The translations under genes were made by a program, and so were the position numbers. Positions 1 to 64,000 of a DNA stretch of 64,000 nt are shown piece after piece; the stretch's first letter is position 1; each line of letters opens with the position of its first letter. The stretch spans positions 3,245,001 to 3,309,000 of the forward strand of contig NZ_JAVDYB010000001.1 in the NCBI RefSeq assembly GCF_031458235.1, read 5' to 3'. This DNA is from Catenuloplanes atrovinosus (lineage in GTDB: Bacteria; Actinomycetota; Actinomycetes; Mycobacteriales; Micromonosporaceae). The notes under the pieces were generated by a model. It saw only the letters and a program-made list of their open reading frames with translations. It was not told where the DNA came from and made no database searches.

Positions 1-300
1 GAATCACCACTGGTCGCCGACCGGTATCCGCGACTCGCGGCCGAGCTGGCCGCCGCGCTCCGCGCCGCGGGCGAGCACCGGCTGGCGGACCGGGTGCCCG
101 CGCTGCGGATCGTGCGGGAGTGCGGGTGCGGCGACGACTTCTGCCGGAGCCTCTACAGCGGGCCGCCGCCGGACGGGCCGTACGGCCCGGGCCACCGGTG
201 CGTATGGCTGGTCCCGCCGTGGGCCGGCCTGCTGAACCTGGACGTGGTCGACGACGTGATCAGGTACGTCGAGATCATCGATCGGCCGGCGCTGGACTGA
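1..300 (+). CDS. Conserved hypothetical protein, 5'-truncated by the window edge
   Basis: The reading frame is open from base 1 to a TGA at 298-300, so about the last 99 residues are seen and the start lies outside the window. The visible part has a charged helical stretch, then a Cys-rich segment (CGCGDDFC, near residues 41-48 of the fragment), a Gly/Pro turn (PPPDGPYGPGH) and a C-terminal beta-like stretch (LNLDVVDDVIRYVEI). The Cys spacing suggests metal binding or a structural disulfide. I recognise it only as a small conserved actinobacterial protein of unknown function. Its last 26 bases overlap the convergent TetR gene. Codon usage is native. Confidence 0.7.
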   Translation, partial: ESPLVADRYPRLAAELAAALRAAGEHRLADRVPALRIVRECGCGDDFCRSLYSGPPPDGPYGPGHRCVWLVPPWAGLLNLDVVDDVIRYVEIIDRPALD

Positions 301-859
301 CCGTCAGGACCGCGCGCAGCTCGCCGAGCGTGTCGAGGATGAGGTCGGCCAGCGGGCGCGCGTCGTCGCGGTCCAGCCACTCCTCCAGGGAGACGTAGAG
401 CAGCGTCGCGCCGATCTCGGCGAGCAGCGCGGCCGTGGCGGGCGCGAGTCCGCGGTCGATGAACGCGGCCCGGACCACGTCGTGCAGCGCGCCGCGCTTG
501 CGCAGCTCCCGCTCGCGCAGGCCCTCGTCGGAGCGGATGATCGCGCGCCGGGCGCGGAGGTCGTCGCGGCGCGGCTCGAACCGCTCGGCCGCGAGCGCGC
601 GCAGGCCCGCCACGATCAGCGTCAGCGGGTCCGCGTCCGGCGGCGCCTCACCCATCAGCCGGTACGCGGCCTCGGTCGCCCGGTCCTCGGCGAACAACAC
701 CTCGCGCTTGTCGGCGAAGTGACGGAAGAAGGTGCGCGTGGTCAGCCCGGCGCGCGCGGTGATCTCCGGGACCGTGGTCGCGGCGAAGCCCTGCTCGGTG
801 AACAGCTCGATCGCGGCCCGCTCCAGTCGTTGCCGTGCGTCCGGCTCCCATCTCGCCAC
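275..859 (-). CDS. TetR family transcriptional regulator
   Basis: A 194-aa one-component repressor. The N-terminal HTH runs over residues 1-60: helix 1 (RWEPDARQRLERAAIELFTEQGF), then the recognition part (ITARAGLTTRTFFRHFADKREVLF). The all-helical C-terminal domain would bind a ligand not predictable here. The frame stays open upstream to GTG 895 and ATG 892. I chose GTG 859 because the family starts at the RWEPDAR helix and because a TAGAAT box lies exactly 7 nt upstream, typical of a leaderless start. This places the 16-bp inverted repeat at 873-926 outside the gene, between it and the divergent reductase gene. The probable role is repression of itself and that reductase. Confidence 0.85.
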   Translation of the reverse strand: MARWEPDARQRLERAAIELFTEQGFAATTVPEITARAGLTTRTFFRHFADKREVLFAEDRATEAAYRLMGEAPPDADPLTLIVAGLRALAAERFEPRRDDLRARRAIIRSDEGLRERELRKRGALHDVVRAAFIDRGLAPATAALLAEIGATLLYVSLEEWLDRDDARPLADLILDTLGELRAVLTVSPAPADR

Positions 860-866
860 GCCGTCG

Positions 867-926
867 ATTCTAGTGATGACATGACGTGCCATCACGGGGT
901 ACGGTCATGACACGTCATGTCATCAC
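867..926. promoter_or_regulatory. Divergent promoter with TetR operator (perfect 16-bp inverted repeat)
   Basis: Arms GTGATGACATGACGTG (873-888) and CACGTCATGTCATCAC (911-926) are exact reverse complements separated by 22 bp. A minus-strand -10 box TAGAAT (complement of 867-872) lies 7 nt before the TetR GTG. The right arm ends just before the ribosome binding site of the reductase gene. A regulator bound here would cover both promoters. Operator identity is inferred from position. Confidence 0.65.
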
Positions 927-941
927 GAAGTGGAGACGCGC

Positions 942-2027
942 ATGGAGACCTGGGTCCTGGGTGCCACCGGCCGCAGCGGGCGGGCGGTCACGACCGAGTT
1001 GGTGAGCCGCGGGCTCACGCCGGTCCTGGTGGGCCGCGACGCCGCCCGCCTGGCCGAGGCCGCGGACCGGATCGGCGGCGCCCGCACGGTGGTCGCCGCC
1101 TCGGTGACCGCGGCCGGCGAGGAGATCCGGCGGCAGCGGCCGGTCGCCGTGATCAACACGGTCGGCCCGTTCCGCGCGACCGCGACGCCGATCGCGCACG
1201 CCTGCCTGGACGCCGGCGCGCACTACGTCGACCTCGCCAACGAGGTGTCCGCGCTGGCCACGACGCTGGCGCTGGACGCGCGCGCGACCACGGCCGGCCG
1301 CAGTGTGGTGACCGGCGCCGGATTCGGCGTCACCGCCACCGAGAGCGTGGTCGTCGCGCTCTGCGCGGACCGGCCCCCCGCCGCCGAGGTACGGGTCGAC
1401 ATGGTCCCGTCGCTGGCGATGGAGGCGGGCGAACTCGGCGACGCGCTGGCCGCCACCATGCTCGACGGTCTGCCCGGCTTCGAGGGCGGCCGGCGCTTCC
1501 AGGGCCGCCGCTACCGGCGCGGACGCCCGGCCCCGGCCCGGCTCGGCGGCGACGCCACCCCGCTGACGCTGCCGGACGGGTCCCGCGTGGTCACGGTCGG
1601 CATGCCGCTCGGCGAGCTGATCGCGGCCCAGCGCGCCAGCGGCGCCCCCGAGGTGGTCGCCGCGTCCAGCGAGGCGGCCCCGCTCCGGCACGTGCTGCCG
1701 CTCGCGTCCGTGCTGCTGGAGTTCGCGCCGCTGCGCACGTTCGCGATCCGCCGCTTCGCCCGGGTACGGTTCGGCGCCCGCCCCGCCTCACGCGCGCACT
1801 CCTGGGGTCACGCGCGCGTCCGCTGGGCCGACGGCACGGTCCGCGAGGGCTGGCTCCGCCTCGGCGACGCCCAGGCCTACACCGGCGCCGTCCCCGCCGA
1901 GGTCACCCGCCGCCTCCTCGCCGGCGAGGGCCGCCCCGGCGCCCACACCCCCGCCGCCCTCTTCGGCCCGTCCCTGGCCGAATCCTGCGGCGGCGAGTTC
2001 CTCCTGGACCACCCGGTCACCGCCTAG
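942..2027 (+). CDS. Saccharopine dehydrogenase-like NAD(P)-binding oxidoreductase
   Basis: A 361-aa protein. The N-terminal Rossmann fold shows GATGRSGRAV at about residues 7-16, followed by a VGRDAARL loop. It matches the family annotated as saccharopine dehydrogenase NADP-binding or trans-acting enoyl reductase, in which an NAD(P) domain precedes a catalytic/dimerisation domain. In actinobacteria such enzymes often reduce lipid or polyketide intermediates rather than saccharopine, so the substrate is open. ATG 942 is preferred over GTG 930 because GTGGAG at 930-935 gives a Shine-Dalgarno sequence at proper spacing. The gene is divergent from the TetR regulator and probably its target. The 3' end directly abuts the inverted-repeat element at 2028. 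Confidence 0.75.
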   Translation: METWVLGATGRSGRAVTTELVSRGLTPVLVGRDAARLAEAADRIGGARTVVAASVTAAGEEIRRQRPVAVINTVGPFRATATPIAHACLDAGAHYVDLANEVSALATTLALDARATTAGRSVVTGAGFGVTATESVVVALCADRPPAAEVRVDMVPSLAMEAGELGDALAATMLDGLPGFEGGRRFQGRRYRRGRPAPARLGGDATPLTLPDGSRVVTVGMPLGELIAAQRASGAPEVVAASSEAAPLRHVLPLASVLLEFAPLRTFAIRRFARVRFGARPASRAHSWGHARVRWADGTVREGWLRLGDAQAYTGAVPAEVTRRLLAGEGRPGAHTPAALFGPSLAESCGGEFLLDHPVTA

Positions 2028-2190
2028 GAGCCTGTATCGACGTGGGATGCGGGCTGCGGTGTGGCCCGGGCGCCGCCCGGCCGCACGGCGCGAAAGCCCA
2101 CAGACAACACCGATATGCGGACGTCCGCGCCGCACACCCGGACGGCACCTGCACCTCGCCTCGCCCCGACCCCCACGTCGATACAGGCTC
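2028..2190. repeat. Element bounded by 19-bp perfect inverted repeats
   Basis: GAGCCTGTATCGACGTGGG (2028-2046) is repeated as its exact reverse complement at 2172-2190. The 125-bp interior is GC-rich, carries small palindromes (for example CGGACGTCCG) and has no convincing ORF. The left arm begins on the base after the stop codon of the upstream gene. It could be a non-autonomous mobile remnant (MITE-like) or a large hairpin. No flanking target duplication is visible. Confidence 0.6.
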
Positions 2191-2684
2191 TCGCTCCCGG
2201 GCCGGCCGCCCCACGAGAGAGCGCGGGACCGTCCGCCGCCGGTGCGGCCACGGCTCACCGCTGGCCGGCGGGCCTCGGGCGAAACGCGGCTACCTCGCGC
2301 GGGCGGCGAGCGGCCGCGGCTCATCGCCGGTCGGCGGGCTTCGCGCGGAGCGCGGAGCCCGGCAGCTTGTGGCCGACGGTGAGCGGGCGTGCGGGGCCTG
2401 GCGACGGCCAGGACGTCCCGCGCGGCGGTGGCGGCGCCGAACCCGCGCGGCGGCAAGGGCGTGCCGGGCGCGTGGCGCTGCGCCGGTCACAGCGCCACCG
2501 AGACCGCACGGCGGCGGCCGGCCACCGCGGGAGCGTCGGGTGCGCAGCGCTGGACCCGCGCCGGGGACGGGGCGGGGTTCGAGGTGAGTGGCCTCGGATC
2601 CCGCAGGGAGGTCGGTCAGCGACCGACCGGTGCCCGCGGGAGCATGCGGAACGGAACCCGCCGGAAGCGGGTGGAGCGGAAGGT
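2191..2684. other. Gene-free stretch with an imperfect 46-bp direct repeat
   Basis: No frame here has a start, plausible product and normal codon bias. The clearest structure is a diverged direct repeat, copy 1 at 2244-2289 and copy 2 at 2310-2355, 66 bp apart, sharing a GCGGCC(A/G)CGGCTCA core and a GGCGGGC segment. The rest is GC-rich spacer up to the stop codon of the ABC transporter gene. It may be a decayed gene. Confidence 0.4.
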
Positions 2685-4451
2685 TTATGCGGCCAGGGCC
2701 GCGTAGCGGCCGTTCGAGGCGACCAGGCCGTCGTGGGTGCCGAGTTCGGCGATGCGGCCGTGGTCGACCACCGCGATCTGGTCGGCGTCGCGGATGGTGG
2801 AGAGGCGGTGGGCGATGGTGATGGTGGTGCGGCCCTGGGCGAGCGTGTCGAAGGCGCGCTGCACCGCGCGCTCGGTCTCGGTGTCCAGTGCGGACGTGGC
2901 CTCGTCGAGGACCAGGATGCGAGGGTCGCGCAGCAGGGTGCGGGCGATCGCGATGCGCTGCTGCTCGCCGCCGGAGAAGCGGTATCCGCGGGAGCCGACC
3001 ACGGTGTCGTAGCCGTCCGGCAGGCTCTGGATGTGGTCGTGGATCCGCGCGGCGCGGGCGGCGGCCTCCAACTCCGCGTCGGTGGCGTCCGGCTTCGCGT
3101 AGCGCAGGTTCTCCCGGATCGTGGTGTGCAGCAGGTAGGTCTCCTGGCTGACCACGCCGACGATGCCGGCGAGGTCGTCGAGCCGCAGGTCGCGCACGTC
3201 CACGCCGTCGACGGTGACGCGGCCGGAGTCCGGGTCGTGCAGGCGGGCGATCAGCGCGGCGATGGTGCTCTTGCCGGAGCCGGTCTCGCCGACCAGCGCG
3301 AGGCTGCTGCCGGCGGGCACGTCGAGCGTCACGCCGGCCACGGCCGCGGTGTCGCTGCCCGGGTACGAGAACGTGACGTCCTCCAGGCGCAGGTGGCCGC
3401 GCGGGTCGTCCAGGCGCCGCGGGTGCACCGGGTCCGCGACCTCGATCGGCAGGTCCAGATACTCGAAGATGCGGGCGAACAGCGCCAGCGAGCTGGTGAT
3501 CTGCACGCCGACGCTGAGCAGGCCCAGCAGCGGCCGGAACAGACCGTTCTGCAGCGCGGTGAAGGCGACGAGCGTGCCGATGCTGATCGCGCCGGCGGTG
3601 CCGGGCAGGCCCGCGGAGAGGTAGATGAGCGCCGGGATCACCGCGAAGATGATGCTGAGCAGTGCCATCCGCCAGCGGCCGGCCAGCTCGGAGCGCAGCT
3701 CCAGGTCGATCAGGCGCTCGGAGGACGCGGTGAAGCGGGCGATCTGGTTCGCGCCCGCGCCCATGGTCTTGCTCAGCCGCACGCCGCTGACCGACAGGCC
3801 CTCCTCGATGGTGACGTTGAGATCGGCCAGTTCGCGCTGGCGCTGGGCGACGATCTCGCGGCGCATGCCGGCGACCTTGCGGGTCAGGTAGATCGCGGGC
3901 GGCAGCACGATCAGCGACGCCAGGGACAGCTGCCAGGACAGCGCGATCATCGCGACCACGGTGGCGACCGCGGTGGTCAGGTTGGAGGCGATGCCGGTCG
4001 CGGTGTTGGTCACCACGGTCTCCATGCCGCCGATGTCGTTGGTGATCCGGGACTGCACCTCGCCGGTACGGGTGCGCGTGAAGAACCCGACGGACTGCCG
4101 CTGCAGGTGGGTGAAGACGTCCACGCGCAGCCGGTGCATGACCTCCTGGCCGACCCGGGTGGAGATCCAGGTCTGCACCACGCCGAGCGCGGCGGTCACC
4201 ACCGCGACCACGATCATGCCGGCGACCAGCCAGGACAGCAGCGTGAGGTCCTGCTCGGGGAGCGCGACGTCGATGACCTCGCGGAGCAGGAACGGCGACG
4301 CCATCCCGACGATCGCGGCGACCACGATGATCGCGGTGACGATCGCGAGCGACCCGCGGTGCGGGGTGAACAAGGCGGCGATGCGGCGCAGCGACACGGC
4401 GCGCGCCTGGGCCCTCTCGGCCTCGGTGGGTTTGTGGTGATCTCTCGGCAC
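2685..4451 (-). CDS. ABC transporter, fused permease and ATPase (exporter type)
   Basis: A 588-aa half-transporter expected to homodimerise in the membrane and export a hydrophobic or peptide-like substrate. An N-terminal domain of six predicted membrane helices (about residues 30-310) precedes the nucleotide-binding domain: Walker A GETGSGKST (388-396), Q-loop Gln about 436, signature FSGGE (492-496, a variant of LSGGQ), Walker B ILVLDE (512-517) and switch His in IAHRLST (about 548). All catalytic elements are present. The GTG start has AGGGAG a few bases upstream. It is divergent from the MarR gene at 4509 with paired palindromes between them, so this is probably a MarR-controlled efflux pump. 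The substrate cannot be read from sequence. Confidence 0.92.
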   Translation of the reverse strand: MPRDHHKPTEAERAQARAVSLRRIAALFTPHRGSLAIVTAIIVVAAIVGMASPFLLREVIDVALPEQDLTLLSWLVAGMIVVAVVTAALGVVQTWISTRVGQEVMHRLRVDVFTHLQRQSVGFFTRTRTGEVQSRITNDIGGMETVVTNTATGIASNLTTAVATVVAMIALSWQLSLASLIVLPPAIYLTRKVAGMRREIVAQRQRELADLNVTIEEGLSVSGVRLSKTMGAGANQIARFTASSERLIDLELRSELAGRWRMALLSIIFAVIPALIYLSAGLPGTAGAISIGTLVAFTALQNGLFRPLLGLLSVGVQITSSLALFARIFEYLDLPIEVADPVHPRRLDDPRGHLRLEDVTFSYPGSDTAAVAGVTLDVPAGSSLALVGETGSGKSTIAALIARLHDPDSGRVTVDGVDVRDLRLDDLAGIVGVVSQETYLLHTTIRENLRYAKPDATDAELEAAARAARIHDHIQSLPDGYDTVVGSRGYRFSGGEQQRIAIARTLLRDPRILVLDEATSALDTETERAVQRAFDTLAQGRTTITIAHRLSTIRDADQIAVVDHGRIAELGTHDGLVASNGRYAALAA

Positions 4452-4467
4452 GCGGTCTCCCTATTAC

Positions 4468-4488
4468 TGAGGTTACCTCATCATGAGG
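4468..4488. promoter_or_regulatory. Overlapping palindromes, probable MarR operator
   Basis: TGAGGTTACCTCA (4468-4480) and CCTCATCATGAGG (4476-4488) are both palindromic around a single central base and share five bases. They lie in the 57-bp gap between the divergent ABC transporter and MarR genes, where MarR-family sites normally sit. Assignment is by position and symmetry only. Confidence 0.6.
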
Positions 4489-4508
4489 CTACAACCGCAT
4501 GTGCCGCT

Positions 4509-4934
4509 ATGCTATTCCGCGTGCCGCCCGCCGAGTCCGAGTCGCTTCCCGAGCTGTTCTGGGCGGTCGCCCGCCGGCTGCGCCACCAGAGCCGCGAGAC
4601 GCTGGCGCCGTTCGCGATCACGCCGAGCCAGTCGCGGGCGCTGGGCGTGCTGATGCACCACGGGTCGCTGCGGCTCAACGCGGTCGCCGAGCACCTGCGC
4701 ATCGCGCCGCGCTCCGCGACCGAGGTGATCGACGACCTGGAGGCGCTGGGGTACGCCACCCGCCGCCCCGACCCGGACGACCGCCGCGCCACGCTGGTCT
4801 CCCCCACCGAGGCCGGCATCGCGGCCGGCGAGGCGATCCGCGCCGCCCGCCTGGCCGAGGCCGACCGGCTGTTCGGCGCGCTGCCCCAGCCGGACCGGGA
4901 GGCGCTCGCCCGCATCCTGCGCACGCTGCTCTGA
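4509..4934 (+). CDS. MarR family transcriptional regulator
   Basis: A 141-aa winged-helix regulator: dimerisation helix (ELFWAVARRLRHQSRETL), HTH (LRLNAVAEHLRIAPRSATEVIDDLEALGYATRR), then the wing with the MarR-typical DPDDRRATLVSPTEAG, and a C-terminal helix. The start is ATG 4509 (GTG 4521 is possible); no good ribosome binding site precedes either. Divergence from the drug-exporter-like ABC gene with palindromes between them suggests it represses the transporter until a ligand, often a phenolic or antibiotic, binds. Confidence 0.88.
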   Translation: MLFRVPPAESESLPELFWAVARRLRHQSRETLAPFAITPSQSRALGVLMHHGSLRLNAVAEHLRIAPRSATEVIDDLEALGYATRRPDPDDRRATLVSPTEAGIAAGEAIRAARLAEADRLFGALPQPDREALARILRTLL

Positions 4935-5041
4935 CCGATTCTCGTCCACGGTAGACACCCCGGCAGCCCACGAAGCTCCTGGTGAGGCCTGGTTTCGGAC
5001 AATCTCCATGTACGGTTGCACAACCTATCGAGACCGGACGT

Positions 5042-5047
5042 TATAGT
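5042..5047 (+). promoter_or_regulatory. -10 box for leaderless globin transcript
   Basis: TATAGT lies exactly 6 nt before the GTG at 5054, and no Shine-Dalgarno sequence is present. This spacing puts the transcription start at or next to the start codon. Confidence 0.5.
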
Positions 5048-5053
5048 GCATCG

Positions 5054-5599
5054 GTGATCGATTTCGGAGCCGCATCCGGAGACCTGGGCCGCACCACGGG
5101 CGCCGTCTACTCGGCGGGCACCACCCACGGGCCGTCCGGCAGCCTCGGCGACAATCGCCGGCCGACCGCCGAGGCCATGCAGATCGTGCAGCGCACCGCC
5201 GAGAAGGTGGCCGACCGGCCGGTCGCCCTGGCGGAGGCGTTCTACCGTCACCTGTTCGCGCTGGCCCCCGGCGTGCGCTCGATGTTCCCCGAGGACATGA
5301 CGGCGCAGAACGAGCGGCTGTGCCGCGCGTTGCTCGACGGCATCCGCGCGCTCGTCGAGCCGGAGCGGTACGCCGGGCAGATGGAGCGGGCGCTGCACCG
5401 GCTCGGCGCGCACCACGCCGACCGCCTCGGTGTCCGCCCGGAGCACTACCCGTACGTGGGGCACGCGCTCGTCCGCGCGGTCGGCGACATCTCGGACGAC
5501 TGGTCCTCGTCCACGAGTTCGGCGTGGATCTGGGTCTACGACTGGATGGCCGCCCACATGCTCAGCGCGGCGGGGCGGCCGGGACACCTGAGGTCATGA
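5054..5599 (+). CDS. Single-domain globin (flavohaemoglobin-like haem domain)
   Basis: A 181-aa protein: a 38-residue Gly/Ser/Thr-rich N-terminal extension, then a globin fold matching the haem domain of flavohaemoglobins without the reductase. Visible signatures are AEAFYRHLF with a B10-type Tyr near 64, MFPED with a CD1-type Phe near 78, and HADRLGVRPEHYPYVG with the proximal His near 121. Such globins bind O2 or NO and act as NO dioxygenases or sensors when a reductase is available. The gene converges on, and overlaps by 6 bp, the NO synthase oxygenase gene, so NO handling is the obvious inferred role. The GTG start is supported by a TATAGT box 6 nt upstream. A longer frame from 4982 is unlikely. 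Confidence 0.82.
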   Translation: MIDFGAASGDLGRTTGAVYSAGTTHGPSGSLGDNRRPTAEAMQIVQRTAEKVADRPVALAEAFYRHLFALAPGVRSMFPEDMTAQNERLCRALLDGIRALVEPERYAGQMERALHRLGAHHADRLGVRPEHYPYVGHALVRAVGDISDDWSSSTSSAWIWVYDWMAAHMLSAAGRPGHLRS

Positions 5600-6805
5600 A
5601 CGCAGCGGCATGCTCGCCCGGAAGTGGCCGTAGCGGGCGAGCAGCCGCGCCTCCTCGTCCAGGTAGAAGTTCGGCCGCTGGTCGGCCTCGTGGTAGTAGC
5701 GGTGGAAGACCGGCGTGGCGGCGCCCGACATCGGCGGCACGATCCAGCTCCAGTCGGCCGGCACCTCGCGGCCGGCGCGCTGCTCCCGGCGTATGTGCTC
5801 GAGGAACCGGGCGGCCTCGGTGTGATGGTCGGTGATCTTCACGCCCGCCCGCTCGTAGGAGTGCAGCACCGCGCGGTTCAGCTCGACCAGCGCGCGGTCG
5901 CGCCACAGCGTCGTCTCCGAGCTGGTGTCCAGGCCCAGCCGGTCCGCGACCACCGGGAGCAGGTTGTACCGGTCGGCGTCGGCCAGGTTCCGGGCGCCGA
6001 TCTCGGTGCCCATGTACCAGCCGTTGAACGGCGCCAGCGGGTAGTCGACGCCGCCGATGCGCAGCCGCTGGTTCGCGATGGCGGGCACGGCGTACCAGCG
6101 CAGGCCCAGCTCGGCGAACCAGCCGAACTCGGGGTGGGTGAGCGGCACCTCGAGCACCACGTTCTGCGGCAGGTCGTACATGTGCATGCCGTGCTCCGGC
6201 GTCTCCACCAGCAACGGCAGCACGTCGAACGGCGTCTTCTGGCCCTTCCAGCCGAGCAGCTCCATCGACTCGGTGAAGTCCACCTGCGCCGGGTCGCCGA
6301 GCGTCGCACCGTCCGGCATGCGGTAGCCGGCGTACCGGATGAGCTGGTCGTTCCACACCCGAGCGAACGGCCGGCCCGGCTTCGCCGGCGCGAACACGCT
6401 GAGCACCGGGCGGACCGCGCCGCGCCGCACGGCCCGCGAGCCGGGGCGCACGTCGGTGCCGCTGGCTATCTCCAGGTGCCGCACCAGCCCCGCGTAGATC
6501 TCGTGCGGCGTGGTGGCCGACCGCCGGTCCAGCACGTGCAGGCTGCGCCAGTAGAGCCGGCCGATGCAGCGGCTGGCGTTGCGCCAGGCCAGCTTCGCGC
6601 CGTAGGTGACCTCGTCCAGGGTGTGCTCGTACGTGCCGGTGGCCGCGATCTCCGCCCGCACCTCGGCGAGCCGGGCCGTCACGTCGCCCACCCCGGGGTT
6701 CTCCGCGTGGTACTGCCGCAGGAACTCCTCGGCCTCGTCCCAGTCCGTCGGTGCGTCCCGATCCCAGTCCGCAACGGGATGATCCCGATAGCCGGGTGTG
6801 CCCAC
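5594..6805 (-). CDS. nos: Nitric oxide synthase oxygenase
   Basis: A 403-aa bacterial NOS oxygenase that oxidises L-arginine via N-hydroxyarginine to citrulline and NO; electrons come from separate redox partners because no reductase domain is fused. The haem-thiolate loop WRNASRCIGRLYW places the axial Cys near residue 80. The arginine-site segment FNGWYMGTEIGARN has its Glu near 268, and the C-terminal part (WSWIVPPMSG, FHRYYHEA) holds the pterin-side aromatic residues. The frame opens at TTG 6826, but GTG 6805 has GGAAGAG five bases upstream. A good promoter lies at 6851-6879. It converges on the globin gene. In Streptomyces, NOS supplies NO for nitration in one toxin pathway; no nitrating P450 is visible here. 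Confidence 0.93.
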   Translation of the reverse strand: MGTPGYRDHPVADWDRDAPTDWDEAEEFLRQYHAENPGVGDVTARLAEVRAEIAATGTYEHTLDEVTYGAKLAWRNASRCIGRLYWRSLHVLDRRSATTPHEIYAGLVRHLEIASGTDVRPGSRAVRRGAVRPVLSVFAPAKPGRPFARVWNDQLIRYAGYRMPDGATLGDPAQVDFTESMELLGWKGQKTPFDVLPLLVETPEHGMHMYDLPQNVVLEVPLTHPEFGWFAELGLRWYAVPAIANQRLRIGGVDYPLAPFNGWYMGTEIGARNLADADRYNLLPVVADRLGLDTSSETTLWRDRALVELNRAVLHSYERAGVKITDHHTEAARFLEHIRREQRAGREVPADWSWIVPPMSGAATPVFHRYYHEADQRPNFYLDEEARLLARYGHFRASMPLRS

Positions 6806-6850
6806 GTCTCTTCCACCGTCCCGCAATAGATCGTGTTAAGAGCGATGAAG

Positions 6851-6879
6851 ATCGTAAATTTCCGGCACTTTACCGTCAA
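6851..6879 (-). promoter_or_regulatory. Sigma-70-type promoter of the NO synthase gene
   Basis: On the minus strand, TTGACG (complement of 6874-6879) and TACGAT (complement of 6851-6856) are separated by exactly 17 bp. The predicted transcript has about 40 nt of leader with the GGAAGAG ribosome binding site before GTG 6805. The surrounding DNA is unusually AT-rich for this genome. Confidence 0.65.
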
Positions 6880-6963
6880 GCGGGCGATAATTTCCCACGA
6901 AACGTAGCGGTAACACCACTCGGAGCATGTCCCTTTTGAACGGCTCGGTCCTATTGCGACTGA

Positions 6964-7626
6964 TCAGTCGCGCAGATTTCGGACCAGTAGTTCGCCGGTC
7001 GCCAGCAGATGCGCGCGCATGGCGTCGCACGCGGCGTCGCCGTCGCGGGCCAGCACGGCCGCGACCACCGGCTCGTGCTCGGCGTGGATTCGGGCGAGCG
7101 TGCGGCCGCTTGCCGTGGTGGGCGGGCCGAGCAGCGCGGTGGTGGTGCGCAACCCGTCGATGATCGCGGCGGTGCGCGGCTTCCCGGCCGCCCGCAGCAG
7201 CCGGTCGTGCAGTTCCCGGTCCGCGGCCCAGAACGCGGCCTCGTCGCCGCCGGCGAGCGCGACCGCCATGGCCGCCAGCGACGACCGGATCGCGGCGTGC
7301 TGCGCGTCGCTGCCGTGCGTGGCCGCACGCCGGGCGGCGGGCGGCTCCAGCGCGAGCCGGATGCCGATGATCTCCTCGACGTCCGCGGCGCGCGGCGGCA
7401 GCACGCGGAAGCCGCGGTTGCGCCGGATCTCGATCAGGCCGGCCTCGGCCAGCCGCAGCAGGCCCTCGCGGACCGGGCTGCGGGACACGCCGAGCAGCTC
7501 CGCCAGCTGATACACGGAGTAGGTCACGTCCGGCACCAGCTCACCGGCGGCGACGCCGTCCCGGACCGCGCGGGCGACCGCGTCGGCGAGCGTGGGGGCC
7601 GCTGGCGGCAGGCTGAGCTGGGGCAC
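6964..7626 (-). CDS. GntR family regulator, FadR/FCD type
   Basis: A 220-aa regulator. The N-terminal winged helix reads YSVYQLAELLGVSRSPVREGLLRLAEAGLIEI, followed by the family-typical NRGFRV wing. The C-terminal all-helical FCD domain (IIGIRLALEPPAARRAA, then HDRLLRAAG and HEPVVAAVLARDGDAA with spaced His/Glu) usually binds a metal and a small carboxylate. ATG 7635 is possible, but it lies inside the 14-bp palindrome; GTG 7626 has a TAACAT box 7 nt upstream, matching a leaderless start, so I use it. It is divergent from the D-lactate/glycolate-type dehydrogenase, suggesting control of hydroxyacid use. Confidence 0.85.
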   Translation of the reverse strand: MPQLSLPPAAPTLADAVARAVRDGVAAGELVPDVTYSVYQLAELLGVSRSPVREGLLRLAEAGLIEIRRNRGFRVLPPRAADVEEIIGIRLALEPPAARRAATHGSDAQHAAIRSSLAAMAVALAGGDEAAFWAADRELHDRLLRAAGKPRTAAIIDGLRTTTALLGPPTTASGRTLARIHAEHEPVVAAVLARDGDAACDAMRAHLLATGELLVRNLRD

Positions 7627-7627
7627 G

Positions 7628-7641
7628 AGTAACATGTTACT
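7628..7641. promoter_or_regulatory. 14-bp perfect palindrome carrying two overlapping divergent -10 boxes
   Basis: AGTAACATGTTACT equals its own reverse complement. Read on either strand it contains TAACAT followed by 7 nt and a start codon: ATG 7643 on plus, GTG 7626 on minus. A GntR dimer bound here would block both leaderless promoters at once. Symmetry and spacing are directly visible; function is inferred. Confidence 0.7.
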
Positions 7642-7642
7642 T

Positions 7643-10429
7643 ATGACTGACGTGGTGACGGCATTGCAGCGGGCCGGCCTCGAGGTGCGCGCCGATGCCG
7701 GCACGCGCGGGATGTACGCGTCCGACGCCTCGCTCTACCGCATCCCGCCGCTCGCCGTGGTCCGCCCGCGGCACACCGACGAGGTCGCCGCCGCGCTCGA
7801 GGTCGCCCGTGCCACCGGCACGCCGCTCACCTCGCGCGGCGCCGGCACGTCCGTGGCCGGCAACGCGGTCGGGCGCGGCATCGTGCTGGACTTCTCCCGC
7901 CACCTCAATCGCGTGCTCTCCGTCGACCCGGAGGCGCGGACCGCGGTGGTCGAGCCCGGCACCGTGCACGCGGTCCTGCAACGGGCGGCGACACCACACG
8001 GCGTGCGCTTCGGCCCGGACCCGTCGACCCACCCGCGGTGCACGATCGGCGGCATGGTCGGCAACAACGCGTGCGGCTCGCGGTCGCTCGCCTACGGCCG
8101 CACCTCCGACAACGTGGCCGGCCTCACGCTGCTGACGGCCTCAGGTCAAGAACTCGTCACGGGGTACGACGAGAGCGGCGCACCCTTCGCCCGGGGCGCG
8201 GAGCCGGTGCTCGCGGACCTCCGGCGCACCGTGGGGCGGCACCTCGCCACCGCGCGCACCGAGTTCGACCGGTTCGGCCGGCAGGTCTCCGGCTACGCCG
8301 TGCAGCATCTGCTGCCGGAGCGCTTCGACCTGACCCGCGCGCTGGTCGGCTCCGAGGGCACGCTCGCGGTGATCACCCGGGCGACCGTGCGGCTGGTGGT
8401 GGACGCGCCGGTCCGGGTGGTGGTCGTGCTCGGCTTCCCGGACATCGTCGCGGCCGGCGAGGCCGCCCCGGCCGTGGTCGCGCACGGCCCGACCTCGTGC
8501 GAGGGCCTGGACTCGCGATTGCTGGACGTGCTGCGCGCCCGCCGCGGGCCGGACGCGGTGCCGCCGCTGCCGGCCGGCGGTGCCTGGCTGTTCGTGGAGC
8601 TGGCCGGCGACGACGCCGGCGAGGTCGAGTCCCGCGCCCGGCGGCTGGCCGCGGACGGCATCGGCGCGGACGCGCTGGTGGTCACCGACCCGGCCACGCA
8701 GTCGCGGCTGTGGCGCATCCGCGAGGACGGCGCCGGGCTGGCCGGCCGCGCGCCGTCGGAGAAACCGGCCTGGCCCGGCTGGGAGGACGCGGCCGTGCCG
8801 CCGGAGAGGCTGGGTGCGTACCTGGCCCGGTTCGACGAGTTGGTCGCGGCGTACCACATGACCTCGGCGCCGTTCGGCCACTTCGGCGACGGCTGCATGC
8901 ACGTGCGGCTCGACCTCCCGCTCGACGAGCCCGGCGGCACGAAGATCATGCGCGAGTTCCTGACCGACGCGGCGAAGCTGGTCGGCGAGTTCGGCGGCTC
9001 GCTCTCCGGCGAGCACGGCGACGGGCGGGCCCGCTCGGAGCTGCTGCCGCACATGTACTCGGCGGACGCGATCGCGCTGTTCGCCGGCGTCAAGGCCGCG
9101 TTCGACCCGGAGAACCTGCTCAACCCGGGCGTGCTGGTCGACCCGGACCCGATCGACGCGGACGTGCGCCCGGCCGGCCGGTTCCCGCTGGCCGGGCTCG
9201 CGATGGCGTACCCGCACGACGACGGCGACCTCGGCCAGGCCGTGCACCGGTGCACCGGCGTGGGCAAGTGCCGGGCGGACAACTCCGCGGCCGGCGGCGT
9301 GATGTGCCCGTCGTACCTGGCGACGCGCGAGGAGAAGGACTCCACCCGCGGCCGGGCCCGGGTGCTGCAGGAGGTGGTGCGCGGCGAGCTGTCCTGGTCG
9401 GACCCGTCCGTGCACGACGCCATGGACCTGTGCCTGTCCTGCAAGGGGTGCGCGTCCGACTGCCCGACCGGCATCGACATGGCCACCTACAAGTCCGAGG
9501 TGCTGCACCAGACGTACCGGGGGCGGCTGCGCCCGCGCTCGCACTACACGCTGGGCAAGCTGCCGATGTGGGCGCGGCTGGCCGGGTGGATGCCGCGCCT
9601 GGCGAACCTGGGCGTGCGGCTGCCGCTGATCGGGCGGGCCGCGCTGTGGCTGGCCGGCGTGGACGGACGGCGGTCGGTGCCCGCGTTCGCGCGCCGCCCG
9701 TTCCGCCGCACCTTCAGGCCCGCGGCCACCCCGGGGAAGCCGGTCGTCCTGTTCGCGGACTCGTTCTCGGACGCGTTCTCCCCGGAGGTCGCGGACGCCA
9801 CGGTACGGGTGCTGCGCGCCGCCGGATACGAGCCGCGGCTGCCGTCCGGGCCGGTGTGCTGCGGCCTGACCTGGATCACCACCGGGCAGCTGGACTCGGC
9901 GAAGAAGATCCTCGCCCGTACCGTGGCCGCGCTGGCCCCTGACGCCCGGGCCGGCGTGCCGATCGTCGGCATCGAGCCGTCCTGCACCGCCGTGCTCCGC
10001 TCCGACGTGCGCGAGCTGCTTCCCGGCGACGCCGACGCGGAGGCCGTGGCCGGATCCGTCAAAACCCTCGCCGAGCTGCTGTCCCGGACGCCCGGCTGGA
10101 CGCCGCCGGACCTGTCCGGCGTGCAGGTCGTCGCGCAGCCGCACTGTCACCACCACGCCGTGCTCGGCTGGAAGACGGACGCGGACCTGCTCGCCGCGAG
10201 CGGCGCCACGGTCCGGCGGCTGGCCGGCTGCTGCGGCCTGGCCGGCAACTTCGGCGTGGAGATCGGCCACTACGAGGTGTCCGTCGCGGTGGCCGAGCAG
10301 AACCTGCTGCCCGCGCTGGACGCCGCCCCGGACGCGGTGGTCCTCGCGGACGGATTTTCCTGCCGCACGCAGGTCGCCGACCTGCGTGACCGGCCCGCCG
10401 TGCACCTCGCGCAGCTGCTGGACCGGTGA
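7643..10429 (+). CDS. Fused FAD-linked oxidase / Fe-S dehydrogenase (D-lactate dehydrogenase-like)
   Basis: A 928-aa membrane-associated dehydrogenase, probably oxidising D-lactate or another 2-hydroxyacid and passing electrons to quinone. The N-terminal PCMH-type FAD domain (VVRPRHTDEVAAALEVAR, then SRGAGTSVAGNAVG) is followed by the FAD-oxidase C-terminal domain (GHFGDGCMHVRLD, SLSGEHGDGRARSELLPHMY). Two cysteine clusters typical of 4Fe-4S ferredoxins follow, CTGVGKCR...MCP from about 537 and CLSCKGCASDCP from about 597. The last 200 residues carry two CCG-type motifs (CCGLTW about 739, CCGLAGNFG about 863) as in GlpC/LldE proteins. It is thus a one-polypeptide form of functions often split between GlcD and GlcF/GlpC. 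ATG 7643 lies 7 nt after a TAACAT box within the GntR palindrome. It overlaps the next gene by 4 bp. Confidence 0.88.
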   Translation: MTDVVTALQRAGLEVRADAGTRGMYASDASLYRIPPLAVVRPRHTDEVAAALEVARATGTPLTSRGAGTSVAGNAVGRGIVLDFSRHLNRVLSVDPEARTAVVEPGTVHAVLQRAATPHGVRFGPDPSTHPRCTIGGMVGNNACGSRSLAYGRTSDNVAGLTLLTASGQELVTGYDESGAPFARGAEPVLADLRRTVGRHLATARTEFDRFGRQVSGYAVQHLLPERFDLTRALVGSEGTLAVITRATVRLVVDAPVRVVVVLGFPDIVAAGEAAPAVVAHGPTSCEGLDSRLLDVLRARRGPDAVPPLPAGGAWLFVELAGDDAGEVESRARRLAADGIGADALVVTDPATQSRLWRIREDGAGLAGRAPSEKPAWPGWEDAAVPPERLGAYLARFDELVAAYHMTSAPFGHFGDGCMHVRLDLPLDEPGGTKIMREFLTDAAKLVGEFGGSLSGEHGDGRARSELLPHMYSADAIALFAGVKAAFDPENLLNPGVLVDPDPIDADVRPAGRFPLAGLAMAYPHDDGDLGQAVHRCTGVGKCRADNSAAGGVMCPSYLATREEKDSTRGRARVLQEVVRGELSWSDPSVHDAMDLCLSCKGCASDCPTGIDMATYKSEVLHQTYRGRLRPRSHYTLGKLPMWARLAGWMPRLANLGVRLPLIGRAALWLAGVDGRRSVPAFARRPFRRTFRPAATPGKPVVLFADSFSDAFSPEVADATVRVLRAAGYEPRLPSGPVCCGLTWITTGQLDSAKKILARTVAALAPDARAGVPIVGIEPSCTAVLRSDVRELLPGDADAEAVAGSVKTLAELLSRTPGWTPPDLSGVQVVAQPHCHHHAVLGWKTDADLLAASGATVRRLAGCCGLAGNFGVEIGHYEVSVAVAEQNLLPALDAAPDAVVLADGFSCRTQVADLRDRPAVHLAQLLDR

Positions 10430-11376
10430 TACTGGACGGCATGACCGGATCTCTGCACGGCCTGGTGGTCGTCCAGCACGGCGAGGTCGTCCTGGAGCGG
10501 TACGGCGCGGGCGAGGACTTCACCTGGGACCGGCCGCTCGGCCACGTGGTCTTCGACGCCGGCACCCCGCACGACGTGCGCTCGGTGACGAAGAGCGTGG
10601 TCGCGCTGCTGTACGGCATCGCGCTCGCCGACGGCCGGGTGCCGGAGCCGTCCGCGCCGCTGCTGGCGTCCTTCCCGGAGTACCCGGACCTCGCCGCCGA
10701 CCCGGCCCGGGCGCGGCTGACCGTGGCGCACGCGCTGACCATGTCGCTCGGCCTGGAGTGGCGCGAGGAGATCCCCTACTCCGATCCGTCCAACGGCGAG
10801 ATCGCCATGGAGCTGGCACCGGACCGCAACCGCTACGTCCTCTCCCGCCCGGTGGTGACCGCGCCCGGCGAGCGGTGGGTCTACTGCGGCGGCGCGTCCG
10901 CGCTGATCGGCCACCTGATCACGGCCGGCACCGGGCGGTCACTCGCCGACTTCGCGCGGGAGCGGCTGTTCGGCCCGCTCGGCATCGACACGTTCGAGTG
11001 GATGACCGCGCAGGACGGCGTCCACTCCGCCGCGTCCGGGCTCCGCCTCACGCCCCGCGACCTGGCCCGGATCGGCACGCTGGTGCTGACCGGCGGCGAG
11101 GACCTGGTGCCGCCGTCGTGGCTCGCCGCGATGCTGGAGCCGCGCCTGGAGGTCGAGTGGGGCGACCGGTACGGCTACCAGTGGTACCTCGGCGACCGCA
11201 CCGTCTACGCGGCCGGCAACGGCGGCCAGCGCCTGTTCGTCCTGCCGGACCGGGACGCGGTCGTGGCGGTCACCGCGGGCGCCTACGACGACCCCGAGCA
11301 GTGGCGCGTCCCGCACCACGCGCTGCACGAGGTCGCGCTGCCCGCGCTGCACCCCGTTCCTCGCCACCCTCAGTAG
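10426..11376 (+). CDS. Serine hydrolase, beta-lactamase/esterase (class C-like) family
   Basis: A 316-aa penicillin-recognition-fold hydrolase. The nucleophile motif SVTK has Ser at about 53 and Lys at 56; a second-motif Tyr is in WVYCGGASALIG; the third motif is replaced by AAGNGGQ. There is no signal peptide, so it is probably a cytoplasmic esterase or peptidase rather than a resistance enzyme. The GTG start overlaps the upstream dehydrogenase stop (GTGA), implying translational coupling; ATG 10441 is the alternative. Its 3' end overlaps the convergent L,D-transpeptidase gene by 7 bp. Confidence 0.8.
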   Translation: MILDGMTGSLHGLVVVQHGEVVLERYGAGEDFTWDRPLGHVVFDAGTPHDVRSVTKSVVALLYGIALADGRVPEPSAPLLASFPEYPDLAADPARARLTVAHALTMSLGLEWREEIPYSDPSNGEIAMELAPDRNRYVLSRPVVTAPGERWVYCGGASALIGHLITAGTGRSLADFARERLFGPLGIDTFEWMTAQDGVHSAASGLRLTPRDLARIGTLVLTGGEDLVPPSWLAAMLEPRLEVEWGDRYGYQWYLGDRTVYAAGNGGQRLFVLPDRDAVVAVTAGAYDDPEQWRVPHHALHEVALPALHPVPRHPQ

Positions 11377-12296
11377 ACCCAGACCGGCGTACCGACCGGC
11401 ATCTGCCCGTTCGCCCAGACCCAGTCCATCGCCGCGATCGTCAGCCGCGCGCAGCCGTGCGAGGCCGGTTCCGGGGGCACGCTCGGCGCCCCGTGCACCG
11501 CGATCCCGCCGTTGAAGTACTTCGGCCGGTACAGCGGGCCGAGCGGCCCGTACCGCCACGCGTCGATCTCCCGCCCCACCCGGAACCGGCCGGCCGGCGT
11601 GTCCGCGAGATAGCGCCGGCCCTGGTAGCGGTAATACTCGTTGGAGCCGGTCGACGTGTTGAAGATCCGCGTGACGGTGCCGTCGTCGACCAGCATCAGC
11701 AGTTGCCTCGCCAGGTCGATCTCGACCCGGTGCCCCTTGCTGCTCCGCGCGCCCGGCCGGACGCCACCGGCCAGCGCGCTCATCAGCGCCGGGTCGGCCC
11801 GCCCGGTGCGCTCCAGTCCCGCCGCCTTCTGCGCCGCGTACACCGCCTGCAACGTGAGCGGCCCGAACTTCCCGTCGGCCGGCCCGTTCCAGTAGCCCAG
11901 CGCATCCAGCCGCTGCTGCAGCACGAGGATCTCCGGCCCCGACTCGCCACGCGTCAGCGTGCCGTCGGCGCCCGCCGTGGGAATGCCGGTAGGCGTCGGC
12001 GTGCCCGTCGAGCCCGGCGTGGGAATCCCGCTCATCGTGGGTGCCGGCGCGGAGGCCGTCGGCACGGTCGGCAGTCCGGTCGGCCATCCGGTCGGCGTCG
12101 GCGCCGGTGTGGCCCGCGTCGGCGCGGTCGCCGTCGGTGCCGGCGGCCCGGTGCCGCTCGGCGTGCCGTCCGGCGCCGTCGGCGTGCCGGTCGCCTGCTG
12201 CGCGAGCGGCGCATCGGTGGCGGTGCCACATCCGGCCGCCAGCACGACCGCGACCCCCAGCGCCACCGCGCGCCGCACCGTTCCGCGCACCGTCAT
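11370..12296 (-). CDS. L,D-transpeptidase lipoprotein with peptidoglycan-binding domain
   Basis: A 308-aa cell-wall enzyme forming 3-3 peptide cross-links, or attaching partners, outside the membrane. Lipoprotein signal with lipobox LAAGC (Cys23), then a Thr/Pro-rich linker of about 100 residues to span the wall, a peptidoglycan-binding helical domain (GPEILVLQQRLDALGYWNG...DGKFGPLTLQAVYAAQKAAGL), and a YkuD catalytic domain ending in IAVHGAPSVPPEPASHGCAR with catalytic His280 and Cys282. ATG 12296 is chosen because the signal peptide starts there; the frame is open to 12389. The linker is Thr/Pro-biased, as common in actinobacterial wall proteins. Confidence 0.9.
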   Translation of the reverse strand: MTVRGTVRRAVALGVAVVLAAGCGTATDAPLAQQATGTPTAPDGTPSGTGPPAPTATAPTRATPAPTPTGWPTGLPTVPTASAPAPTMSGIPTPGSTGTPTPTGIPTAGADGTLTRGESGPEILVLQQRLDALGYWNGPADGKFGPLTLQAVYAAQKAAGLERTGRADPALMSALAGGVRPGARSSKGHRVEIDLARQLLMLVDDGTVTRIFNTSTGSNEYYRYQGRRYLADTPAGRFRVGREIDAWRYGPLGPLYRPKYFNGGIAVHGAPSVPPEPASHGCARLTIAAMDWVWANGQMPVGTPVWVY

Positions 12297-12433
12297 CGGC
12301 CCATTGTCCCTGATCAGGGCCGTTTCAAACCCAAAAAACGATCCAGCCGGTACGGCGATCCCGCTCGACCCCCCGACCCAAACTTCCACGGCCCACCCGT
12401 CTCCGGCCGCCCCGTCCCCGGCACGCCGACCGA

Positions 12434-13867
12434 TCAGAACACCGGCGGCGGCCCGGGCTGCGGCTGGTACTCATGCGGATACCGCGGCGGGTAGGGCTGA
12501 GCGGGTCCCTGCTGCTCCGCGGGTCCGTGCTGCTCCGCGGGTCCGTGCTGCTCCGCGGGTCCGTGCTGCTGGGCGGTCCCCTGCTGCGCCCCATCGTGAT
12601 TCGGAACCGGGGGACGCGGCGGATATTGCGGCGCTACAGCGTGCTGCGGCGCCACCTGGTGCTGCCACGCGACCGAAGGCTGCCCGCCCTCGCCCTGCTG
12701 CGGGCCGCCACCCTGGTGTGGCGCCGGGTACTGCGGTGGGTATGACGGCGCCGCCTGCTGCTGCGCGACCGGGTACTCCGGCGGATACGGCGGCGTCAGC
12801 TGCTGCGGATATCCATGCTGCTGAAAGCCCTGCTGGTGCAGCGCGACCGGTTGCTGCGGAAACCCTTGCTGCTGCGGCCCCGGATACTGCCGGTGCCCTT
12901 GCTGCTGCGGCCCCGGATACTGCGGGTGCCCTTGCTGCTGCGGCCCCGGATACTGCGGGTGCCCTTGCTGCTGCGGCCCGGGATACTGCGGGTGCCCTTG
13001 CTGCTGCGCCGCGCTCTGCGGCGGATACGGGGACGTCAGCTGCTGCTGCTGCGCGTATCCCTGCTGCGACACCCCGCCCTGCTGTGCGAATCCCTGCTGC
13101 TGCGGTGCGACTGAATACTGCGGGTATCCCTGCTGCCCAGCACTCTGCTGTGGACCCGGGTACTGCGCCCCCTGCTGCTCCGGATGCCCCTGCTGCTGCG
13201 GAAACCCATGGTGAGACCCGCCCTGCTGCGCGTGACCGTGCTGCAGAAACCCCTGATGCGGCTGCCCCTGCTGCCCGTGACCGTGCTGCGGAAACCCCTG
13301 ATGCGGCTGCCCCCGCTGCGCATAAGCCTGCTGGGCGAACCCCTGCTGCGCGAACCCCTGCTGCGCGAGTCCCTGCTGGGCGAACCCCTGCTGCGCGAGT
13401 CCCTGCTGCGCGAGTCCCTGCTGCGCGAGTCCCTGCTGCGCGAGTCCCTGCTGCGCGAGTCCCTGCTGCGCGAGTCCCTGCTGCGCGAGGCCCTGCTGCC
13501 CGTACCCATGCTGCGGGTGTTGCCCCTGCTGCCCCGGCGGGAAGCCGCCCTCCCCCGCAGTCCCGGAGCCGCCCTTGCCACCCACGGCCCGCCGGATGAT
13601 CACGATCACGCCGCCGATCAGCAGCAACGCCCCAGCACCCATGAAGATCATCTGGGTGCGGCCCTCGTAGGCCTTCTGCTCGTCGTACGTCCTGGTGGTG
13701 GAGTTCCCCTTGCGAATCGTGGTGCAGGTGTCACCCCGCGACATCACGTCACCACTACACGTCGGCTCGCCACCGAAAACCGTGAGCGACACCCCGATCA
13801 GCAGCACCCCTATGAGGACCGCTCCGAAGCGGTTACCGACGACCTTCCACAGCACATTTCCCAGCAT
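12434..13867 (-). CDS. Gln/Pro/Gly-rich repeat membrane protein
   Basis: About 477 aa (starts at 13903 or higher are possible). Residues about 1-105 hold two predicted transmembrane helices (FGAVLIGVLLIGVSLTVF and MIFMGAGALLLIGGVIVII) flanking a short external loop with two Cys and a Thr-rich stretch. The rest is low complexity and presumably cytoplasmic: eleven [L/F]AQQG pentapeptides, then QPHQGFPQHGH-like blocks, four copies of GHPQYPGPQQQ, and GPAEQH repeats near the C-terminus. No enzymatic domain is visible. Such tails could drive phase separation or multivalent binding; that is speculation. The repeats make the length prone to slippage. The gene lies between the L,D-transpeptidase and a thioesterase, all on the minus strand. 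Confidence 0.75.
   Translation of the reverse strand: MLGNVLWKVVGNRFGAVLIGVLLIGVSLTVFGGEPTCSGDVMSRGDTCTTIRKGNSTTRTYDEQKAYEGRTQMIFMGAGALLLIGGVIVIIRRAVGGKGGSGTAGEGGFPPGQQGQHPQHGYGQQGLAQQGLAQQGLAQQGLAQQGLAQQGLAQQGLAQQGFAQQGLAQQGFAQQGFAQQAYAQRGQPHQGFPQHGHGQQGQPHQGFLQHGHAQQGGSHHGFPQQQGHPEQQGAQYPGPQQSAGQQGYPQYSVAPQQQGFAQQGGVSQQGYAQQQQLTSPYPPQSAAQQQGHPQYPGPQQQGHPQYPGPQQQGHPQYPGPQQQGHRQYPGPQQQGFPQQPVALHQQGFQQHGYPQQLTPPYPPEYPVAQQQAAPSYPPQYPAPHQGGGPQQGEGGQPSVAWQHQVAPQHAVAPQYPPRPPVPNHDGAQQGTAQQHGPAEQHGPAEQHGPAEQQGPAQPYPPRYPHEYQPQPGPPPVF
12511..12564. repeat. Three exact 18-bp tandem repeats (GPAEQH codons)
   Basis: GCTGCTCCGCGGGTCCGT occurs three times without mismatch, encoding the C-terminal GPAEQH repeats of the Gln-rich membrane protein. 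Confidence 0.85.
12866..12997. repeat. Four 33-bp tandem repeats (GHPQYPGPQQQ codons)
   Basis: Four consecutive 33-bp units begin at 12866, 12899, 12932 and 12965 with one or two substitutions. Near-identity at silent positions indicates recent duplication or gene conversion. Confidence 0.85.
13327..13491. repeat. Eleven 15-bp tandem repeats ([L/F]AQQG codons)
   Basis: Units of the type CCTGCTGCGCGAGTC repeat every 15 bp from 13327 to 13491. The variants (GCGCGAGTC, GCGCGAACC, GGGCGAACC) give Leu or Phe at the first position. This is a coding minisatellite within the Gln-rich protein. Confidence 0.9.
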
Positions 13868-13965
13868 CCCCGGCCCCGTTCCGTGACGTTGGCCCGTCAC
13901 CATAACGCGCCATCGATCGATCACCTCACCGCCCCCCCGCCCCCCGCCCCACCGCACCCCCTCAC

Positions 13966-14029
13966 CGCCGATCTAGGCCGGATTCAGGCGATCGGAGATC
14001 GAACCACCGGAATCCGCCCTAGATCGGCG
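13966..14029. other. 20-bp near-perfect inverted repeat between minus-strand genes
   Basis: Arms at 13966-13985 and 14010-14029 (CGCCGATCTAGGCCGGATTC and its reverse complement with one mismatch) enclose 24 bp. The element lies after the thioesterase stop and before the Gln-rich protein gene. It could terminate the former, though no T-run follows, or serve as an operator. Confidence 0.5.
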
Positions 14030-14030
14030 C

Positions 14031-14084
14031 GGCAGCGGGGCGCGGCAGCGGGGCGGGGCAGAGGGGCGGGGTAGAGGGGCGGGG
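14031..14084 (+). repeat. G-run repeat tract
   Basis: Repeated GGCAGCGGGGC and GGGGCGGGG units give many runs of three to four G on the plus strand directly before the thioesterase stop codon. The tract could form a G-quadruplex. It is non-coding in any sensible frame. Confidence 0.5.
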
Positions 14085-14591
14085 TCAGGCCGCGGCGGCG
14101 GCGGCGAGGTCGTCGCGGAGGGCGAGGCGGTGTTTGCGGCGGATCTCGGCGAGGTGGAAGGCGTGGCGTTCGTCGTCCGTGGTGAGGGTCAGCGGGGGTA
14201 CGGGGCGCGGCTTGCCCTGCTCGTCGACGGCCACCATGACCAGGTGCGCGGTCGCCACCACGGTCGGCGGCACCGCACGGTCCCAGCGGTCGGCCGTGCA
14301 GCGCACCGCCACCTCCATCGAGCTGCGCCCGGCCCAGGTGATCCGCGCCTGCACGTGGACCACGTCGCCGACGCGCACGGCCCGCAGGAACGCGGTCTCG
14401 TCGATGGCGGCGGTGACCGCGGGGCCGTCGGAGTGGCGGGCCGCGACCACACCGGCGACCGAGTCGATCAGGTTGAGGATGCGCCCGCCGTGGACCGTAC
14501 CCATCAGGTTGGTGTGGTGTTGGTCCATGATCTGCGAGAGCGTGAGCTCGGACGCGGACGGCGGTCGGCCGTCGAGGCCCGGGTGAGTCAT
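14085..14591 (-). CDS. Acyl-CoA thioesterase, hotdog fold
   Basis: A 168-aa cytosolic thioesterase of the YciA/BACH type that hydrolyses acyl-CoA to acid and CoA. Family signatures: NLMGTVHGGRILNLIDSVAGVVAARHS (helix and catalytic Asp region), then VTAAIDETAFLRAVRVGDVVHVQARITWAGRSSMEVAVRC, the conserved beta core. One hotdog domain fills the protein; the C-terminal AEIRRKHRLALRDDLAAAAAA is a helical tail. The ATG start lacks a strong Shine-Dalgarno sequence. Neighbours suggest no specific pathway. Confidence 0.9.
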   Translation of the reverse strand: MTHPGLDGRPPSASELTLSQIMDQHHTNLMGTVHGGRILNLIDSVAGVVAARHSDGPAVTAAIDETAFLRAVRVGDVVHVQARITWAGRSSMEVAVRCTADRWDRAVPPTVVATAHLVMVAVDEQGKPRPVPPLTLTTDDERHAFHLAEIRRKHRLALRDDLAAAAAA

Positions 14592-14681
14592 CGGATCGTC
14601 CGTTCTGTCGTGCCAGGTGCCCTTTGATCATGACACCTGGCCCGGGGACGTCCGCGCGGCGGCGGGAATTCGGAACGGGGA

Positions 14682-14702
14682 GCCGGGGCCACCGGCCCCG
14701 GC
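14682..14702 (-). terminator. Hairpin after the prenyltransferase gene
   Basis: GCCGGGGCC, a 3-nt loop and GGCCCCGGC form a perfect 9-bp stem 10 bp past the minus-strand stop at 14712. No T-tract follows, as is common for actinobacterial terminators. Confidence 0.45.
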
Positions 14703-14711
14703 CCCGACGTG

Positions 14712-15872
14712 TCAGGCGGGTACGCGGGGCCAGCCGTGGCCCGGGCGGGGGACGGCGTCGGCCCCGGGGGCGTGTACGGGGAGGCGGAAGTAGACGCCGA
14801 TGTCGGCGGGGCCGGCGTCGCGGGTGCGGTAGCTGACCAGTTCGTGGAGGCCGACGGTGGTGTGCAGGGGGGCGGGCGCGACCGCGGCGGCGATGCGGCG
14901 GTAGACGTCGGTGGGGGCGCCCTCACGGTGCATCAGCGCGACGATGCGCTCGGACGCGGTGGCGTCGGTGTCGACCGTGCCGGGCAGGCGGAAGTAGATG
15001 TTGGCCTCGTCGGCGCCGTCCCGGCCGGCGCGGAACGCGAGGCCGGTCATCGGTTCGTTGGCGATCGGGCCGGTGTAGAGGTCGGCGGCGGCGTGCGCGG
15101 CGCGGTCCGGGTCGTAGCTGCGGGCGAAGGCGCCGAGGCGGTGGATGCCGTCGAGGCCGGTGCCGCGGTGCCGGAAGTAGATCTTCGCGCGGGCCTGGGC
15201 GCCGGTGGCCAGGTCGAGCGCGACGTAGTCGAGATGGGTGCCGGTCGCGGCCAGGCCGTCGCGGTCATGGGCGACCGGGGCCCAGGCGGGGGCCAGGCCG
15301 AGGCGCTCCATCGCGCGCCCGACGGTGTCCCATTCCCGGCCGGCGCCGTTGACGTACGGGTTGAGGTAGACCTTGAAGTGCGGTGGCGTGTCCGGCCCGC
15401 AGGCGAGCGACAACCAGACCCCGGAGCGGTACGCGGGCGGGTCGTCCACTGTGAACAGGTCTTCGACCGCCTCGTACCCGCCGATGGAGACGCCGGTGCG
15501 GGTGGCGAGCGCGCGCACCATGGCGCGCCCGGCGTTCTGGGCGGCCCGCGCGTCCGCGCCGGCGCCCACCGGCTCGAAGAGGATGCGCACCTCGGTGACG
15601 CCCTTGCGCCAGCTGACCGACAACTCGGCGGGGAAGCCGTCGGCGGACACGAACGATGGATAGTGCGGCCGCGTCTCTATTGGACGGTGGGCCCACGGGT
15701 GCAGCATGTCCGCCAGATGCGCGCGGACGTCCTCACGCTCGCCGCCCTCCCACGCGGCGGTGCGGATGCGGTTCCAGAGATCGGCGAGCAGACCGGCGTG
15801 GGTGGTGTCGGGTGGATAGCTGAACAGCTGCTGATGCCGTACCGGGGTCGCACGGCTGGACTTTTCCGGCAT
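14712..15872 (-). CDS. DMATS-type aromatic (indole) prenyltransferase
   Basis: A 386-aa ABBA-fold prenyltransferase predicted to attach a dimethylallyl group to tryptophan or another indole. The family's repeated beta strands are plain: VWLSLACG, FKVYLNPYVNG, AKIYFRHRG, ANIYFRLPG and IGVYFRLPV, whose Lys/Tyr/Arg side chains line the diphosphate-binding barrel in known DMATS enzymes. The length fits bacterial members. ATG 15872 is chosen over an upstream TTG/GTG extension with atypical residues. It is divergent from a flavin monooxygenase 159 bp away; in Streptomyces coelicolor the related pair SCO7467/SCO7468 converts prenyl-tryptophan towards an indole aldoxime/nitrile, so the same chemistry is likely here. 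No aldoxime dehydratase gene is adjacent. Confidence 0.85.
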   Translation of the reverse strand: MPEKSSRATPVRHQQLFSYPPDTTHAGLLADLWNRIRTAAWEGGEREDVRAHLADMLHPWAHRPIETRPHYPSFVSADGFPAELSVSWRKGVTEVRILFEPVGAGADARAAQNAGRAMVRALATRTGVSIGGYEAVEDLFTVDDPPAYRSGVWLSLACGPDTPPHFKVYLNPYVNGAGREWDTVGRAMERLGLAPAWAPVAHDRDGLAATGTHLDYVALDLATGAQARAKIYFRHRGTGLDGIHRLGAFARSYDPDRAAHAAADLYTGPIANEPMTGLAFRAGRDGADEANIYFRLPGTVDTDATASERIVALMHREGAPTDVYRRIAAAVAPAPLHTTVGLHELVSYRTRDAGPADIGVYFRLPVHAPGADAVPRPGHGWPRVPA

Positions 15873-16031
15873 AACGGTGCATTCTGCCGCAGACGTGCGC
15901 GATCGGTCACCCTCCGCGTGAGTCTTGGCACAATCAGTACCTGATCGTGCGCTCAGACAGTTACGCAAGTCCACCTAGGACGATACTCTCCGAACACGAC
16001 CGCTCGGAACCGCTTCGGCGAGGGAGAGGAA

Positions 16032-17327
16032 ATGACTGATTACTCAGTCTGCGTGATCGGCGCGGGACTGTCCGGCATCGCGGTCTGCCGGGCACTGGAC
16101 CGGGCGGGCGTGCCGTTCGTCTGCGTGGAGCGCGAGGACGAGGTCGGCGGCATGTGGGGCCAGGCGGGCACCGGCCGGCGTGGGCCGGGCTACGCGAGCC
16201 TGCACCTGAACACGTCCAAGCGGCTGACCGGCTACTCGGACACGCCGATGCCGGCGGACCACCCGACGCATCCGAGCCACGCGCAGTTCACCGAATACCT
16301 GCGCGGGTACGCGAAGGAACACGGCCTGCTCGACCACGTGGAGACCGGCACCACCGTGGACTCGGTGCGCCGGGATGCGGGCGGGCGCTGGACCGTGGTC
16401 ACCCGAGACTCCGGCGGCACCCCGGCGACCCGCACGTTCAGCCACGTCGTGGTCGCCTCCGGCCTGCACCAGGACCCACGCGTACCGTCGGGTCACGAGG
16501 GCTTCACCGGCGAGGTGCTGCACACGATCGACTACCACGACAGCGCCCGGTTCGCGGGCCGGCGCGTGCTGGTGGTCGGCTTCGGCTCGTCCGCGGTCGA
16601 CGTGGCCGGCGACCTGACCAGGGTCGCGGCGACCACGCTGCTGTCCGTCCGGCGCGGCATGCACGTGACCCCGAAGCGGCTCTACGGCGTGCCGATCGAC
16701 GAGATAGCCGACGAGCCCTGGTACGCCGAACTCGGCCTGGACGGCGCCCGCGCGTTCATCCAGCGCACGCTGTGGACGATCCACGGCAACCTGACCGACT
16801 ACGGCCTGCCCGAGCCGGACCACGAGCTGTTCTCGGCCGGACTGACCATATCGGACACGATACTGAGCCAGATCAGCCATGGCCTGATCACGCCGAAACC
16901 CGCGATCGCCGGCTTCGACGGCCCGCGCGTCACCTTCACGGACGGCACCAGCCATGACGTGGACGCGGTGATCTACTGCACCGGGTACGCACCGCGCTTC
17001 CCGTTCCTGCCCGGCCACGGCCCCCGCGACGCGACCGGCCGCATGCGGCTCTACCAGCGGATCGTGGCGGTCGACTCGCCGGGCCTGATGTTCGCCGGCA
17101 TCGTGCGCCCGGTCGGCGCGATCACCCGGATCGTCGAGCTGCAGTCCCGCTGGATCGCCGGCGTGGTGACCGGCGAGGTGCGGCTGCCGTCCGCGAGCAC
17201 GATGCGCCGCGAGATCGCCGCCTACCTCGCCGGTATCGCCGGTCAGTACGGTGCCGACCCGTACAGCACCGTCCACGTCGACTTCGCCGCCTACGCGGCG
17301 TCGCTGCGACCGGACCGAGTCAGCTGA
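16032..17327 (+). CDS. Flavin-containing monooxygenase (N-hydroxylating FMO family)
   Basis: A 431-aa FAD/NADPH monooxygenase. FAD-binding GAGLSG at about 10-15, VEREDEVGGMWG, the FMO identifying motif FxGxxxHxxxY as FTGEVLHTIDY at 158-168, NADPH-binding GFGSSA at about 183, and the C-terminal CTGY-type motif YCTGYAP at about 316. A clear ribosome binding site, GGAGAGGAA, lies just before ATG 16032. It is divergent from the indole prenyltransferase, so it probably N-oxidises the prenylated amino acid amine to an oxime; a Baeyer-Villiger role is less likely because the motif is the FMO form. Its 3' end overlaps the convergent flavoenzyme gene by 8 bp. Confidence 0.88.
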   Translation: MTDYSVCVIGAGLSGIAVCRALDRAGVPFVCVEREDEVGGMWGQAGTGRRGPGYASLHLNTSKRLTGYSDTPMPADHPTHPSHAQFTEYLRGYAKEHGLLDHVETGTTVDSVRRDAGGRWTVVTRDSGGTPATRTFSHVVVASGLHQDPRVPSGHEGFTGEVLHTIDYHDSARFAGRRVLVVGFGSSAVDVAGDLTRVAATTLLSVRRGMHVTPKRLYGVPIDEIADEPWYAELGLDGARAFIQRTLWTIHGNLTDYGLPEPDHELFSAGLTISDTILSQISHGLITPKPAIAGFDGPRVTFTDGTSHDVDAVIYCTGYAPRFPFLPGHGPRDATGRMRLYQRIVAVDSPGLMFAGIVRPVGAITRIVELQSRWIAGVVTGEVRLPSASTMRREIAAYLAGIAGQYGADPYSTVHVDFAAYAASLRPDRVS

Positions 17328-18975
17328 ACAGCGCGTCCACGAAGCCGTTGCGGAACACGCCGTGCGGGTCCAGTGCGGACAGTTCGGACACCGCGCGGTC
17401 CCAGGACGGCCCGAACGAGGCCGGGATCGTCTGGGTGAGCAGCGGCTGGTTGGTCCACGGGGCCGCGGGCGTGTACGCCCAGCCCTTGGACCACTCCACC
17501 CGGGTGAGCGCGCGCCCACCGCTGAACGCGGCGTAGCAGAAGGCCTCCAGGTCGGCGTAGAACGCGTTCGCGTCCCTGGTGCCGGGCAGCGTGAGCACGT
17601 CGAGCCAGACCGCGGCGTCGAAGCCCGGGTGCGGCGTCACTGCGGACAGCAGCGGCGGCTCCGCGCCCGGCACCTCCGCGTCGGCGGCGACGTCGAGGCC
17701 GGTCACCCGGATCTCCACGGCGCCGTTGACCGGGAACCGGCCCTCCGCGGCGTACGCCTTCAGCAGCCGCTCGTACTCGGTGGCGAACTCGTGCAGCACC
17801 CACTGCACGTCCGCGCGCCGGGTCAGCACCGCGTACCCGTTCGGGTGGACGCGCAGCGTGGTCGGCTTGATGTAGAGCAGCAGGTTCTTCGACGGCCCCC
17901 ACAGGTCCGCCGAGACCGAGGCGGTCAGCCCGGCGACGGTCGCGTCGTACTGGAGCTGACCGAGCACCGGGGCCAGGTAGTACTGGCCGCTCAGGATGTC
18001 GCCGGCCACCTCCGCCACCGGCCGCGGGATGTTGTCGGAGAACGGGTAGTTGTACGGCGCCACGACGGGCCGGCTGGTCAGCGGCCGGGTCGGCGCGACG
18101 CTCCACACCTTCAGCCACGGGTGGGTGGTGAACGCGAACCAGATCACCTCGATGCGCCCGGCCTGGTCCAGGAACGACTCGACCGTGTCCCCGTCCGTGC
18201 CGGGCGCGGCGAACAGCTCGGACGCGGCCAGGTCGACCCGGCTCAGGCAGCGCAGGTTCGCGTTCACGCCGACCCGCATGGTCACCTCCACCAGGCAGAG
18301 CACGCCCAGGTCGGTGAGCAGCGCGGCCGCGTCCGGGTCCGACCGCGGTACCGTGCGCAGCGCGTACGACGAGCCGTCCCAGACGACCGCGGTGACCGAG
18401 GTGACCAGGTTGCTGAGCGAACCGTACGTGGTGCCGGGCGCGCGCGTCTCCCCGGTCGCCGGGACCGCGGTGCCGTGCCCGCCGATCGCGAGCACGCCGC
18501 CGACGGACAGGTCACCCGGGGCCGGGCAGTGCGCCAGGCCGCGCCCCTTCTCCTCCAGGTAGGTCAGCAGCGACTCCATCGACGCGCCGGCCTGCACGCG
18601 CACCTCGTCCGCCGCGGTCATCGACATGGCGGTGAGGTGCGCGGTCATGTCCAGCAACACCACGTCCGCGTCGTCGCCGGGCGCCAGCGTCAGCGGCGAC
18701 CAGCCGTGCCGGAACCCGTGCGGGCGCAGCCGCCAGCCCCGCGCGTGCGCCCAGTTCGCCAGCGTGACCACGTCCGCGGGCGTGCGCGGCGAGGCGGTCC
18801 ACACGTCGTCCGCGACGGTCTCGCCGGACCAGTTCAGGTAGGTGCGGCGCTCGTGCGGAATGTCCGCCGGGAACCCGGGCGGCTCCGGGCCCGGGTCCGC
18901 CAGCCGGCCGATCGGTGTCCACATCAGACCGGCCGCGGCCGATCCGGTCAATAGTGTGCGTCGAGTCATCCCCAT
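17320..18975 (-). CDS. Secreted FAD oxidase, cholesterol-oxidase type II-like (VAO family)
   Basis: A 551-aa flavoprotein with a Tat-type signal (TRRTLLTGSAAAGL). The following YLNWSGETVADDVWTASPRTPADVVTLANWA and GWRLRPHGFRHGWSPLT are characteristic of the Brevibacterium-type, PCMH-fold cholesterol oxidases, with GDLSVGGVLAIGGHGTAVP in the FAD domain and a large substrate-binding C-terminal half. Known members oxidise sterol 3-beta-hydroxyls to ketones with H2O2 release. The actual substrate may be another secondary alcohol. ATG 18969 is an alternative start. It converges on the monooxygenase and lies 81 bp downstream of a second exported oxidative enzyme gene on the same strand. Confidence 0.82.
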   Translation of the reverse strand: MGMTRRTLLTGSAAAGLMWTPIGRLADPGPEPPGFPADIPHERRTYLNWSGETVADDVWTASPRTPADVVTLANWAHARGWRLRPHGFRHGWSPLTLAPGDDADVVLLDMTAHLTAMSMTAADEVRVQAGASMESLLTYLEEKGRGLAHCPAPGDLSVGGVLAIGGHGTAVPATGETRAPGTTYGSLSNLVTSVTAVVWDGSSYALRTVPRSDPDAAALLTDLGVLCLVEVTMRVGVNANLRCLSRVDLAASELFAAPGTDGDTVESFLDQAGRIEVIWFAFTTHPWLKVWSVAPTRPLTSRPVVAPYNYPFSDNIPRPVAEVAGDILSGQYYLAPVLGQLQYDATVAGLTASVSADLWGPSKNLLLYIKPTTLRVHPNGYAVLTRRADVQWVLHEFATEYERLLKAYAAEGRFPVNGAVEIRVTGLDVAADAEVPGAEPPLLSAVTPHPGFDAAVWLDVLTLPGTRDANAFYADLEAFCYAAFSGGRALTRVEWSKGWAYTPAAPWTNQPLLTQTIPASFGPSWDRAVSELSALDPHGVFRNGFVDALFS

Positions 18976-19056
18976 GACGCAGGACGATAGATCGGTGCCA
19001 TCGACGCCGCTCGCTGCGTGGCCGTTTCGTCGTGATGGTCCGCCGTGCCCGCCGGA

Positions 19057-19926
19057 TCAGGCCCCGGCCGGGTTTGTGCCGGTGTCCACCCGTACCGTCA
19101 GCGCGACCGTGAACCCGCCGCCCACGTCGCCGGTCACGGTGGCGAGCTGGCTCGCGCCGCCGTCGTCGCCGAACACCGTGTCCGACTCCAGCGACAGCCG
19201 GGCCAGGTGGGTCACCGACGCCTCGTACCCCGGTTGCCGGAAGACCGTGTCGCAGACGTCCCTCGGCAGCGCGACCTGCGACGTGGCGATCACGTTCGCC
19301 GAGTCGGCGATCGACGCCTGGTCCGGGTAGACCTCGAAGTGGACGTGCGGCCAGCGGCCGGGGTAGCAGGCCGGGACGATGCTGGTGAAGCGCACCGTGC
19401 CGGACGCGTCCGCGAGCTGCACGCCGCGCAGGTAGTTCTCGCCGGTCAGCCCGTCGCTGTACATGGAGTAGCCGCCGGCCCGGTCGCAGTGCCACACGTA
19501 GACCGCGGTGCCGGCGAACGGCGCGCCGCCGTTGGCCAGGTCCAGGACGGTGAGTTCCAGCGTCATCGGCACGCCCTCCGCGGTGGCGCCGCCGGGGCCG
19601 ATGCTGGTCCGGATGTCGGAGCGGACCACGCCGCTCCGCTCCAGCACGTCCGGCCCGTTGGAGCCGTCCCCCGGGTACGGCCCGGCCGTCTCGTCCGCGA
19701 TCTCCCCCGTACCGGTGCCGGTGCCCGTGCCCCCGGTCGTGGCCGTCGCGCTCGGCGTGTCCGAGCCGCCGCCGCAGGCCGCGAGCCCGAGCGTGACCGC
19801 GCCGAGCCCGAGCGCGCGCAGCATCCGCCGCCGCCCGAGCAGCGTGTCCAGGTCGAAGCCGAGCCCCTGGTCGATGACCTCCTCGTCCTGCCTGGGCAGG
19901 GCCCGGCCCTGGTACGTGCGCCTCAT
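19057..19926 (-). CDS. Exported intradiol ring-cleavage dioxygenase-like lipoprotein
   Basis: A 289-aa protein of the catechol intradiol dioxygenase fold. Residues 32-51 form an exported lipoprotein signal with an Arg triplet (GRRRMLRALGLGAVTLGLAAC, Cys51), preceded by an unusual 31-residue N-terminal extension. A Gly/Thr linker leads to the catalytic beta sandwich. Likely Fe(III) ligands are Tyr in YVWHCDRAGGYSMYSDG (about 153), Tyr188 and His194/His196 in ACYPGRWPHVHF. Secreted members act on catechol-type aromatics, possibly lignin-derived. The RBS GGAGGACG precedes the ATG. Oxidative secreted neighbours fit plant-litter chemistry, but no pathway partner is adjacent. Confidence 0.83.
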   Translation of the reverse strand: MRRTYQGRALPRQDEEVIDQGLGFDLDTLLGRRRMLRALGLGAVTLGLAACGGGSDTPSATATTGGTGTGTGTGEIADETAGPYPGDGSNGPDVLERSGVVRSDIRTSIGPGGATAEGVPMTLELTVLDLANGGAPFAGTAVYVWHCDRAGGYSMYSDGLTGENYLRGVQLADASGTVRFTSIVPACYPGRWPHVHFEVYPDQASIADSANVIATSQVALPRDVCDTVFRQPGYEASVTHLARLSLESDTVFGDDGGASQLATVTGDVGGGFTVALTVRVDTGTNPAGA

Positions 19927-20007
19927 CGCGTCCTCCGCTCGCCGCCGATCGGGTGCCGCCCCCAGCCTGACGGCCGCGTCCGTGCGGGGCCTGAGCGTTC
20001 CCTGTGA

Positions 20008-21270
20008 TCATCCTGTGCGACCGCCGTACCCCGCCGTCAGGCGCGCCTCCACCAGCTCGGCCGCGCGGTCCGCCGCGCCGCCCTCCGCGGCGAGCCGGGT
20101 GGCCAGCCGGGCCGCCGCCGCCCGCGGCTCCGGGGCCAGCAGCCGGGCGACGCCGTCGTGCAGCCGGCGCGCGTCCAGGTCGGCGAAGCGCATCCAGTCG
20201 CCCGCGCCGAGCGCGCGCAGCCGCGTCCCCCAGAACGGCTGGTCGCCGAAGACCGCGCAGACCAGCGCGGGCAGCCCGGCGCGCAGCGCGGCCGCGGTGG
20301 TGCCCGCGCCGCCGTGATGCACCGCGGCGCGGCAGCGGGGCAGGACCGCGTCGTGGTCGAGCGCGCCGGTGACGAACAGGTCCCGGCTCGGCCGCACGTC
20401 CCAGCCGGCGCCGACCAGCACCCGCGCCGGCAGCCCGCGGACCATGGCCAGCATCCGGTCCGGATCGGCCGCCGGCATGCTGCCGAACCCCAGGTAGACC
20501 GGCGGGTCCCCGTCGTCGAGCCACCGGTCCAGGTCCGGGCTCACGCCGCGCTCACCGAGCCGCTCCCGCGTCCCCGCGTCCAGCCCCAGGAACCCCACCA
20601 TCGGACGGTACGCCTCCCAGCCCGCGATTCGGGGCACCAGCGCGGCGCTGTACGCCTGGATCTCCACCGTCCCGGCCCGGGCCAGGCGCGGCGCGGTCGG
20701 CGTGCGCACCGGCCGCAGCCCGAGCCGGGCGCGCAGCGCGTTGACGCTGGACGCGATCGCCCGCCAGTGCACGCGTGCGGCCACCTCGTGGGCGAGCGCG
20801 GTGACCGGCGCGGGCAGCCGCCGGACGGTCAGGAAGTAGGGCGGCACGACCCGGTTCGGCCGCGACGGCGCGTAGTGCAGGCAGACCAGCGGCACGCCCG
20901 CGTGCTCGGCCAGCACCGCCGCGTCGTCCTCGACCAGCCGGCTGGCCACGATCACGTCCGCGCCGCGCGCCGCCCCGATCAGCGCGTCCTGCACGTCACC
21001 GATCACCTCCGCGCGCCGCCGGGCCAGCGCGGTCAGGTAGCGCCGCGAGTCCCCCGCCGCCAGCCAACGCTGCCCCTCCGCGGACTGGAGGAACTCACGC
21101 GCGTCCACACCGGCGGAGACCGCGTCCAGCCCCGCCCGCCGGGCGAACCCCACCAGATCCGACGGTACGGCCAGCACGACGTCGTGCCCGCGCCGGCGCA
21201 GCGCGACCCCCAGCGCCACCATCGGCTGAACATCACCACGACTGCCGACACAGAGCAGGGCGATTCGCAT
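20008..21270 (-). CDS. Glycosyltransferase, GT1 / macrolide-glycosyltransferase type
   Basis: A 420-aa GT-B-fold enzyme. The N-terminal acceptor domain starts with RIALLCVGSRGDVQPMVALGVALRRRGHDV, the hallmark of sterol/macrolide and rhamnosyl-type UGTs. The donor domain has VYLGFGSMPAADP and the nucleotide-binding PRCRAAVHHGGAGTTAAALRAGLPALVC. It should transfer a sugar from a nucleotide donor to a small lipophilic acceptor. Whether it decorates the product of the nearby prenyltransferase/monooxygenase genes is unknown; they are 3 kb away and not in its operon. ATG start with AAAGGA upstream. Full length, nothing unusual. Confidence 0.88.
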   Translation of the reverse strand: MRIALLCVGSRGDVQPMVALGVALRRRGHDVVLAVPSDLVGFARRAGLDAVSAGVDAREFLQSAEGQRWLAAGDSRRYLTALARRRAEVIGDVQDALIGAARGADVIVASRLVEDDAAVLAEHAGVPLVCLHYAPSRPNRVVPPYFLTVRRLPAPVTALAHEVAARVHWRAIASSVNALRARLGLRPVRTPTAPRLARAGTVEIQAYSAALVPRIAGWEAYRPMVGFLGLDAGTRERLGERGVSPDLDRWLDDGDPPVYLGFGSMPAADPDRMLAMVRGLPARVLVGAGWDVRPSRDLFVTGALDHDAVLPRCRAAVHHGGAGTTAAALRAGLPALVCAVFGDQPFWGTRLRALGAGDWMRFADLDARRLHDGVARLLAPEPRAAAARLATRLAAEGGAADRAAELVEARLTAGYGGRTG

Positions 21271-21446
21271 GATCCTTTGTCCCCCGATCCTCCGGCCACC
21301 GCAAGCACCACCGGTCCCGGCGCCGTCTGTTCATAACCCGCCCCGGGGGCACCTCACCACGAAGGAGCCATGACCGGGCCGGCCGGCTTTCTGACGGCGG
21401 CCGGATCGTGACCGGAAAATCGGGCGGCTCGCGGGGCGGGCGGCGC

Positions 21447-21452
21447 TACGGT
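21447..21452 (+). promoter_or_regulatory. -10 box for leaderless zinc-ribbon gene
   Basis: TACGGT lies 7 nt before GTG 21460, with no Shine-Dalgarno sequence. The same TAnnnT-N6/7-start pattern recurs across the window. Confidence 0.4.
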
Positions 21453-21459
21453 GGTCGGC

Positions 21460-21858
21460 GTGGTGACGCGGTGCCCGGAGTGTGGTGGCGGGGAGACGCG
21501 GGACGCGTGGGACGGGGTGGTGGACGGGCGGCTCACCTGGACGGTCACCGGGCGCTGCCCGGATTGTCCCGGCTCCGTGTGGGAGGCGTGCGGCTGGGAC
21601 GACACGCCGCCGGAGATCCGCGATGAGCTGCTGGAACGGCGCGGGGTGTACCGGCTGGCGGTCGCGCCGCGGCCGGGGTGGTCACGGATGGGACTGCTGC
21701 GCGCGTTGCGCCGGGAGGGTGCCACCGTGGGCGAGATCCAGGCGCTCGCCGACCGGGTGCTGGCCGGCGAGGCCACCGGGACGGAGGGCGAGATGCAACG
21801 GCTGGCTCACCGCATCCGCACCGCCGGCCTCGACGGCACGACCGAACGGGTTCGCTAG
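21460..21858 (+). CDS. Small zinc-ribbon protein of unknown function
   Basis: About 132 aa. The N-terminus carries two Cys pairs, CPECGG and CPDC, 25 residues apart, as in zinc ribbons. A central segment (YRLAVAPRPGWSRMGLLRALRREGATVGEIQALADRVLAGE) looks like a helical HTH-like or ribosomal-protein-like module. Start choice between GTG 21451, 21460 and 21463 is uncertain; I favour 21460 by the upstream TACGGT box. Its stop overlaps the end of the convergent NACHT gene by 4 bp. I do not recognise a named family. Pairing with a signalling NTPase may be chance because the genes are on opposite strands. Confidence 0.65.
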   Translation: MVTRCPECGGGETRDAWDGVVDGRLTWTVTGRCPDCPGSVWEACGWDDTPPEIRDELLERRGVYRLAVAPRPGWSRMGLLRALRREGATVGEIQALADRVLAGEATGTEGEMQRLAHRIRTAGLDGTTERVR

Positions 21859-24818
21859 CGGGAAGACCGTCCCCAGTCCGGGCCGAATCTCGCGAACGAC
21901 TTCATGATCGAGTCGACCTCGTGTTTCGGCAGCCGGTTCCGGTCCCTGGCCAGCAGCCGCCGGATGAGGGCGATCACGGCGTTGGCCGACGCCCGCTCGT
22001 CGCTCCCGTGGTACAGCCACGGTGCGTTCGCCAGCACGGCGGCCTTGTGATAGGCGCGGGCCAGCGCCGCCGGGGACTCCTCCAACATGGACGTCAGCAG
22101 CAGATTCACCAGGCTGTGGGCGATCGATTCGGTGCTGCCGTCGTCATGCGTGACGAAGCGGGACACCAGATGAGGTGCGCGGGCGAGCAGCGGCTCGATC
22201 GCGTGGCGCAGCGCGTCGTCGCTCATCGCGCCGGTCAGATTCATCGAGGTCAGCGCGGGTGCCAGCGCGAAGTGGTCGGCGAACACGCCGGACGGGCGCC
22301 GGTGTGTCCAGAGCGGATCGACCGGCTCGGCCGGCTCGCCCCGCCCGGGCGCGATCACGATGTCGCGGCGGCCGTCGGCCGCCCACGTCCGGGTGACGGA
22401 CATCGTCTCGATGGTCTCCAGCCAGATGCCGCTGGGCACCGCCGCCTGCCATTGCATCGCCATGTCCCGGAGCCAGGACGCCGGGTCCTTCGCGTGCACG
22501 AACAGCTCCGACGCGCGCACCGGCTCCCCGCAGGCGAGCGCCAGCAGGAGCAGGTTGAACGAGTACGTCGACATCCAGTAGTCGGCGCGCTTGTCGACCG
22601 GCGAGTACCGCAGCTCCGCGTACCGTGGCCGGGTCACGGCCGCACTCAGCCGCGACACCAGCCAGGGTCGCAGCGACGGGTCGAGCAGCGACCGGGCGAA
22701 CGGCAGCACCGACGAACGCCGGGTCAGCACCGTGTAGCCGAGCAGCGACTGGAGCAGCTCGTCGTCGTCCGCGGGGCCCAGCCGCAGCGTGCGAGCCCGG
22801 GCCCGCGCCGCCGCGTCCCGCACCGCCTCCACCACGAGGCGCGCGACCAGGTATTCGCCGAACGTGGCGTGCAGGAACTCGTACGTCCGAAGGGTCTGCC
22901 CGTCCTGGATCGCCTGCGCGCGCTGGATGAAGAAGAACCGGCCGACCACCTCCTGCCCGGCCGTCACGCCCGCACCGAACGCGCCCGGCGCCGGCTCGGC
23001 CAGCGGGCGCAGCCCGAGCCCGGCCAGGTCCGCGTCCAGCTCCGCGGTGGTCACCCACAGCCGCAGCCGGTGGAACATGGCGAACGCGACCACGGAGAGG
23101 CGCAGCAGCTCCGCCTCGACCAGATCCGGCGGTACGTCCTGGGTCGCGACCCGGTGCAGCCGCCCGACCTCGCGCGCGGCGAACTCGCGCAGCAGCCGCT
23201 CGTACAGCCGACCGGAGTCGACGGCGGCGTCGTCACGGCGGAGCGCGTCGTGGCCGGTCGCGTCGTAGAGCGCCAGCATGAGCAGCAGCAGCGGCTGCGC
23301 GGCCAGGTCCGGGAAGCGGCCCACCACCTCCGGGGTCAGCGGTGCCGGCAGCCGCCCGCGGTTGGCCGCGTTCCACACGTCCAGCCAGCGGTCCACCCGC
23401 GCGTCGTCGAACGGTTCGAGCCGGACCGCGAGGCTGCCGGCCGGCACCCGCACCCGGTCGGCGACCGCCATGCGGCTGGTCACCACGACCGCGACCGGGC
23501 GGCCGAGCACCGCCTCACGCTGCTGGAACGCGGCCACCCGGGCCAGGTAGTCGCTGCGCTGCACGCCGGTCACCTGGAGCAGTTCGTCGAGGCCGTCGAG
23601 CAGCACGACCGGCATCGCGCCGTCCGCGTCGCCGGCCAGCGCGGGCCAGGACACGGTCTCGCCGATCGTGGCGCGTACCGCGGCCTCGATCTGGTCCTGG
23701 ACCTCCGCGTCGGCCTGGACCTCGCGCAGCGCCACGCGTACCACCAGGAAATCCGCGGCCGGAAGGCGCGCCGCGAGGACGCGGGTGAGCGACGACTTGC
23801 CCGCGCCCGGCTGCCCGAGCAGGAACAGCGGCGCGTCCGCGGCCTCCGGCGAGGTCAGGTGCGTGGCCAGGAACGTGCCCAGGTCGTCGCGCGGCACCTC
23901 GTCCCACCACGACTCGTCCGCCGGCCGGGCGCCCGTCCCGGCCGCCCGCACCCGGAACCGCGGGTCGACGTATGCGTCGCGGAGCGCGGGCATGACCAGG
24001 TCACCGACGTCCCCGCCGAGGATCGGACGATCCAGCACCGCACGGTACGCCGCCGCGAGCTGGGCCCGCTGCCGGCGCGGATCCCGGTGCGAGGTGGCCC
24101 GCAGCAGCGCGGCCTCCAGCGACTCCAGCCCGCGCGCCGCCGCCCGGAACTCCAGCCCGCGCAGCCACAGGTCCACCTCGGGCAGCTCCGCCGCGAGCCG
24201 GCGCAGGCTCTCCTCGTACCGCCGGACGGTCCCGGTCGGCAGTTCGCTCGCGAGCAGGGTGGTGACGGCGCGCCGGGCGCGGTCGTCGGCCGCGTCCCAG
24301 ACCGCGAGCCCGGTCAGGTGCGCGGCCAGCCGGTCGGCGAACGCCGCCGCCCAGGACTCGAGGTCACGCAGCAGCCGCTCGTGCCCGCGGTCCGCGCTCG
24401 GCGCCGGGATCTCCGCGGCCAGCAGCCGGGGCAGCCACCCGCCGTCCGCGGGCGTGCCGAGCGCGAGCGTGACCTGGTCGTCCCGGCCGAACTCGGCGCT
24501 CGCCACGCCGCCCTCGGTCAGGCAGTCGTCCAGCGCCGCGAACGCCGCGGACACCACGAGCACGCTGTGCGCGGCCCGCAGCCGCTGGTTGCGGTCGTAC
24601 CGGCCGAGCCCGCCGACCGTCTCCGTGATCCGCCCGGCGACCAGGTGACCGAGCCGCACCGCCTCGTTCTTCGCGTCGAACAGGCTCAGCGCCACGTCGC
24701 TGCCACCGGCCGTGGCCGCGCTGAGCACGCCGCCGAGCACCGTGTCCGCGACCGACACCAGCGGCCCCGACCCGCCCAGAATCCGGACGGCGTCCGCGTA
24801 GATCACACCCCGTGGCAT
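21855..24818 (-). CDS. NACHT-domain STAND NTPase
   Basis: A 987-aa multidomain NTPase. The N-terminal 320 residues are helical (an N-terminal helical domain as found before bacterial NACHTs). The NACHT core follows: Walker A GQPGAGKSSL near 334-343, Walker B VVLLDGLDELL near 397-407, a sensor-like VVVTSRMAV, and a winged-helix region with FLHATFGEYLVARLV. The C-terminal 400 residues are helical and lack recognisable LRR, TPR or WD repeats, enzymatic effector or membrane segments. STAND proteins act as ligand-triggered oligomeric switches; several bacterial NACHTs are antiphage sensors, many actinobacterial ones have unknown targets. The gene is monocistronic. Confidence 0.85.
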   Translation of the reverse strand: MPRGVIYADAVRILGGSGPLVSVADTVLGGVLSAATAGGSDVALSLFDAKNEAVRLGHLVAGRITETVGGLGRYDRNQRLRAAHSVLVVSAAFAALDDCLTEGGVASAEFGRDDQVTLALGTPADGGWLPRLLAAEIPAPSADRGHERLLRDLESWAAAFADRLAAHLTGLAVWDAADDRARRAVTTLLASELPTGTVRRYEESLRRLAAELPEVDLWLRGLEFRAAARGLESLEAALLRATSHRDPRRQRAQLAAAYRAVLDRPILGGDVGDLVMPALRDAYVDPRFRVRAAGTGARPADESWWDEVPRDDLGTFLATHLTSPEAADAPLFLLGQPGAGKSSLTRVLAARLPAADFLVVRVALREVQADAEVQDQIEAAVRATIGETVSWPALAGDADGAMPVVLLDGLDELLQVTGVQRSDYLARVAAFQQREAVLGRPVAVVVTSRMAVADRVRVPAGSLAVRLEPFDDARVDRWLDVWNAANRGRLPAPLTPEVVGRFPDLAAQPLLLLMLALYDATGHDALRRDDAAVDSGRLYERLLREFAAREVGRLHRVATQDVPPDLVEAELLRLSVVAFAMFHRLRLWVTTAELDADLAGLGLRPLAEPAPGAFGAGVTAGQEVVGRFFFIQRAQAIQDGQTLRTYEFLHATFGEYLVARLVVEAVRDAAARARARTLRLGPADDDELLQSLLGYTVLTRRSSVLPFARSLLDPSLRPWLVSRLSAAVTRPRYAELRYSPVDKRADYWMSTYSFNLLLLALACGEPVRASELFVHAKDPASWLRDMAMQWQAAVPSGIWLETIETMSVTRTWAADGRRDIVIAPGRGEPAEPVDPLWTHRRPSGVFADHFALAPALTSMNLTGAMSDDALRHAIEPLLARAPHLVSRFVTHDDGSTESIAHSLVNLLLTSMLEESPAALARAYHKAAVLANAPWLYHGSDERASANAVIALIRRLLARDRNRLPKHEVDSIMKSFARFGPDWGRSSR

Positions 24819-24832
24819 CCCACCACTATGGC

Positions 24833-25549
24833 CTAGCCGCGCCGCCGCGAGTACCAGGCCGTGGTCCCGGCCGCGCGGAATCCCATCGACTCGTAGAGCG
24901 GCAGCCCGTCGTCGGTCGCGATCAGCGTGAACGGCCGGTCCGGCTGTGCCGCGATCGCCGTGCTCAGCACCGCCCGCCCCAGCCCGTGCCCGCGCTGCTC
25001 CGGCACCGTGGCCAGCCAGAACAGACCCACCGCCGTACCGTCGTCATAGGTGTATCCGGCCGCCGCCGGCGCGCCGTCCCGGTAGGCCAGCCACACCCGC
25101 CACCCCGGCAGCTCCAGCACCCGCGCCGGTAGCGCCCGCCCGCGCGTCAGCGGCTGGTACACCGCCATCGGAAACCCGTCCACGATCACCCGCTCGGCCG
25201 CCGCGAGTTCCTCCTCGTCGGCCACCTCGACGACCTTCGCCCCGTCCGGCGGTACGGCGTCCCCCGCCTCCCGCACCATCACCGGCACCCGCCACAGCCG
25301 CGTGTCGTCCGGCAGCGCCGGGCTCTCCTCCCCCGCGAAGAGATCCTCGATCACCAGCGCCCGCCCCTCGACCCTGCTCTCCAGCAACGCCGCGATCCGC
25401 TCCACCCCGGTCGCCCGCGTCATCAGAATCCGCGACACGGCCGGCGTCTCCACCCGCTGATGATCACTCTCGACCCGCACCTCCTCCCCCACGGCCCGCC
25501 ACATCGCCCCCGCGTTCCCCAGATACAGCCCCACCCCAAAGTCGATCAC
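24833..25549 (-). CDS. GNAT family N-acetyltransferase
   Basis: A 238-aa protein with a C-terminal GNAT domain: acetyl-CoA loop VPEQRGHGLGRAVLS (the R/Q-x-x-G-x-G/A motif), preceding strand GLFWLATV and the closing LYESMGFRAAGTTAWYSRRR. The N-terminal 110 residues are a diverged half-domain, so this may be a double-GNAT architecture with only the second half keeping the CoA motif. GTG 25549 is chosen over TTG 25552; TAGAGT lies 6 nt upstream, suggesting a leaderless mRNA. The substrate is unknown. Confidence 0.83.
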   Translation of the reverse strand: MIDFGVGLYLGNAGAMWRAVGEEVRVESDHQRVETPAVSRILMTRATGVERIAALLESRVEGRALVIEDLFAGEESPALPDDTRLWRVPVMVREAGDAVPPDGAKVVEVADEEELAAAERVIVDGFPMAVYQPLTRGRALPARVLELPGWRVWLAYRDGAPAAAGYTYDDGTAVGLFWLATVPEQRGHGLGRAVLSTAIAAQPDRPFTLIATDDGLPLYESMGFRAAGTTAWYSRRRG

Positions 25550-25555
25550 CAACCG

Positions 25556-25561
25556 ACTCTA
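25556..25561 (-). promoter_or_regulatory. -10 box for leaderless GNAT gene
   Basis: On the minus strand TAGAGT stands 6 nt before GTG 25549, and no ribosome binding site is visible. Confidence 0.4.
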
Positions 25562-25622
25562 ACCGTCCGAATCCGATCCAGCCGCCGGCGATCCGGCGGG
25601 ATCGCGATGGCCGGGGCGACGG

Positions 25623-26153
25623 TCAGGTGGGGAGGTTGAGGGCGCGTAGGGCGGCGTTGACGGCCTCGGTGCGGAGGGTGGTGGTGAGGGTGGGGTCGTC
25701 GTTGAAGAGGATGACGCTGTCCTGGATGCCGCCGAGGGCGACGACGGCGCGGATGCGGCCGGCGGGGGTCGGGTCGGTGAGGGCGGCGTCGAGGCGGGTG
25801 CGGAACGCGATGATGCGGTCGACGATCTGGAGTTCGTTGAGGACGGCGACGTCGCGGAGCAGGCCGAGCAGCACGGCGCGGTGCCGGTAGCAGGTGTCGA
25901 AGAAGGCCTCGAGGGTGGCGCGCGGGTCGGCGGGCAGGTCGGTGGAGAGGGCCTCGATGTCGTCGAGCAGCGGGTCGACCAGGCTGCGGAGCAGGTCGGT
26001 CTTGGACCGGAAGTGGTAGTACAGCGCGGCCTTGGTGATGCCGAGGTGGGCGGCGATCTCGGCGAGGCTGGTCTGTTCGTAGCCGCGGGTGGCGAAGAGT
26101 TCCGCGGCGATCCGCATGGCCTCCGCACGGGTGTCGGTGTTCGGACGGGGCAT
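25623..26153 (-). CDS. TetR family transcriptional regulator
   Basis: A 176-aa repressor: helix 1 TRAEAMRIAAELFATRGYEQ, HTH TSLAEIAAHLGITKAALYYHFRSKTDLL, then a helical ligand domain with a TetR C-terminal-type core. ATG 26153 is preceded by TATGAT at 6 nt, a good leaderless start; the upstream TTG/ATG extension is rejected. It is divergent from a class A FAD monooxygenase gene, and an imperfect palindrome lies between them. The likely role is repression of the monooxygenase until its drug-like or aromatic substrate appears. Confidence 0.9.
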   Translation of the reverse strand: MPRPNTDTRAEAMRIAAELFATRGYEQTSLAEIAAHLGITKAALYYHFRSKTDLLRSLVDPLLDDIEALSTDLPADPRATLEAFFDTCYRHRAVLLGLLRDVAVLNELQIVDRIIAFRTRLDAALTDPTPAGRIRAVVALGGIQDSVILFNDDPTLTTTLRTEAVNAALRALNLPT

Positions 26154-26159
26154 GCGGTG

Positions 26160-26201
26160 ATCATAGACCGGCGCTTGACTACCTGCCGGCCGGTAAGTAA
26201 G
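26160..26201. promoter_or_regulatory. TetR operator and leaderless -10 box
   Basis: A 28-bp imperfect palindrome at 26174-26201 has core TACCTGCCGGCCGGTA (26180-26195) and outer arms CTT(G/A)...AAG. The minus-strand -10 box TATGAT (26160-26165) follows, 6 nt before the TetR ATG. Binding here would cover the -35 region on one side and the monooxygenase leader on the other. Confidence 0.6.
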
Positions 26202-26212
26202 CATCGAGAGGT

Positions 26213-27391
26213 ATGAGACGTGTGCTGATTTCGGGGGCGAGCATCGCGGGTCCGGCTCTGGCCTACTGGCTGGACCGGTACGGGTTCGAGGTCACGGTGG
26301 TGGAGCGGGCGCCGGCCGTGCGGCGGGGTGGTTATCCGATCGACGTGCGCGGGTCGGCGATGCGCGTGTGCGAGCGGATGGGGCTGCTGCCGGCGCTGCG
26401 GGAGGCGACGATCGACACGCGGCGGATGACCGTGCTGAAGCCGGACGGGCGGGTGGCGAGCAGCCTCGACGTGTCGCGGCTGCTGGGCGGCGGGCAGACC
26501 GAGCGGGACGTGGAGTTGCCGCGCGGCGAGCTGAGCGACCTGCTGTACGGCCTGACCAAGGACCGGGTGGAGTACGTCTTCGGCGACTCGGTCCGCACGA
26601 TCACGCAGCACGACGGCGCGGTCGAGGTCGCGTTCGAGCACGGCCCACCGCGTACCGTCGAGGTGGTGGTGGGGTGCGACGGGCTGCACTCGCGGACGCG
26701 GGCGCTGGCGTTCGGCCCGGAGCGGGACTACCACCACTATCTCGGCTTCTGCTTCGCCGGGTTCACGATGCCGAACACGCGCGGCCTGGAGCGCGAGGCC
26801 GTGATCCAGAACGCGCCGGGGCTCGGCGCCACCATGTACGCGGTGCGCGACCAGCCGGGCCTGTACGTGCTGATGGTGTTCACCGACCCGCAACCGCCGC
26901 GCGGCTGGACCGAGGCCGACGTGCGCGGCCGTGTGCACGAGCGGTTCGCGGGCCTGGGTGGCGAGGCACCGGCGCTGCGGGCCGCGATGGACGCGGCGGA
27001 CGACCTCTACTTCGACACGGTGAGCCAGATCCGCATGCCGTCCTGGTCGGCGGGCCGGGTCGCGCTGGCCGGCGACGCCGGTTACGCGCCGTCGTTCCTC
27101 AGCGGACAGGGCACCAGCCTGGCGCTGTGCGGGGCCTACGTGCTGGCCGGCGAACTCCGGCGTGCCCCGGGCGACCCGGCGCGGGCGTTCGCGGCCTACG
27201 AGAGCGCGATGCGCGACTACGTGCGCCGCAACCAGGACATGGCGACCGGCGCCTCGTTCCTGGTCCCGCGCACCCGGCACGGGCTGTGGCTGCGGAATCA
27301 GGGCCTGCGGCTGGCCCCGTTCCTGTCCCGGCTCAGCTCGCGCATCGACCGCAACGCGACCGCGCTGCGGATCGAGGACTACGCGGCATGA
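26213..27391 (+). CDS. FAD-dependent aromatic monooxygenase (class A, TetX/PHBH-like)
   Basis: A 392-aa single-component flavin hydroxylase. FAD-binding RVLISGASIAGPALAYWLDRYGFEVTVVER at the N-terminus, a DG-type motif VVGCDGLHSRTR about residue 155-166, and GRVALAGDAGYAPSFLSGQGTSLALCGAYVLAGEL (GD motif) about 280-315. It uses NADPH and O2 to hydroxylate an aromatic or antibiotic-like substrate. The start is ATG 26213 with GAGAGG upstream. It is divergent from its likely TetR regulator. A strong hairpin follows the stop. Confidence 0.9.
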   Translation: MRRVLISGASIAGPALAYWLDRYGFEVTVVERAPAVRRGGYPIDVRGSAMRVCERMGLLPALREATIDTRRMTVLKPDGRVASSLDVSRLLGGGQTERDVELPRGELSDLLYGLTKDRVEYVFGDSVRTITQHDGAVEVAFEHGPPRTVEVVVGCDGLHSRTRALAFGPERDYHHYLGFCFAGFTMPNTRGLEREAVIQNAPGLGATMYAVRDQPGLYVLMVFTDPQPPRGWTEADVRGRVHERFAGLGGEAPALRAAMDAADDLYFDTVSQIRMPSWSAGRVALAGDAGYAPSFLSGQGTSLALCGAYVLAGELRRAPGDPARAFAAYESAMRDYVRRNQDMATGASFLVPRTRHGLWLRNQGLRLAPFLSRLSSRIDRNATALRIEDYAA

Positions 27392-27394
27392 GGA

Positions 27395-27431
27395 GGGCCG
27401 GCCGGCGCCTCGTCGAGACGCCGGCCGGCCC
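27395..27431. terminator. Bidirectional hairpin terminator
   Basis: GGGCCGGCCGGCG (27395-27407) pairs perfectly with CGCCGGCCGGCCC (27419-27431) across an 11-nt loop. It fills the gap between two convergent stops (27391 and 27445) and probably ends transcription both ways. Confidence 0.7.
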
Positions 27432-27444
27432 GGGACGGGGACGC

Positions 27445-30400
27445 TCAGGCGAGCAGTTCCAGTTCCGCGACCGAGACCGGGGCGCCGCCGGTGAACTCCA
27501 GGCGATAGTGGGTGTACGCGCCCGGCTTCCGCACCGTGAACGGCCGCGTCTGCTGCCGCCACTCGAAGGTCTGCCCGGAGCGCGCGTCCAGCTCGGTCCA
27601 CGTGCTGCCGTCGGTGGAGCCGAGCAGTTTCCACGCCGCCGGGTCCGCGCCGGCGGTGGCCGCGGAGGTGATCGTGTACTGCTTCGCGGACGCGGCCTCG
27701 GGCAGCGTCCACTCCTGCGCCGTCACGCTCGCGGCCGTGGTGGACGAGTCGTCCGCCAGCGCGGTCGTGGTGACCGTGCCGGACACGTCGCGGCGCGGCG
27801 TCGCCACGGCCGGGCCCTGGGTCAGCGACGGCGGGACCGCGCCGGCGCCGGTCGCCCAGCGGGACGGCGTGGCGCCCATGGTGAAGTCCAGCGTGGCGCC
27901 GTTGGCGAGCACCGAGTGCGGCAGGTGCGACTGGTTCCACGCCTTGCCGTTGACCTTGAGCGACTGGACGTAGACGTTGGCCGGCGAGTTCTGCGGCGCC
28001 CGGATCACGACCTTCCGGCCGTTCTCCAGGTTGATCGTGGCCTTGGTGAACAGCGGCGAGCCGATCACGTACGACGCGCTGCCCATCTGGAGCGGGTAGA
28101 AGCCGAGCGCGGCGAAGACGTACCAGGCGGACATCTCGCCGTTGTCCTCGTCGCCCGGGTAGCCCTGGCCGATCTCGCTGCCCAGGTAGAGCCGGCTCAG
28201 CGCCTCACGGGTGAGCGCCTGCGTCTTGTACGGCTGCCCGGCGAACGCGTACATCCACGGAATGTGGTGCGACGGCTGGTTGGAGTGCCCGTACTGCCCC
28301 ATCCGCACGTCACGCGCCTCGGTCATCTCGTGGATGACGCCGGGGTACGAGCCGAACTTCAGGCCCTCCTCCGGATCGGTGAAGAACTCGTCCAGCTTCT
28401 TCGCCAGTTCGTCCCGGCCGCCGTAGAGGTTGGCCAGGCCCTGCCCGTCCTGCGGCACGTGGAACGCCATGTTCCACCCGTTCGTCTCGGTGTAGTCGTG
28501 ACCCCACACCTCCGGGTCGTACTGCTCCGGCGTCCACCGCCACTGCCCGGCCGAGTTCTTGCCCTGGAAGAAGTCCACGGACGGGTCGAACAGGTTGACG
28601 TAGCCGAGCGCCCGGTCCCGGTAGTACGCGGCCTCCTCCCGGTAGCGCGCCGCGTCCGGGCCGCCCCGCTCGGCCAGCGCGGCGGCCATGTTCGCGATGC
28701 CGAAGTCGTTGATGTAGCCGTCCATCGCCCAGGAGAACGCCTCGCCGGTCACGTCCAGCGGCGTGTACCCCTTGAAGATCGCGGTCCGCATGCCCTTGCG
28801 CCCGACGTTGTCGTTCGGGGGCGTCACGGACGCGTTCTTGACCGCCGCGGCGTAGGCGTCCTCGAGATCGAAACCCTTGACGCCCTTGAGGTACGCGTCC
28901 GCGAACGCCACGTCCGAGCTGGTGCCGACCATCAGGTTCGCGTAGCCCGGCGACGACCAGCGGGAGATCCAGCCGCCGTCGCGGTACTGCTGCACGAACC
29001 CGTCCGCCATCTCGCCCGCCATCTTGGGCGTGAGCAGCGAGTACGCCGGCCAGGTGGTGCGGTAGGTGTCCCAGAAGCCGTTGTTGACGTACACCTTGCC
29101 GGGCTTGACCTCGGCCCCGGTCTCGGTGGGCGTGCTCGGCGGCGTCGTCGTCGACGACTGCACCGCGTGCCGGTAGACCGGCGCCGCGTTGGTGCCGGTG
29201 TTCTCGAACGCCGAGTTCGGGTAGAGGAACAGCCGGTACAGGTTGGAGTAGAGCGTGACGAGCTGGTCGCGGCTGGCGCCCTCCACCTCGACGGTGCGCA
29301 GCTTCGCGTTCCACGCGGCCTCGGCGCGCGCCCGCACCGACTCGACCGTGTCCGCGGCGGCCACCTCCAGGTCGAGGTTGTGCCGGGCCTGGGCCACGCT
29401 GATCAGCGAGGTGGCCACGCGCAGGTTCACCGTCTTCGCGCCGACCGTGACGTACCCGGTGGAGGGGCGGTTGCCGTCCGGCAGCATGCCGCTGGCGGTC
29501 ACCGGCGCGTCCAGCCGGCCGTAGAGGAACATCCGGGTGGCGCCGTTGGACAGGTCGCCGCGCACGTCCGACCAGCCGGTGATTACACCGGTGGCGGCGT
29601 CGATGGTCAGGCCCGCGTTCTCGTCCATGTTGTCGAAGATGATGGTGCCGCCGTCGCCGGTGAACGTGAACCGCAGCACCGCCGCGTGGTCGGTCGGCGC
29701 GATCTCCGCCTTCAGCCCGCTGTCGAACGTGACGCCGTAGTAGTGCGGCTTCGCGACCTCGTTCTCGTGGTGGAACGGCAGCGCGCGGGCGACCCGGTCC
29801 GGGTTCGGCACGCCGGTGCCGTCCTGCGGCATGAACTGGAACGTCTGCCGGTCCGCCATCCACGGGCTCGGCTCGTGGCTGACCGAGAGCGCCTGGAGCG
29901 CCGGCAGGTTCTGCGCGTTGTTGGCCTTGTGGTACTCGTACAGCCAGTTCAGCGTGCCCGCGTTGGTGACCGGCGTCCAGAAGTTGAAGCCGTGCGGCAC
30001 CGCGGTCGCGGGGATGTTGTTGCCGCGGGAGAACGCGCCGCTGGACTGGGTGCCGCGCCGCGTCTCGACGTACCCCGCGAGGCTCTTGGCGGGCTTCTCG
30101 GCCGGCGTGTCCGCGATCGTGATGTCGTCGAACCACGCCCGCCACGGGCTGGCCGGCCCGGCCGGCTTGTCGTAGGCGACCAGGATTCGGTCGATGGTCT
30201 TGCCGCGGGCCACGTCCCCGATCCGGGTGACGCGCTTGTTCCACTGGTTCACCGACAGCGTCTTCGCCTCGCCCTGCGCCTGCGGGGAGACCACGGTGCT
30301 GTGCTGGTCCCGGGCCTTGAGGCCGCTGAGGAACGTGCCGTCCGTGAAGGCCAGATCGACCGAGGTGTACGTGGCCGGGTAGCTCAGGTCGCCGCGGCTG

Positions 30401-31233
30401 AACTCCGGGAACACCAGGTAGGACAGCTCGGTGTCCCGGTTCACCCGCAGGTTCACGTCATAGACCTTGTTGTACGTGTAGCCGCGCCCGTCCACCGCGT
30501 GCCGGCCGGCGAACTCCAGCGCCTTGAGCCCGCTGTAGCCCACGCGGGCCTTCGCGGCCGGCGCGTTGCCCGGCCCGTCCCCGATCGCGCTGCGCACCGG
30601 CTCGGGCGGCAGCGGCGTCTCGTCGCCGTCCGACAGTTGCAGGTCCGCGAGCTGCACGACGTCCGCGCCGCTGTTCGCCGTGACGGAGAGCCGGTAGTGG
30701 CGGTACTCCCCCGGCGTGGCCACGTCGTACGTGGTGGTCTCGCCGCGCTCGCCGAGCGTCTGGCCGGTGCGGGCGTCGACCGTGGTCCACGCGCTGCCGT
30801 CCGCGGAGCCCTCCAGCAGCCAGTCCCGCGGGTCGCGCTCCGGCACGTCGTTCGCGGCGGTCAGCGCGTACCGGGTGATCCGTACCGGCGCGTCCAGCTG
30901 GTAGGCGGCCCAGCCGGTGGTGGCGAAGACCAGCCACTTCGTGTCCGGGTCCGCGTCGTTGAGGTTCTCCTTCACCTCGCCGGCCCCGGTGTGCTCGCCC
31001 GAGGCCGTGATCGCGGTGACCCGCTCCGCGACCGTGCCCGGGAGACCCGGCCGCAGCCGGCCGTCCACCCCGGACGTGCGCTCCGCCGTGTCCACCCAGG
31101 TCGGCGGCGGATCGCCGCTCTCGAACAAGCTCGCGAACCGGGGCGCGGGAGCGGCCGTGGCCGGACCGGGTATCACGATCGACCCTCCGATCAGGACCAG
31201 CGACAGCGCGGCGGCGACGGGTAGACGGCGCAT
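27445..31233 (-). CDS. Secreted GH92 alpha-mannosidase with discoidin-type domains
   Basis: A 1262-aa exported exo-acting glycosidase, typically calcium-dependent and releasing mannose from alpha-linked mannans or N-glycans. Sec signal (RRLPVAAALSLVLIGGSIVIPGPATA), an N-terminal F5/8-C (discoidin)-like domain (about 60-205, DPDTKWLVF...YRHYRLSV), the GH92 N-terminal beta domain (about 385-620), and the GH92 catalytic domain with NNGFWDTYRTTWPAY and the family signature GYPGDEDNGEMSAWY near 1025-1040. A second discoidin-like domain closes the protein. Full length. RBS GGAGG before the ATG. A palindrome AAGGCGCCTT (31295-31304) lies in the divergent promoter region shared with the PARG-like gene. 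Fits fungal or yeast wall use. Confidence 0.93.
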   Translation of the reverse strand: MRRLPVAAALSLVLIGGSIVIPGPATAAPAPRFASLFESGDPPPTWVDTAERTSGVDGRLRPGLPGTVAERVTAITASGEHTGAGEVKENLNDADPDTKWLVFATTGWAAYQLDAPVRITRYALTAANDVPERDPRDWLLEGSADGSAWTTVDARTGQTLGERGETTTYDVATPGEYRHYRLSVTANSGADVVQLADLQLSDGDETPLPPEPVRSAIGDGPGNAPAAKARVGYSGLKALEFAGRHAVDGRGYTYNKVYDVNLRVNRDTELSYLVFPEFSRGDLSYPATYTSVDLAFTDGTFLSGLKARDQHSTVVSPQAQGEAKTLSVNQWNKRVTRIGDVARGKTIDRILVAYDKPAGPASPWRAWFDDITIADTPAEKPAKSLAGYVETRRGTQSSGAFSRGNNIPATAVPHGFNFWTPVTNAGTLNWLYEYHKANNAQNLPALQALSVSHEPSPWMADRQTFQFMPQDGTGVPNPDRVARALPFHHENEVAKPHYYGVTFDSGLKAEIAPTDHAAVLRFTFTGDGGTIIFDNMDENAGLTIDAATGVITGWSDVRGDLSNGATRMFLYGRLDAPVTASGMLPDGNRPSTGYVTVGAKTVNLRVATSLISVAQARHNLDLEVAAADTVESVRARAEAAWNAKLRTVEVEGASRDQLVTLYSNLYRLFLYPNSAFENTGTNAAPVYRHAVQSSTTTPPSTPTETGAEVKPGKVYVNNGFWDTYRTTWPAYSLLTPKMAGEMADGFVQQYRDGGWISRWSSPGYANLMVGTSSDVAFADAYLKGVKGFDLEDAYAAAVKNASVTPPNDNVGRKGMRTAIFKGYTPLDVTGEAFSWAMDGYINDFGIANMAAALAERGGPDAARYREEAAYYRDRALGYVNLFDPSVDFFQGKNSAGQWRWTPEQYDPEVWGHDYTETNGWNMAFHVPQDGQGLANLYGGRDELAKKLDEFFTDPEEGLKFGSYPGVIHEMTEARDVRMGQYGHSNQPSHHIPWMYAFAGQPYKTQALTREALSRLYLGSEIGQGYPGDEDNGEMSAWYVFAALGFYPLQMGSASYVIGSPLFTKATINLENGRKVVIRAPQNSPANVYVQSLKVNGKAWNQSHLPHSVLANGATLDFTMGATPSRWATGAGAVPPSLTQGPAVATPRRDVSGTVTTTALADDSSTTAASVTAQEWTLPEAASAKQYTITSAATAGADPAAWKLLGSTDGSTWTELDARSGQTFEWRQQTRPFTVRKPGAYTHYRLEFTGGAPVSVAELELLA

Positions 31234-31360
31234 GAGACCTCCATCGACGGGGTTGACCCGCCCGCCATCTTCGATCGCCCGACACGGATCTGTAAAGGCG
31301 CCTTAACGAAATCCGGATCTCGCTGTGCGCGATCGCTGGTCCGGCGCAGAATGACGGATC

Positions 31361-32200
31361 GTGAGTACCCGACTGCGCGCCATCGCCACGGAAACGCTGG
31401 CCGTGCTGGACGCCGGCGCCTACACCGCCCCCTCCGGCGCGGTCGTGCCACTGGCCCCGCTCGTCTCCGCGGCCGTGGCCGGCACCGTCCTGCACCTGCC
31501 CGGCTCGCCGCTGCCCGCTCCGTCGGGTGACGGGCGTCCGGCCATCGTGGAGGTGACCGGCGAGAGCACGCTGTCCGCGGCGCGGCGGCTCGCGCGGGAC
31601 GGCCCGGTCGCCGCGCTCGTCTTCGCGTCCGCGAAGAACCCCGGCGGCGGCTTCCGGACCGGCGCGCAGGCGCAGGAGGAGAGCGTCGCCCGGGCCAGCG
31701 CGCTGTTTCCGTGCCTGACCGCGGTGCCCGAGTTCTACGAGTTCCACCGCGCGCAGGGCGACCTGCTCTACAGCGACCGCGTGATCTACTCCCCCGGCGT
31801 ACCCGTCTTCCGGGACGACAAGGGCCGCTTCCTGGAGGAGTCGCACGCGGTCTCCATGCTGACCGCCGCCGCGCCGAACCGGGGCGCGATCGCACGCGAC
31901 CAGCCGGCCTCGGCCGACCGCATCGACGCGGTCCTGGCCGCCCGCGCACGCCGCGTGCTGGACGTGGCCGCCACCCACGGCGAACGCCGCCTCGTGCTGG
32001 GCGCCTGGGGCTGCGGCGTCTTCCGCAACACACCCGCGGTGGTCGCGGACGCGTTCGCCACGGCGCTGGACGCGATGCCCGGCCACTTCGACCACGTGGT
32101 GTTCGCGGTCCTCGACCGCGACCCCGCCCCGATCAGGGCGGCCTTCACCGCCCGGCTCGGTGGGCCGCCGCCGGGGCGGGGTCCGAAGCCGGCCGGATGA
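31361..32200 (+). CDS. PARG-like macrodomain protein (TIGR02452 family)
   Basis: A 279-aa bacterial poly(ADP-ribose) glycohydrolase-like protein. The catalytic loop GGGFRTGAQAQEES (about 95-108) has the Gly triplet and adjacent QEE carrying the catalytic Glu. Further macrodomain elements are VTGESTLSAARRL, VIYSPGVPVFRDD, the ADP-ribose-pocket segment LVLGAWGCGVFRN and the helical cap. Family members remove ADP-ribose from proteins or DNA. No ADP-ribosyltransferase or toxin gene is adjacent, so it may act genome-wide in damage repair. GTG start divergent from GH92. Confidence 0.88.
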   Translation: MSTRLRAIATETLAVLDAGAYTAPSGAVVPLAPLVSAAVAGTVLHLPGSPLPAPSGDGRPAIVEVTGESTLSAARRLARDGPVAALVFASAKNPGGGFRTGAQAQEESVARASALFPCLTAVPEFYEFHRAQGDLLYSDRVIYSPGVPVFRDDKGRFLEESHAVSMLTAAAPNRGAIARDQPASADRIDAVLAARARRVLDVAATHGERRLVLGAWGCGVFRNTPAVVADAFATALDAMPGHFDHVVFAVLDRDPAPIRAAFTARLGGPPPGRGPKPAG

Positions 32201-32227
32201 CGCCGCCGCAGTTCGTCAGCGCATGGT

Positions 32228-32244
32228 CACTCGGTCGCCGAGTG
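32228..32244 (+). terminator. Small hairpin after the PARG-like gene
   Basis: CACTCGG-TCG-CCGAGTG forms a 7-bp stem 27 bp after the stop codon. Weak, with no T-run on this strand; could equally be unrelated. Confidence 0.3.
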
Positions 32245-32273
32245 AGTTCACCGAGCCGGGGCCTACCCGCAGC

Positions 32274-32306
32274 AAAAAAAGGGGGCACGGCTCACGCCGT
32301 ACCCCC
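32274..32306 (-). terminator. Intrinsic terminator of the DUF305 gene
   Basis: On the minus strand, a GGGGG/ACGGC stem with TGAG-type loop and matching arms (32281-32306) is followed by a run of seven T (32274-32280). This is the only classical hairpin plus U-tract terminator in the window. Confidence 0.85.
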
Positions 32307-32317
32307 CGGGACGGGCC

Positions 32318-32926
32318 TCAGGCCGCGGAGGCCGCGCTGAGCTGGAGCATCAGCTGGATCTGGGCCGTGCGGGACTCGTCGATGCTCTTGGCCAGCGACT
32401 TCGCGTCCGCGTTGACGCCCTCGGCGGACTCCGTCTTGGCCATCTCGACCGCGTTGTGCTGGTGGCCGATGAACAGCGCCAGGAACGTGCCGTCGAAGTC
32501 GGCGGCGGCGGCCCCGCGCAGGGACTCGATCTCCTCGGGCGTGGTGGCGGGCAGGCCGCCGTGGTCGGCGTGCAGGTTGACGTCGGTGGCGGCGCGGTCG
32601 GCCTCGCCCCAGGAGGTCAGCCAGGACTTCATCGTGGTGATCTCGTCGTTCTGGGTGGCGACGACCGCGGACGCGAGCGTCTTGAGCTGGTCGCTGGTGG
32701 CCTTCTCGGCGGCGATCTGGGCCAGCTGCACGCCCTGCTCGTGATGGTTGACCATCATCTGCAGGAACATCACGTCGTGGTCGTTGCGCTCGCCGGTGTT
32801 GGCGGGGGCGGCCGCGGCGGTCTCGCCGGACGTGGTCGTGGGCGCATCGGGGGCGGTGCCGCAGGCGGCGAGGCCGGTGGTCAGGGCGGCGGCGGTGAGG
32901 AGGGCGGCGACGAGGCGGCGTGTCAT
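32318..32926 (-). CDS. DUF305 lipoprotein
   Basis: A 202-aa extracytoplasmic protein with a lipobox LAAC (Cys22), then an Ala/Thr linker and a DUF305 ferritin-like four-helix domain. Typical features are NDHDVMFLQMMVNHHEQGVQLAQIA, MKSWLTSWG and FLALFIGHQHNAVEMAKTE, with paired His and Met residues suited to copper or other metal binding. Function is not established; DUF305 proteins often occur with copper-handling genes. Here the downstream-strand neighbour is a copper-dependent LPMO, a possible but unproven link. AGGAAG precedes the ATG. Confidence 0.88.
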   Translation of the reverse strand: MTRRLVAALLTAAALTTGLAACGTAPDAPTTTSGETAAAAPANTGERNDHDVMFLQMMVNHHEQGVQLAQIAAEKATSDQLKTLASAVVATQNDEITTMKSWLTSWGEADRAATDVNLHADHGGLPATTPEEIESLRGAAAADFDGTFLALFIGHQHNAVEMAKTESAEGVNADAKSLAKSIDESRTAQIQLMLQLSAASAA

Positions 32927-32963
32927 CGTGGGCTTCCTGGTGAAGACGGGTGTGGGCGTGGAG

Positions 32964-33001
32964 CCGTGCGAGGCCCGCCGGTCGGAACGGGCCCCGCACG
33001 G
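32964..33001 (-). terminator. Hairpin after the first LPMO gene
   Basis: CCGTGCGAGGCCCG (32964-32977) pairs with CGGGCCCCGCACGG (32988-33001) with one mismatch. It begins 5 bp past the LPMO stop on the minus strand, upstream of the DUF305 start, so it should separate the two transcripts. Confidence 0.6.
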
Positions 33002-33005
33002 AGAA

Positions 33006-33827
33006 TCACTTGACCGGCAGCCAGAGCGCGAGGACCAGCGGCGGCTCCCAGCCGGGGAGCGTGGTGTGGCCCTGGCGGCACTCGTAGGTGACGCCGTTGA
33101 ACGTGACCTTGTCGCCGGTCTTGTAGGCGGTCCAGCTCTTCCAGTCGGTGGCGGCGCCGCTGCCGGTGTTGCCGTTGCCGGCGGCCGGCTTGGACGTGCC
33201 GGCCGAGGGCGTCGCGGCCGGCGGCTGTACCGGCTTCTCCGGCTGCGGCTTGGCCGGGGCCGGGTTCGCGGGTGCCGGGTTCGCGGGCGCCGGGTTCGCG
33301 GGTGTGGTGCCGCCGGTGCCGCCCACGTTCAGGTCGACGCAGTTGTAGAACGCCATCGGCGTGTCCGCGATGTTCCACACGGCCAGCATCTTGATCTTGC
33401 CGGAGTAGCCGCTCAGGTTCACCTGGTGCCTCACGGTCGCGGCCGGCTGCGCGCCGTTGTCGTTGAACTCCGCGACCTTCTTGCCGCCGACGAAATACTG
33501 CCAGGTCGAGGTCTTGTGCCGGGCGGTCAGCACCCAGGTGAACGTGGTGGACGTGCCCACGTTCGTGACCGGCCAGCCGCGCGAGTCGTCGTTCAGCGCG
33601 GAGAACTGCGAGAGGCCGCCGTCGCAGCTGGCCAGCCCCTTGGTGCCCTCCACCGACTGCGGTTCGTACTGGACGTTGCCGCAGTTCTTGGCCGCGCCGC
33701 TCGCGCAGTTCGCCTGCCGGCTCGGCGGGGACGAGATGTACCCGTGCGCGCTGGCCGGCGACGCGACGACCAGCGAACCGGCGACGGTGCCCAGCGCGAG
33801 CAGGGACGTGGTGAGGGTTCTACGCAT
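33006..33827 (-). CDS. Lytic polysaccharide monooxygenase (AA10) with C-terminal chitin-binding-type module
   Basis: A 273-aa secreted copper enzyme that oxidatively cleaves chitin or cellulose. Signal peptide residues 1-27 (cleavage ...ASA/HGYIS) exposes the histidine-brace His28; the second brace His is in TARHKTSTWQYF (about 104). The AA10 core ends with MLAVWNIADTPMAFYNCVDLNV. A linker of PANPA/PAKP repeats leads to a 45-residue CBM5/12-like module (WTAYKTGDKVTFNGVTYECRQGH...GWEPP). RBS AAGGAG. A paralogue lies 527 bp away in the same orientation. Confidence 0.93.
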   Translation of the reverse strand: MRRTLTTSLLALGTVAGSLVVASPASAHGYISSPPSRQANCASGAAKNCGNVQYEPQSVEGTKGLASCDGGLSQFSALNDDSRGWPVTNVGTSTTFTWVLTARHKTSTWQYFVGGKKVAEFNDNGAQPAATVRHQVNLSGYSGKIKMLAVWNIADTPMAFYNCVDLNVGGTGGTTPANPAPANPAPANPAPAKPQPEKPVQPPAATPSAGTSKPAAGNGNTGSGAATDWKSWTAYKTGDKVTFNGVTYECRQGHTTLPGWEPPLVLALWLPVK

Positions 33828-34320
33828 GACGAACGGTGCTCCTTCGTAGGACGGGCGCGCCTCGTGAACACCCGGCCCCTGGTGTCACTCAGCGTGGAAC
33901 TCACGCTAGAAGACGGTCACCTAAAGTAAGATCATGCATTCCCTAAATCTTCTTTATGATCTTCCCGTGGCCTTCTGATCGGTCGTCCCGACAATGCGTC
34001 GCCGAGGCCCGCGGCGCCTGCCGCACCGCCCGTCGACCGCTGTGGACGCCCGCCGCACCGGATGAAGACCCACGACCAGACCCCATCAGCGGTACGAAAC
34101 CCGCCCGGCCCGGCCCCACCCTGCTTCGCCGGGCCCGCACGGCCATGATTTGCGGGCATCCGGCCGAGACGTGAGCCGGCCGCCCGGTCCCGCGCCGTCG
34201 CGGTCCCGGGAGCGGCCGGAGCGGCCACGACAGTGGATCGACGACCCGGGCTCCGGCGAAGCCGGGTCGCGGCGGAGGCGCGCGGCCCGGCGTACCGTGT
34301 CAGCATTTTGGGTCTTCGGG
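33828..34320. other. Intergenic region upstream of the first LPMO gene
   Basis: No credible gene. The part near 33905-33960 is AT-rich for this genome and probably contains the LPMO promoter; AGCGTG-GAACT-CACGCT (33891-33907) is a small palindrome that could be an operator. The remainder is GC-rich spacer without clear structure. A 124-codon minus-strand frame (33932-34306) has implausible composition. Confidence 0.4.
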
Positions 34321-34349
34321 GTGGCCCGGACGCCGGACGCCCGGGCCAC
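34321..34349 (-). terminator. Hairpin after the second LPMO gene
   Basis: GTGGCCCGG and CCGGGCCAC form a 9-bp perfect stem with an 11-nt loop, starting 5 bp past the minus-strand stop. Confidence 0.5.
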
Positions 34350-34354
34350 GTGGG

Positions 34355-35092
34355 TCAGGCGCGGTCCCAGAGGGCGGGGACGTTCGGCGGGTCCCAGCCC
34401 ACGATCGCGGTGTGTGACTGCTTGCAGCGGTAGGTCGCGCCGCCGTAGGTCACGGTGGCGCCGGCCGGGTAGCCCGTGCCGGCCGCCCAGGTCCCGCCCG
34501 CCGGCGGAGGCTCGGTGGTGGCGGTCGGGCGCGGCGTCGGCGTGGGGGTCGGCGTGGCCGGCGGTGGCGTCGAGCCGCCGCCGAACTGCAGGTCCACGCA
34601 GGCGTAGAAGGCGTTGGTCGTGTCGGCGATGTTCCAGACCGCGAGCACCTTCTGGCGGCCGGACCGGCCGGCGAAGTTGACCGTGTGCCGCACGGTGGCG
34701 CCCGGCTGCGCGCCGCCGTCGTTGAACTCCGCGATCCTGGTGCCGCCGATGAAGTACTGCCAGGTGCTGGTCGCGTGCCGCGCGGTCAGCACCCAGTTGA
34801 ACGTGACGGTGGAGCCGACGGACGTGGCCGGCCAGCCCTTCGACTCGTCGTCGAGCTGGGCGAACCGGCCGACGCCGCCGCTGCACTGGGTACGGCCCTT
34901 GGGCGCCTCCACGGACTGCGGCTCCCACCGGATGTCGCCGCAGTTGCTGACCGCGCCGCTGGCGCAGAGCGCCTGCCGGCTCGGCGGGGAGGAGATGTAG
35001 CCGTGCGCGCTCGCCGGCGACGGGGCGGCGAGCGTGGTGGCGGCCACGGTCATCGGGGTGAGCAGGGCCAGGGTGACGAGGGGTCTCCGCAT
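34355..35092 (-). CDS. Lytic polysaccharide monooxygenase (AA10) with C-terminal chitin-binding-type module, paralogue
   Basis: A 245-aa secreted AA10 enzyme. Signal peptide 1-29 leaves His30 (HGYISSPPSRQ) at the mature N-terminus; the second copper-brace His is in TARHATSTWQYF. Core motifs match the neighbouring LPMO almost residue for residue, but the linker is Thr/Pro-rich (TPTPTPTPRPT) instead of PANPA and the CBM5/12-like module differs (YPAGATVTYGGATYRCKQSHT...GWDPPNVPALW). ATG 35092 follows AAGGAG; the frame upstream to 35176 is untranslated leader. Tandem duplication with diverged linkers suggests different substrates or wall positions. Confidence 0.93.
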   Translation of the reverse strand: MRRPLVTLALLTPMTVAATTLAAPSPASAHGYISSPPSRQALCASGAVSNCGDIRWEPQSVEAPKGRTQCSGGVGRFAQLDDESKGWPATSVGSTVTFNWVLTARHATSTWQYFIGGTRIAEFNDGGAQPGATVRHTVNFAGRSGRQKVLAVWNIADTTNAFYACVDLQFGGGSTPPPATPTPTPTPRPTATTEPPPAGGTWAAGTGYPAGATVTYGGATYRCKQSHTAIVGWDPPNVPALWDRA

Positions 35093-35216
35093 GACGGGCT
35101 CCTTCGAGTGGGGGTTCGCGGGCCGCGGCCGATGCCTGCGCGCTGCCGTGCGTGTGCACGGCGCGCTGCGGCCCAACCGCCGGTGCGCCCTCCACCCGGC
35201 GCCTGACGTACCACCG

Positions 35217-35245
35217 AGCGTACTGAAAACCTAATTAACAGTAAA
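35217..35245 (-). promoter_or_regulatory. Probable promoter of the second LPMO gene
   Basis: Minus-strand TTTACT (complement of 35240-35245) and TACGCT (complement of 35217-35222) are 17 bp apart in a short AT-rich patch. The predicted leader is about 120 nt, and apart from this the 313-bp gap 35093-35405 shows no gene. Confidence 0.45.
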
Positions 35246-35405
35246 CATCGAAGCCGGTGAAGATGGGCAGGAGTTCGCGCCTCCTCGATCCACATTGATC
35301 AGGTAGAGGTACGCCTGGCAGGCGCGCGGCCTCCGCCGCTGCGCCGCCCCGAACGTGCCGCCACCGGCCCGGTACCCCGCCAGGAACTCCTCGTCGTCCT
35401 CGATC

Positions 35406-35906
35406 TCACCGAACGACGCCGGCGACGCGAGGTCCGGGACCGGATCTCCCCGGAACGCCCGCTCCGCGGGCCAGCGCCTCCGCCAAACCCTTCGCCGCCA
35501 GACGGTCGGCGCGCTCGTTCTCCACGTGGCCGTTGTGGCCCTTCACCCAGTGCCACTCGATCGTGTGACGGCGGCAGGCCTCGTCGAGGCGTTGCCAGAG
35601 GTCGGCGTTCTTGACCGGCTTGCGGTCCTTGGTCTGCCAGCCGTTGCGCTTCCAGCCGGTGATCCAGCTCGTGATGCCGTTGCGCACGTAGGTGCTGTCG
35701 GTGTGGATGTGCACCTCGGACGGGCGGGTCAGCGTCTCCAGCGCCTCGATCGGCGCCATCAGTTCCATCCGGTTGTTGGTGGTCTCGCCCGGGTCGCCGC
35801 CGCACAGCTCACGCTCGTGCCGGCCGTATCGCAGCAGCGCGCCCCAGCCGCCGGGTCCCGGGTTCCCCCGGCATGCGCCGTCCGTAAAGATCTCCACCAC
35901 GGTCAT
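35406..35906 (-). CDS. rnhA: Ribonuclease HI
   Basis: A 166-aa RNase H that cuts RNA in RNA/DNA hybrids. All four carboxylates are visible: Asp9 ([11 protein letters not shown]), Glu48 (RMELM), Asp70 (HTDSTYV) and Asp134 (ENERAD), with the conserved VKGHNGH loop before the last. ATG 35906 is chosen because the first strand begins there; the frame extends seven codons further. The C-terminal 25 residues after the RNase fold are Gly/Pro-rich. It is divergent from the five-gene operon at 36013, with about 100 bp between. Confidence 0.93.
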
Positions 35907-36012
35907 GGCGGGATCGTGCCAGACCACCGCGGGCGGCGTTTCCGCAGGTGCCCGGTTTTTGTCGCACGGGTCCTATACAACTACGGGCACTTGTTCGTGA
36001 GGAGGACTGGTT

Positions 36013-36510
36013 GTGACAAGCGATGGCGTCGCCTACGAGCGGCGCAGCGCAGCGCCCGTCGTCGCGCCGGCACGGCCGCGGAAGCTGGCCAAGGTGCCGT
36101 TCGTGGAGCTGGCGGAGGGGCGCCTGCAAGGGGTGGTGTCCAGCGGCTCGGACATCGAGCGGGTGTACGTGTCGTCGGTGACCGCGGGCGAGCACGGGCT
36201 GAGCTGCAACACCAACAACAACCGTCCGTGCGGCGGGCTCGGCGGCGGTTCCTGGGCGTGCAAGCACATCCAGGCGCTGGTCGCCGAGGCCGAGTTGCAG
36301 TACGGCACGGACCGCGTCGCCCGCTACCTGAAGGTGGAGGTGGCCGAGGGCGCGAGCGTGATGTCCGCGCTGAAGACCACCACCGCGCCGAACCGGGCGG
36401 CCGAGGTGTTCGCGAGCTTCCTGCGCCACCTGGCCTACCTGGAGCTTCCGGCCAGCACCGATCCGCTGCCCGAGCTGCAGTGGTTCCCGGCCGCCGGGGC
36501 GGTGCGCTGA
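36013..36510 (+). CDS. SWIM-like zinc-binding protein, first gene of the MoxR/VWA/DUF5682 operon
   Basis: A 165-aa protein. The distinctive part is C65-x7-C73-x9-C83-K-H85 (SCNTNNNRPCGG...WACKHIQ), a SWIM-like zinc knuckle with wider spacing than the classical CxC...CxH. An N-terminal beta segment (RLQGVVSSGSDIERVYVSSVT) precedes it, as in SWIM proteins, and a helical tail follows. The RBS GGAGGA (36001) fits GTG 36013. Stop and next start overlap as TGATG. Together with the next gene the combined length (about 614 aa) is close to E. coli YehQ, a SWIM protein encoded with yehL, yehM and yehP, so it may be a split orthologue. SWIM modules bind nucleic acid or protein. Confidence 0.8.
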   Translation: MTSDGVAYERRSAAPVVAPARPRKLAKVPFVELAEGRLQGVVSSGSDIERVYVSSVTAGEHGLSCNTNNNRPCGGLGGGSWACKHIQALVAEAELQYGTDRVARYLKVEVAEGASVMSALKTTTAPNRAAEVFASFLRHLAYLELPASTDPLPELQWFPAAGAVR

Positions 36511-37859
36511 TGCTGGCGGACGCGCTGCGCGCCGCCCCGGCCGGGGTCGACGACGCGATCGCGCTGGTCGACGGCCTGGACGACGCGCTCACCCACGGTC
36601 TCGCCCGGATCGACGAGGAGCGCGCGGCGGCGCTGGAGGAGCTGGCGGCCGCGTTCGCCGGGTCGCCGCTGGCCGACCGCGTCGCCGACTCCGTCGGAAA
36701 GATCCTCGCGGGTACGGTGACGGACGAGCACCTGGTCGCGCTGGCCGGTGCCCGCGCCGCGCTGCTCGGCGCCGCCCACGACGCGCTGCTCGGCGCGGTG
36801 GACGCGGCGCTGGGGCGCACCCGGGCGGTCTGGGACGCCACGCCGCTGACCGGCGACGAGCCGGGGCTGCTGGCCGGCGGACGCTCCTGGCTGCGCGAGC
36901 TGGCCATCGCGGGCTGGCGCGGCGTCGACCACGAGCTGGCCGCCGCGGGTGGGCAGGCGGTGGCGGCGCTGCTGGCCGACCCGGCGCGGCGCCGGCTGGC
37001 GGTGCTGCTCGACGGCTTCGCCGGTGAGCTGCGCGCCTGCGCGCCGGTGGCCACGCTGGACCGGGTGCCGGTGCGCCGCTGGTCCGACCTGTGGACGCGC
37101 GCGCTGCTGCTCTCCCAGGACGGCTACCCGGCGTGGGAGTCGGCTCCGGTCAGCGGCCGGCTGCTCTACCTGGGCGCGGACCTGCACGAGCACCCGACCG
37201 TGTTCCGCGCGCAGGTGCACGCGCTGCTGGAGACCGGCGACGAGGTGCGCGTGGTCCGCACCAGCGTCGCGGCGGCGAAGGTGGACACGATCACCGGCCC
37301 GTCCGCGTGGCGGATGCTGGCCGGGTTCCCGATCTTCCGCGCCATGGTCACCGGGCACACCGCCGCGGAGATCGACGGCATGGCGCTCACGCCGGCCGGC
37401 GACCTGATCTGGGACGAGGAGCGCGCCACCGTCGGCGAGGCCACCGATCCGCTCACCACCGCGCGGGTCAGGCTGTCCGCCGCCACGCTGCCGGCGGTCC
37501 CGCCGCTGGACCGGCACCCGGCCACCATCGCCACGCCGGTGCTGCTGGAGGGCGGCTTCGACCTCGGCGGCGGCGTCACGGTCGCGGTCGACCACGACCG
37601 GCTGCCCGCGGCCGGGCCGCTCACCCCGGCGCTGGCCGACGCGGCCACCACCTGCCTCGGCCTGCTGCGCTGGGACGGTGGCCGCTGGTCCGTGCAGCCG
37701 CTGGCGGTGCAGGCGACCGTGAAGAAGAACCAGGTCACCGTGCACACCGGCGCCTGGGCGAACGGGCCGGACGACCCGAAGGCGGCGAAGGCGGAGGCGG
37801 CGGCCGGGACCGCGGTCGACGTGCTGCGCGAGCGCGCGGGAAGGCTGCTGCGGAAATGA
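36510..37859 (+). CDS. Uncharacterised operon protein, probable C-terminal half of the SWIM component
   Basis: A 449-aa Ala/Leu-rich protein with no catalytic motif I can name. The first 200 residues are helical (repeated ALxxALxxA patterns); a middle part holds RRWSDLWTRALLLSQDGYPAW and VSGRLLYLGADLHEHPTVFRAQVHALLE, and a beta-rich C-terminal part (FDLGGGVTVAVDHDRLPAAG, WDGGRWSVQPLAVQATVKKNQVTVH) follows. Placement directly after the SWIM-like gene with one shared base (TGATG), and before the VWA gene with a 4-bp overlap (ATGA), argues for a stoichiometric partner. By comparison with E. coli YehQ it is best read as the separated C-terminal region. Confidence 0.75.
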   Translation: MLADALRAAPAGVDDAIALVDGLDDALTHGLARIDEERAAALEELAAAFAGSPLADRVADSVGKILAGTVTDEHLVALAGARAALLGAAHDALLGAVDAALGRTRAVWDATPLTGDEPGLLAGGRSWLRELAIAGWRGVDHELAAAGGQAVAALLADPARRRLAVLLDGFAGELRACAPVATLDRVPVRRWSDLWTRALLLSQDGYPAWESAPVSGRLLYLGADLHEHPTVFRAQVHALLETGDEVRVVRTSVAAAKVDTITGPSAWRMLAGFPIFRAMVTGHTAAEIDGMALTPAGDLIWDEERATVGEATDPLTTARVRLSAATLPAVPPLDRHPATIATPVLLEGGFDLGGGVTVAVDHDRLPAAGPLTPALADAATTCLGLLRWDGGRWSVQPLAVQATVKKNQVTVHTGAWANGPDDPKAAKAEAAAGTAVDVLRERAGRLLRK

Positions 37860-39253
37860 CCGTCAGTGACGAGAATCGGCGGCAGGTGCTCTACTGGCGG
37901 CTGCTGGCCCGGCTGTTCGACCCGGAGGAGCAGGCCTCGCTGGAGTCGGCGAGCGTGGCGATCGTGGACGACCTCGGACTGCCGTCGCTGCTGCTCGACC
38001 CGTCCGTCTCGGTGGACAGCGTGGTGCAGCGGTTCCCCGACCTCGAGACCGAGATCGACGGGCTGATGGCGCCGGTGGCCGACGACCGGTCCGGTGAGGT
38101 GCGCCGGGCCGCCCTGGTGTCGAAGCTGCTGCTCAACGTGTTCGCCACCGGCAGCGGCAACGTCTCCGCGGAGCAGTTGGCCCGCTGGCAGTCGGACGCG
38201 GGCTGGTTCGAGCGGGCGCTGGGCTGCGAGCCGGGCGCGCTGCGCGGCCGGGCCGCGGCCACCGGCGCGGGCGGCGGGTCCGGTGACGCCGGCGGATACG
38301 GCGAGGGCGGCGCGCCGTCGTTCGGTGCGCCGGCCGGCAACGGCCCGGGCAGCGGTTCCAACGTCAACCTCGGTCCGGCGCTGGCCGCGATCGAGGCCGA
38401 CCTGATCAAGCGCATGCAGCTGCGCGAGGTGCTGGCCGATCCACGGCTGGCGAAGAAGCTCACGCCCAGCATGTCGCTGATCGAGCAGTTGCTGCGGGAC
38501 AAGGACAACCTGGACGGCGTGGCGCTGGCGAACGCGAAGGCGCTGATCCGCCGGTTCGTCGACGAGGTGGCGCAGGTGCTGCGCACCCAGGTGGCGCAGG
38601 CCAGCACCGGCACGATCGACCGGTCCATCCCGCCGAAGCGGGTGTTCCGCAACCTCGACGTGGACCGGACCATCTGGAAGAACCTGCCGAACTGGAGCCC
38701 GGAGGACGAGCGTCTCTACGTCGACCGGCTCTACTACAAGCAGACCGCCAAGCGCGTGGAGCCGGCCCGGCTGATCGTGGTGGTGGACCAGTCCGGCTCG
38801 ATGGTCGACGCGATGGTCAACTGCACCATCCTGGCCTCCATCTTCGCGGGCCTGCCCAAGGTCGACGTGCACCTGATCGCGTACGACACGCGTGCGCTGG
38901 ACCTCACCACATGGGTGCACGACCCGTTCGAGGTGCTGCTGCGCACCCAGCTCGGCGGCGGCACGGACGGGACGGTCGCGCTCGACCTGGCCCGCCCGAA
39001 GATCGTCGACCCGCGCAACACCGTGGTCGTCTGGATCTCCGACTTCTACGAGTGGCGCGAGCAGGCCTGCTGGGACGGCTTCTCCGCGATCCACCGCTCC
39101 GGCGCCCGGTTCATCCCGGTCGGCTCGGTGAGCAGCGGCGGCCAGCAGTCCGTCAACCCGTGGTTCCGGCAGCGGTTCAAGGATCAGGGCACCCCGGTGC
39201 TCTCCGGCCGGATCAAGAAGCTCGTCACCGAGCTCAAGAACTTCCTCGTCTAA
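37856..39253 (+). CDS. VWA (von Willebrand A) domain protein of the MoxR operon
   Basis: A 465-aa protein. Residues 1-250 are helical with a Gly-rich spacer (GGGSGDAGGYGEGG) near 140-155. The C-terminal VWA domain has MIDAS residues DQSGS (Asp311, Ser313, Ser315) in LIVVVDQSGSMVDAMV, a Thr in GGGTDGTVALDL, and an Asp in VVWISDFYEW, so metal binding is intact. VWA proteins paired with MoxR ATPases act as substrate adaptors for AAA+ remodelling, as in chelatases and RavA/ViaA. Corresponds to E. coli YehP by domain and neighbourhood. Starts 4 bp inside the previous gene and precedes the ATPase by 23 bp. Confidence 0.88.
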   Translation: MTVSDENRRQVLYWRLLARLFDPEEQASLESASVAIVDDLGLPSLLLDPSVSVDSVVQRFPDLETEIDGLMAPVADDRSGEVRRAALVSKLLLNVFATGSGNVSAEQLARWQSDAGWFERALGCEPGALRGRAAATGAGGGSGDAGGYGEGGAPSFGAPAGNGPGSGSNVNLGPALAAIEADLIKRMQLREVLADPRLAKKLTPSMSLIEQLLRDKDNLDGVALANAKALIRRFVDEVAQVLRTQVAQASTGTIDRSIPPKRVFRNLDVDRTIWKNLPNWSPEDERLYVDRLYYKQTAKRVEPARLIVVVDQSGSMVDAMVNCTILASIFAGLPKVDVHLIAYDTRALDLTTWVHDPFEVLLRTQLGGGTDGTVALDLARPKIVDPRNTVVVWISDFYEWREQACWDGFSAIHRSGARFIPVGSVSSGGQQSVNPWFRQRFKDQGTPVLSGRIKKLVTELKNFLV

Positions 39254-39276
39254 GACACCCAAGGAGTAAGAGACAC

Positions 39277-40392
39277 ATGAGCAACGAGCTGCTGCGCGCC
39301 CCGGCCGAGGTCAAGTACGCGGACGAGCTGGACTGGCTGGAGTCGGTCGACGACGGGCCGAAGCCGTTCTCCTGGCGGCTCAGCCCGAAGATGGTGCGCC
39401 TGTTCATCCTCGGCTCCGAGCGCGCCGACGGGCTGGACCGGGAGATCCCGCAGAAGTGGTTCGGCGACCGCAGCTTCGTCGAGCGGGCCATCGTCACGCT
39501 GGCCTCCGACCGCGGCCTGCTGCTGATCGGCGACCCCGGCACCGGCAAGAGCTGGCTGGCCGAGCTGCTGGCGGCCGCGATCAGCCGGAACTCGACGCTG
39601 GTGGTGCAGGGCACCGCGGGCACCACCGAGGACCACATCAAGTACTCGTGGAACGTCTCGATGGTGATCGCGAAGGGCCAGTCCCGGCAGTCGATGATCC
39701 CGTCGCCGATCATGACGGCGATGGAGAACGGCGTGATCGGCCGGTTTGAGGAGCTGACCCGCTCGACCAGCGACGTGCAGGACGCGCTGATCTCGATCCT
39801 GTCCGAGAAGTACGTGTCCATCCCGGAGCTGGACGAGGACAACATCGTCTTCGCCAAGCCCGGCTTCTCGATCATCGCCACGGCGAACAGCCGGGACCGG
39901 GGCGTCAACGACCTCTCGTCCGCGCTGAAGCGGCGCTTCAACTTCGTCCGCATCCCGGTGGTGACGAACAAGAAGAGCGAGGCGGAGATCGTCCGGTTCC
40001 GCACCGAGGAGCTGCTGCGCCGGCACAACATCGAGCTGGAGGTGCCGCCGACGCTGCTGGACGTGCTGCTCCAGTCGTTCGCGGACCTGCGCGCCGCGTC
40101 CGCGTCCGCGACCAGCGACGACGAGCGCCTGGAGTCCGCGTTGTCCACCGCCGAGCAGATCGGTGTGCTGGAGGACGCGATCCTGCACAGCAACTTCTTC
40201 GGCGCCGCCGCGCTCACCTCGCAGACACTGGCGTCCTCGCTGGTCGGGTCGCTGGCTCGGCGCAGCCCGGAGGACCTGGCGATCCTGAACAAGTACTGGC
40301 ACGGCGTGATCGAGCCGCGCAGCAAGGACGCGGGTGGCGAGTGGAACGGATTCCTGGAGGGCGGTCGTCAGGCGATCGCCACCCTGTCGTGA
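39277..40392 (+). CDS. MoxR-type AAA+ ATPase
   Basis: A 371-aa ATPase. Walker A GDPGTGKSW at about 85-93, a MoxR-type insertion with ENGVIGRFEELTR (Walker B region, about 150-163), sensor 1 in IIATANSRDRG (about 203-210), and the arginine-bearing ALKRRFNFVRIP about 215-228. It should form a hexameric remodelling ring working through the VWA partner. The RBS AAGGAGT (39261) precedes ATG 39277. This is the YehL-like component. Its stop overlaps the DUF5682 start (GTGA), so the two are translationally coupled. Confidence 0.9.
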   Translation: MSNELLRAPAEVKYADELDWLESVDDGPKPFSWRLSPKMVRLFILGSERADGLDREIPQKWFGDRSFVERAIVTLASDRGLLLIGDPGTGKSWLAELLAAAISRNSTLVVQGTAGTTEDHIKYSWNVSMVIAKGQSRQSMIPSPIMTAMENGVIGRFEELTRSTSDVQDALISILSEKYVSIPELDEDNIVFAKPGFSIIATANSRDRGVNDLSSALKRRFNFVRIPVVTNKKSEAEIVRFRTEELLRRHNIELEVPPTLLDVLLQSFADLRAASASATSDDERLESALSTAEQIGVLEDAILHSNFFGAAALTSQTLASSLVGSLARRSPEDLAILNKYWHGVIEPRSKDAGGEWNGFLEGGRQAIATLS

Positions 40393-43151
40393 GCGGCCCG
40401 TTCGATGCCCTCCGGACGCAGTTGCTGGGCGCCGCCGAGGCGCTCGCCGGCGGCCCGGCCACGCTGCCGGACATCCTCAGCGGGATCGTCGACGACGTGG
40501 ATCACGCTCTCCGTGAGCCGCTCGAGATCTTCCCGGTCTGCCACCACTCCCCGGCCTCCGCGCTGGCGATGGTGCGCCGGCTCCGGGAGAAGCAGCCGAA
40601 GGTGATCTACCTGGAGCTGTGTGAGGACCTCACGCCGCTCCTGACCGAGCTGCGCAACTGCCGGCTGCCGGTCGCGCTCCAGGCGTTCGCGTCCGAGCTG
40701 GACGGGTTCCCGAAGGAGTCGGCGCCGCTCTCCGTCATCGCGCCGATCACCGAGGCCTCGGCGGAGTACCAGGCGATCTCGTACGCGCTGGAGACGCCGG
40801 GCGTGGAGCTCGTCCTGGTCGACCGGTCCACCGACCACGTCTTCCAGTGGCAGCCGGACGCGTCCGCCGCGCACGACCAGCCGGAGGAGGCGGAGGACGA
40901 CCTGCACGGCGACGCGGTCGGCGTGGAGATCGGCGACCTGCGGCCCCGGTTCGCCGAGCTGGAGGAGCACCTGCTGCACCACGGCCGGGTCCGGCACTGG
41001 TCGGAGTGGTGGGACCAGTACGTGGAGCAGCCGCTCGCGGGCGCGGACTACGACACGTACCGGCAGGTCATGGTCCTGATCGGCTCCCTGTTCCGGCGGC
41101 TGGCGCCGCACGATACCCGGCGGTACGCGTCCGACGAGGACCGCGAGCGCTACATGTGGACGCGGATCCGGCAGCACCTGGCCGCGAACGACCTGGACCG
41201 GGCCGACGCGCTCTACGTCTGCGGCGCGTTCCACGCGGCGAGCCGGCTCGCGGAGGTCGGATCGGAGCCGGGCACGCCCGACTTCGACATCACGCCGCGG
41301 ACCGCGACGAAGTGGCTGTACGGCCTGATCCCGTCCAGCCACTCCGCGATCGAGGCGCAGTTCGGGCTCGCGCCCGGCTCGGTGTCGATCGCGGCCGCCA
41401 CCTGGCAGAAGAACCTCGGCCGGACCCGCCTGAAACCGTTCCAGCTGGCCGGGCAGAAGGGCCGGAAGCCCGCGAGGCTGCCCGCGCCGGTCGCCGCACC
41501 GGGGCCGGTCGAGGACCAGCTCACCGGCTACCTGTCCGGGCCGCCCGCGCTGGACGGGCTGGACGAGGAGGAACTGCGCGGCTGGTGCGTCGACATCGTC
41601 CGGCTCGCCCGGCGCAACGGCTACCTGGCCAGCACCGCGGACGCGATCGCGGTGTTCGAGACGTCGATCCTGCTCGCGGGCATGCGCGGGCGGGCGCGGC
41701 CGACGCCGTACGACTTCCAGGACGCGGCCGTCACCTGCATCGAGAAGGACACCGTGCCCGGCCGCCGGGACGTGCGCCGGCTGTGCGAGATCCTGCTCGG
41801 CGGCGACCGGGTCGGCCAGGTCGGGTACGACGCGCTGCCGCCGCTGGCCCGCGACGTCTACGACCGGCTCGCCCCGCTCGGCCTCAACCTCGAGCAGCGC
41901 AGCATCCAGCGCGCGCTGCTCGACCTGGCGGCCCGGCCCGAGCTGGCGGCCTGCTCGCGGTTGCTCTGGATGCTGCGCTACCTGCTGCCCGACCACGCGG
42001 TCCGGCCGATCATGGGATCGCGGAAGCTGGGCGAGCGGCACATCCAGGAGAGCTGGGACCTCGACCTCGGCCGCCACCAGCGGACCATCATCGAGCTGGG
42101 GTACGAGGGCGTCACCGTGGAACAGGTGCTGGAGCAGCGCCTGCGCCGCGCCGCCTGGGACCCGAAGGCGACCGCCGCCACCGCGCTCACCGCGGTCGAG
42201 GACTCACTGCTGTTCCTGGACAGCCCGCGCCTGACCGACGAGCTCGGCGCGCGGGCGGTGGAGCTGCTGGCGGCGGAGCGTACCGTCGACGAGGCACCGG
42301 CCGTGCTGCGCCGCATCCGGCGGCTGCTCGCGCACTACCGGGCCACCACGCCGGTGCTGCCCGCCTGGTGCGAGTCGTTCGTCCGGACCGGGTACGCGCA
42401 CTACTGCACGCTGCTGCCGACCGCGTTCGTCGCGGACGACACCGGCGTGCGGCAGGTCGGCGCCATGCTGGGCTTCCTGTTCAGCATGGAGAGCCTGGCG
42501 CTGTCCCTCGGCTGCGACCGCGCCCAGCTGGAGCTCGCGGTCCGGCAGTCGCACCCGGAGCACCCGGCGAAGATCGCGCTGCTCTGGGCCGCGCTGCACC
42601 AGCTCGGCGCGCTGCCGCTGGCCGGCCTGCGCGCCACCGTCGACGACCTGCTCGGCAACCCGCTGGTCGTGCCCGCGTTCCCGCAGTACGTGGCCGGTTT
42701 CATCCAGTCCCTGGAGTCGGTGCCGCGGCTGGCCCCGTTCGTGGTCGAGACGCTGTCCAAGGCGTTCGCCCGGCTGCCCGACCCGATCCTGCTGCCCTGG
42801 CTCCCCACGCTGATCACCACGCTGAAGGACCAGGCCGCCGAACTGGTGCCGGTGCTGACCCGCGAGGCCGGCCGCACCTTCCCCGGCACGCTGCCCGCGG
42901 TGGACTCCTGGGTCGCGCCGTGGAACGCACCACCGCGCAAGCCGCGCGCCACCGCACCCGCGGCGGCACCGGCCCGGGGCGCGGCCGGCACGCTGCTGGC
43001 CGCGCACCCGTCCAGCACCGACGCGGTCGCCGGCCTGCTCGGCTGCGCCGGCGAGTGGTCCGCCGCGCCGGAGGGAGCCACCGGCACCGCGGTGGCCGCG
43101 TTGCTCGCCGCGCATCCGCAGCCGGCGGAGGCGGTGGCGCTGCTGGTCTAG
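40389..43151 (+). CDS. DUF5682 protein, large component of the MoxR/VWA operon
   Basis: A 920-aa cytoplasmic protein. The N-terminal 290 residues form an alpha/beta domain with PVCHHSPASALAMVRRL, KVIYLELCEDLTPLL, VELVLVDRST and a later ADALYVCGAFHAAS; the His-rich start and Glu-containing strand resemble the TraB/ChaN/EreA hydrolase superfamily, an inference. The middle and C-terminal parts are helical repeats (DLDLGRHQRTIIELGYEGVTVEQVLEQRLRRAAW), suited to scaffolding. A short Pro/Ala linker is near the C-terminus. Same domain as E. coli YehM. GTG 40389 shares 4 bp with the ATPase stop. A strong hairpin directly follows, ending the operon. Confidence 0.85.
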   Translation: MSGPFDALRTQLLGAAEALAGGPATLPDILSGIVDDVDHALREPLEIFPVCHHSPASALAMVRRLREKQPKVIYLELCEDLTPLLTELRNCRLPVALQAFASELDGFPKESAPLSVIAPITEASAEYQAISYALETPGVELVLVDRSTDHVFQWQPDASAAHDQPEEAEDDLHGDAVGVEIGDLRPRFAELEEHLLHHGRVRHWSEWWDQYVEQPLAGADYDTYRQVMVLIGSLFRRLAPHDTRRYASDEDRERYMWTRIRQHLAANDLDRADALYVCGAFHAASRLAEVGSEPGTPDFDITPRTATKWLYGLIPSSHSAIEAQFGLAPGSVSIAAATWQKNLGRTRLKPFQLAGQKGRKPARLPAPVAAPGPVEDQLTGYLSGPPALDGLDEEELRGWCVDIVRLARRNGYLASTADAIAVFETSILLAGMRGRARPTPYDFQDAAVTCIEKDTVPGRRDVRRLCEILLGGDRVGQVGYDALPPLARDVYDRLAPLGLNLEQRSIQRALLDLAARPELAACSRLLWMLRYLLPDHAVRPIMGSRKLGERHIQESWDLDLGRHQRTIIELGYEGVTVEQVLEQRLRRAAWDPKATAATALTAVEDSLLFLDSPRLTDELGARAVELLAAERTVDEAPAVLRRIRRLLAHYRATTPVLPAWCESFVRTGYAHYCTLLPTAFVADDTGVRQVGAMLGFLFSMESLALSLGCDRAQLELAVRQSHPEHPAKIALLWAALHQLGALPLAGLRATVDDLLGNPLVVPAFPQYVAGFIQSLESVPRLAPFVVETLSKAFARLPDPILLPWLPTLITTLKDQAAELVPVLTREAGRTFPGTLPAVDSWVAPWNAPPRKPRATAPAAAPARGAAGTLLAAHPSSTDAVAGLLGCAGEWSAAPEGATGTAVAALLAAHPQPAEAVALLV

Positions 43152-43156
43152 TCACG

Positions 43157-43195
43157 GCCGGCCCGGCCGGGAATTCACATTCCGGCCGGGCCGGC
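43157..43195 (+). terminator. Strong hairpin terminator of the five-gene operon
   Basis: GCCGGCCCGGCCGG (43157-43170) pairs perfectly with CCGGCCGGGCCGGC (43182-43195) around an 11-nt loop, 5 bp past the DUF5682 stop. No T-run follows. It isolates the operon from the next gene, which has its own -10 box at 43201. Confidence 0.65.
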
Positions 43196-43200
43196 TGCCC

Positions 43201-43206
43201 TACGGT
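43201..43206 (+). promoter_or_regulatory. -10 box for leaderless M55 peptidase gene
   Basis: TACGGT lies 7 nt before ATG 43214, directly after the operon terminator; no ribosome binding site is visible. Confidence 0.45.
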
Positions 43207-43213
43207 GTACCGC

Positions 43214-44035
43214 ATGCGGATTTTGATCTCTGCCGATATGGAAGGCGTCTCCGGGATCGTGCACGTCGCGGAGACCAACCCCGAGCGGTACGACTACGAG
43301 CGTGGCCGGGTGCTGATGACCGCCGAGGTCAATGCCGTGATCGAGGGGGTGTTCGACGCGGAGCCGGAGGCGGACGTGCTGGTCGCGGACGCGCACGGCA
43401 CGTTCCGGAACCTGCTGCCGGAGGAGCTGGACGAGCGGGTGCGCGTGGTGCGCGGCCGGCCCCGGCCGCTGGGCATGATGGCGGGGCTGGACGGGCGGAC
43501 CGACCGGGTGATGTTCGTCGGCTACCACGCGCGCGCCGGGACCGGCCCGGCCGTGCTGGCCCACACGATGAGCGACGCGGTGCTGTCCGTGCGGCTGAAC
43601 GGCCGCACGGTCGGGGAGATCGGACTCAACGCGGCGCTGGCCGGGCACCACGGCGCGCCGGTCGCGCTGATCGCCGGCGACGACGTGGCCTGCGCGGAGC
43701 TGGCGGACCTGTCGCCGGAGTCGGTGACCGTGCCGGTCAAGGAGGCGGTGGGGCAGATCGCCGCGGTCACCACGCATCCGGCCGTGACGCGCCGGCGGCT
43801 GCGGGAGGCGGCGGCGTCCGCGGTCCGGAAGCGGATCGCCCCGGTCGTCATGGACGGGCCGGTCGCGCTGGAGGTGGACGTCATGGGCCCGGCCGTGGTC
43901 GACCTGGCGACGCTGATCCCCGGCGCGCGGCGTGCCCCGGGTGCGCGGACCGTCACGTTCGCGGCGCGGGACCTGGCCGAGGCGTACCAGGTGGTGGCGT
44001 TGATCGTGGCGCTCGGGCAGGTCCCGCTCCGGTAG
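43214..44035 (+). CDS. M55 family metallopeptidase (DppA-like D-aminopeptidase)
   Basis: A 273-aa zinc peptidase that in Bacillus (DppA) removes N-terminal D-amino acids from small peptides. Metal ligands are visible in ISADMEGVSGI (Asp8, Glu10), VADAHG (His about 60) and GYHARAG (His about 104), with a conserved IGLNAALAGHHGAPVALIAGDD segment. The protein is full length without a signal peptide. Likely role: recycling D-Ala-containing muropeptides or dipeptides. It starts leaderless from its own TACGGT box, so it is not part of the preceding MoxR operon. Confidence 0.9.
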   Translation: MRILISADMEGVSGIVHVAETNPERYDYERGRVLMTAEVNAVIEGVFDAEPEADVLVADAHGTFRNLLPEELDERVRVVRGRPRPLGMMAGLDGRTDRVMFVGYHARAGTGPAVLAHTMSDAVLSVRLNGRTVGEIGLNAALAGHHGAPVALIAGDDVACAELADLSPESVTVPVKEAVGQIAAVTTHPAVTRRRLREAAASAVRKRIAPVVMDGPVALEVDVMGPAVVDLATLIPGARRAPGARTVTFAARDLAEAYQVVALIVALGQVPLR

Positions 44036-44104
44036 CGGCCACGATCGTTTCGAGTCGCCCGCGATCGGGCAGTCGTCGGATGACCGACGGATCTGGAGGT
44101 ACGC

Positions 44105-44530
44105 GTGGACGAGGACCCGCTCAAAGATGAGGCAGCGCGGCTGTTCGCCGTCCACCGCGACCTGGTCGCCGAGGCCGGGGCGGAGGCGGAGGCGCGGGTG
44201 GCGACCGTGACCTCCGGCTACCGGCGCCTGGCCGAGGCCGCGGCCGCGGTGGAGCAGGCGGGGCGGGCCTGGGACGCGGCCCGCGAGGCCCGCGCGCTGA
44301 TGCCGGCGAACCCGGCGCTGGCGGCCGCGGCGGACCAGGCCGAGGAGGCGTACTTCTCGGCCGACGCCCAGCACCGGGACGTGGTCGCCGAGGTGACGCC
44401 CGCGCAGGAGCGGGCGATGGCCGGGCTGGTCGCGGACCTCACCGCGGTCGCTGCCGCGAACACCGCGTTCCGGGCCGCGCAGGACGCCTACTTCGCGGCC
44501 ATGGCGCGGCACCCCGGTGAGCAGCGCTGA
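44105..44530 (+). CDS. Small Ala-rich helical protein of unknown function
   Basis: A 141-aa, highly Ala/Glu-rich protein without Cys. Almost every segment scores as amphipathic helix (EARVATVTSGYRRLAEAAAAVEQAGRAWDAAREARALM), suggesting a coiled-coil or two-helix bundle. No family is recognised. GTG 44105 is preceded by CTGGAGGTACGC, a good ribosome binding site. It stands alone between the peptidase and the MFS transporter. Confidence 0.7.
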   Translation: MDEDPLKDEAARLFAVHRDLVAEAGAEAEARVATVTSGYRRLAEAAAAVEQAGRAWDAAREARALMPANPALAAAADQAEEAYFSADAQHRDVVAEVTPAQERAMAGLVADLTAVAAANTAFRAAQDAYFAAMARHPGEQR

Positions 44531-44694
44531 TACGCCCCTGGCCTGCCCATACGGCGTACCGACGTTATCTGATTTTGATCTTTGACCGTTCGGCTCAGGG
44601 CGGTGACCGCTCGGCGATCACTCAACATCGAACCCGGCGACAGGGAACTAGTTTGCCGGGGAGATACCGCCCGATGTGGGGAGGTTTTACCAAC

Positions 44695-46116
44695 ATGGCG
44701 CTGCTGTCCGCACTCGACCGCCAGCACACCATCGCGCCGCCGGGGTATTCCCGGTGGCTCATTCCGCCGGCGGCGCTCGCGGTGCACCTGTGCATCGGGC
44801 AGGCGTACGCCACCAGCGTGTACAAGACCTCGCTGATCAACCACTTCGACGCCTCGCAGACCGCGATCGGCGTCATCTTCAGCATCGCGATCGTGATGCT
44901 GGGCCTGTCCGCCGCCGTCGGCGGCACCTGGGTGGAGCACAACGGGCCGCGCAAGGCCATGTTCGTCTCCGCCTGCTTCTGGGCGTCCGGCTTCCTGGTC
45001 GGCGCGCTCGGCATCGCCACCACGCAGCTGTGGCTGGTCTACCTCGGGTACGGCGTGATCGGCGGCATCGGCCTGGGCATCGGCTACATCTCGCCGGTGT
45101 CGACGCTGATCAAGTGGTTCCCGGACCGCCCGGGCCTGGCGACCGGCATGGCGATCATGGGCTTCGGCGGCGGCGCACTGGTCGCCAGCCCGCTGTCCCG
45201 GCAACTGCTGTCGTTCTACGACCCGAACTACGACCCCGGCAACGCCGCGTCCGTGGCATCCGGCGGCGCGCTGGTCTCGCTGTTCCTCACGCTCGGCATC
45301 GGCTACTTCCTGATCATGATGTTCGGCGTGTTCAACGTGCGGGTGCCGCGCGAGGGCTGGAAGCCGGAGGGCTGGGACCCGTCGACCGTGACCGCGAAGC
45401 CGCTGGTCACCACCGCCAGCGTGTCCGCCGCGAACGCGATCAAGACGCCGACGTTCTGGCTGCTCTGGATCGTGCTGTTCTGCAACGTCACGGCCGGCAT
45501 CGGCATCCTGGAGCAGGCCTCGCCGATGATCCAGGACTTCTTCCGGGAGAACGGCACCTCCACGGTGGCGGTCGCGGCGGCCGGCGGCTTCGTCGGCCTG
45601 CTGTCGCTGTTCAACATGGCCGGCCGGTTCGTCTGGTCGTCGACGTCCGACCTGATCGGCCGCAAGCCGATCTACATGCTGTACCTGGGCCTCGGCATGG
45701 TGCTCTACGCGACGCTGGCCGCGGTCGGCAACACGCACACCGCGCTGTTCGTGCTGCTGGCAGGCGTGATCCTGTCGTTCTACGGCGGCGGGTTCGCGAC
45801 CATCCCGGCGTACCTGCGGGACATCTTCGGCACCTACCAGGTCGGCGCGATCCACGGCCGGCTGCTGACCGCCTGGTCCGCCGCGGGCGTGGCCGGGCCA
45901 CTGATCATCAACGGGTTCCTGGACGCGCAGGGCAAGCCCGGCACGCTCACCGCGGACGCGTACCGGCCGGCGCTGTTCACCATGGTGGGCGTGCTGGCGA
46001 TCGGCTTCATCGCGAACCTGCTGGTCCGTGCGGTCCCGGAGAAGTACCACGAGCCGAGCAAGCCGGCCGACCCGGTCCTGGCCGGCGCCGGCACCGAGGG
46101 GAGCAAGGATGTCTGA
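44695..46116 (+). CDS. OFA-type MFS transporter (oxalate/formate antiporter family)
   Basis: A 473-aa, 12-helix permease. Family marks are the early AYATSVYKTSLINHFDASQTAIGVIFSIAIV, the loop between helices 2 and 3 (GTWVEHNGPRKAM), FPDRPGLATGMAIMGFGGGALVASPL in helix 5, and GRFVWSSTSDLIGRKPIYMLY after helix 8. OFA proteins exchange small carboxylates such as oxalate and formate; the true substrate is unknown. ATG 44695 follows GGGGAGG. The last codons overlap the start of a 43-residue membrane peptide gene, a pairing common in actinobacteria. Confidence 0.92.
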   Translation: MALLSALDRQHTIAPPGYSRWLIPPAALAVHLCIGQAYATSVYKTSLINHFDASQTAIGVIFSIAIVMLGLSAAVGGTWVEHNGPRKAMFVSACFWASGFLVGALGIATTQLWLVYLGYGVIGGIGLGIGYISPVSTLIKWFPDRPGLATGMAIMGFGGGALVASPLSRQLLSFYDPNYDPGNAASVASGGALVSLFLTLGIGYFLIMMFGVFNVRVPREGWKPEGWDPSTVTAKPLVTTASVSAANAIKTPTFWLLWIVLFCNVTAGIGILEQASPMIQDFFRENGTSTVAVAAAGGFVGLLSLFNMAGRFVWSSTSDLIGRKPIYMLYLGLGMVLYATLAAVGNTHTALFVLLAGVILSFYGGGFATIPAYLRDIFGTYQVGAIHGRLLTAWSAAGVAGPLIINGFLDAQGKPGTLTADAYRPALFTMVGVLAIGFIANLLVRAVPEKYHEPSKPADPVLAGAGTEGSKDV

Positions 46117-46240
46117 GGATACGACGAAGCCGGCCGGCCAGGGCGTCCGCCTGATCGTGTCGTGGCTGCTGGTCGGGGCGCTGCTCGCCTACGGCGTGAT
46201 CCAGACCGGCATCACGGCGGCACGGCTGTTCACCAGCTGA
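46109..46240 (+). CDS. Small membrane partner of the OFA transporter
   Basis: A 43-aa protein with a polar N-terminus (SEDTTKPAGQG) and one transmembrane helix (LIVSWLLVGALLAYGVIQTGITAARLF). Its ATG lies inside the transporter's final codons (8-bp overlap, different frame), with GGAGCAAGG just upstream as ribosome binding site. This matches the short proteins annotated as MFS transporter small subunits. It probably binds and stabilises the transporter. A hairpin follows. Confidence 0.8.
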   Translation: MSEDTTKPAGQGVRLIVSWLLVGALLAYGVIQTGITAARLFTS

Positions 46241-46258
46241 CGTAACGGATCGGCACAT

Positions 46259-46297
46259 CGGCCGGCTCGGTCCCCCAGCGGACCGGGCCGGCCGTTT
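46259..46297 (+). terminator. Terminator after the transporter pair
   Basis: CGGCCGGC-T-CGGTCC, a 6-nt loop and GGACCG-G-GCCGGCCG form a 14-bp stem with one mismatch, followed by TTT, 18 bp past the stop. Confidence 0.65.
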
Positions 46298-46714
46298 CCG
46301 TCTCGTGGCGCGGCCGGCCGAGATTCACCGGTGGTCGCGAAGCCGGTCCGTGCCGCGCGTCGCGAGCTCGGGCGGCGGCCGATCCCCGACGCGGCGCTCG
46401 GCGAACGGGTTGCCCGGCGCCGCCACGGAACCGGCCCGCGGCTCCGGCCGGATCGGCGACCGAAATCGCAGGTCACCGGCGGCCGGGGCGGCTTGGGGAA
46501 TATTCTTGAACAGACCGTCCCGACCCCGTGACCGCCCGTAGTCGGCACTTACCGCGGGGCCGCCCATGGTGCGGACGGTATCCCGCCCGGTCGCTATGAG
46601 GTTTCCCGGAACGCTCAGGACACGCCGTCCTCCTGCCGACCGTGACAACGAACCCCTCGACCGGGCGTGAGCGCGTCCGGTGGATCAACCCGTATTCCCG
46701 CGGAAGGCGTGCCG
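46298..46714. other. Intergenic region upstream of the 1209-aa protein
   Basis: About 417 bp with no credible ORF. The stretch GGGGAATATTCTTGAAC (46495-46511) is AT-rich for this genome and may hold the promoter for the following gene. No other structure is clear. Confidence 0.35.
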
Positions 46715-49700
46715 ATGTCCACGGAATCCTTCACCCCCGCGCGGCAGCAGCCCGACCCGCCGCCGCCGGGGCAGCCGGGTGCGGCGTCATCAGCGGAGTC
46801 AGACCTGGTCAGCGCGGCCGGTCTGGTCCCGCCGCCGCCCGGACCGCCCATCCCCCACCCCACCAACGGCCCGCTGGCGCCGGTGGACGAGGACGCGGCC
46901 CAGCCCCGGCTCGCGTCCCCGGACGAGGCAAGCGCGTTCCCGCTACCCCGCCGCGAGCGCGGCGCCCAGCTGCCGACCGGCAGCTGGCAGGCCTTCGCCA
47001 AGCCCAACCCGGCCGCCATCGACGCGGCGAACGCGCTCATCTCGGGCGTGGGCGTGCCCGGCGCGGGCCCGGCACAGCCGGCGGAACCGCTGCGGGCACG
47101 CGCGGCGGTGGACGCGGCGAACGCGCTGCTCTCCGGCGGGGGGGCGAGCGTTTCCGACGCGGCTTCCTCGGGCGCGGGTGTTTCCGACGCGGGTGTTTCC
47201 GACGCGGGTGTTTCCGACGCGGGTGTTACCGGCGCGGGTGTTACCGGCGCGGGTGTTACCGGCGCGGGTGTTACCGGCGCGGGTGTTACCGGCGCGGGTG
47301 TTACCGGCGCGGGTGTCGCGGAGGCGGGCGTTCCGGGTGCGGACGTCGCGCACGCGCGCGTTGCAGGGGCGGACGTCGTGGGCGCCGGCGTCGCGGGCTC
47401 CGGGATGCGGGCTGCCGCTGGAGCGGCGGACATGCGGGACCCGCTGGTGGACGAGCCGGACTTCGACGAGAGGGACATGCCGACTGCCGGATTCCGCCCG
47501 CCGGACGCGGTGACCCCGTCCGCGAGCGGCGCCCTCGCACCAGCGGCAGGCGACGCTCCGGCGGCAGGCGCCGGATCGGCGACAGGCACCGGATCGGCAG
47601 CAAGCACCGGACCGGCAGCAAGCACCGGACCGGCAGCAAGCACCGGACCGGCAGCAAGCACCGGACCGGCAGCAAGCACTGGATCGGCGGCAGGCAACGC
47701 ATCGGCGGCTGCCAGCGCATCGACCGCAGGCAGCATGCCGGCTCAAGAGGGCACACCGGCGGCAGACGCCGCGCCGATCGCAGACAGCACGCCGGCCCCA
47801 GAGGGCGCACCTGCGGCAAACGGCGCCCCGGCCGCGGGTAGCCCACCGGCCGCGAGCGACGCCTCCGCCGCGGGCGGAGCCACGATCAAGAACCCGGCCG
47901 GCGGTACCGGGTACCGGCCGCCGAAGCCGGTGAAGGCCACCTCAACCGGCACGGAGGAAACCTCGTCCGACGGGTCGGCGAACCGGACCCGGTCGGCGCG
48001 CCGCGCCGCCGGGCGGGACGCGGCCGCGTCTTCGCAGACCGCTCCCACCTCGCCCGGCACGGACGGCGAGCACGGCCGACGGCCCTCCGAGGCCGCGCCG
48101 GCGTTCCGCCCGGCCGGTCCGGCGCTGCGGCGCCTGGAGGCGGGCAGCACCGCGTCCGCGCCCCGGCACGGGGCCGGCGCACGCCCGGCGGCCGGGGGCG
48201 ACACCCCGGCCGGGACGGAGACGGGCGGCATCGGCACGCCGGCCGCCCGTCCGGGCACGTCCCCGGCGTTCCGTCCCGCGCGGGCGGCATTCGCCGGGCG
48301 CGACGACGCTGCCGGCACGCCCGGCGAGGCGGCCACACCGACCGGCGAGACCAGCGGCACGACCGCCGCGTCCACCGGCGCGGCGTCGGGCCTGCCCGGC
48401 ACCGCGCCCACGCACGGCATCGCGACCGCCCACGGCGACGCGACCATGCCCGGGACGCCGCCGGGCGGTACAGCCATGCCCGGCGATCCGGCGGCGCACG
48501 GCGCCCCGGCGGCGCACGGCAGCCCGGCCACGCACGGCAAGCCGGCCACGCACAGCGGCTCGGTCTCGCACGGCCACGCGACCGCGCACGGCAACCCCGC
48601 CACGCAGGGCAGCCCGGCCACGCAGGGCAGCCCGGCCACGCAGGGCAGCCCGGCCACGCAGGGCAGCCGGGCCACCCGGACCGCCACCGCGCACGGCAGC
48701 CCGGCCGCGCACGGCAGCCCGGCCACACACGACAGCCCGGCCACACACGGCAGCCCGGCCACGCAGTCCACGGCGCACGGCGACGCGACCACCCACGGCA
48801 ACCCGGCCGCACCGGCCACCACAAGCACGCACGGCGACGCGACCACCCACGGCACCGCGGCCTCGCCCGGGGGCGCGGGACACACCGTCGCGGCCGGGGA
48901 CGGGGCCAAGGCCGCCGACGCGCCCGCGCGGACGCCCAAGCCGCTCCCCGCGCTCCGGCAGGTCCCCGCCCCCGCGCCCGCCCCGGGCGACGAGGCCGTG
49001 GAGAAGTCCGCCGACGACGGTGACGCCGCGGTCGCGGAGGAGGAGGCCGCGGAGGCCCGGCGCCGGGAGGACCGGGCCGCGCTGCGCCGTGCCCAGATCC
49101 TGCTGGCGCAGGGTGACGCCCGGTCCGCGCTCGCCGAGGCCGGTCCGGCCATGGCGCGCCAGGCGTCCGACGCGGACGTGTGGCTGCTGATGGCCCGGAT
49201 CCGGATCGCGCTGGACGACATCCCGGGTGCGCTTCGGGCGACCGAGACCGCGACCGCGCTGAAGCCGGGGAACGCGGCTACCTACGCCGTGATCAGTGAC
49301 GCGCTGTCCGCGGACGGCCGGCACCAGGACGCGATCGCGGCCGCGCGGGCCGCGCTGGAGGCGGAGCCGGGCAACCCGCACTGGCAGCACCTGGTCGCGA
49401 CGCGCCTGGTCGAGGCCGGCGAGGACCGGGCCGAGGCGGACAAGCTGGCCCGCGCCGCGGTCGCGGCGATGCCGGACGATCCGGCGTTCCAGGCGACGGC
49501 CGTGCTCACCCAGGGTTCGCGGCACCGCCGCGGGCGTGGTGGCGCGGACGCGGACCCGGACGTGGAGGAGCCGAAGCGCGGCGAGATCGAGAGGGCGCCG
49601 GTCCGCAAGTGGGGCTGGGGCAAGCCGCTCGCGCTCCCGGCCGGTCCGTCGGCGGCGAGCCCCGCACCGTCCGAGCCGATCGTCGACTTCGTCGAGTCGC

Positions 49701-50344
49701 TGAAGGACGACCGAGTGGTGGACGGTGAGGCGGTGGAGACCGTCGCGGAGGAGAGGACCGCGCCGTCGTACCGCCCGCCGCGCCCGATGCCGAAGCTGGT
49801 CACCGAGGACCCGGGCGACAAGCCGTGGCAGCGCGGCGGCCCGGCGTCGATGACCGGCACGATGCGCCCGGGCGGCCCGGACTGGTCCGCGCTGACGAAC
49901 GGCCGCCCCTGGCAGCAGGGCACCGGCGCGTTCGCGATGGTCCCGTCCGGCGCGTCCGCGGTCCGCTGGCCGATGGGCCGGGTGGGTCTGGTCGGCGCGC
50001 TGGGCGCGGGCGTCACGTACGCCTGCCTGGTCTGGAATTTGACCGAGACGGCCCGGATCGCGGCCGCGATCGCGCTGATCACGATCGTGCTGATGGCGGT
50101 CCAGTACGTGTGGTCGCTCGGCGCGGACGGCCGGCGCGGGCTGGGCCGCGCGCTGAGCTCGGTCCGCCGCGTGCTGGCCGCCGTACTCGGCATCGGTGGC
50201 GTGGTGGCGCTGGGCCTGGCCGCGGCCGGCACCGACGCCCGCATGCCGTGGATGCTGGCCGGCGCCGCCGCCGCGTGCGTGCTCGCCGCGGTGATCGCCG
50301 CGACCGAGCCGCGCTCCCGGCGCCGCACCCCCGGCCAGCGCTGA
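46715..50344 (+). CDS. Giant low-complexity protein with TPR region and C-terminal membrane helices
   Basis: A 1209-aa protein. Residues 1-770 are Ala/Pro/Gly/Thr-rich and built of repeats: a duplicated IDAANALISG/VDAANALLSG unit near 105-145, ten [G]V-S/T-x-A-G pentapeptides, STGPAA hexapeptides, and HG-x-PAT/QGSPAT repeats. A TPR-like helical domain spans about 780-930 (RRAQILLAQGDARSALAEAGPAM, VWLLMARIRIALDDIPGALRATETATALKPG, DAIAAARAALEAEPGNPHW). After a charged linker, three or four hydrophobic helices (about 1090-1195) anchor it with a basic tail. Topology suggests a long cytoplasmic arm. ATG 46715 has GGAAGG nearby; GTG 46667 is possible. No family for the whole protein. Confidence 0.75.
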   Translation: MSTESFTPARQQPDPPPPGQPGAASSAESDLVSAAGLVPPPPGPPIPHPTNGPLAPVDEDAAQPRLASPDEASAFPLPRRERGAQLPTGSWQAFAKPNPAAIDAANALISGVGVPGAGPAQPAEPLRARAAVDAANALLSGGGASVSDAASSGAGVSDAGVSDAGVSDAGVTGAGVTGAGVTGAGVTGAGVTGAGVTGAGVAEAGVPGADVAHARVAGADVVGAGVAGSGMRAAAGAADMRDPLVDEPDFDERDMPTAGFRPPDAVTPSASGALAPAAGDAPAAGAGSATGTGSAASTGPAASTGPAASTGPAASTGPAASTGSAAGNASAAASASTAGSMPAQEGTPAADAAPIADSTPAPEGAPAANGAPAAGSPPAASDASAAGGATIKNPAGGTGYRPPKPVKATSTGTEETSSDGSANRTRSARRAAGRDAAASSQTAPTSPGTDGEHGRRPSEAAPAFRPAGPALRRLEAGSTASAPRHGAGARPAAGGDTPAGTETGGIGTPAARPGTSPAFRPARAAFAGRDDAAGTPGEAATPTGETSGTTAASTGAASGLPGTAPTHGIATAHGDATMPGTPPGGTAMPGDPAAHGAPAAHGSPATHGKPATHSGSVSHGHATAHGNPATQGSPATQGSPATQGSPATQGSRATRTATAHGSPAAHGSPATHDSPATHGSPATQSTAHGDATTHGNPAAPATTSTHGDATTHGTAASPGGAGHTVAAGDGAKAADAPARTPKPLPALRQVPAPAPAPGDEAVEKSADDGDAAVAEEEAAEARRREDRAALRRAQILLAQGDARSALAEAGPAMARQASDADVWLLMARIRIALDDIPGALRATETATALKPGNAATYAVISDALSADGRHQDAIAAARAALEAEPGNPHWQHLVATRLVEAGEDRAEADKLARAAVAAMPDDPAFQATAVLTQGSRHRRGRGGADADPDVEEPKRGEIERAPVRKWGWGKPLALPAGPSAASPAPSEPIVDFVESLKDDRVVDGEAVETVAEERTAPSYRPPRPMPKLVTEDPGDKPWQRGGPASMTGTMRPGGPDWSALTNGRPWQQGTGAFAMVPSGASAVRWPMGRVGLVGALGAGVTYACLVWNLTETARIAAAIALITIVLMAVQYVWSLGADGRRGLGRALSSVRRVLAAVLGIGGVVALGLAAAGTDARMPWMLAGAAAACVLAAVIAATEPRSRRRTPGQR
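47177..47326. repeat. Ten 15-bp tandem repeats in the giant protein gene
   Basis: Three GGTGTTTCCGACGCG units, six GGTGTTACCGGCGCG units and one diverged unit run in frame, encoding GVSDA and GVTGA pentapeptides. Confidence 0.9.
47596..47685. repeat. Five 18-bp tandem repeats in the giant protein gene
   Basis: GGCAGCAAGCACCGGACC repeats with substitutions only in the last unit, encoding AASTGP hexapeptides. Confidence 0.88.
48601..48672. repeat. Four 18-bp tandem repeats in the giant protein gene
   Basis: CACGCAGGGCAGCCCGGC repeats four times, the last with one change, encoding TQGSPA. Looser HG-based repeats surround it from about 48480 to 48860. Confidence 0.85.
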
Positions 50345-50356
50345 CCGGACACGACG

Positions 50357-50395
50357 ACGCCCCGCCCCCGGCGACGACGCCGGGCGGCGGGGCGT
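50357..50395 (+). terminator. Hairpin after the giant protein gene
   Basis: ACGCCCCGCC (50357-50366) pairs with GGCGGGGCGT (50386-50395), with a smaller nested GGCG/CGCC hairpin inside; it begins 12 bp past the stop. Confidence 0.5.
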
Positions 50396-50438
50396 ACTGA
50401 CGACCGGTACGGGAATCACACCGCCCGGCCGGATCGAC

Positions 50439-50471
50439 GGGCTCCGCCCTCGGGTCAGGAGGGCGGAGCCC
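50439..50471 (-). terminator. Hairpin spanning the stop codon of the minus-strand gene
   Basis: GGGCTCCGCCCTC and GAGGGCGGAGCCC form a perfect 13-bp stem; the minus-strand TGA at 50455-50457 lies in the 7-nt loop, so the last codons are part of the stem. Confidence 0.5.
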
Positions 50472-50841
50472 GGAACCCGTCCATCAGCCGGCGGAAGAAG
50501 CCACCCTCGGGCGGCAGCGCCGGCCCGCGCATCGGCGGCGTCGTCACGCGCCGCCCGATCGGCTGGTCGTAGTCGGTGTGCGCGATCGCCTCGACCGTCT
50601 GCTCCGGCGTGAAGCCGTCCGACCCCTCGATCGTCGGCACGAACCCGACCAGCACGCCGTTGCGCAGCACCTGCGCCTCGAGGCCGGCCGTGCCGTCCGT
50701 GTCCCAGACCGCCTCGCGCCCGTCCGGCAGGCTGACCCGGATGCCGAACTGGGTCTGCCCGGCGCGGGCCAGTTGGAGATGCGCCGGCACGCCACGCGCC
50801 CGGAGCCGGTCCACCACCCATCGTGCTCTGTGTTCGTCCAC
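50455..50841 (-). CDS. Conserved hypothetical protein
   Basis: A 128-aa soluble protein. A helix (HRARWVVDRLRARGVPAHLQLA) is followed by beta strands (QTQFGIRVSLPDGREAVWDTDGTAGLEAQVLRNGVLVGFVPTI) and a disordered Pro/Arg-rich tail. No catalytic motif or named family is seen. The GTG start has TACGGT 7 nt upstream and is probably leaderless. It converges on the giant TPR protein and precedes a second unknown gene in the same orientation. Confidence 0.68.
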   Translation of the reverse strand: MDEHRARWVVDRLRARGVPAHLQLARAGQTQFGIRVSLPDGREAVWDTDGTAGLEAQVLRNGVLVGFVPTIEGSDGFTPEQTVEAIAHTDYDQPIGRRVTTPPMRGPALPPEGGFFRRLMDGFRAPPS

Positions 50842-50848
50842 CTCCCGG

Positions 50849-50854
50849 ACCGTA
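50849..50854 (-). promoter_or_regulatory. -10 box for leaderless hypothetical gene
   Basis: Minus-strand TACGGT is 7 nt before GTG 50841. Confidence 0.45.
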
Positions 50855-50880
50855 ACGCGGCACGCTGAGAGGTGGCTGTG

Positions 50881-51369
50881 CTACGTGGCGCGTACGTACG
50901 CCTGGTGCGCGGACCCGTCGCTCAGCGCCCGCACCAGTGCCTGAACCTCGTGGTCGGGCGCGGGCCGGCCCGTGTAGAGCGTGAAGCCACGGTCCACGTC
51001 GAGCCGCCACCCGAGCCCGTCCGCCCGCCCGTCCGTGGCCCAGCCGGGCAGTTCGGACGCCGTACCCTCGTCGGTCAGGGCGTTGAGGTCGACGAACCGT
51101 TCCAGGCACGGGCCGGAGCCGGTCAGCATCAGGTAGAGGTCGTGCGACGGGCCGGGCACCGCGTAGCGCAGACCGGCCGCGAGACAGTCGGGGATGCTCA
51201 GGTGGGCGCGGCCGAGCGCGGCGGCCAGCGTGACCGTGCCGCGGTCGGCGGGGTACGCGCGTGGGTCGCGGCCGGGGCCGGGCGCGCGCGACAGCATCAC
51301 CAGGACCGCGGCGACGAGCGCGGCCGCGACCACCGTGGTGACGACGACCGTGGCCCGTGAAGTCCGCAT
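50881..51369 (-). CDS. Membrane-anchored hypothetical protein
   Basis: A 162-aa protein with one N-terminal transmembrane helix (ATVVVTTVVAAALVAAVLVML) and an extracytoplasmic domain of about 130 residues. Two Cys (IPDCLAAGLRYAVPG and GSGPCLERFVDL) could form a disulfide. The C-terminal part (WRLDVDRGFTLYTGRPAPDHEVQALVRAL) is mixed alpha/beta. Not recognised. ATG 51369 is preferred over ATG 51378 by a CACTAT box 7 nt upstream; the choice is weak. Confidence 0.65.
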   Translation of the reverse strand: MRTSRATVVVTTVVAAALVAAVLVMLSRAPGPGRDPRAYPADRGTVTLAAALGRAHLSIPDCLAAGLRYAVPGPSHDLYLMLTGSGPCLERFVDLNALTDEGTASELPGWATDGRADGLGWRLDVDRGFTLYTGRPAPDHEVQALVRALSDGSAHQAYVRAT

Positions 51370-51459
51370 GATTCCCATAGTGCCGCAGCCCGGCGGTCCG
51401 CGCTGTGAAGGAATCGTGCAGGTCAGTGCGCGTCGGAGATCGCTCGCGGCCGGGCGGGC

Positions 51460-51897
51460 TCAGCCGTTCCAGGGCAGGCCGAGGCGGGGGAAGACGCGGG
51501 ACAGCACCGGTTCGTAGTGGTCGGCCCAGTCGACCGCCGGCAGGTCGGCGATCGGGGTGAAGACCATGGCGGCGCCCTCGTTGCACCGCACGCGCTCCTG
51601 GGTGGCGGTGGTGTGGCCGAGGTAGATCGCGTACTCGGTGAGCGTGCCGGTGTTGCGCACGGACGGGGCCACGCCGTGCCAGATCAGGTCTAGGTCGCCG
51701 TCCGGGCGCAGGCCGGTCTCCTCCTCCAGTTCGCGCGCGGCCGCCTCCGCCGGCGTCTCCCCCGGCTCCACGGCCCCGCCCGGCAGGCACCAGCGGTGCG
51801 GCGCGACGGTGGTGTTGCCGTCCCGCAGTTGCAGGAGCACGCGCTGGTGCGGATCGCGGAGCACGACGCCGGCGACGGTCAGGGAGATCTCGCTCAT
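51460..51897 (-). CDS. Nudix hydrolase
   Basis: A 145-aa hydrolase of nucleoside diphosphate-linked compounds. The Nudix box GAVEPGETPAEAAARELEEETGL fits GX5EX7REUXEEXGU at residues 41-63, so Mg-binding Glu residues are intact. The opening SEISLTVAGVVLRDPHQRVLLQLRD is typical of the MutT/ADP-ribose group; substrate not predictable. The ATG has TAGGGT 7 nt upstream, suggesting leaderless translation. Confidence 0.92.
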   Translation of the reverse strand: MSEISLTVAGVVLRDPHQRVLLQLRDGNTTVAPHRWCLPGGAVEPGETPAEAAARELEEETGLRPDGDLDLIWHGVAPSVRNTGTLTEYAIYLGHTTATQERVRCNEGAAMVFTPIADLPAVDWADHYEPVLSRVFPRLGLPWNG

Positions 51898-51904
51898 GAG
51901 CGCG

Positions 51905-51910
51905 ACCCTA
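51905..51910 (-). promoter_or_regulatory. -10 box for leaderless Nudix gene
   Basis: Minus-strand TAGGGT is 7 nt before ATG 51897. Confidence 0.45.
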
Positions 51911-52022
51911 CCGCTCGGTCGAATGCCTCCCGGCCGATGACTGTTCGGCTGAAAAATCCGCCTTGTCGGGATGAGGCCCGGCGACAGTGTGACGATGCCG
52001 GTGGAGATGCCGGGAGGACGCC

Positions 52023-53579
52023 GTGCTGAACAGCAGACTGAGACGGCGCGACCGGGCCGGTCGCTCGCCCGCGCGCCGGCCCCGCGGCGCGGCGGACGTG
52101 GTGCACACGTGGTTCGTCGCCGTCACGCTGATCGCGAGCGTCGTCGCGCTGGCCGTCGGGCTGTACGCCGCCTGGGTGGGCCTGGACAACATCGTCAGCA
52201 CGCTGACGATGCTGATCGGCGTGTCCGGGGTGGGGCTGACCGCGGTGCAGACCGTGCCCGCGATCGTGCGGCACGTCCGGCAGGCGTGGCGGCCGGTCGG
52301 CTACCTGCTGGTCGCCGCCCTGGTCGTGGCGACGTCGTACGCGACCTGGGTGGTCGCCCACAAGCCGGTCATCAAGATCGCGGTGAGCATGCCGTTCCTG
52401 GACGTGGACCCGCGGGACGCCCGGGCCGTGCTGCGCGGCGTGGGTCTCGCGGTGGCCGCGGAGCAGTTCGTCGCGGACGGCGTACCCATCGAGATCGTGC
52501 CGTTCGACGATCACGACCTCGCGGGCGGCGTCACCTACATGTCGCCGGACGGCAGCCATCTCGCGGGGAAGGCCGACGGCCTGCGCACGGTGCTCGACGA
52601 CGCGCAGATCGCCGGCGTCATCGGGCCGTTCCACAGCGACACGGCTCTGGAGGAGATCCCGGTCGTGTCAGCGGCCGGCATCCCGATGATCAGCCCGTCG
52701 AACACGCTCACCTGCCTGACGCATCGGGGTGAGGTCTGCGAGTCGACGCCCATCCCGCGGGACAGCACGTACTTCCGGATGGCGGTGACCGACGAGGTCC
52801 GGGCCGAGGATCTGGCGACCCGCCTGGCCGCGCACCTGAGCAAGCGGCTCGCGGTGGCACAGGTGGTGGTGGCCGAGGACGCGACCACGTTCGGCCAGGG
52901 GCTGGCCGCGTCGTTCGAGCGGGAGTGGCGGGAGCGGCGCCCGTCGGATCGGCTGACGCGGCTCGGGGTGGCCGACGCCCGGGAGCGGATCATCGCCGGC
53001 ACCGTCCGGCCGGACCTGGTGCTCTACTGCGGCACCGGCCTGTCCGGCGGCATGCTCTACGAGGCCGTGCAGAGCCGCAGGCGCGCGTCGCCGTCGCTCT
53101 TCGTCGGGCCGGCGACCATCATGAACGGTGGGCTCACCCAGTGGGCGACCGCGGCGGGCGAACTCTACGCGGTCGCGCCGTCCCCGTACGACGACACCCG
53201 GGGGCAGGGGAACGTCTTCAAGGGACATTACCGATTCCGTTTCACGGACGGCGATCCGTCGCCCTACGCGGCGGCGGCCTATGACGCCACCCGGGCACTG
53301 ATCATGGCGATCGAGAAGGCGATGCACGGCCACGTCCGGCCGCCGGTGGCGGAGCGCGGCCCGTTCATGCGGTGGCGGGCCGACGACCTTCGCCGGCGCA
53401 CCGTGGAGGCGCTACGGACCTTCAACCGCGGACCCGGCTTCCCTGACTACGAGAACCCGGTGCTCGGCGCGTTCTGGTTCGACGACCGCGGGGACGTGGT
53501 CTTCCGCTCGGCACGGACCGCGATCTATCAGTACGGCGACGGCACCAAGGGCGTACCCGAGTGGCAGTTCGTCCGGTAG
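52023..53579 (+). CDS. Membrane-tethered periplasmic-binding-fold receptor (Leu/Ile/Val-BP type)
   Basis: A 518-aa protein. The N-terminus is basic (SRLRRRDRAGRSPARRPRG), then three predicted transmembrane helices (about 27-50, 56-78, 93-112) precede a type I periplasmic-binding domain of about 400 residues: KIAVSMPFLDVDPRDARAVLRGVGLAVAAEQF, GVIGPFHSDTALEEIPVVSAAGIPMISPSNT, AVAQVVVAEDATTFGQGLAASFEREW, and PSPYAAAAYDATRALIMAIEKA. No lipobox and no ABC permease genes are nearby, so it looks like a sensor or fixed receptor rather than a transporter subunit. The RBS GGGAGGACG fits GTG 52023. DUF4360 secreted proteins follow on the same strand after 156 bp. Confidence 0.83.
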   Translation: MLNSRLRRRDRAGRSPARRPRGAADVVHTWFVAVTLIASVVALAVGLYAAWVGLDNIVSTLTMLIGVSGVGLTAVQTVPAIVRHVRQAWRPVGYLLVAALVVATSYATWVVAHKPVIKIAVSMPFLDVDPRDARAVLRGVGLAVAAEQFVADGVPIEIVPFDDHDLAGGVTYMSPDGSHLAGKADGLRTVLDDAQIAGVIGPFHSDTALEEIPVVSAAGIPMISPSNTLTCLTHRGEVCESTPIPRDSTYFRMAVTDEVRAEDLATRLAAHLSKRLAVAQVVVAEDATTFGQGLAASFEREWRERRPSDRLTRLGVADARERIIAGTVRPDLVLYCGTGLSGGMLYEAVQSRRRASPSLFVGPATIMNGGLTQWATAAGELYAVAPSPYDDTRGQGNVFKGHYRFRFTDGDPSPYAAAAYDATRALIMAIEKAMHGHVRPPVAERGPFMRWRADDLRRRTVEALRTFNRGPGFPDYENPVLGAFWFDDRGDVVFRSARTAIYQYGDGTKGVPEWQFVR

Positions 53580-53678
53580 CCATAGCACGATCCGGACGAC
53601 CGCGGGGCGGAATGGCCGGGAAATGGTCGAAGGGTCCTTTCCCCGCGAAGGCTCACTGCTTCCTCTCAGCCGGGATCT

Positions 53679-53698
53679 AGGTTTCTTACAGCAAACCT
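53679..53698. promoter_or_regulatory. Palindrome upstream of the DUF4360 cluster
   Basis: AGGTTT and AAACCT are separated by 8 nt in an AT-rich patch 38 bp before the first DUF4360 start. Possible operator or transcript hairpin. Confidence 0.3.
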
Positions 53699-53735
53699 GC
53701 AGCGATCACCTACGACTGAGAATGGGAGCACGATC

Positions 53736-54350
53736 GTGTTCACGACATTCGCGACCGCGGGGGCTGCGACGCTCGCTCTCCTGAGCGGATCCGCTCCAGC
53801 ACCGGCGGGGCCGGCCGGGGTCAGCTTCACCATCGCGTCGAGTAACGGCACCGGCTGCGCGGCCGGGAAGGCGACGCTGTCGCCGTTGCCGAACGGAAAC
53901 GGCTTCGCGCTCCGGTTCCCGACGTTCACCGCCCGCAGCGGCGGTGGGGCGGCGGCGACCGACATGCGCAAGAGCTGTCAGGTCAGCGTGCGGGTCGGCG
54001 GCTACAAGGGGTTCACGTTCGCCGTCGCCCAGGCGGAGCACCGCGGCTACGTGCGGCTTCCGGGCGACGCGGGCGCCACGCAGACGACCACCGCGGGATT
54101 CACCGGCGAGCCGGAGAAGACGGTCTTCACGAAGACCTTCACCGGGCCCCGCAACGGTTTCTGGGTCAACCGGACCACGGTACGGGCCGACCAGCTCGAC
54201 TACGCGGCCTGCGCCGAATCGCGGTTGCTCAACATCCGCATCGACGGCCGGGTCAGGTCCGGCGGTAACGGCGGGGCCAGCACGCTGACGCTGGGCTCGG
54301 CCGGCAACGGTATCGACGCCTCCTACCAGCTGGCATGGCGGAAGTGCTGA
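53736..54350 (+). CDS. Secreted DUF4360 protein, copy 1
   Basis: A 204-aa exported protein. A Sec-type signal (TFATAGAATLALLSGSAPAPAG) is followed by the DUF4360 domain: GTGCAAGKATLSPLPNGNGFALRFPTF near the start, a central TDMRKSCQVSVRV, and a C-terminal Cys pair (YAACAES...AWRKC). The two or more Cys pairs likely form disulfides outside the cell. Function unknown in the family; often found in fungi and actinomycetes. GTG 53736 with GGGAG upstream. First of three tandem paralogues. Confidence 0.85.
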   Translation: MFTTFATAGAATLALLSGSAPAPAGPAGVSFTIASSNGTGCAAGKATLSPLPNGNGFALRFPTFTARSGGGAAATDMRKSCQVSVRVGGYKGFTFAVAQAEHRGYVRLPGDAGATQTTTAGFTGEPEKTVFTKTFTGPRNGFWVNRTTVRADQLDYAACAESRLLNIRIDGRVRSGGNGGASTLTLGSAGNGIDASYQLAWRKC

Positions 54351-54387
54351 TTCGACATCCCGACATCACAGAGAAGGACCAACCACG

Positions 54388-55020
54388 ATGCGAAAGATCA
54401 TTCTTGCCGGAGCCATGGCTCTCGGAGCGGTCGCCGCCACGGGCACCCCCGCGCAGGCGGCCGATCTACAGGGACCGGAGAACTTCAAGGTCAAACTCGT
54501 CTACATGAACGGTACGGGGTGCCCCGCGGGGTCGGTGACGACCGCGATCGAGGAGGACCGGGAGGCGTTCATCATCACGTTCAGCAAGTTCACCGCGCAG
54601 GTCGGTCCCAAGGCCGCGGCGACGGACATGCGCAAGGCGTGCAAGGTCGGCATCTCGCTGGACATCCCGGCCGACTTCACCTACTCCATCACCCGTCTCA
54701 TCCACAGTGGATACGCCAACCTGGCGGCCGGCGCCACCGCCCAGGAACGCGCCATCTACAACTGGATCGGCGAGCCCTCGGAGACCTTCACCCACCCGCT
54801 GACCGGGCCGTACGACGACAACTGGAGCTTCACCGACGAGGTCGAGAGCGGGCTGGTCACCGAGCATCCGTGCGGCGACGAACGAATCCTCAACGCGAAC
54901 GTGGACGTGACCGTCCGGCCCGGCACGTCGAATCCGAAGAAGGAGACCAGCTTCATCACGCTGGACTCGGTCGAGACCTCCTTCTCCACCAAGTTCCAGC
55001 TGCAGTGGCGGGCGTGCTGA
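54388..55020 (+). CDS. Secreted DUF4360 protein, copy 2
   Basis: A 210-aa exported paralogue of the preceding gene, 37 bp downstream with AGAAGGA as ribosome binding site. Signal (RKIILAGAMALGAVAATGTPAQAA), then NGTGCPAGSVTTAIEEDREAFIITFSKF, TDMRKACKVGISLDIPADFTYSI, a conserved HPLTGPYDDNWSFTDEVE, and terminal QLQWRAC. Among the three it is closest to the family's usual form. Clearly co-transcribed with copies 1 and 3 by spacing. Confidence 0.88.
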   Translation: MRKIILAGAMALGAVAATGTPAQAADLQGPENFKVKLVYMNGTGCPAGSVTTAIEEDREAFIITFSKFTAQVGPKAAATDMRKACKVGISLDIPADFTYSITRLIHSGYANLAAGATAQERAIYNWIGEPSETFTHPLTGPYDDNWSFTDEVESGLVTEHPCGDERILNANVDVTVRPGTSNPKKETSFITLDSVETSFSTKFQLQWRAC

Positions 55021-55021
55021 C

Positions 55022-55615
55022 ATGCGCCGCACGGCCGTCGCCGGCGCCGCCGCGCTGGCGCTGATGGCAACCGGTGCCGCGCGTCCGCCGGCCACGGACG
55101 TGCTCGCGATCGCCGGCGTCACGACGTCCGGACCGGGGTGCCCGCGTGGCTCGGTCCTGGCCGAGGCGCACGGAGACCACTTCACGATCATCTTCAGCGC
55201 GTTCACCGCCACGGCCGGGCCGTCCGCCACGAACGCGGACCTGTCCCGGCAGTGCACGGTGGCGGTCCGGGTGCGGCTGCCGGAGAAGCGCACGTTCGCC
55301 GCCACGGCGGTGACCCAGCGCGGCTTCACGGACCTGGCGTCCGGCGCGACCGCGCGGAGCAAGCGCACGTTCTGGTGGAGCGCCGGCCCCACCACCTCGA
55401 TGGTGCTGTCTGAGTACCGGGGGCCGCTGGACACGAACTGGGCCACCGACGACGAGGTGGCCACCGAGACCGGCGCGGACGCGCCGTGCGGCGGGACCAC
55501 GACCTTCAACGCCGAGCTGCAGCTGACCGCGTCGGCGCCACGCAAGAGCAGCGAGCCCGCGCTGTTCACGCTGGACTCCGTGGATGGCGCGCTGTCGCGG
55601 TGGAGCGACTGTTAG
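55022..55615 (+). CDS. Secreted DUF4360 protein, copy 3
   Basis: A 197-aa paralogue starting one base after the stop of copy 2. Signal-like N-terminus (RRTAVAGAAALALMATGAARPPA); domain with SGPGCPRGSVLAEAHGDHFTIIFSAFTA, NADLSRQCTVAVRVRLPEKRTFAAT, YRGPLDTNWATDDEV and a C-terminal Cys (WSDC). It is more diverged than copies 1 and 2, missing the TDMRK motif (TNADLSRQC instead). A perfect hairpin ends the operon. Confidence 0.85.
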   Translation: MRRTAVAGAAALALMATGAARPPATDVLAIAGVTTSGPGCPRGSVLAEAHGDHFTIIFSAFTATAGPSATNADLSRQCTVAVRVRLPEKRTFAATAVTQRGFTDLASGATARSKRTFWWSAGPTTSMVLSEYRGPLDTNWATDDEVATETGADAPCGGTTTFNAELQLTASAPRKSSEPALFTLDSVDGALSRWSDC

Positions 55616-55629
55616 CACCCGCCGTCCGT

Positions 55630-55658
55630 GCCCGGGCCGGTCGCCGACCGGCCCGGGC
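55630..55658. terminator. Bidirectional hairpin terminator
   Basis: GCCCGGGCCGGTC and GACCGGCCCGGGC form a perfect 13-bp stem with a 3-nt loop, centred between convergent stops at 55615 and 55668. Confidence 0.75.
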
Positions 55659-55667
55659 GCGGTGCGT

Positions 55668-56426
55668 TCACACCGGGGCGACCTCGTCGAGGAAGTCGCG
55701 GAAGCGGGACCAGCTGCGCGCGTCCGCCTTCGGGTGGTAGAGCGGGATCTCGGGCAGCGTGAACGCGTGCGGCGCGCCCGCGTAGGTCACGATCTCGAAG
55801 TCGACGCCGGCGTCGCGCAGCTCGGACTGGAACGCGATGACGGCGTCGTCCGGCACCACCGGGTCGGCCGCGCCGGTCAGCACCAGGATCGGCGCCGCGA
55901 CGTGCTCCGCGTCGCCCGGCGTGTGGGTGATCAGGAGGCCGTGGAACGAGACCACGCCGGCCAGCGCGGCCCCGGTGCGGGAGAACTCCAGCGCTGCCGA
56001 GCCGCCGAAGCAGTACCCGGCGACCACGATCCGCGACGCGTCGACCCGCGGGTCCGCGGCGAGCGTGTCGTAGGCGGCCCGGACCCGTGCGCGCAGCAGC
56101 GGCAGGTCCGCGTAGTACCGCTCCGCCTCCGCCTGGGAGTCGGCCGGCTCGGTCGGCCGCACGCCGGCGCCGTACAGGTCGGCCGCGAACGCCACGTACC
56201 CCAGGCGGGCGATCATCTGGGTGCGCAGCCGGGTGTACTCCTGCGGGCCGGTCCAGTCGTGCAGGATCAGCACGGCCGGGCGGGGCGTGCTCGCCGCGGC
56301 GTCCACGGCCAGGTATCCCTCGAGTGCGACGTCGTCATGGGCGTACGGCACGTCCTCCTCGGTGAGTGAACCGGCGAACGGCACGGTGTCGAGCAGCGCG
56401 GCATGCGGCGCGGAGAAGGCGGTCAC
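55668..56426 (-). CDS. Dienelactone hydrolase-family enzyme
   Basis: A 252-aa alpha/beta hydrolase. The nucleophile elbow AGYCFGGSAA carries Cys (about 137), as in true dienelactone hydrolases; the acid is in LTGAADPVVPDD and the His in YAGAPHAFTLP. It should hydrolyse lactones or small esters. GTG 56426 overlaps the stop of the GGDEF/EAL gene (GTGA), so it is translationally coupled to a signalling protein, an odd pairing. No aromatic-degradation genes are adjacent, so the substrate is open. Confidence 0.85.
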   Translation of the reverse strand: MTAFSAPHAALLDTVPFAGSLTEEDVPYAHDDVALEGYLAVDAAASTPRPAVLILHDWTGPQEYTRLRTQMIARLGYVAFAADLYGAGVRPTEPADSQAEAERYYADLPLLRARVRAAYDTLAADPRVDASRIVVAGYCFGGSAALEFSRTGAALAGVVSFHGLLITHTPGDAEHVAAPILVLTGAADPVVPDDAVIAFQSELRDAGVDFEIVTYAGAPHAFTLPEIPLYHPKADARSWSRFRDFLDEVAPV

Positions 56427-58411
56427 ACCACCGACTCTAGGCCCAGGTCCGCGCCGGAGCCCGCCGGGTGGGTCCGCAGCCAGTCGGACAGCGGCCCGGG
56501 CATGGCGATGCCGTACCCCTGGGCGTAGTCGACGCCGATCTCCTGCAGCCGCCGGATGGTGGCCTGGTCCTCGACGAACTCCGCCACGGTGCACAGCCCC
56601 ATCTGGTGACCCAGGTCGTTGATCGTGCGGGTCATCACGCGGTCGAGCTCGTCGTGCTCGAGGTTCCGGATGAACGCGCCGTCGATCTTCAGGAAGTCGA
56701 CCGGCAGGTGCTTGAGGTAGGTGAACGACGACAGGCCGGTGCCGAAGTCGTCGAGCGCGAACCGGAACCCGAGGTCGCGCAGCTGGGAGATGAACTCCGC
56801 GGCCTTGCGCAGGTCGTTGATGGCCACCGACTCGGTGATCTCGAAGCAGATCAGCTCCGCCGGCAACCCGGAGAGGGCCAGCTGCGCCTGGACGTAGTCG
56901 ATGAACTCGGCGTCACCGATCGACGGGCCGGAGAGGTTGATCGCCCAGTGGTCGGCGAGCGGCCCGTCCGGGTGCCCCGCGCCGTAGCCGTGATAGTGCG
57001 CGGCCAGCACCTGGAACGCGTGCGCGACCACCCAGCGGTCCACGGCCGGCAGCAGGTCGTAGCGCTCCGCGGCGGGCAGGAACAATCCCGGCGGTACGAC
57101 CTTGCCGTCCTCGGTCCGCATGCGCAGCAGCAGCTCGCCGAACTGGGCGGCGCCGTTCCGCACGGGCGCGCCGGGCACCCGCGCGATCGGCTGGTAGAAC
57201 AGCTCGAACCGGTCGTCGCGCAGCGCGGTCACCAGCCGGCCGGCCCAGTCCATCTCCTGCTGGTGCTTGGCCAGCGCCTCGTTGTCGGCCCGGTACAGCT
57301 CCACCCGGTCCCGGCCGCGTTCCTTCGCGGTGTAGCAGGCCGCCTCGGCCGCGATGATCAGCTCCTCGGGCCCGACCGCGAGCGGCGTCACCGGCACCAC
57401 GCCGATGCTGGCGGTCAGCGCCACGGCCTGCTCGTCCACCTGGAACGCGAGGTCGGCGATCCGGGCCCGGACCCGCTCGGCCACCGCCACGCCCTCCTCC
57501 GCCGCGACCGGCAGCAGCACCGCGAAGCGGTCACCGCGGACCCGGGCCACGGCCACGGCCTCGCCGGCCACGTCCGAGACCAGGCCGGCCACCCGGCGCA
57601 GCAGTTCGTCGCCCTGCGCGTGCCGGCCGGCGCCGCTGATCAGCCGGAAACGGTCCAGGTTGATCAGGCAGAGCGTCCGCGGCGAGGACGAGGACACGCC
57701 GATCGCCTCGATCAGGCGACGGTCGAAGCCGGCGCGGTTCAGCAGGCCGGTCAGCGTGTCGTGGACGGCCTGGTGGGCCAGCTCGTCCGCGGCGGCCTGG
57801 CCGCGGTCCTGCGCGGTCTCGGTCAGCCGCCAGTTCGCGATCGCGGCGACCGCGGCACCGGCGATGAACAGCGCGTGGATCGCGGCCCACTTGATCGGCG
57901 CATCCGTGGCCGCGCTGTGCGCGTAGACGTCGTGCGGCGCGACCACGCCCACCACGGCGTGCTCGACCAGCACGAACGCGGTGGCGAGCAGGAACGTGAT
58001 CCACTCCTGGTAGAGCACGATCACGAAGAGCATCACGAAGAAGTGGAAGTGCGCCTCGGTCTGGCCGGCGGCGAGGCCGACCAGCACGGCGGACGAGCCC
58101 ATCAGGCCGAGCGTGGTGATCGACGCGCGCCAGCGCCGGGACAGGCCGCGGTAGCCGCCGAGCGCCGCCGCGACGGCCAGCGGGAAGACCGCCACCAGCG
58201 CCTGCGCCGGAGCGAGGCCGCGGATCAGCGCGAACACGTACAGCCCGGCCGCGTGCAGGCCGAGCACCCAGAGGATGGCGCGGTGCCGCCGGCCCCAGGC
58301 CTCCGCGGGCAGCGGCCGCCCCTGTGGCAGCACGGACCGGACGGCCCGCATCCAAGCTGTCAGCACGCCTCCCCCAATCGGCCGGGTCCGCGCCGACCTG
58401 ACCAAAACCAT
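56423..58411 (-). CDS. Membrane GGDEF/EAL protein with degenerate GGDEF
   Basis: A 662-aa cyclic-di-GMP signalling protein. Six or so hydrophobic helices (about 35-180; an integral-membrane sensor region) precede a GGDEF domain (about 200-355) whose active-site motif reads RGDRF, so cyclase activity is unlikely. The EAL domain (about 375-640) keeps the main catalytic residues: GELLLRM for EAL, INLSGPSIGD, FEITESVAIND, ALDDFGTGLSSFTYLKHLPVDFLKIDGAF and AEFVED, so phosphodiesterase activity is plausible. ATG 58411 overlaps the kinase stop by one base (TGATG), and its own stop overlaps the next gene. Three genes therefore form one coupled unit. Confidence 0.88.
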   Translation of the reverse strand: MVLVRSARTRPIGGGVLTAWMRAVRSVLPQGRPLPAEAWGRRHRAILWVLGLHAAGLYVFALIRGLAPAQALVAVFPLAVAAALGGYRGLSRRWRASITTLGLMGSSAVLVGLAAGQTEAHFHFFVMLFVIVLYQEWITFLLATAFVLVEHAVVGVVAPHDVYAHSAATDAPIKWAAIHALFIAGAAVAAIANWRLTETAQDRGQAAADELAHQAVHDTLTGLLNRAGFDRRLIEAIGVSSSSPRTLCLINLDRFRLISGAGRHAQGDELLRRVAGLVSDVAGEAVAVARVRGDRFAVLLPVAAEEGVAVAERVRARIADLAFQVDEQAVALTASIGVVPVTPLAVGPEELIIAAEAACYTAKERGRDRVELYRADNEALAKHQQEMDWAGRLVTALRDDRFELFYQPIARVPGAPVRNGAAQFGELLLRMRTEDGKVVPPGLFLPAAERYDLLPAVDRWVVAHAFQVLAAHYHGYGAGHPDGPLADHWAINLSGPSIGDAEFIDYVQAQLALSGLPAELICFEITESVAINDLRKAAEFISQLRDLGFRFALDDFGTGLSSFTYLKHLPVDFLKIDGAFIRNLEHDELDRVMTRTINDLGHQMGLCTVAEFVEDQATIRRLQEIGVDYAQGYGIAMPGPLSDWLRTHPAGSGADLGLESVV

Positions 58412-60093
58412 CAGGGGGTACGCGGCAGCGCGAACACGATCGTCGTACCGCCGCCCGGCGTCTCCTCCGCCCCGATCCGGCCGCCGTGCCGCTGCACGAT
58501 CCGCAGGCAGGTGGAGAGGCCGATGCCGTGGCCGGTCGCCTTGGCCGGGTCGACCATGGCGAACATGTCGAAGACCCGCTGCCGGTGCGCCGGCGGGATG
58601 CCGATGCCGTTGTCCGCCACCCGGATCTCCACCAGGCCGTCCTCGGCCGGCCCGCCGCTGACCGTGATCGTCGGGGGCCGGTCCGGGTGCCGGTACTTGA
58701 TCGCGTTCCCGACCAGGTTCTGCAGCAGCTGGCGAATCAGCGTGGGGTCGCAGCTCACCGGCGGCAGCGCGCCCGCGATGCGTACCGTGGCCTGCTTCTC
58801 CCTGATCTCCGTGCGCAGGTCCACCATGGCGTGGCCGAGCAGTTCCGCGACGTCGGCGGGCCGGCTGACCGCGGGCGCGTTCCCGGCGCGCGCGTAGGTG
58901 AGCAGCGCCTGGATCAGCCCCTGCATGCGGGTCACCGAACGCGCGGCCGTGCCGATCCAGCCGCGCGCCTGCTCGTCGAGCTGCGCGCCGTAGAGGTCGG
59001 TCAGCAGCTCCAGGTAGCCGGCGACCACGGCCAGCGGCGACGCCAGGTCGTGGCTGGCGACCGCGGCGAAGTTGGTCAGCTCGGTGTTCGAGCGCTCCAG
59101 CTCCGCCACCGTCTCGTTCAGCGCCGCGTGCGCGCGGTGCATGTCGGCGCGCTGCGCGCGGTCCGCGGTCACGTCCGTCATCGCCACCACGGCGCCGAGC
59201 GGCAGCCCGTCCGCGGCCACCATCCGGCGGCCGGTGGCGATCACCGTGCGGGCCGGGCGGCCGGCCGGCGCGATCACCATCTCGGCGTGGTCGACCGTGC
59301 CCTCCCGCAGCGCGCGCAGTGCCGGGATGCGCTCGGCGGTCAGCGGCGTCACGCCGTCCGGCTCGTAGAGCGCGTACGTCGCGGCCACGTCGTCCGGGGC
59401 GATCGAGGCGTCCGCGTCCACCCCGTGCCACTCCCGGGCCGCGCGGTTGAACAGCGACACGCGACCGAACGGGTCGACCGCCACGATCGCCACGTCCACG
59501 CTGTCCAGCACCGCGTCCAGGAGCTGCTGGCGCGCCTCGGTCTCGCGCAGCGCCCGCTGCGCCACCGCGCGCTGCAACTCGGCCTCGGCGGCCAGCCGGG
59601 TGCGGATTCGCGCCTGGCGGCGGCGCTCGAACAGCGCCAGGATCACGCTGGCCAGGTCCTCCAGCCGGGCCACCTGCCGTTCGTCCAGCTCGCCGGGTTC
59701 GGCGTCGAAGACGCAGAGCGTGCCGAGCGCGTGCCCGGACGGCGTGACCAGCGGGATCGAGGCGTAGAAGCGGACGCCGGCCAGCCGCCCGGTCACCCAC
59801 GGGTTGTCCCGGTAGTCCGGGTCGGCGCGGGCGTCCCGGACCACGATCGGGCGGCCCTCGAGGAACCGGATCGCGCACATCGACTCGTCCCGCGGCGAGT
59901 CCGCGCCGGCGAAACCGGTGGTGGTCAGCTGACACTGCCGGTTCTCGTCGATCAGGTTGAGCGTGGCCGTGGGCACGCCCGCGACCTGCGCCGCGACCCG
60001 GACCACCGCCTCCAGCTCGTCATCGGCGGGCGCGTCGAGCAGGCCGTACTCGTGCAGCGTCGCCACCCGCAGCCGCTCGCGCTCCTCGCCCAC
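58411..60093 (-). CDS. GAF-PAS sensor histidine kinase
   Basis: A 560-aa soluble kinase without membrane helices. GAF domain about 15-165 (VAGVPTATLNLIDENRQC, FYASIPLVTPSGHALGTLCVFD), PAS about 190-310 (LDSVDVAIVAVDPFGRVSLFNRAAREW), HisKA with phospho-accepting His in ASHDLASPLAVVAGYL (about 347), and HATPase with N-box NLVGNAIKY, DNGIGIP and GHGIGLSTCLRIVQRHGG. No response regulator gene is adjacent; the partner may be remote or the coupled GGDEF/EAL protein may be the output. GTG 60093 has AAGGG upstream; the frame extends to 60192 with atypical sequence. Confidence 0.9.
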   Translation of the reverse strand: MGEERERLRVATLHEYGLLDAPADDELEAVVRVAAQVAGVPTATLNLIDENRQCQLTTTGFAGADSPRDESMCAIRFLEGRPIVVRDARADPDYRDNPWVTGRLAGVRFYASIPLVTPSGHALGTLCVFDAEPGELDERQVARLEDLASVILALFERRRQARIRTRLAAEAELQRAVAQRALRETEARQQLLDAVLDSVDVAIVAVDPFGRVSLFNRAAREWHGVDADASIAPDDVAATYALYEPDGVTPLTAERIPALRALREGTVDHAEMVIAPAGRPARTVIATGRRMVAADGLPLGAVVAMTDVTADRAQRADMHRAHAALNETVAELERSNTELTNFAAVASHDLASPLAVVAGYLELLTDLYGAQLDEQARGWIGTAARSVTRMQGLIQALLTYARAGNAPAVSRPADVAELLGHAMVDLRTEIREKQATVRIAGALPPVSCDPTLIRQLLQNLVGNAIKYRHPDRPPTITVSGGPAEDGLVEIRVADNGIGIPPAHRQRVFDMFAMVDPAKATGHGIGLSTCLRIVQRHGGRIGAEETPGGGTTIVFALPRTP

Positions 60094-60273
60094 CCCGAAC
60101 CCTTCGGCAGAGCGGGCGCTGATGTGAGGCCGTACACTCTGAACTGGTTTTCGGTGAATCCTGTGTCCGATGTGTCGGTTCCTCGACACCATTCGTCACC
60201 GGCTGCTGGCACCATTGCGCGGTTCCACAAGCGACTCGTCCCTCACCGCCGACTTTGCGAAGAGGCATCGGCC

Positions 60274-60912
60274 ATGTCCGACTACAGACCACCGCAGACT
60301 CCTCCGCCGTCGAACCCGCCCCCGCCGACCGACCCGCCGCCGTCCCCGTACGGCGCGGGTGGTGCCGGTGGCGGTGGGCGTCGCCGGGCCACCTGGATCA
60401 CCGTGGCCGGCGTGGTCCTGCTGCTCCTGCTGCTGCTCCTGCTGCTGGCGTTCTGCCGTGGCGGCGAGGAGGACCCGGCGGCCTACCCGCCCGGCTCGCC
60501 GAGCCCGGGCACCAGCGTCACCACCGGCACGACGTCCGCGCCGCCGACCGGCGGCAGCCCCACCCCGACGTCGACCGTGCCCGGCGGCTACCCGACCACG
60601 TCGGCGAATCCCACGGTCACGCCCACCGGAGGCGGCGGCACGGGCGAGCCGACGGGGTACCCGACCGGCACCGGCACGCCGACCGGCGGTCCCACCGGCG
60701 GGCCCACGGGCGGCCCGACCGGCGGCCCGACCGCGGAGCCGACCAGTCCGGGCCCGGGCGGCGGCACCACCCGTCCGCCGTACCCGAGCGGCGGCCCGGA
60801 CACCGGCGTCGGCACCGGCGGCGGCATGAACGGCACGCTCCTGGCCGGCCTGGCGCTGCTGGCGGCCGCCAGCGTCGCCGCGGTCGCCGCGGTCCGGCGG
60901 CGGCGTCTCTGA
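60274..60912 (+). CDS. Pro/Gly/Thr-rich cell-envelope protein, probable sortase substrate
   Basis: A 212-aa protein. A Pro-rich cytoplasmic start (SDYRPPQTPPPSNPPPPTDP), a Leu-run transmembrane helix (about 42-59), then about 125 residues of Pro/Thr/Gly repeats (PTGGPTGG). The C-terminus has GGPDTG, a hydrophobic segment (LLAGLALLAAASVAAVAAV) and RRRRL, which is the layout of a sortase sorting signal with PDTG in place of LPxTG. It is 4 bp from a class F sortase gene. Presence of an N-terminal helix would make it tethered until cleaved. No enzymatic domain. Confidence 0.75.
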   Translation: MSDYRPPQTPPPSNPPPPTDPPPSPYGAGGAGGGGRRRATWITVAGVVLLLLLLLLLLAFCRGGEEDPAAYPPGSPSPGTSVTTGTTSAPPTGGSPTPTSTVPGGYPTTSANPTVTPTGGGGTGEPTGYPTGTGTPTGGPTGGPTGGPTGGPTAEPTSPGPGGGTTRPPYPSGGPDTGVGTGGGMNGTLLAGLALLAAASVAAVAAVRRRRL

Positions 60913-60916
60913 CCGC

Positions 60917-61708
60917 ATGATCGACGACGCACGAGCACGGCTGCGCCCCCGCATCGCGGTGGTCGCGGCCGTGCTCGCGCTGGCCGGCACGGTGCTGACC
61001 GTGCACGGCGCCCGCCAGCAGGCCGCCGCCGCGGACGCCGAGGCCGCCCGCGCGCACGCCACCGGGTTCCCCGAGGAGCCCGCGGAGGCCGTCATCCCGG
61101 CCCCGACCTCGTCCGCCGGCCCGGCCGTCCCCGCGCCGCCCGCGACCGGCCCGGCCGCCGCGCGGCTCGGCGGCGCTCCACGGTGGACGGTCCTGCCGCA
61201 CAGCCCGCCGGCGTCGCTGGACATCCCGTCCATCGGCGTGCACTCGTCGCTGATCTCCCTCGGCCTGAGGGCCGACGGCACGGTCGAGGTGCCGCCCCTC
61301 ACCGGCAGCGCGCCCGCCGGGTGGTACCGGCACTCCGTCACGCCCGGCGAGCCCGGCCCCGCGGTCCTGCTCGGCCACGTCGACTCCGTGGAGACCGGCC
61401 GCGGCGTGTTCTACCGGCTCACCGAGCTCACCCGCGGCGCCGAGATCCGGGTGACCCGCCGCGACGGCAGCACCGCGGTCTTCACCGTCACCAGCCTGCA
61501 GCGCTATCCGAAGTCGCGGTTCCCGACCGCGCGCGTCTACGGCCCGACCGACGCGCCCACGCTGCGCCTGGTCACCTGCGGCGGCGGGTACGACCCGGTC
61601 TCGCAGACCTACGTCGACAACATCGTCGTCTACGCCACCGCGCTGCCCGCGCCGTCGCCCACGCCCGGGAATCCCGACGCCGAGGCCGACGGCCGCCCGG
61701 TGCACTGA
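60917..61708 (+). CDS. Class F sortase
   Basis: A 263-aa membrane-anchored transpeptidase. An N-terminal helix (IAVVAAVLALAGTVLTVHG), an Ala/Pro linker, then the sortase barrel with PASLDIPSIGVHSSLISLGL, catalytic His154 in LLGHVDS and catalytic Cys221 in LRLVTCGG; the conserved Arg is expected in the strand after it. Class F enzymes are the actinobacterial form lacking a LPxTG partner in many genomes. It follows the Pro-rich protein by 4 bp, so the two are co-expressed. A CGAAACTTTCG palindrome lies just after its stop, upstream of the xylanase. Confidence 0.9.
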   Translation: MIDDARARLRPRIAVVAAVLALAGTVLTVHGARQQAAAADAEAARAHATGFPEEPAEAVIPAPTSSAGPAVPAPPATGPAAARLGGAPRWTVLPHSPPASLDIPSIGVHSSLISLGLRADGTVEVPPLTGSAPAGWYRHSVTPGEPGPAVLLGHVDSVETGRGVFYRLTELTRGAEIRVTRRDGSTAVFTVTSLQRYPKSRFPTARVYGPTDAPTLRLVTCGGGYDPVSQTYVDNIVVYATALPAPSPTPGNPDAEADGRPVH

Positions 61709-61720
61709 CGCACCCCACGT

Positions 61721-61731
61721 CGAAACTTTCG
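61721..61731 (+). promoter_or_regulatory. CGAAACTTTCG box upstream of the xylanase gene
   Basis: An 11-bp palindrome around a central C. Boxes of the GAAACTTTC type are associated with xylan-utilisation regulators of the LacI family in actinomycetes (recalled, not checked). It lies 178 bp before the GH10 start. Confidence 0.45.
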
Positions 61732-61815
61732 GGCGATCATCGGTAAATTCCGCCTCTCCTGACCTGGTCTCCGCACCCACCGTGCACCGGCATGCGCGGC
61801 AACACATCCAAGGTC

Positions 61816-63221
<1,406 letters not shown>

Positions 63222-63252
63222 GCGGCACCGCGTGACGCGGGCGGCGCGGGGG

Positions 63253-63678
63253 TCAGTCGTGATCCCCGCGCCGCCCGCGCTTGATCGCCCCGCGCTGCTT
63301 CTTCTCCATGATCCGGCGCTCCACCGAGCCCTTCGTCGGCTTGGTCGCGCGCCGCTGCCGGGGCGGCGCCGCGACCGCCCGCGCGATCAGCGCCGCCAGC
63401 CGGGCCCGGGCCGCCTCCCGGTTGCGCAGCTGTGAGCGGAACTCCGACGCCACGATCGTCACCGCGCCGTCGACCAGCCGGTTGCCGAGCCGCTCCAGCG
63501 CGCGCTCGCGCAGCATCGGCGGCAGCACCGAGGAGGCGGCCGGCGACCAGCTCAGCTCCACCCGGCTGTCCGTGGTGTTCACGCCCTGCCCGCCGGGACC
63601 GCCCGCGCGGGAGAACCGCCAGCTCAGCTCCGCGGCCGGGATGATCAGCCGGTCGGAGACGTGAAGATCGTCCGCCAT
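63253..63678 (-). CDS. arfB: ArfB-type peptidyl-tRNA hydrolase (ribosome rescue)
   Basis: A 141-aa protein with the release-factor catalytic motif GGQ (29-31) in WRFSRAGGPGGQGVNTTDSRVEL and a basic C-terminal tail (PPRQRRATKPTKGSVERRIMEKKQRGAIKRGRRG) that in E. coli ArfB enters the empty mRNA channel of stalled ribosomes. It releases nascent chains without a stop codon. ATG 63678 is preceded by TACCGT at 7 nt, suggesting a leaderless message; the upstream frame to 63717 is not used. Converges on the xylanase. Confidence 0.92.
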   Translation of the reverse strand: MADDLHVSDRLIIPAAELSWRFSRAGGPGGQGVNTTDSRVELSWSPAASSVLPPMLRERALERLGNRLVDGAVTIVASEFRSQLRNREAARARLAALIARAVAAPPRQRRATKPTKGSVERRIMEKKQRGAIKRGRRGDHD

Positions 63679-63685
63679 GCACCCC

Positions 63686-63691
63686 ACGGTA
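63686..63691 (-). promoter_or_regulatory. -10 box for leaderless ArfB gene
   Basis: Minus-strand TACCGT lies 7 nt before ATG 63678; no ribosome binding site is present. Confidence 0.45.
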
Positions 63692-63726
63692 GTGGGCGGG
63701 CCGCGCGGCCCGCCCACCGTACCCCG

Positions 63727-64000
63727 TCAGGGCCTCGGCACCGGGGACCCGAGCTTGGACACCGAGACCGGCGCCGGCACGCCGTCGTGCGCCGGCACGG
63801 TCGTGTCCAGCAGGCCCAGCCGCCGGATCGCGCCGCGCGCCACCACCTGCTGCGTGGTCGTCACCCGCTCCGAGCGGCCGGTGCCGACGAACGACACGAA
63901 CCAGTGCCCGATCGTGGAGACCCGGTTCTTGAAGCCGACCAGGTAGAGCAGGTGCACGGCCAGCCACATGAACCAGCCGATCACGCCGGTGAACTTCATC
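63727..64000 (-). CDS. NAD(P)/FAD oxidoreductase (type II NADH dehydrogenase-like), C-terminal end
   Basis: A partial gene; its start lies beyond the window, and the ATG at 63999 is internal. The visible 90 residues (KFTGVIGWFMWLAVHLLYLVGFKNRVSTIGHWFVSFVGTGRSERV) match the membrane-binding C-terminal region of NDH-2 enzymes, which oxidise NADH and reduce menaquinone at the membrane surface. A Pro/Val tail follows. The FAD/NADH domains are not seen, so identity rests on this segment alone. Confidence 0.8.
   Translation of the reverse strand, partial: MKFTGVIGWFMWLAVHLLYLVGFKNRVSTIGHWFVSFVGTGRSERVTTTQQVVARGAIRRLGLLDTTVPAHDGVPAPVSVSKLGSPVPRP

Follow-up and report, generated by a model that had tools for sequence, protein, structure and literature searches.

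As described in the available text of three reports (PMC3893208, PMC4240915, PMC13036017), MoxR ATPases paired with VWA proteins act on dedicated clients, NorQ-NorD and CoxD-CoxE being among the systems closest to the locus studied here. E. coli K-12 has two MoxR ATPases, of which YehL is one (PMC3893208, available text). A function of the yehL operon was not found in the open-access literature searched, in which DUF5682 is not mentioned. In a further group, the MoxR-vWA ternary systems of biological conflict, the effectors show turnover, according to the available part of PMC7159879. Here we analyze a five-gene operon that we read, with a probability of roughly 0.5, as a divergent YehL-type MoxR-VWA machine serving a Tiki/TraB-like DUF5682 hydrolase. 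What is new is the placement, which we infer, of the DUF5682 N-terminal domain in the Tiki/TraB hydrolase superfamily.

The locus belongs to Catenuloplanes atrovinosus (NZ_JAVDYB010000001.1), and genes g1-g5 occupy positions 36013-43151 of the 64-kb stretch that was analyzed as a whole (the window). All five lie on the forward strand. They encode a SWIM-like zinc-ligand protein (g1, 36013..36510, GTG start, 165 aa), its partner of 449 aa (g2, 36510..37859), a CoxE-type VWA protein of 465 aa (g3, 37856..39253), a YehL-like MoxR AAA+ ATPase of 371 aa (g4, 39277..40392) and a DUF5682 protein of 920 aa with a GTG start (g5, 40389..43151), for which an alternative GTG at 40341 on the same strand would give 936 aa. 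From g1-g2 to g4-g5 the junctions are an overlap of 1 bp, an overlap of 4 bp, a gap of 23 bp and an overlap of 4 bp; the open reading frames thus agree with the co-directional arrangement given in the initial annotation, as does the perfect 14-bp hairpin described at the operon end. This inverted repeat (43157..43195) lies just 3' of the g5 stop, its arms (43157-43170 and 43182-43195) being paired at 14/14 positions around an 11-nt loop. Such arms occur at 3 distinct places in the 64 kb; each of 20 runs of a first-order Markov model produced 0-1. We take the hairpin as an ordinary GC-rich terminator candidate, because a T-run 3' of it is absent and a perfect hairpin of at least 9 bp within 120 nt of the stop is present at only 29/78 loci of relatives; a special element was rejected on the same grounds. 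The promoter scan returned 0 promoter-like sites.

The conservation of the operon was examined in 80 actinomycete loci, the closest of 534 candidates. The order g1-g5 on one strand is kept in 78 of the 80, the remaining two (L052, L072) being cut by contig ends, and a g2 orthologue is present in 79/80. The most widely shared flanking family reaches only 9/78 loci, and a conserved wider neighbourhood was rejected accordingly. Because the order is kept while the flanks mostly differ, the five genes are a real unit, and the co-occurrence that the initial annotation had expected is borne out. A record from Fusobacterium has consecutive genes for a SWIM protein, a 637-aa protein, MoxR, DUF5682 and VWA. 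DUF5682-VWA_CoxE fusions are found in two genomes (loci L131 and L133), and g1 and g2 form a single protein in a genome of the same class (G023, locus L140). These fusions suggest, at the level of gene architecture, a physical partnership of the encoded proteins. The "helical partner" of the earlier description therefore does not stand as a strictly separate protein, the SWIM-like protein and its partner being one in G023.

The g3 product matches VWA_CoxE (PF05762, Pfam) at 9e-25 and E. coli YehP with 35% identity (E 2.5e-42), and it carries an N-terminal extension that is absent from YehP. Its DxSxS residues D311/S313/S315 (DQSGS at 38786) form the MIDAS motif. The g4 product matches AAA_5 (PF07728, Pfam) at 2.2e-36 and E. 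coli YehL with 42.5% identity over 341 aa (E 5e-86). It contains the Walker A (GDPGTGKS, 39529), Walker B (RFEEL, 39742) and sensor-1 (ATAN, 39877) motifs and an arginine segment (39922), all on the forward strand, and these motif positions are conserved in 81-82 of the 82 rows aligned. Both the Pfam matches and the motif alignment uphold the proposed VWA protein with an intact MIDAS and the MoxR ATPase with Walker and sensor motifs.

In the g1 product, the candidate zinc ligands (C65, C73, C83 and H85) have the spacing C-x7-C-x9-C-x-H, which differs from the classical CxC...CxH, and the four positions are present in 86/86 aligned rows, window included. Pfam SWIM (PF04434) did not match g1, for which there was only a sub-threshold HTH match (E 0.039). 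Judging by these motifs, "SWIM-like" is right for g1, with zinc binding predicted, and "SWIM" is not proven because the spacing is non-classical and the Pfam model has no match. For g2, no family was found in Pfam (E 0.1), NCBIfam or PADLOC.

The g5 product matches DUF5682 (PF18934, Pfam) at 8.8e-36 with 124 bits against a cut-off of 26, in agreement with the initial annotation of this protein. The full-length AlphaFold2 model, with a mean pLDDT of 74.4 and a pTM of only 0.47, has an N-terminal alpha/beta domain followed by a long C-terminal helical region that makes up most of the protein. Since Foldseek with this model ranked helical-repeat proteins first, both designed and natural ones and with E values no better than 0.048, the N-terminal domain (residues 26-352, 40464..41444, forward strand) was modelled alone. 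Residues H52, P55, E76, R252, E253, G279 and H282 are invariant in 36/36 N-domains from several subtypes and phyla, some of them just 21% identical to the reference row. When 34 N-domains were compared with 24,736 Pfam models, the most recurrent matches besides DUF5682 were TraB_PrgY_gumN (4/34) and the Tiki-superfamily model ChaN (3/34), each with a best E of 0.013, below the Pfam cut-off. It should be mentioned that single members scored better to unrelated families (CBM46, 0.0063; Trypan_PARP, 0.0078), and that the N-domain of the window g5 alone matched no Pfam family.

A TraB profile was built from nine sequences, for which E. coli YbaP and plasmid records were the source because Pfam gave TraB in 0/41 genomes of relatives. 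In hhalign the N-domain aligned to this profile with a score of 31.0-31.9, but with a probability of only 15-17%. The controls reached at most 25.1 (200 column permutations), 21.3 (500 column permutations, 0/500 equalling the N-domain/TraB score) and 17.2 (reversed); five decoy profiles gave 11.9-18.6, and decoys against TraB up to 24.2. With type-A sequences alone the score was 23.5 and the probability 2.2%, and in global mode the score was 5.6. The GxxH, E and R..GAxH motifs are collinear between the two profiles. The model of the isolated domain is an alpha/beta fold with a pTM of 0.81. In Foldseek its best PDB matches, all weak (E 0.27-1.3), are to a chain of Tetrahymena complex IV in three entries; according to the available text of PMC10060162, the complex in one of these entries has a TraB-family subunit, which the matched chain may be. 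Ranks 2 and 4 in BFVD are viral TraB family proteins (E 1.4-2.1). No match in PDB or BFVD reached E 0.001 or better, the best being 0.27; the PDB profile search with the N-domain returned no Tiki protein, and PDB sequence searches with g5, N-domain and TraB profiles returned no meaningful relative. The profile tests and the fold tests point the same way, each being weak and none significant alone. Taken with the motifs, they indicate that the DUF5682 N-domain, that of E. coli YehM included, likely belongs to the Tiki/TraB (ChaN/erythromycin-esterase) superfamily as a distant member. From the invariant residues, the domain is probably catalytic, with an apparently intact His/Glu/His candidate active site formed by H52 (40542-40544), E76 (40614-40616) and H282 (41232-41234), with R252-E253 (41142-41147) as further candidate residues, all on the forward strand. 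The initial annotation is amended in this respect.

In the proposed mechanism, a MoxR hexamer would be engaged via the CoxE-type VWA adaptor (g3), and its use of ATP would mature the DUF5682 hydrolase. This could possibly be through metal insertion as by NorQD and CoxDE for their clients, an analogy drawn from the available text of PMC4240915 and PMC13036017; the sub-model is weakened because some Tiki enzymes are metal-independent (PMC6254334, available text). Alternatively, MoxR-VWA may switch or feed the hydrolase. The SWIM-like protein (g1 and g2) would be a zinc-binding adaptor in the same complex, and the C-terminal helical region of DUF5682 a probable docking scaffold. By analogy with the known pairs, we consider the chances about even that DUF5682 is the dedicated client of MoxR-VWA. 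It is a rather doubtful extension that YehL-type operons, E. coli yehLMPQ included, form an unrecognised class of ATP-dependent hydrolase machines, in which a MoxR ring with VWA adaptor would load, unfold for or gate a Tiki/TraB-family protease or esterase with a SWIM-like substrate adaptor.

Other readings of the operon have to be considered. DUF5682 could be a non-catalytic or haem/metal-binding scaffold of Tiki fold, as in ChaN, serving as a recruitment platform while MoxR-VWA and the SWIM-like protein remodel an unlinked client. The haem-binding ChaN model is indeed among the two recurrent sub-threshold Pfam matches, the helical region dominates the protein, and a superfamily member may be without catalytic residues (PMC6254334, available text); however, His/Glu/Arg/His residues invariant in 36/36 domains across subtypes and phyla would be unusual for a mere scaffold, and we regard this reading as unlikely. 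It is very improbable that the operon is the yehLMPQ orthologue with the same function. The MoxR, VWA_CoxE and DUF5682 families are in common, and to this extent the domain set equated with yehL/yehM/yehP/yehQ in the initial annotation stands, but a second locus, found at 7.45 Mb in this genome, follows the E. coli order yehI-L-M-P-Q and includes a DUF4132 protein, with 65% (MoxR), 59% (VWA) and 37% (DUF5682) identity to E. coli. The window DUF5682 is only locally alignable to YehM (E 1e-4), and gene order and DUF5682 length differ from those of E. coli. The joined g1+g2 profile reached a score against the YehQ profile that 1/100 permutations also reached, and g1 alone or g2 alone showed little similarity to it. 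Because of the closer copy elsewhere in the genome, pairwise identity places the window operon as a divergent paralogue of yehLMPQ, not yehLMPQ itself.

It is also unlikely, in our estimate, that the operon is an anti-phage or similar conflict module with a logic related to that of the MoxR-vWA ternary systems. The MoxR and VWA core is shared with those systems and the distribution is patchy, with window-type g5 in 6/396 genomes of the phylum, at least two separate DUF5682 loci in 9/21 positive genomes, and window-type g5 in five PLSDB records (69-77% identity), some of them chromosome-sized. More weight was given to this reading because the Fusobacterium copy, a single case, begins 99 bp behind a same-strand restriction-modification cluster (D12 methyltransferase, DpnII endonuclease, Mrr-type endonuclease and N6/N4 methylase); in another single case, on a plasmid of Streptomyces fungicidicus, ~0.55 kb separate the copy from a gene for an N-6 DNA methylase. 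For the window copy, however, the suggested link to conflict modules is not supported. PADLOC-DB matched the operon proteins only weakly (best mads_8, 1.4e-5, in the ATPase core; TerY, 8.8e-4), the bpMoxR match is only E 0.038, and the Fusobacterium MoxR and DUF5682 likewise have no PADLOC family match beyond such weak hits. The VWA C-terminus bears no added effector and differs in length by 0-1 aa from that of the window protein in 79/79 loci, in contrast to the effector turnover described in the available part of PMC7159879. With Paractinoplanes treated as Actinoplanes, 50-52 of 59 loci have their nearest neighbour within their own genus, and no defence family is among the Pfam names given to seven neighbours in the window. 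In a pattern-limited scan of viral_contigs, 0/13 pattern matches were confirmed; the sole phage match, 23% identical, is in a faecal contig of doubtful viral status and was judged bacterial. Neither VMAP, iSTAND, FtsH nor beta-propeller was above cut-off in the five proteins (Pfam, NCBIfam).

If the preferred reading of a MoxR-VWA machine with a DUF5682 hydrolase is true, the assignment of DUF5682 to Tiki/TraB with a candidate active site would make an open question testable by point mutation in E. coli, MoxR-VWA motors would become tied to hydrolases, and the uncharacterised E. coli yeh operon would gain a testable job.

With the E. coli yehI-L-M-P-Q operon the window operon shares YehL and YehP relatives, the N-terminal motifs of YehM and a zinc-ligand protein, whereas its gene order is different, its SWIM-like gene is split with non-classical spacing, its DUF5682 protein has 920 aa instead of 753-759 aa, and no DUF4132 gene is adjacent. 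As in NorQ-NorD and CoxD-CoxE, MoxR and a CoxE-type VWA with MIDAS stand beside a candidate client, which here is a predicted hydrolase and not a respiratory or CO-oxidising metalloenzyme, and a SWIM-like component is added. The MoxR-VWA core is also that of the MoxR-vWA ternary conflict systems (VMAP, iSTAND, FtsH, beta-propeller), from which the operon differs in having DUF5682 as third component and no VWA effector domains in 79/79 loci. The DUF5682 N-domain resembles the Tiki/TraB/ChaN/erythromycin-esterase superfamily in a collinear series of a first His motif, a Glu ending the second strand, an R(E/N) helix and a last GAxH motif, with a similarity that is sub-threshold in each single search. 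Window-type DUF5682 is distinguished from Tiki/TraB proteins by a first motif of PVCH in place of GxxH, by its large helical extension and by its setting in a MoxR-VWA operon.

The operon g1-g5 occupies 36013-43151, with all five genes on one strand, and the co-directional arrangement and junctions described in the initial annotation are present there. The domain content it proposed was confirmed by Pfam, which assigns g3 to VWA_CoxE, g4 to AAA_5 (the MoxR-type AAA protein) and g5 to DUF5682, and the claimed ATPase catalytic motifs of g4 and MIDAS of g3 are both intact. For g1 and g2, Pfam and NCBIfam scans gave no family above cut-off. SWIM-like is a fair name for g1, a SWIM domain proper being unproven: four candidate zinc ligands are conserved in it, their spacing is C-x7-C-x9-C-x-H, and the Pfam SWIM model is unmatched. 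The 14-bp hairpin reported after g5 is genuine, although it lacks a T-run and varies among relatives.

A scan of named genomes yielded 534 candidate g5 relatives, and the best 80, all actinomycetes by title, were examined. The five genes occur in the same order and on the same strand at 78 of these 80 loci, bearing out the conserved co-occurrence on which the initial annotation had staked its reading; the two exceptions, L052 and L072, are both interrupted by contig ends. Among flanking genes, the largest family is common to no more than 9 of the 78 loci. When distances were compared over 63 loci, the matrices of the five proteins correlated at r 0.47-0.85, and the nearest neighbour belongs to the same genus in 50-52 of 59 loci, the exact figure varying with the protein. 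All 5/5 genomes of its own genus encode the g5 protein; counting these, 22 of 61 relatives have it, one of them as a weak match, and a sample of the phylum gave matches in 8 of 396 genomes, six at 70% identity or above and two weak. It is noted that at a Nonomuraea maritima locus (L063, 8611-9998) 1387 bp separate the MoxR stop from the aligned DUF5682 start, versus 132 bp for the next-largest such spacing in 79 loci; an insertion is possible.

Gene fusions and more distant copies were also found. In one genome (G023) g1 and g2 form a single 670-aa protein, and the two are separate in G161 and G334 of the same genus. DUF5682 and VWA_CoxE are joined in one protein at L131 (6782-11572) and L133 (6602-10273); each of these fusions adjoins a 1584-1683-aa protein with no Pfam match at E 0.01. 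A Fusobacterium vincentii record encodes consecutively a SWIM protein, a 637-aa protein without family, MoxR, DUF5682 and VWA, while MoxR, DUF5682 and VWA are present on a faecal contig. A window-type five-gene operon also lies on plasmid p1 of Streptomyces fungicidicus (L178, a 927-kb record).

The N-terminal domain of the DUF5682 protein (N-domain) was aligned from 34, later 36, sequences. Invariant in 36/36 (window g5 numbering) are H52, P55, E76, P94, A96, P119, S124, E126, D145, W208, E213, R236, R252, E253, M256, G279 and H282, a pattern that we take to be reminiscent of the Tiki/TraB superfamily. Position 1 of Pfam PF18934 corresponds to residue 20 in both the alignment's reference row and YehM of E. 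coli, past the first conserved motif (HxxP, residues 51-55 of g5), so that the model misses a candidate catalytic histidine; this late start may be the reason the relation escaped notice. A 2His/2Glu site is described for the superfamily (PMC6254334). The off-family Pfam models matching the most of the 34 N-domains, which are related to each other and hence not independent, were TraB_PrgY_gumN (four members) and the Tiki-superfamily ChaN (three), with a best E of 0.013 each; all others matched at most two, and two single-member matches had lower E values (CBM46, 0.0063; Trypan_PARP, 0.0078). Against the link, the N-domain of the window's g5, searched by itself, gave no family match.

By hhalign, the N-domain scored 31.0-31.9 (probability 15-17%) against a nine-sequence TraB profile. 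Among the controls, permuted profiles peaked at 25.1 in 200 runs and 21.3 in 500, and the reversed profile scored 17.2; five decoy profiles gave 11.9-18.6, and the same decoys up to 24.2 against TraB. Type-A rows alone scored 23.5 (probability 2.2%), and global mode gave 5.6. Also against the link, the PDB profile search with the N-domain returned no Tiki protein, although the search with the TraB profile likewise returned none. The predicted N-domain model (mean pLDDT 78.9, pTM 0.81) has its three best PDB matches (E 0.27-1.3) in entries of Tetrahymena complex IV, each time to a chain of 383-384 residues; a paper on one of these entries lists a TraB-family subunit in the complex (PMC10060162), which may be the matched chain. 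In the BFVD structure set, TraB family proteins rank 2 and 4 of 33 matches (E 1.4 and 2.1). The tests agree in direction, none being decisive singly, and suggest from sequence and predicted structure that the N-domain is probably a remote member of the Tiki/TraB superfamily.

MoxR ATPases with VWA partners are described as maturing dedicated clients (PMC3893208), CoxD and CoxE as involved in CO dehydrogenase cluster maturation (PMC4240915), and NorQD as driving metal insertion by stretching a VWA-protein linker (PMC13036017). Of the proteins encoded next to this pair in the loci examined, DUF5682 alone is enzyme-like, and in two cases it is fused to the VWA domain; it is therefore proposed as the MoxR-VWA client. 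This client would be a Tiki-type hydrolase that the motor matures or gates, with the SWIM-like protein as a putative adaptor.

The suggestion that the operon is a biological-conflict module fared unevenly, and we consider it unlikely. Variable effectors and rapid change are given as hallmarks of such systems (PMC7159879), whereas the C-terminal end of the VWA protein deviates by 0-1 aa from that in the window at 79/79 loci and the operon proteins have only weak matches to PADLOC defence families. Seven neighbours in the window likewise speak against it: two LPMOs and one each of RNase H, M55 peptidase, MFS transporter, TPR protein and DUF305 protein. Two LPMO_10 genes that carry CBM5/12 modules lie close to an RNase H gene (33006-35176, both on the minus strand), and a large TPR protein encoded at 46667-50344 contains repeat tracts of low complexity (GVTGA..., ATHGSP...). 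On the other side, the Fusobacterium SWIM-MoxR-DUF5682-VWA copy begins 99 bp behind genes for a D12 methyltransferase, a DpnII endonuclease, an Mrr-type endonuclease and an N6/N4 methylase (L177, 20-3386), directly upstream on the same strand, and the Streptomyces plasmid copy lies near an N-6 DNA methylase gene, with a gene for a DNA-binding protein of type IV secretion on its other side.

The DUF5682 family was surveyed in 296 phylum genomes and found in 21, nine of which have at least two separate loci; extra matches in G050 and G259, a piece or interrupted fragment, were left out of this multi-locus count. A protein upstream of a window-type operon in Virgisporangium (L076, 2810-5491) shows 44% local identity to the DUF4132-type protein of the second locus described below and leaves Pfam DUF4132 unmatched. 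The same genome as the window carries this second operon at 7448651-7458420 (L010), where DUF4132, MoxR, DUF5682, VWA and a SWIM-type protein of 653 aa, whose match to Pfam SWIM is below threshold (E 0.011), follow the order of E. coli yehI-L-M-P-Q. Its DUF5682 gene, at 7.45 Mb of the 8.9-Mb genome, has a family score of 310 bits versus 126 for that of the window. The domain set had been said to equal yehLMPQ; judged by pairwise identity, the window operon is instead a paralogue, and the copy at 7.45 Mb is closer. The second locus shares 65% (MoxR), 59% (VWA) and 37% (DUF5682) identity with E. coli, whereas the window operon shares 42.5% (MoxR) and 35% (VWA), with only a short local match for DUF5682 (E 1e-4).
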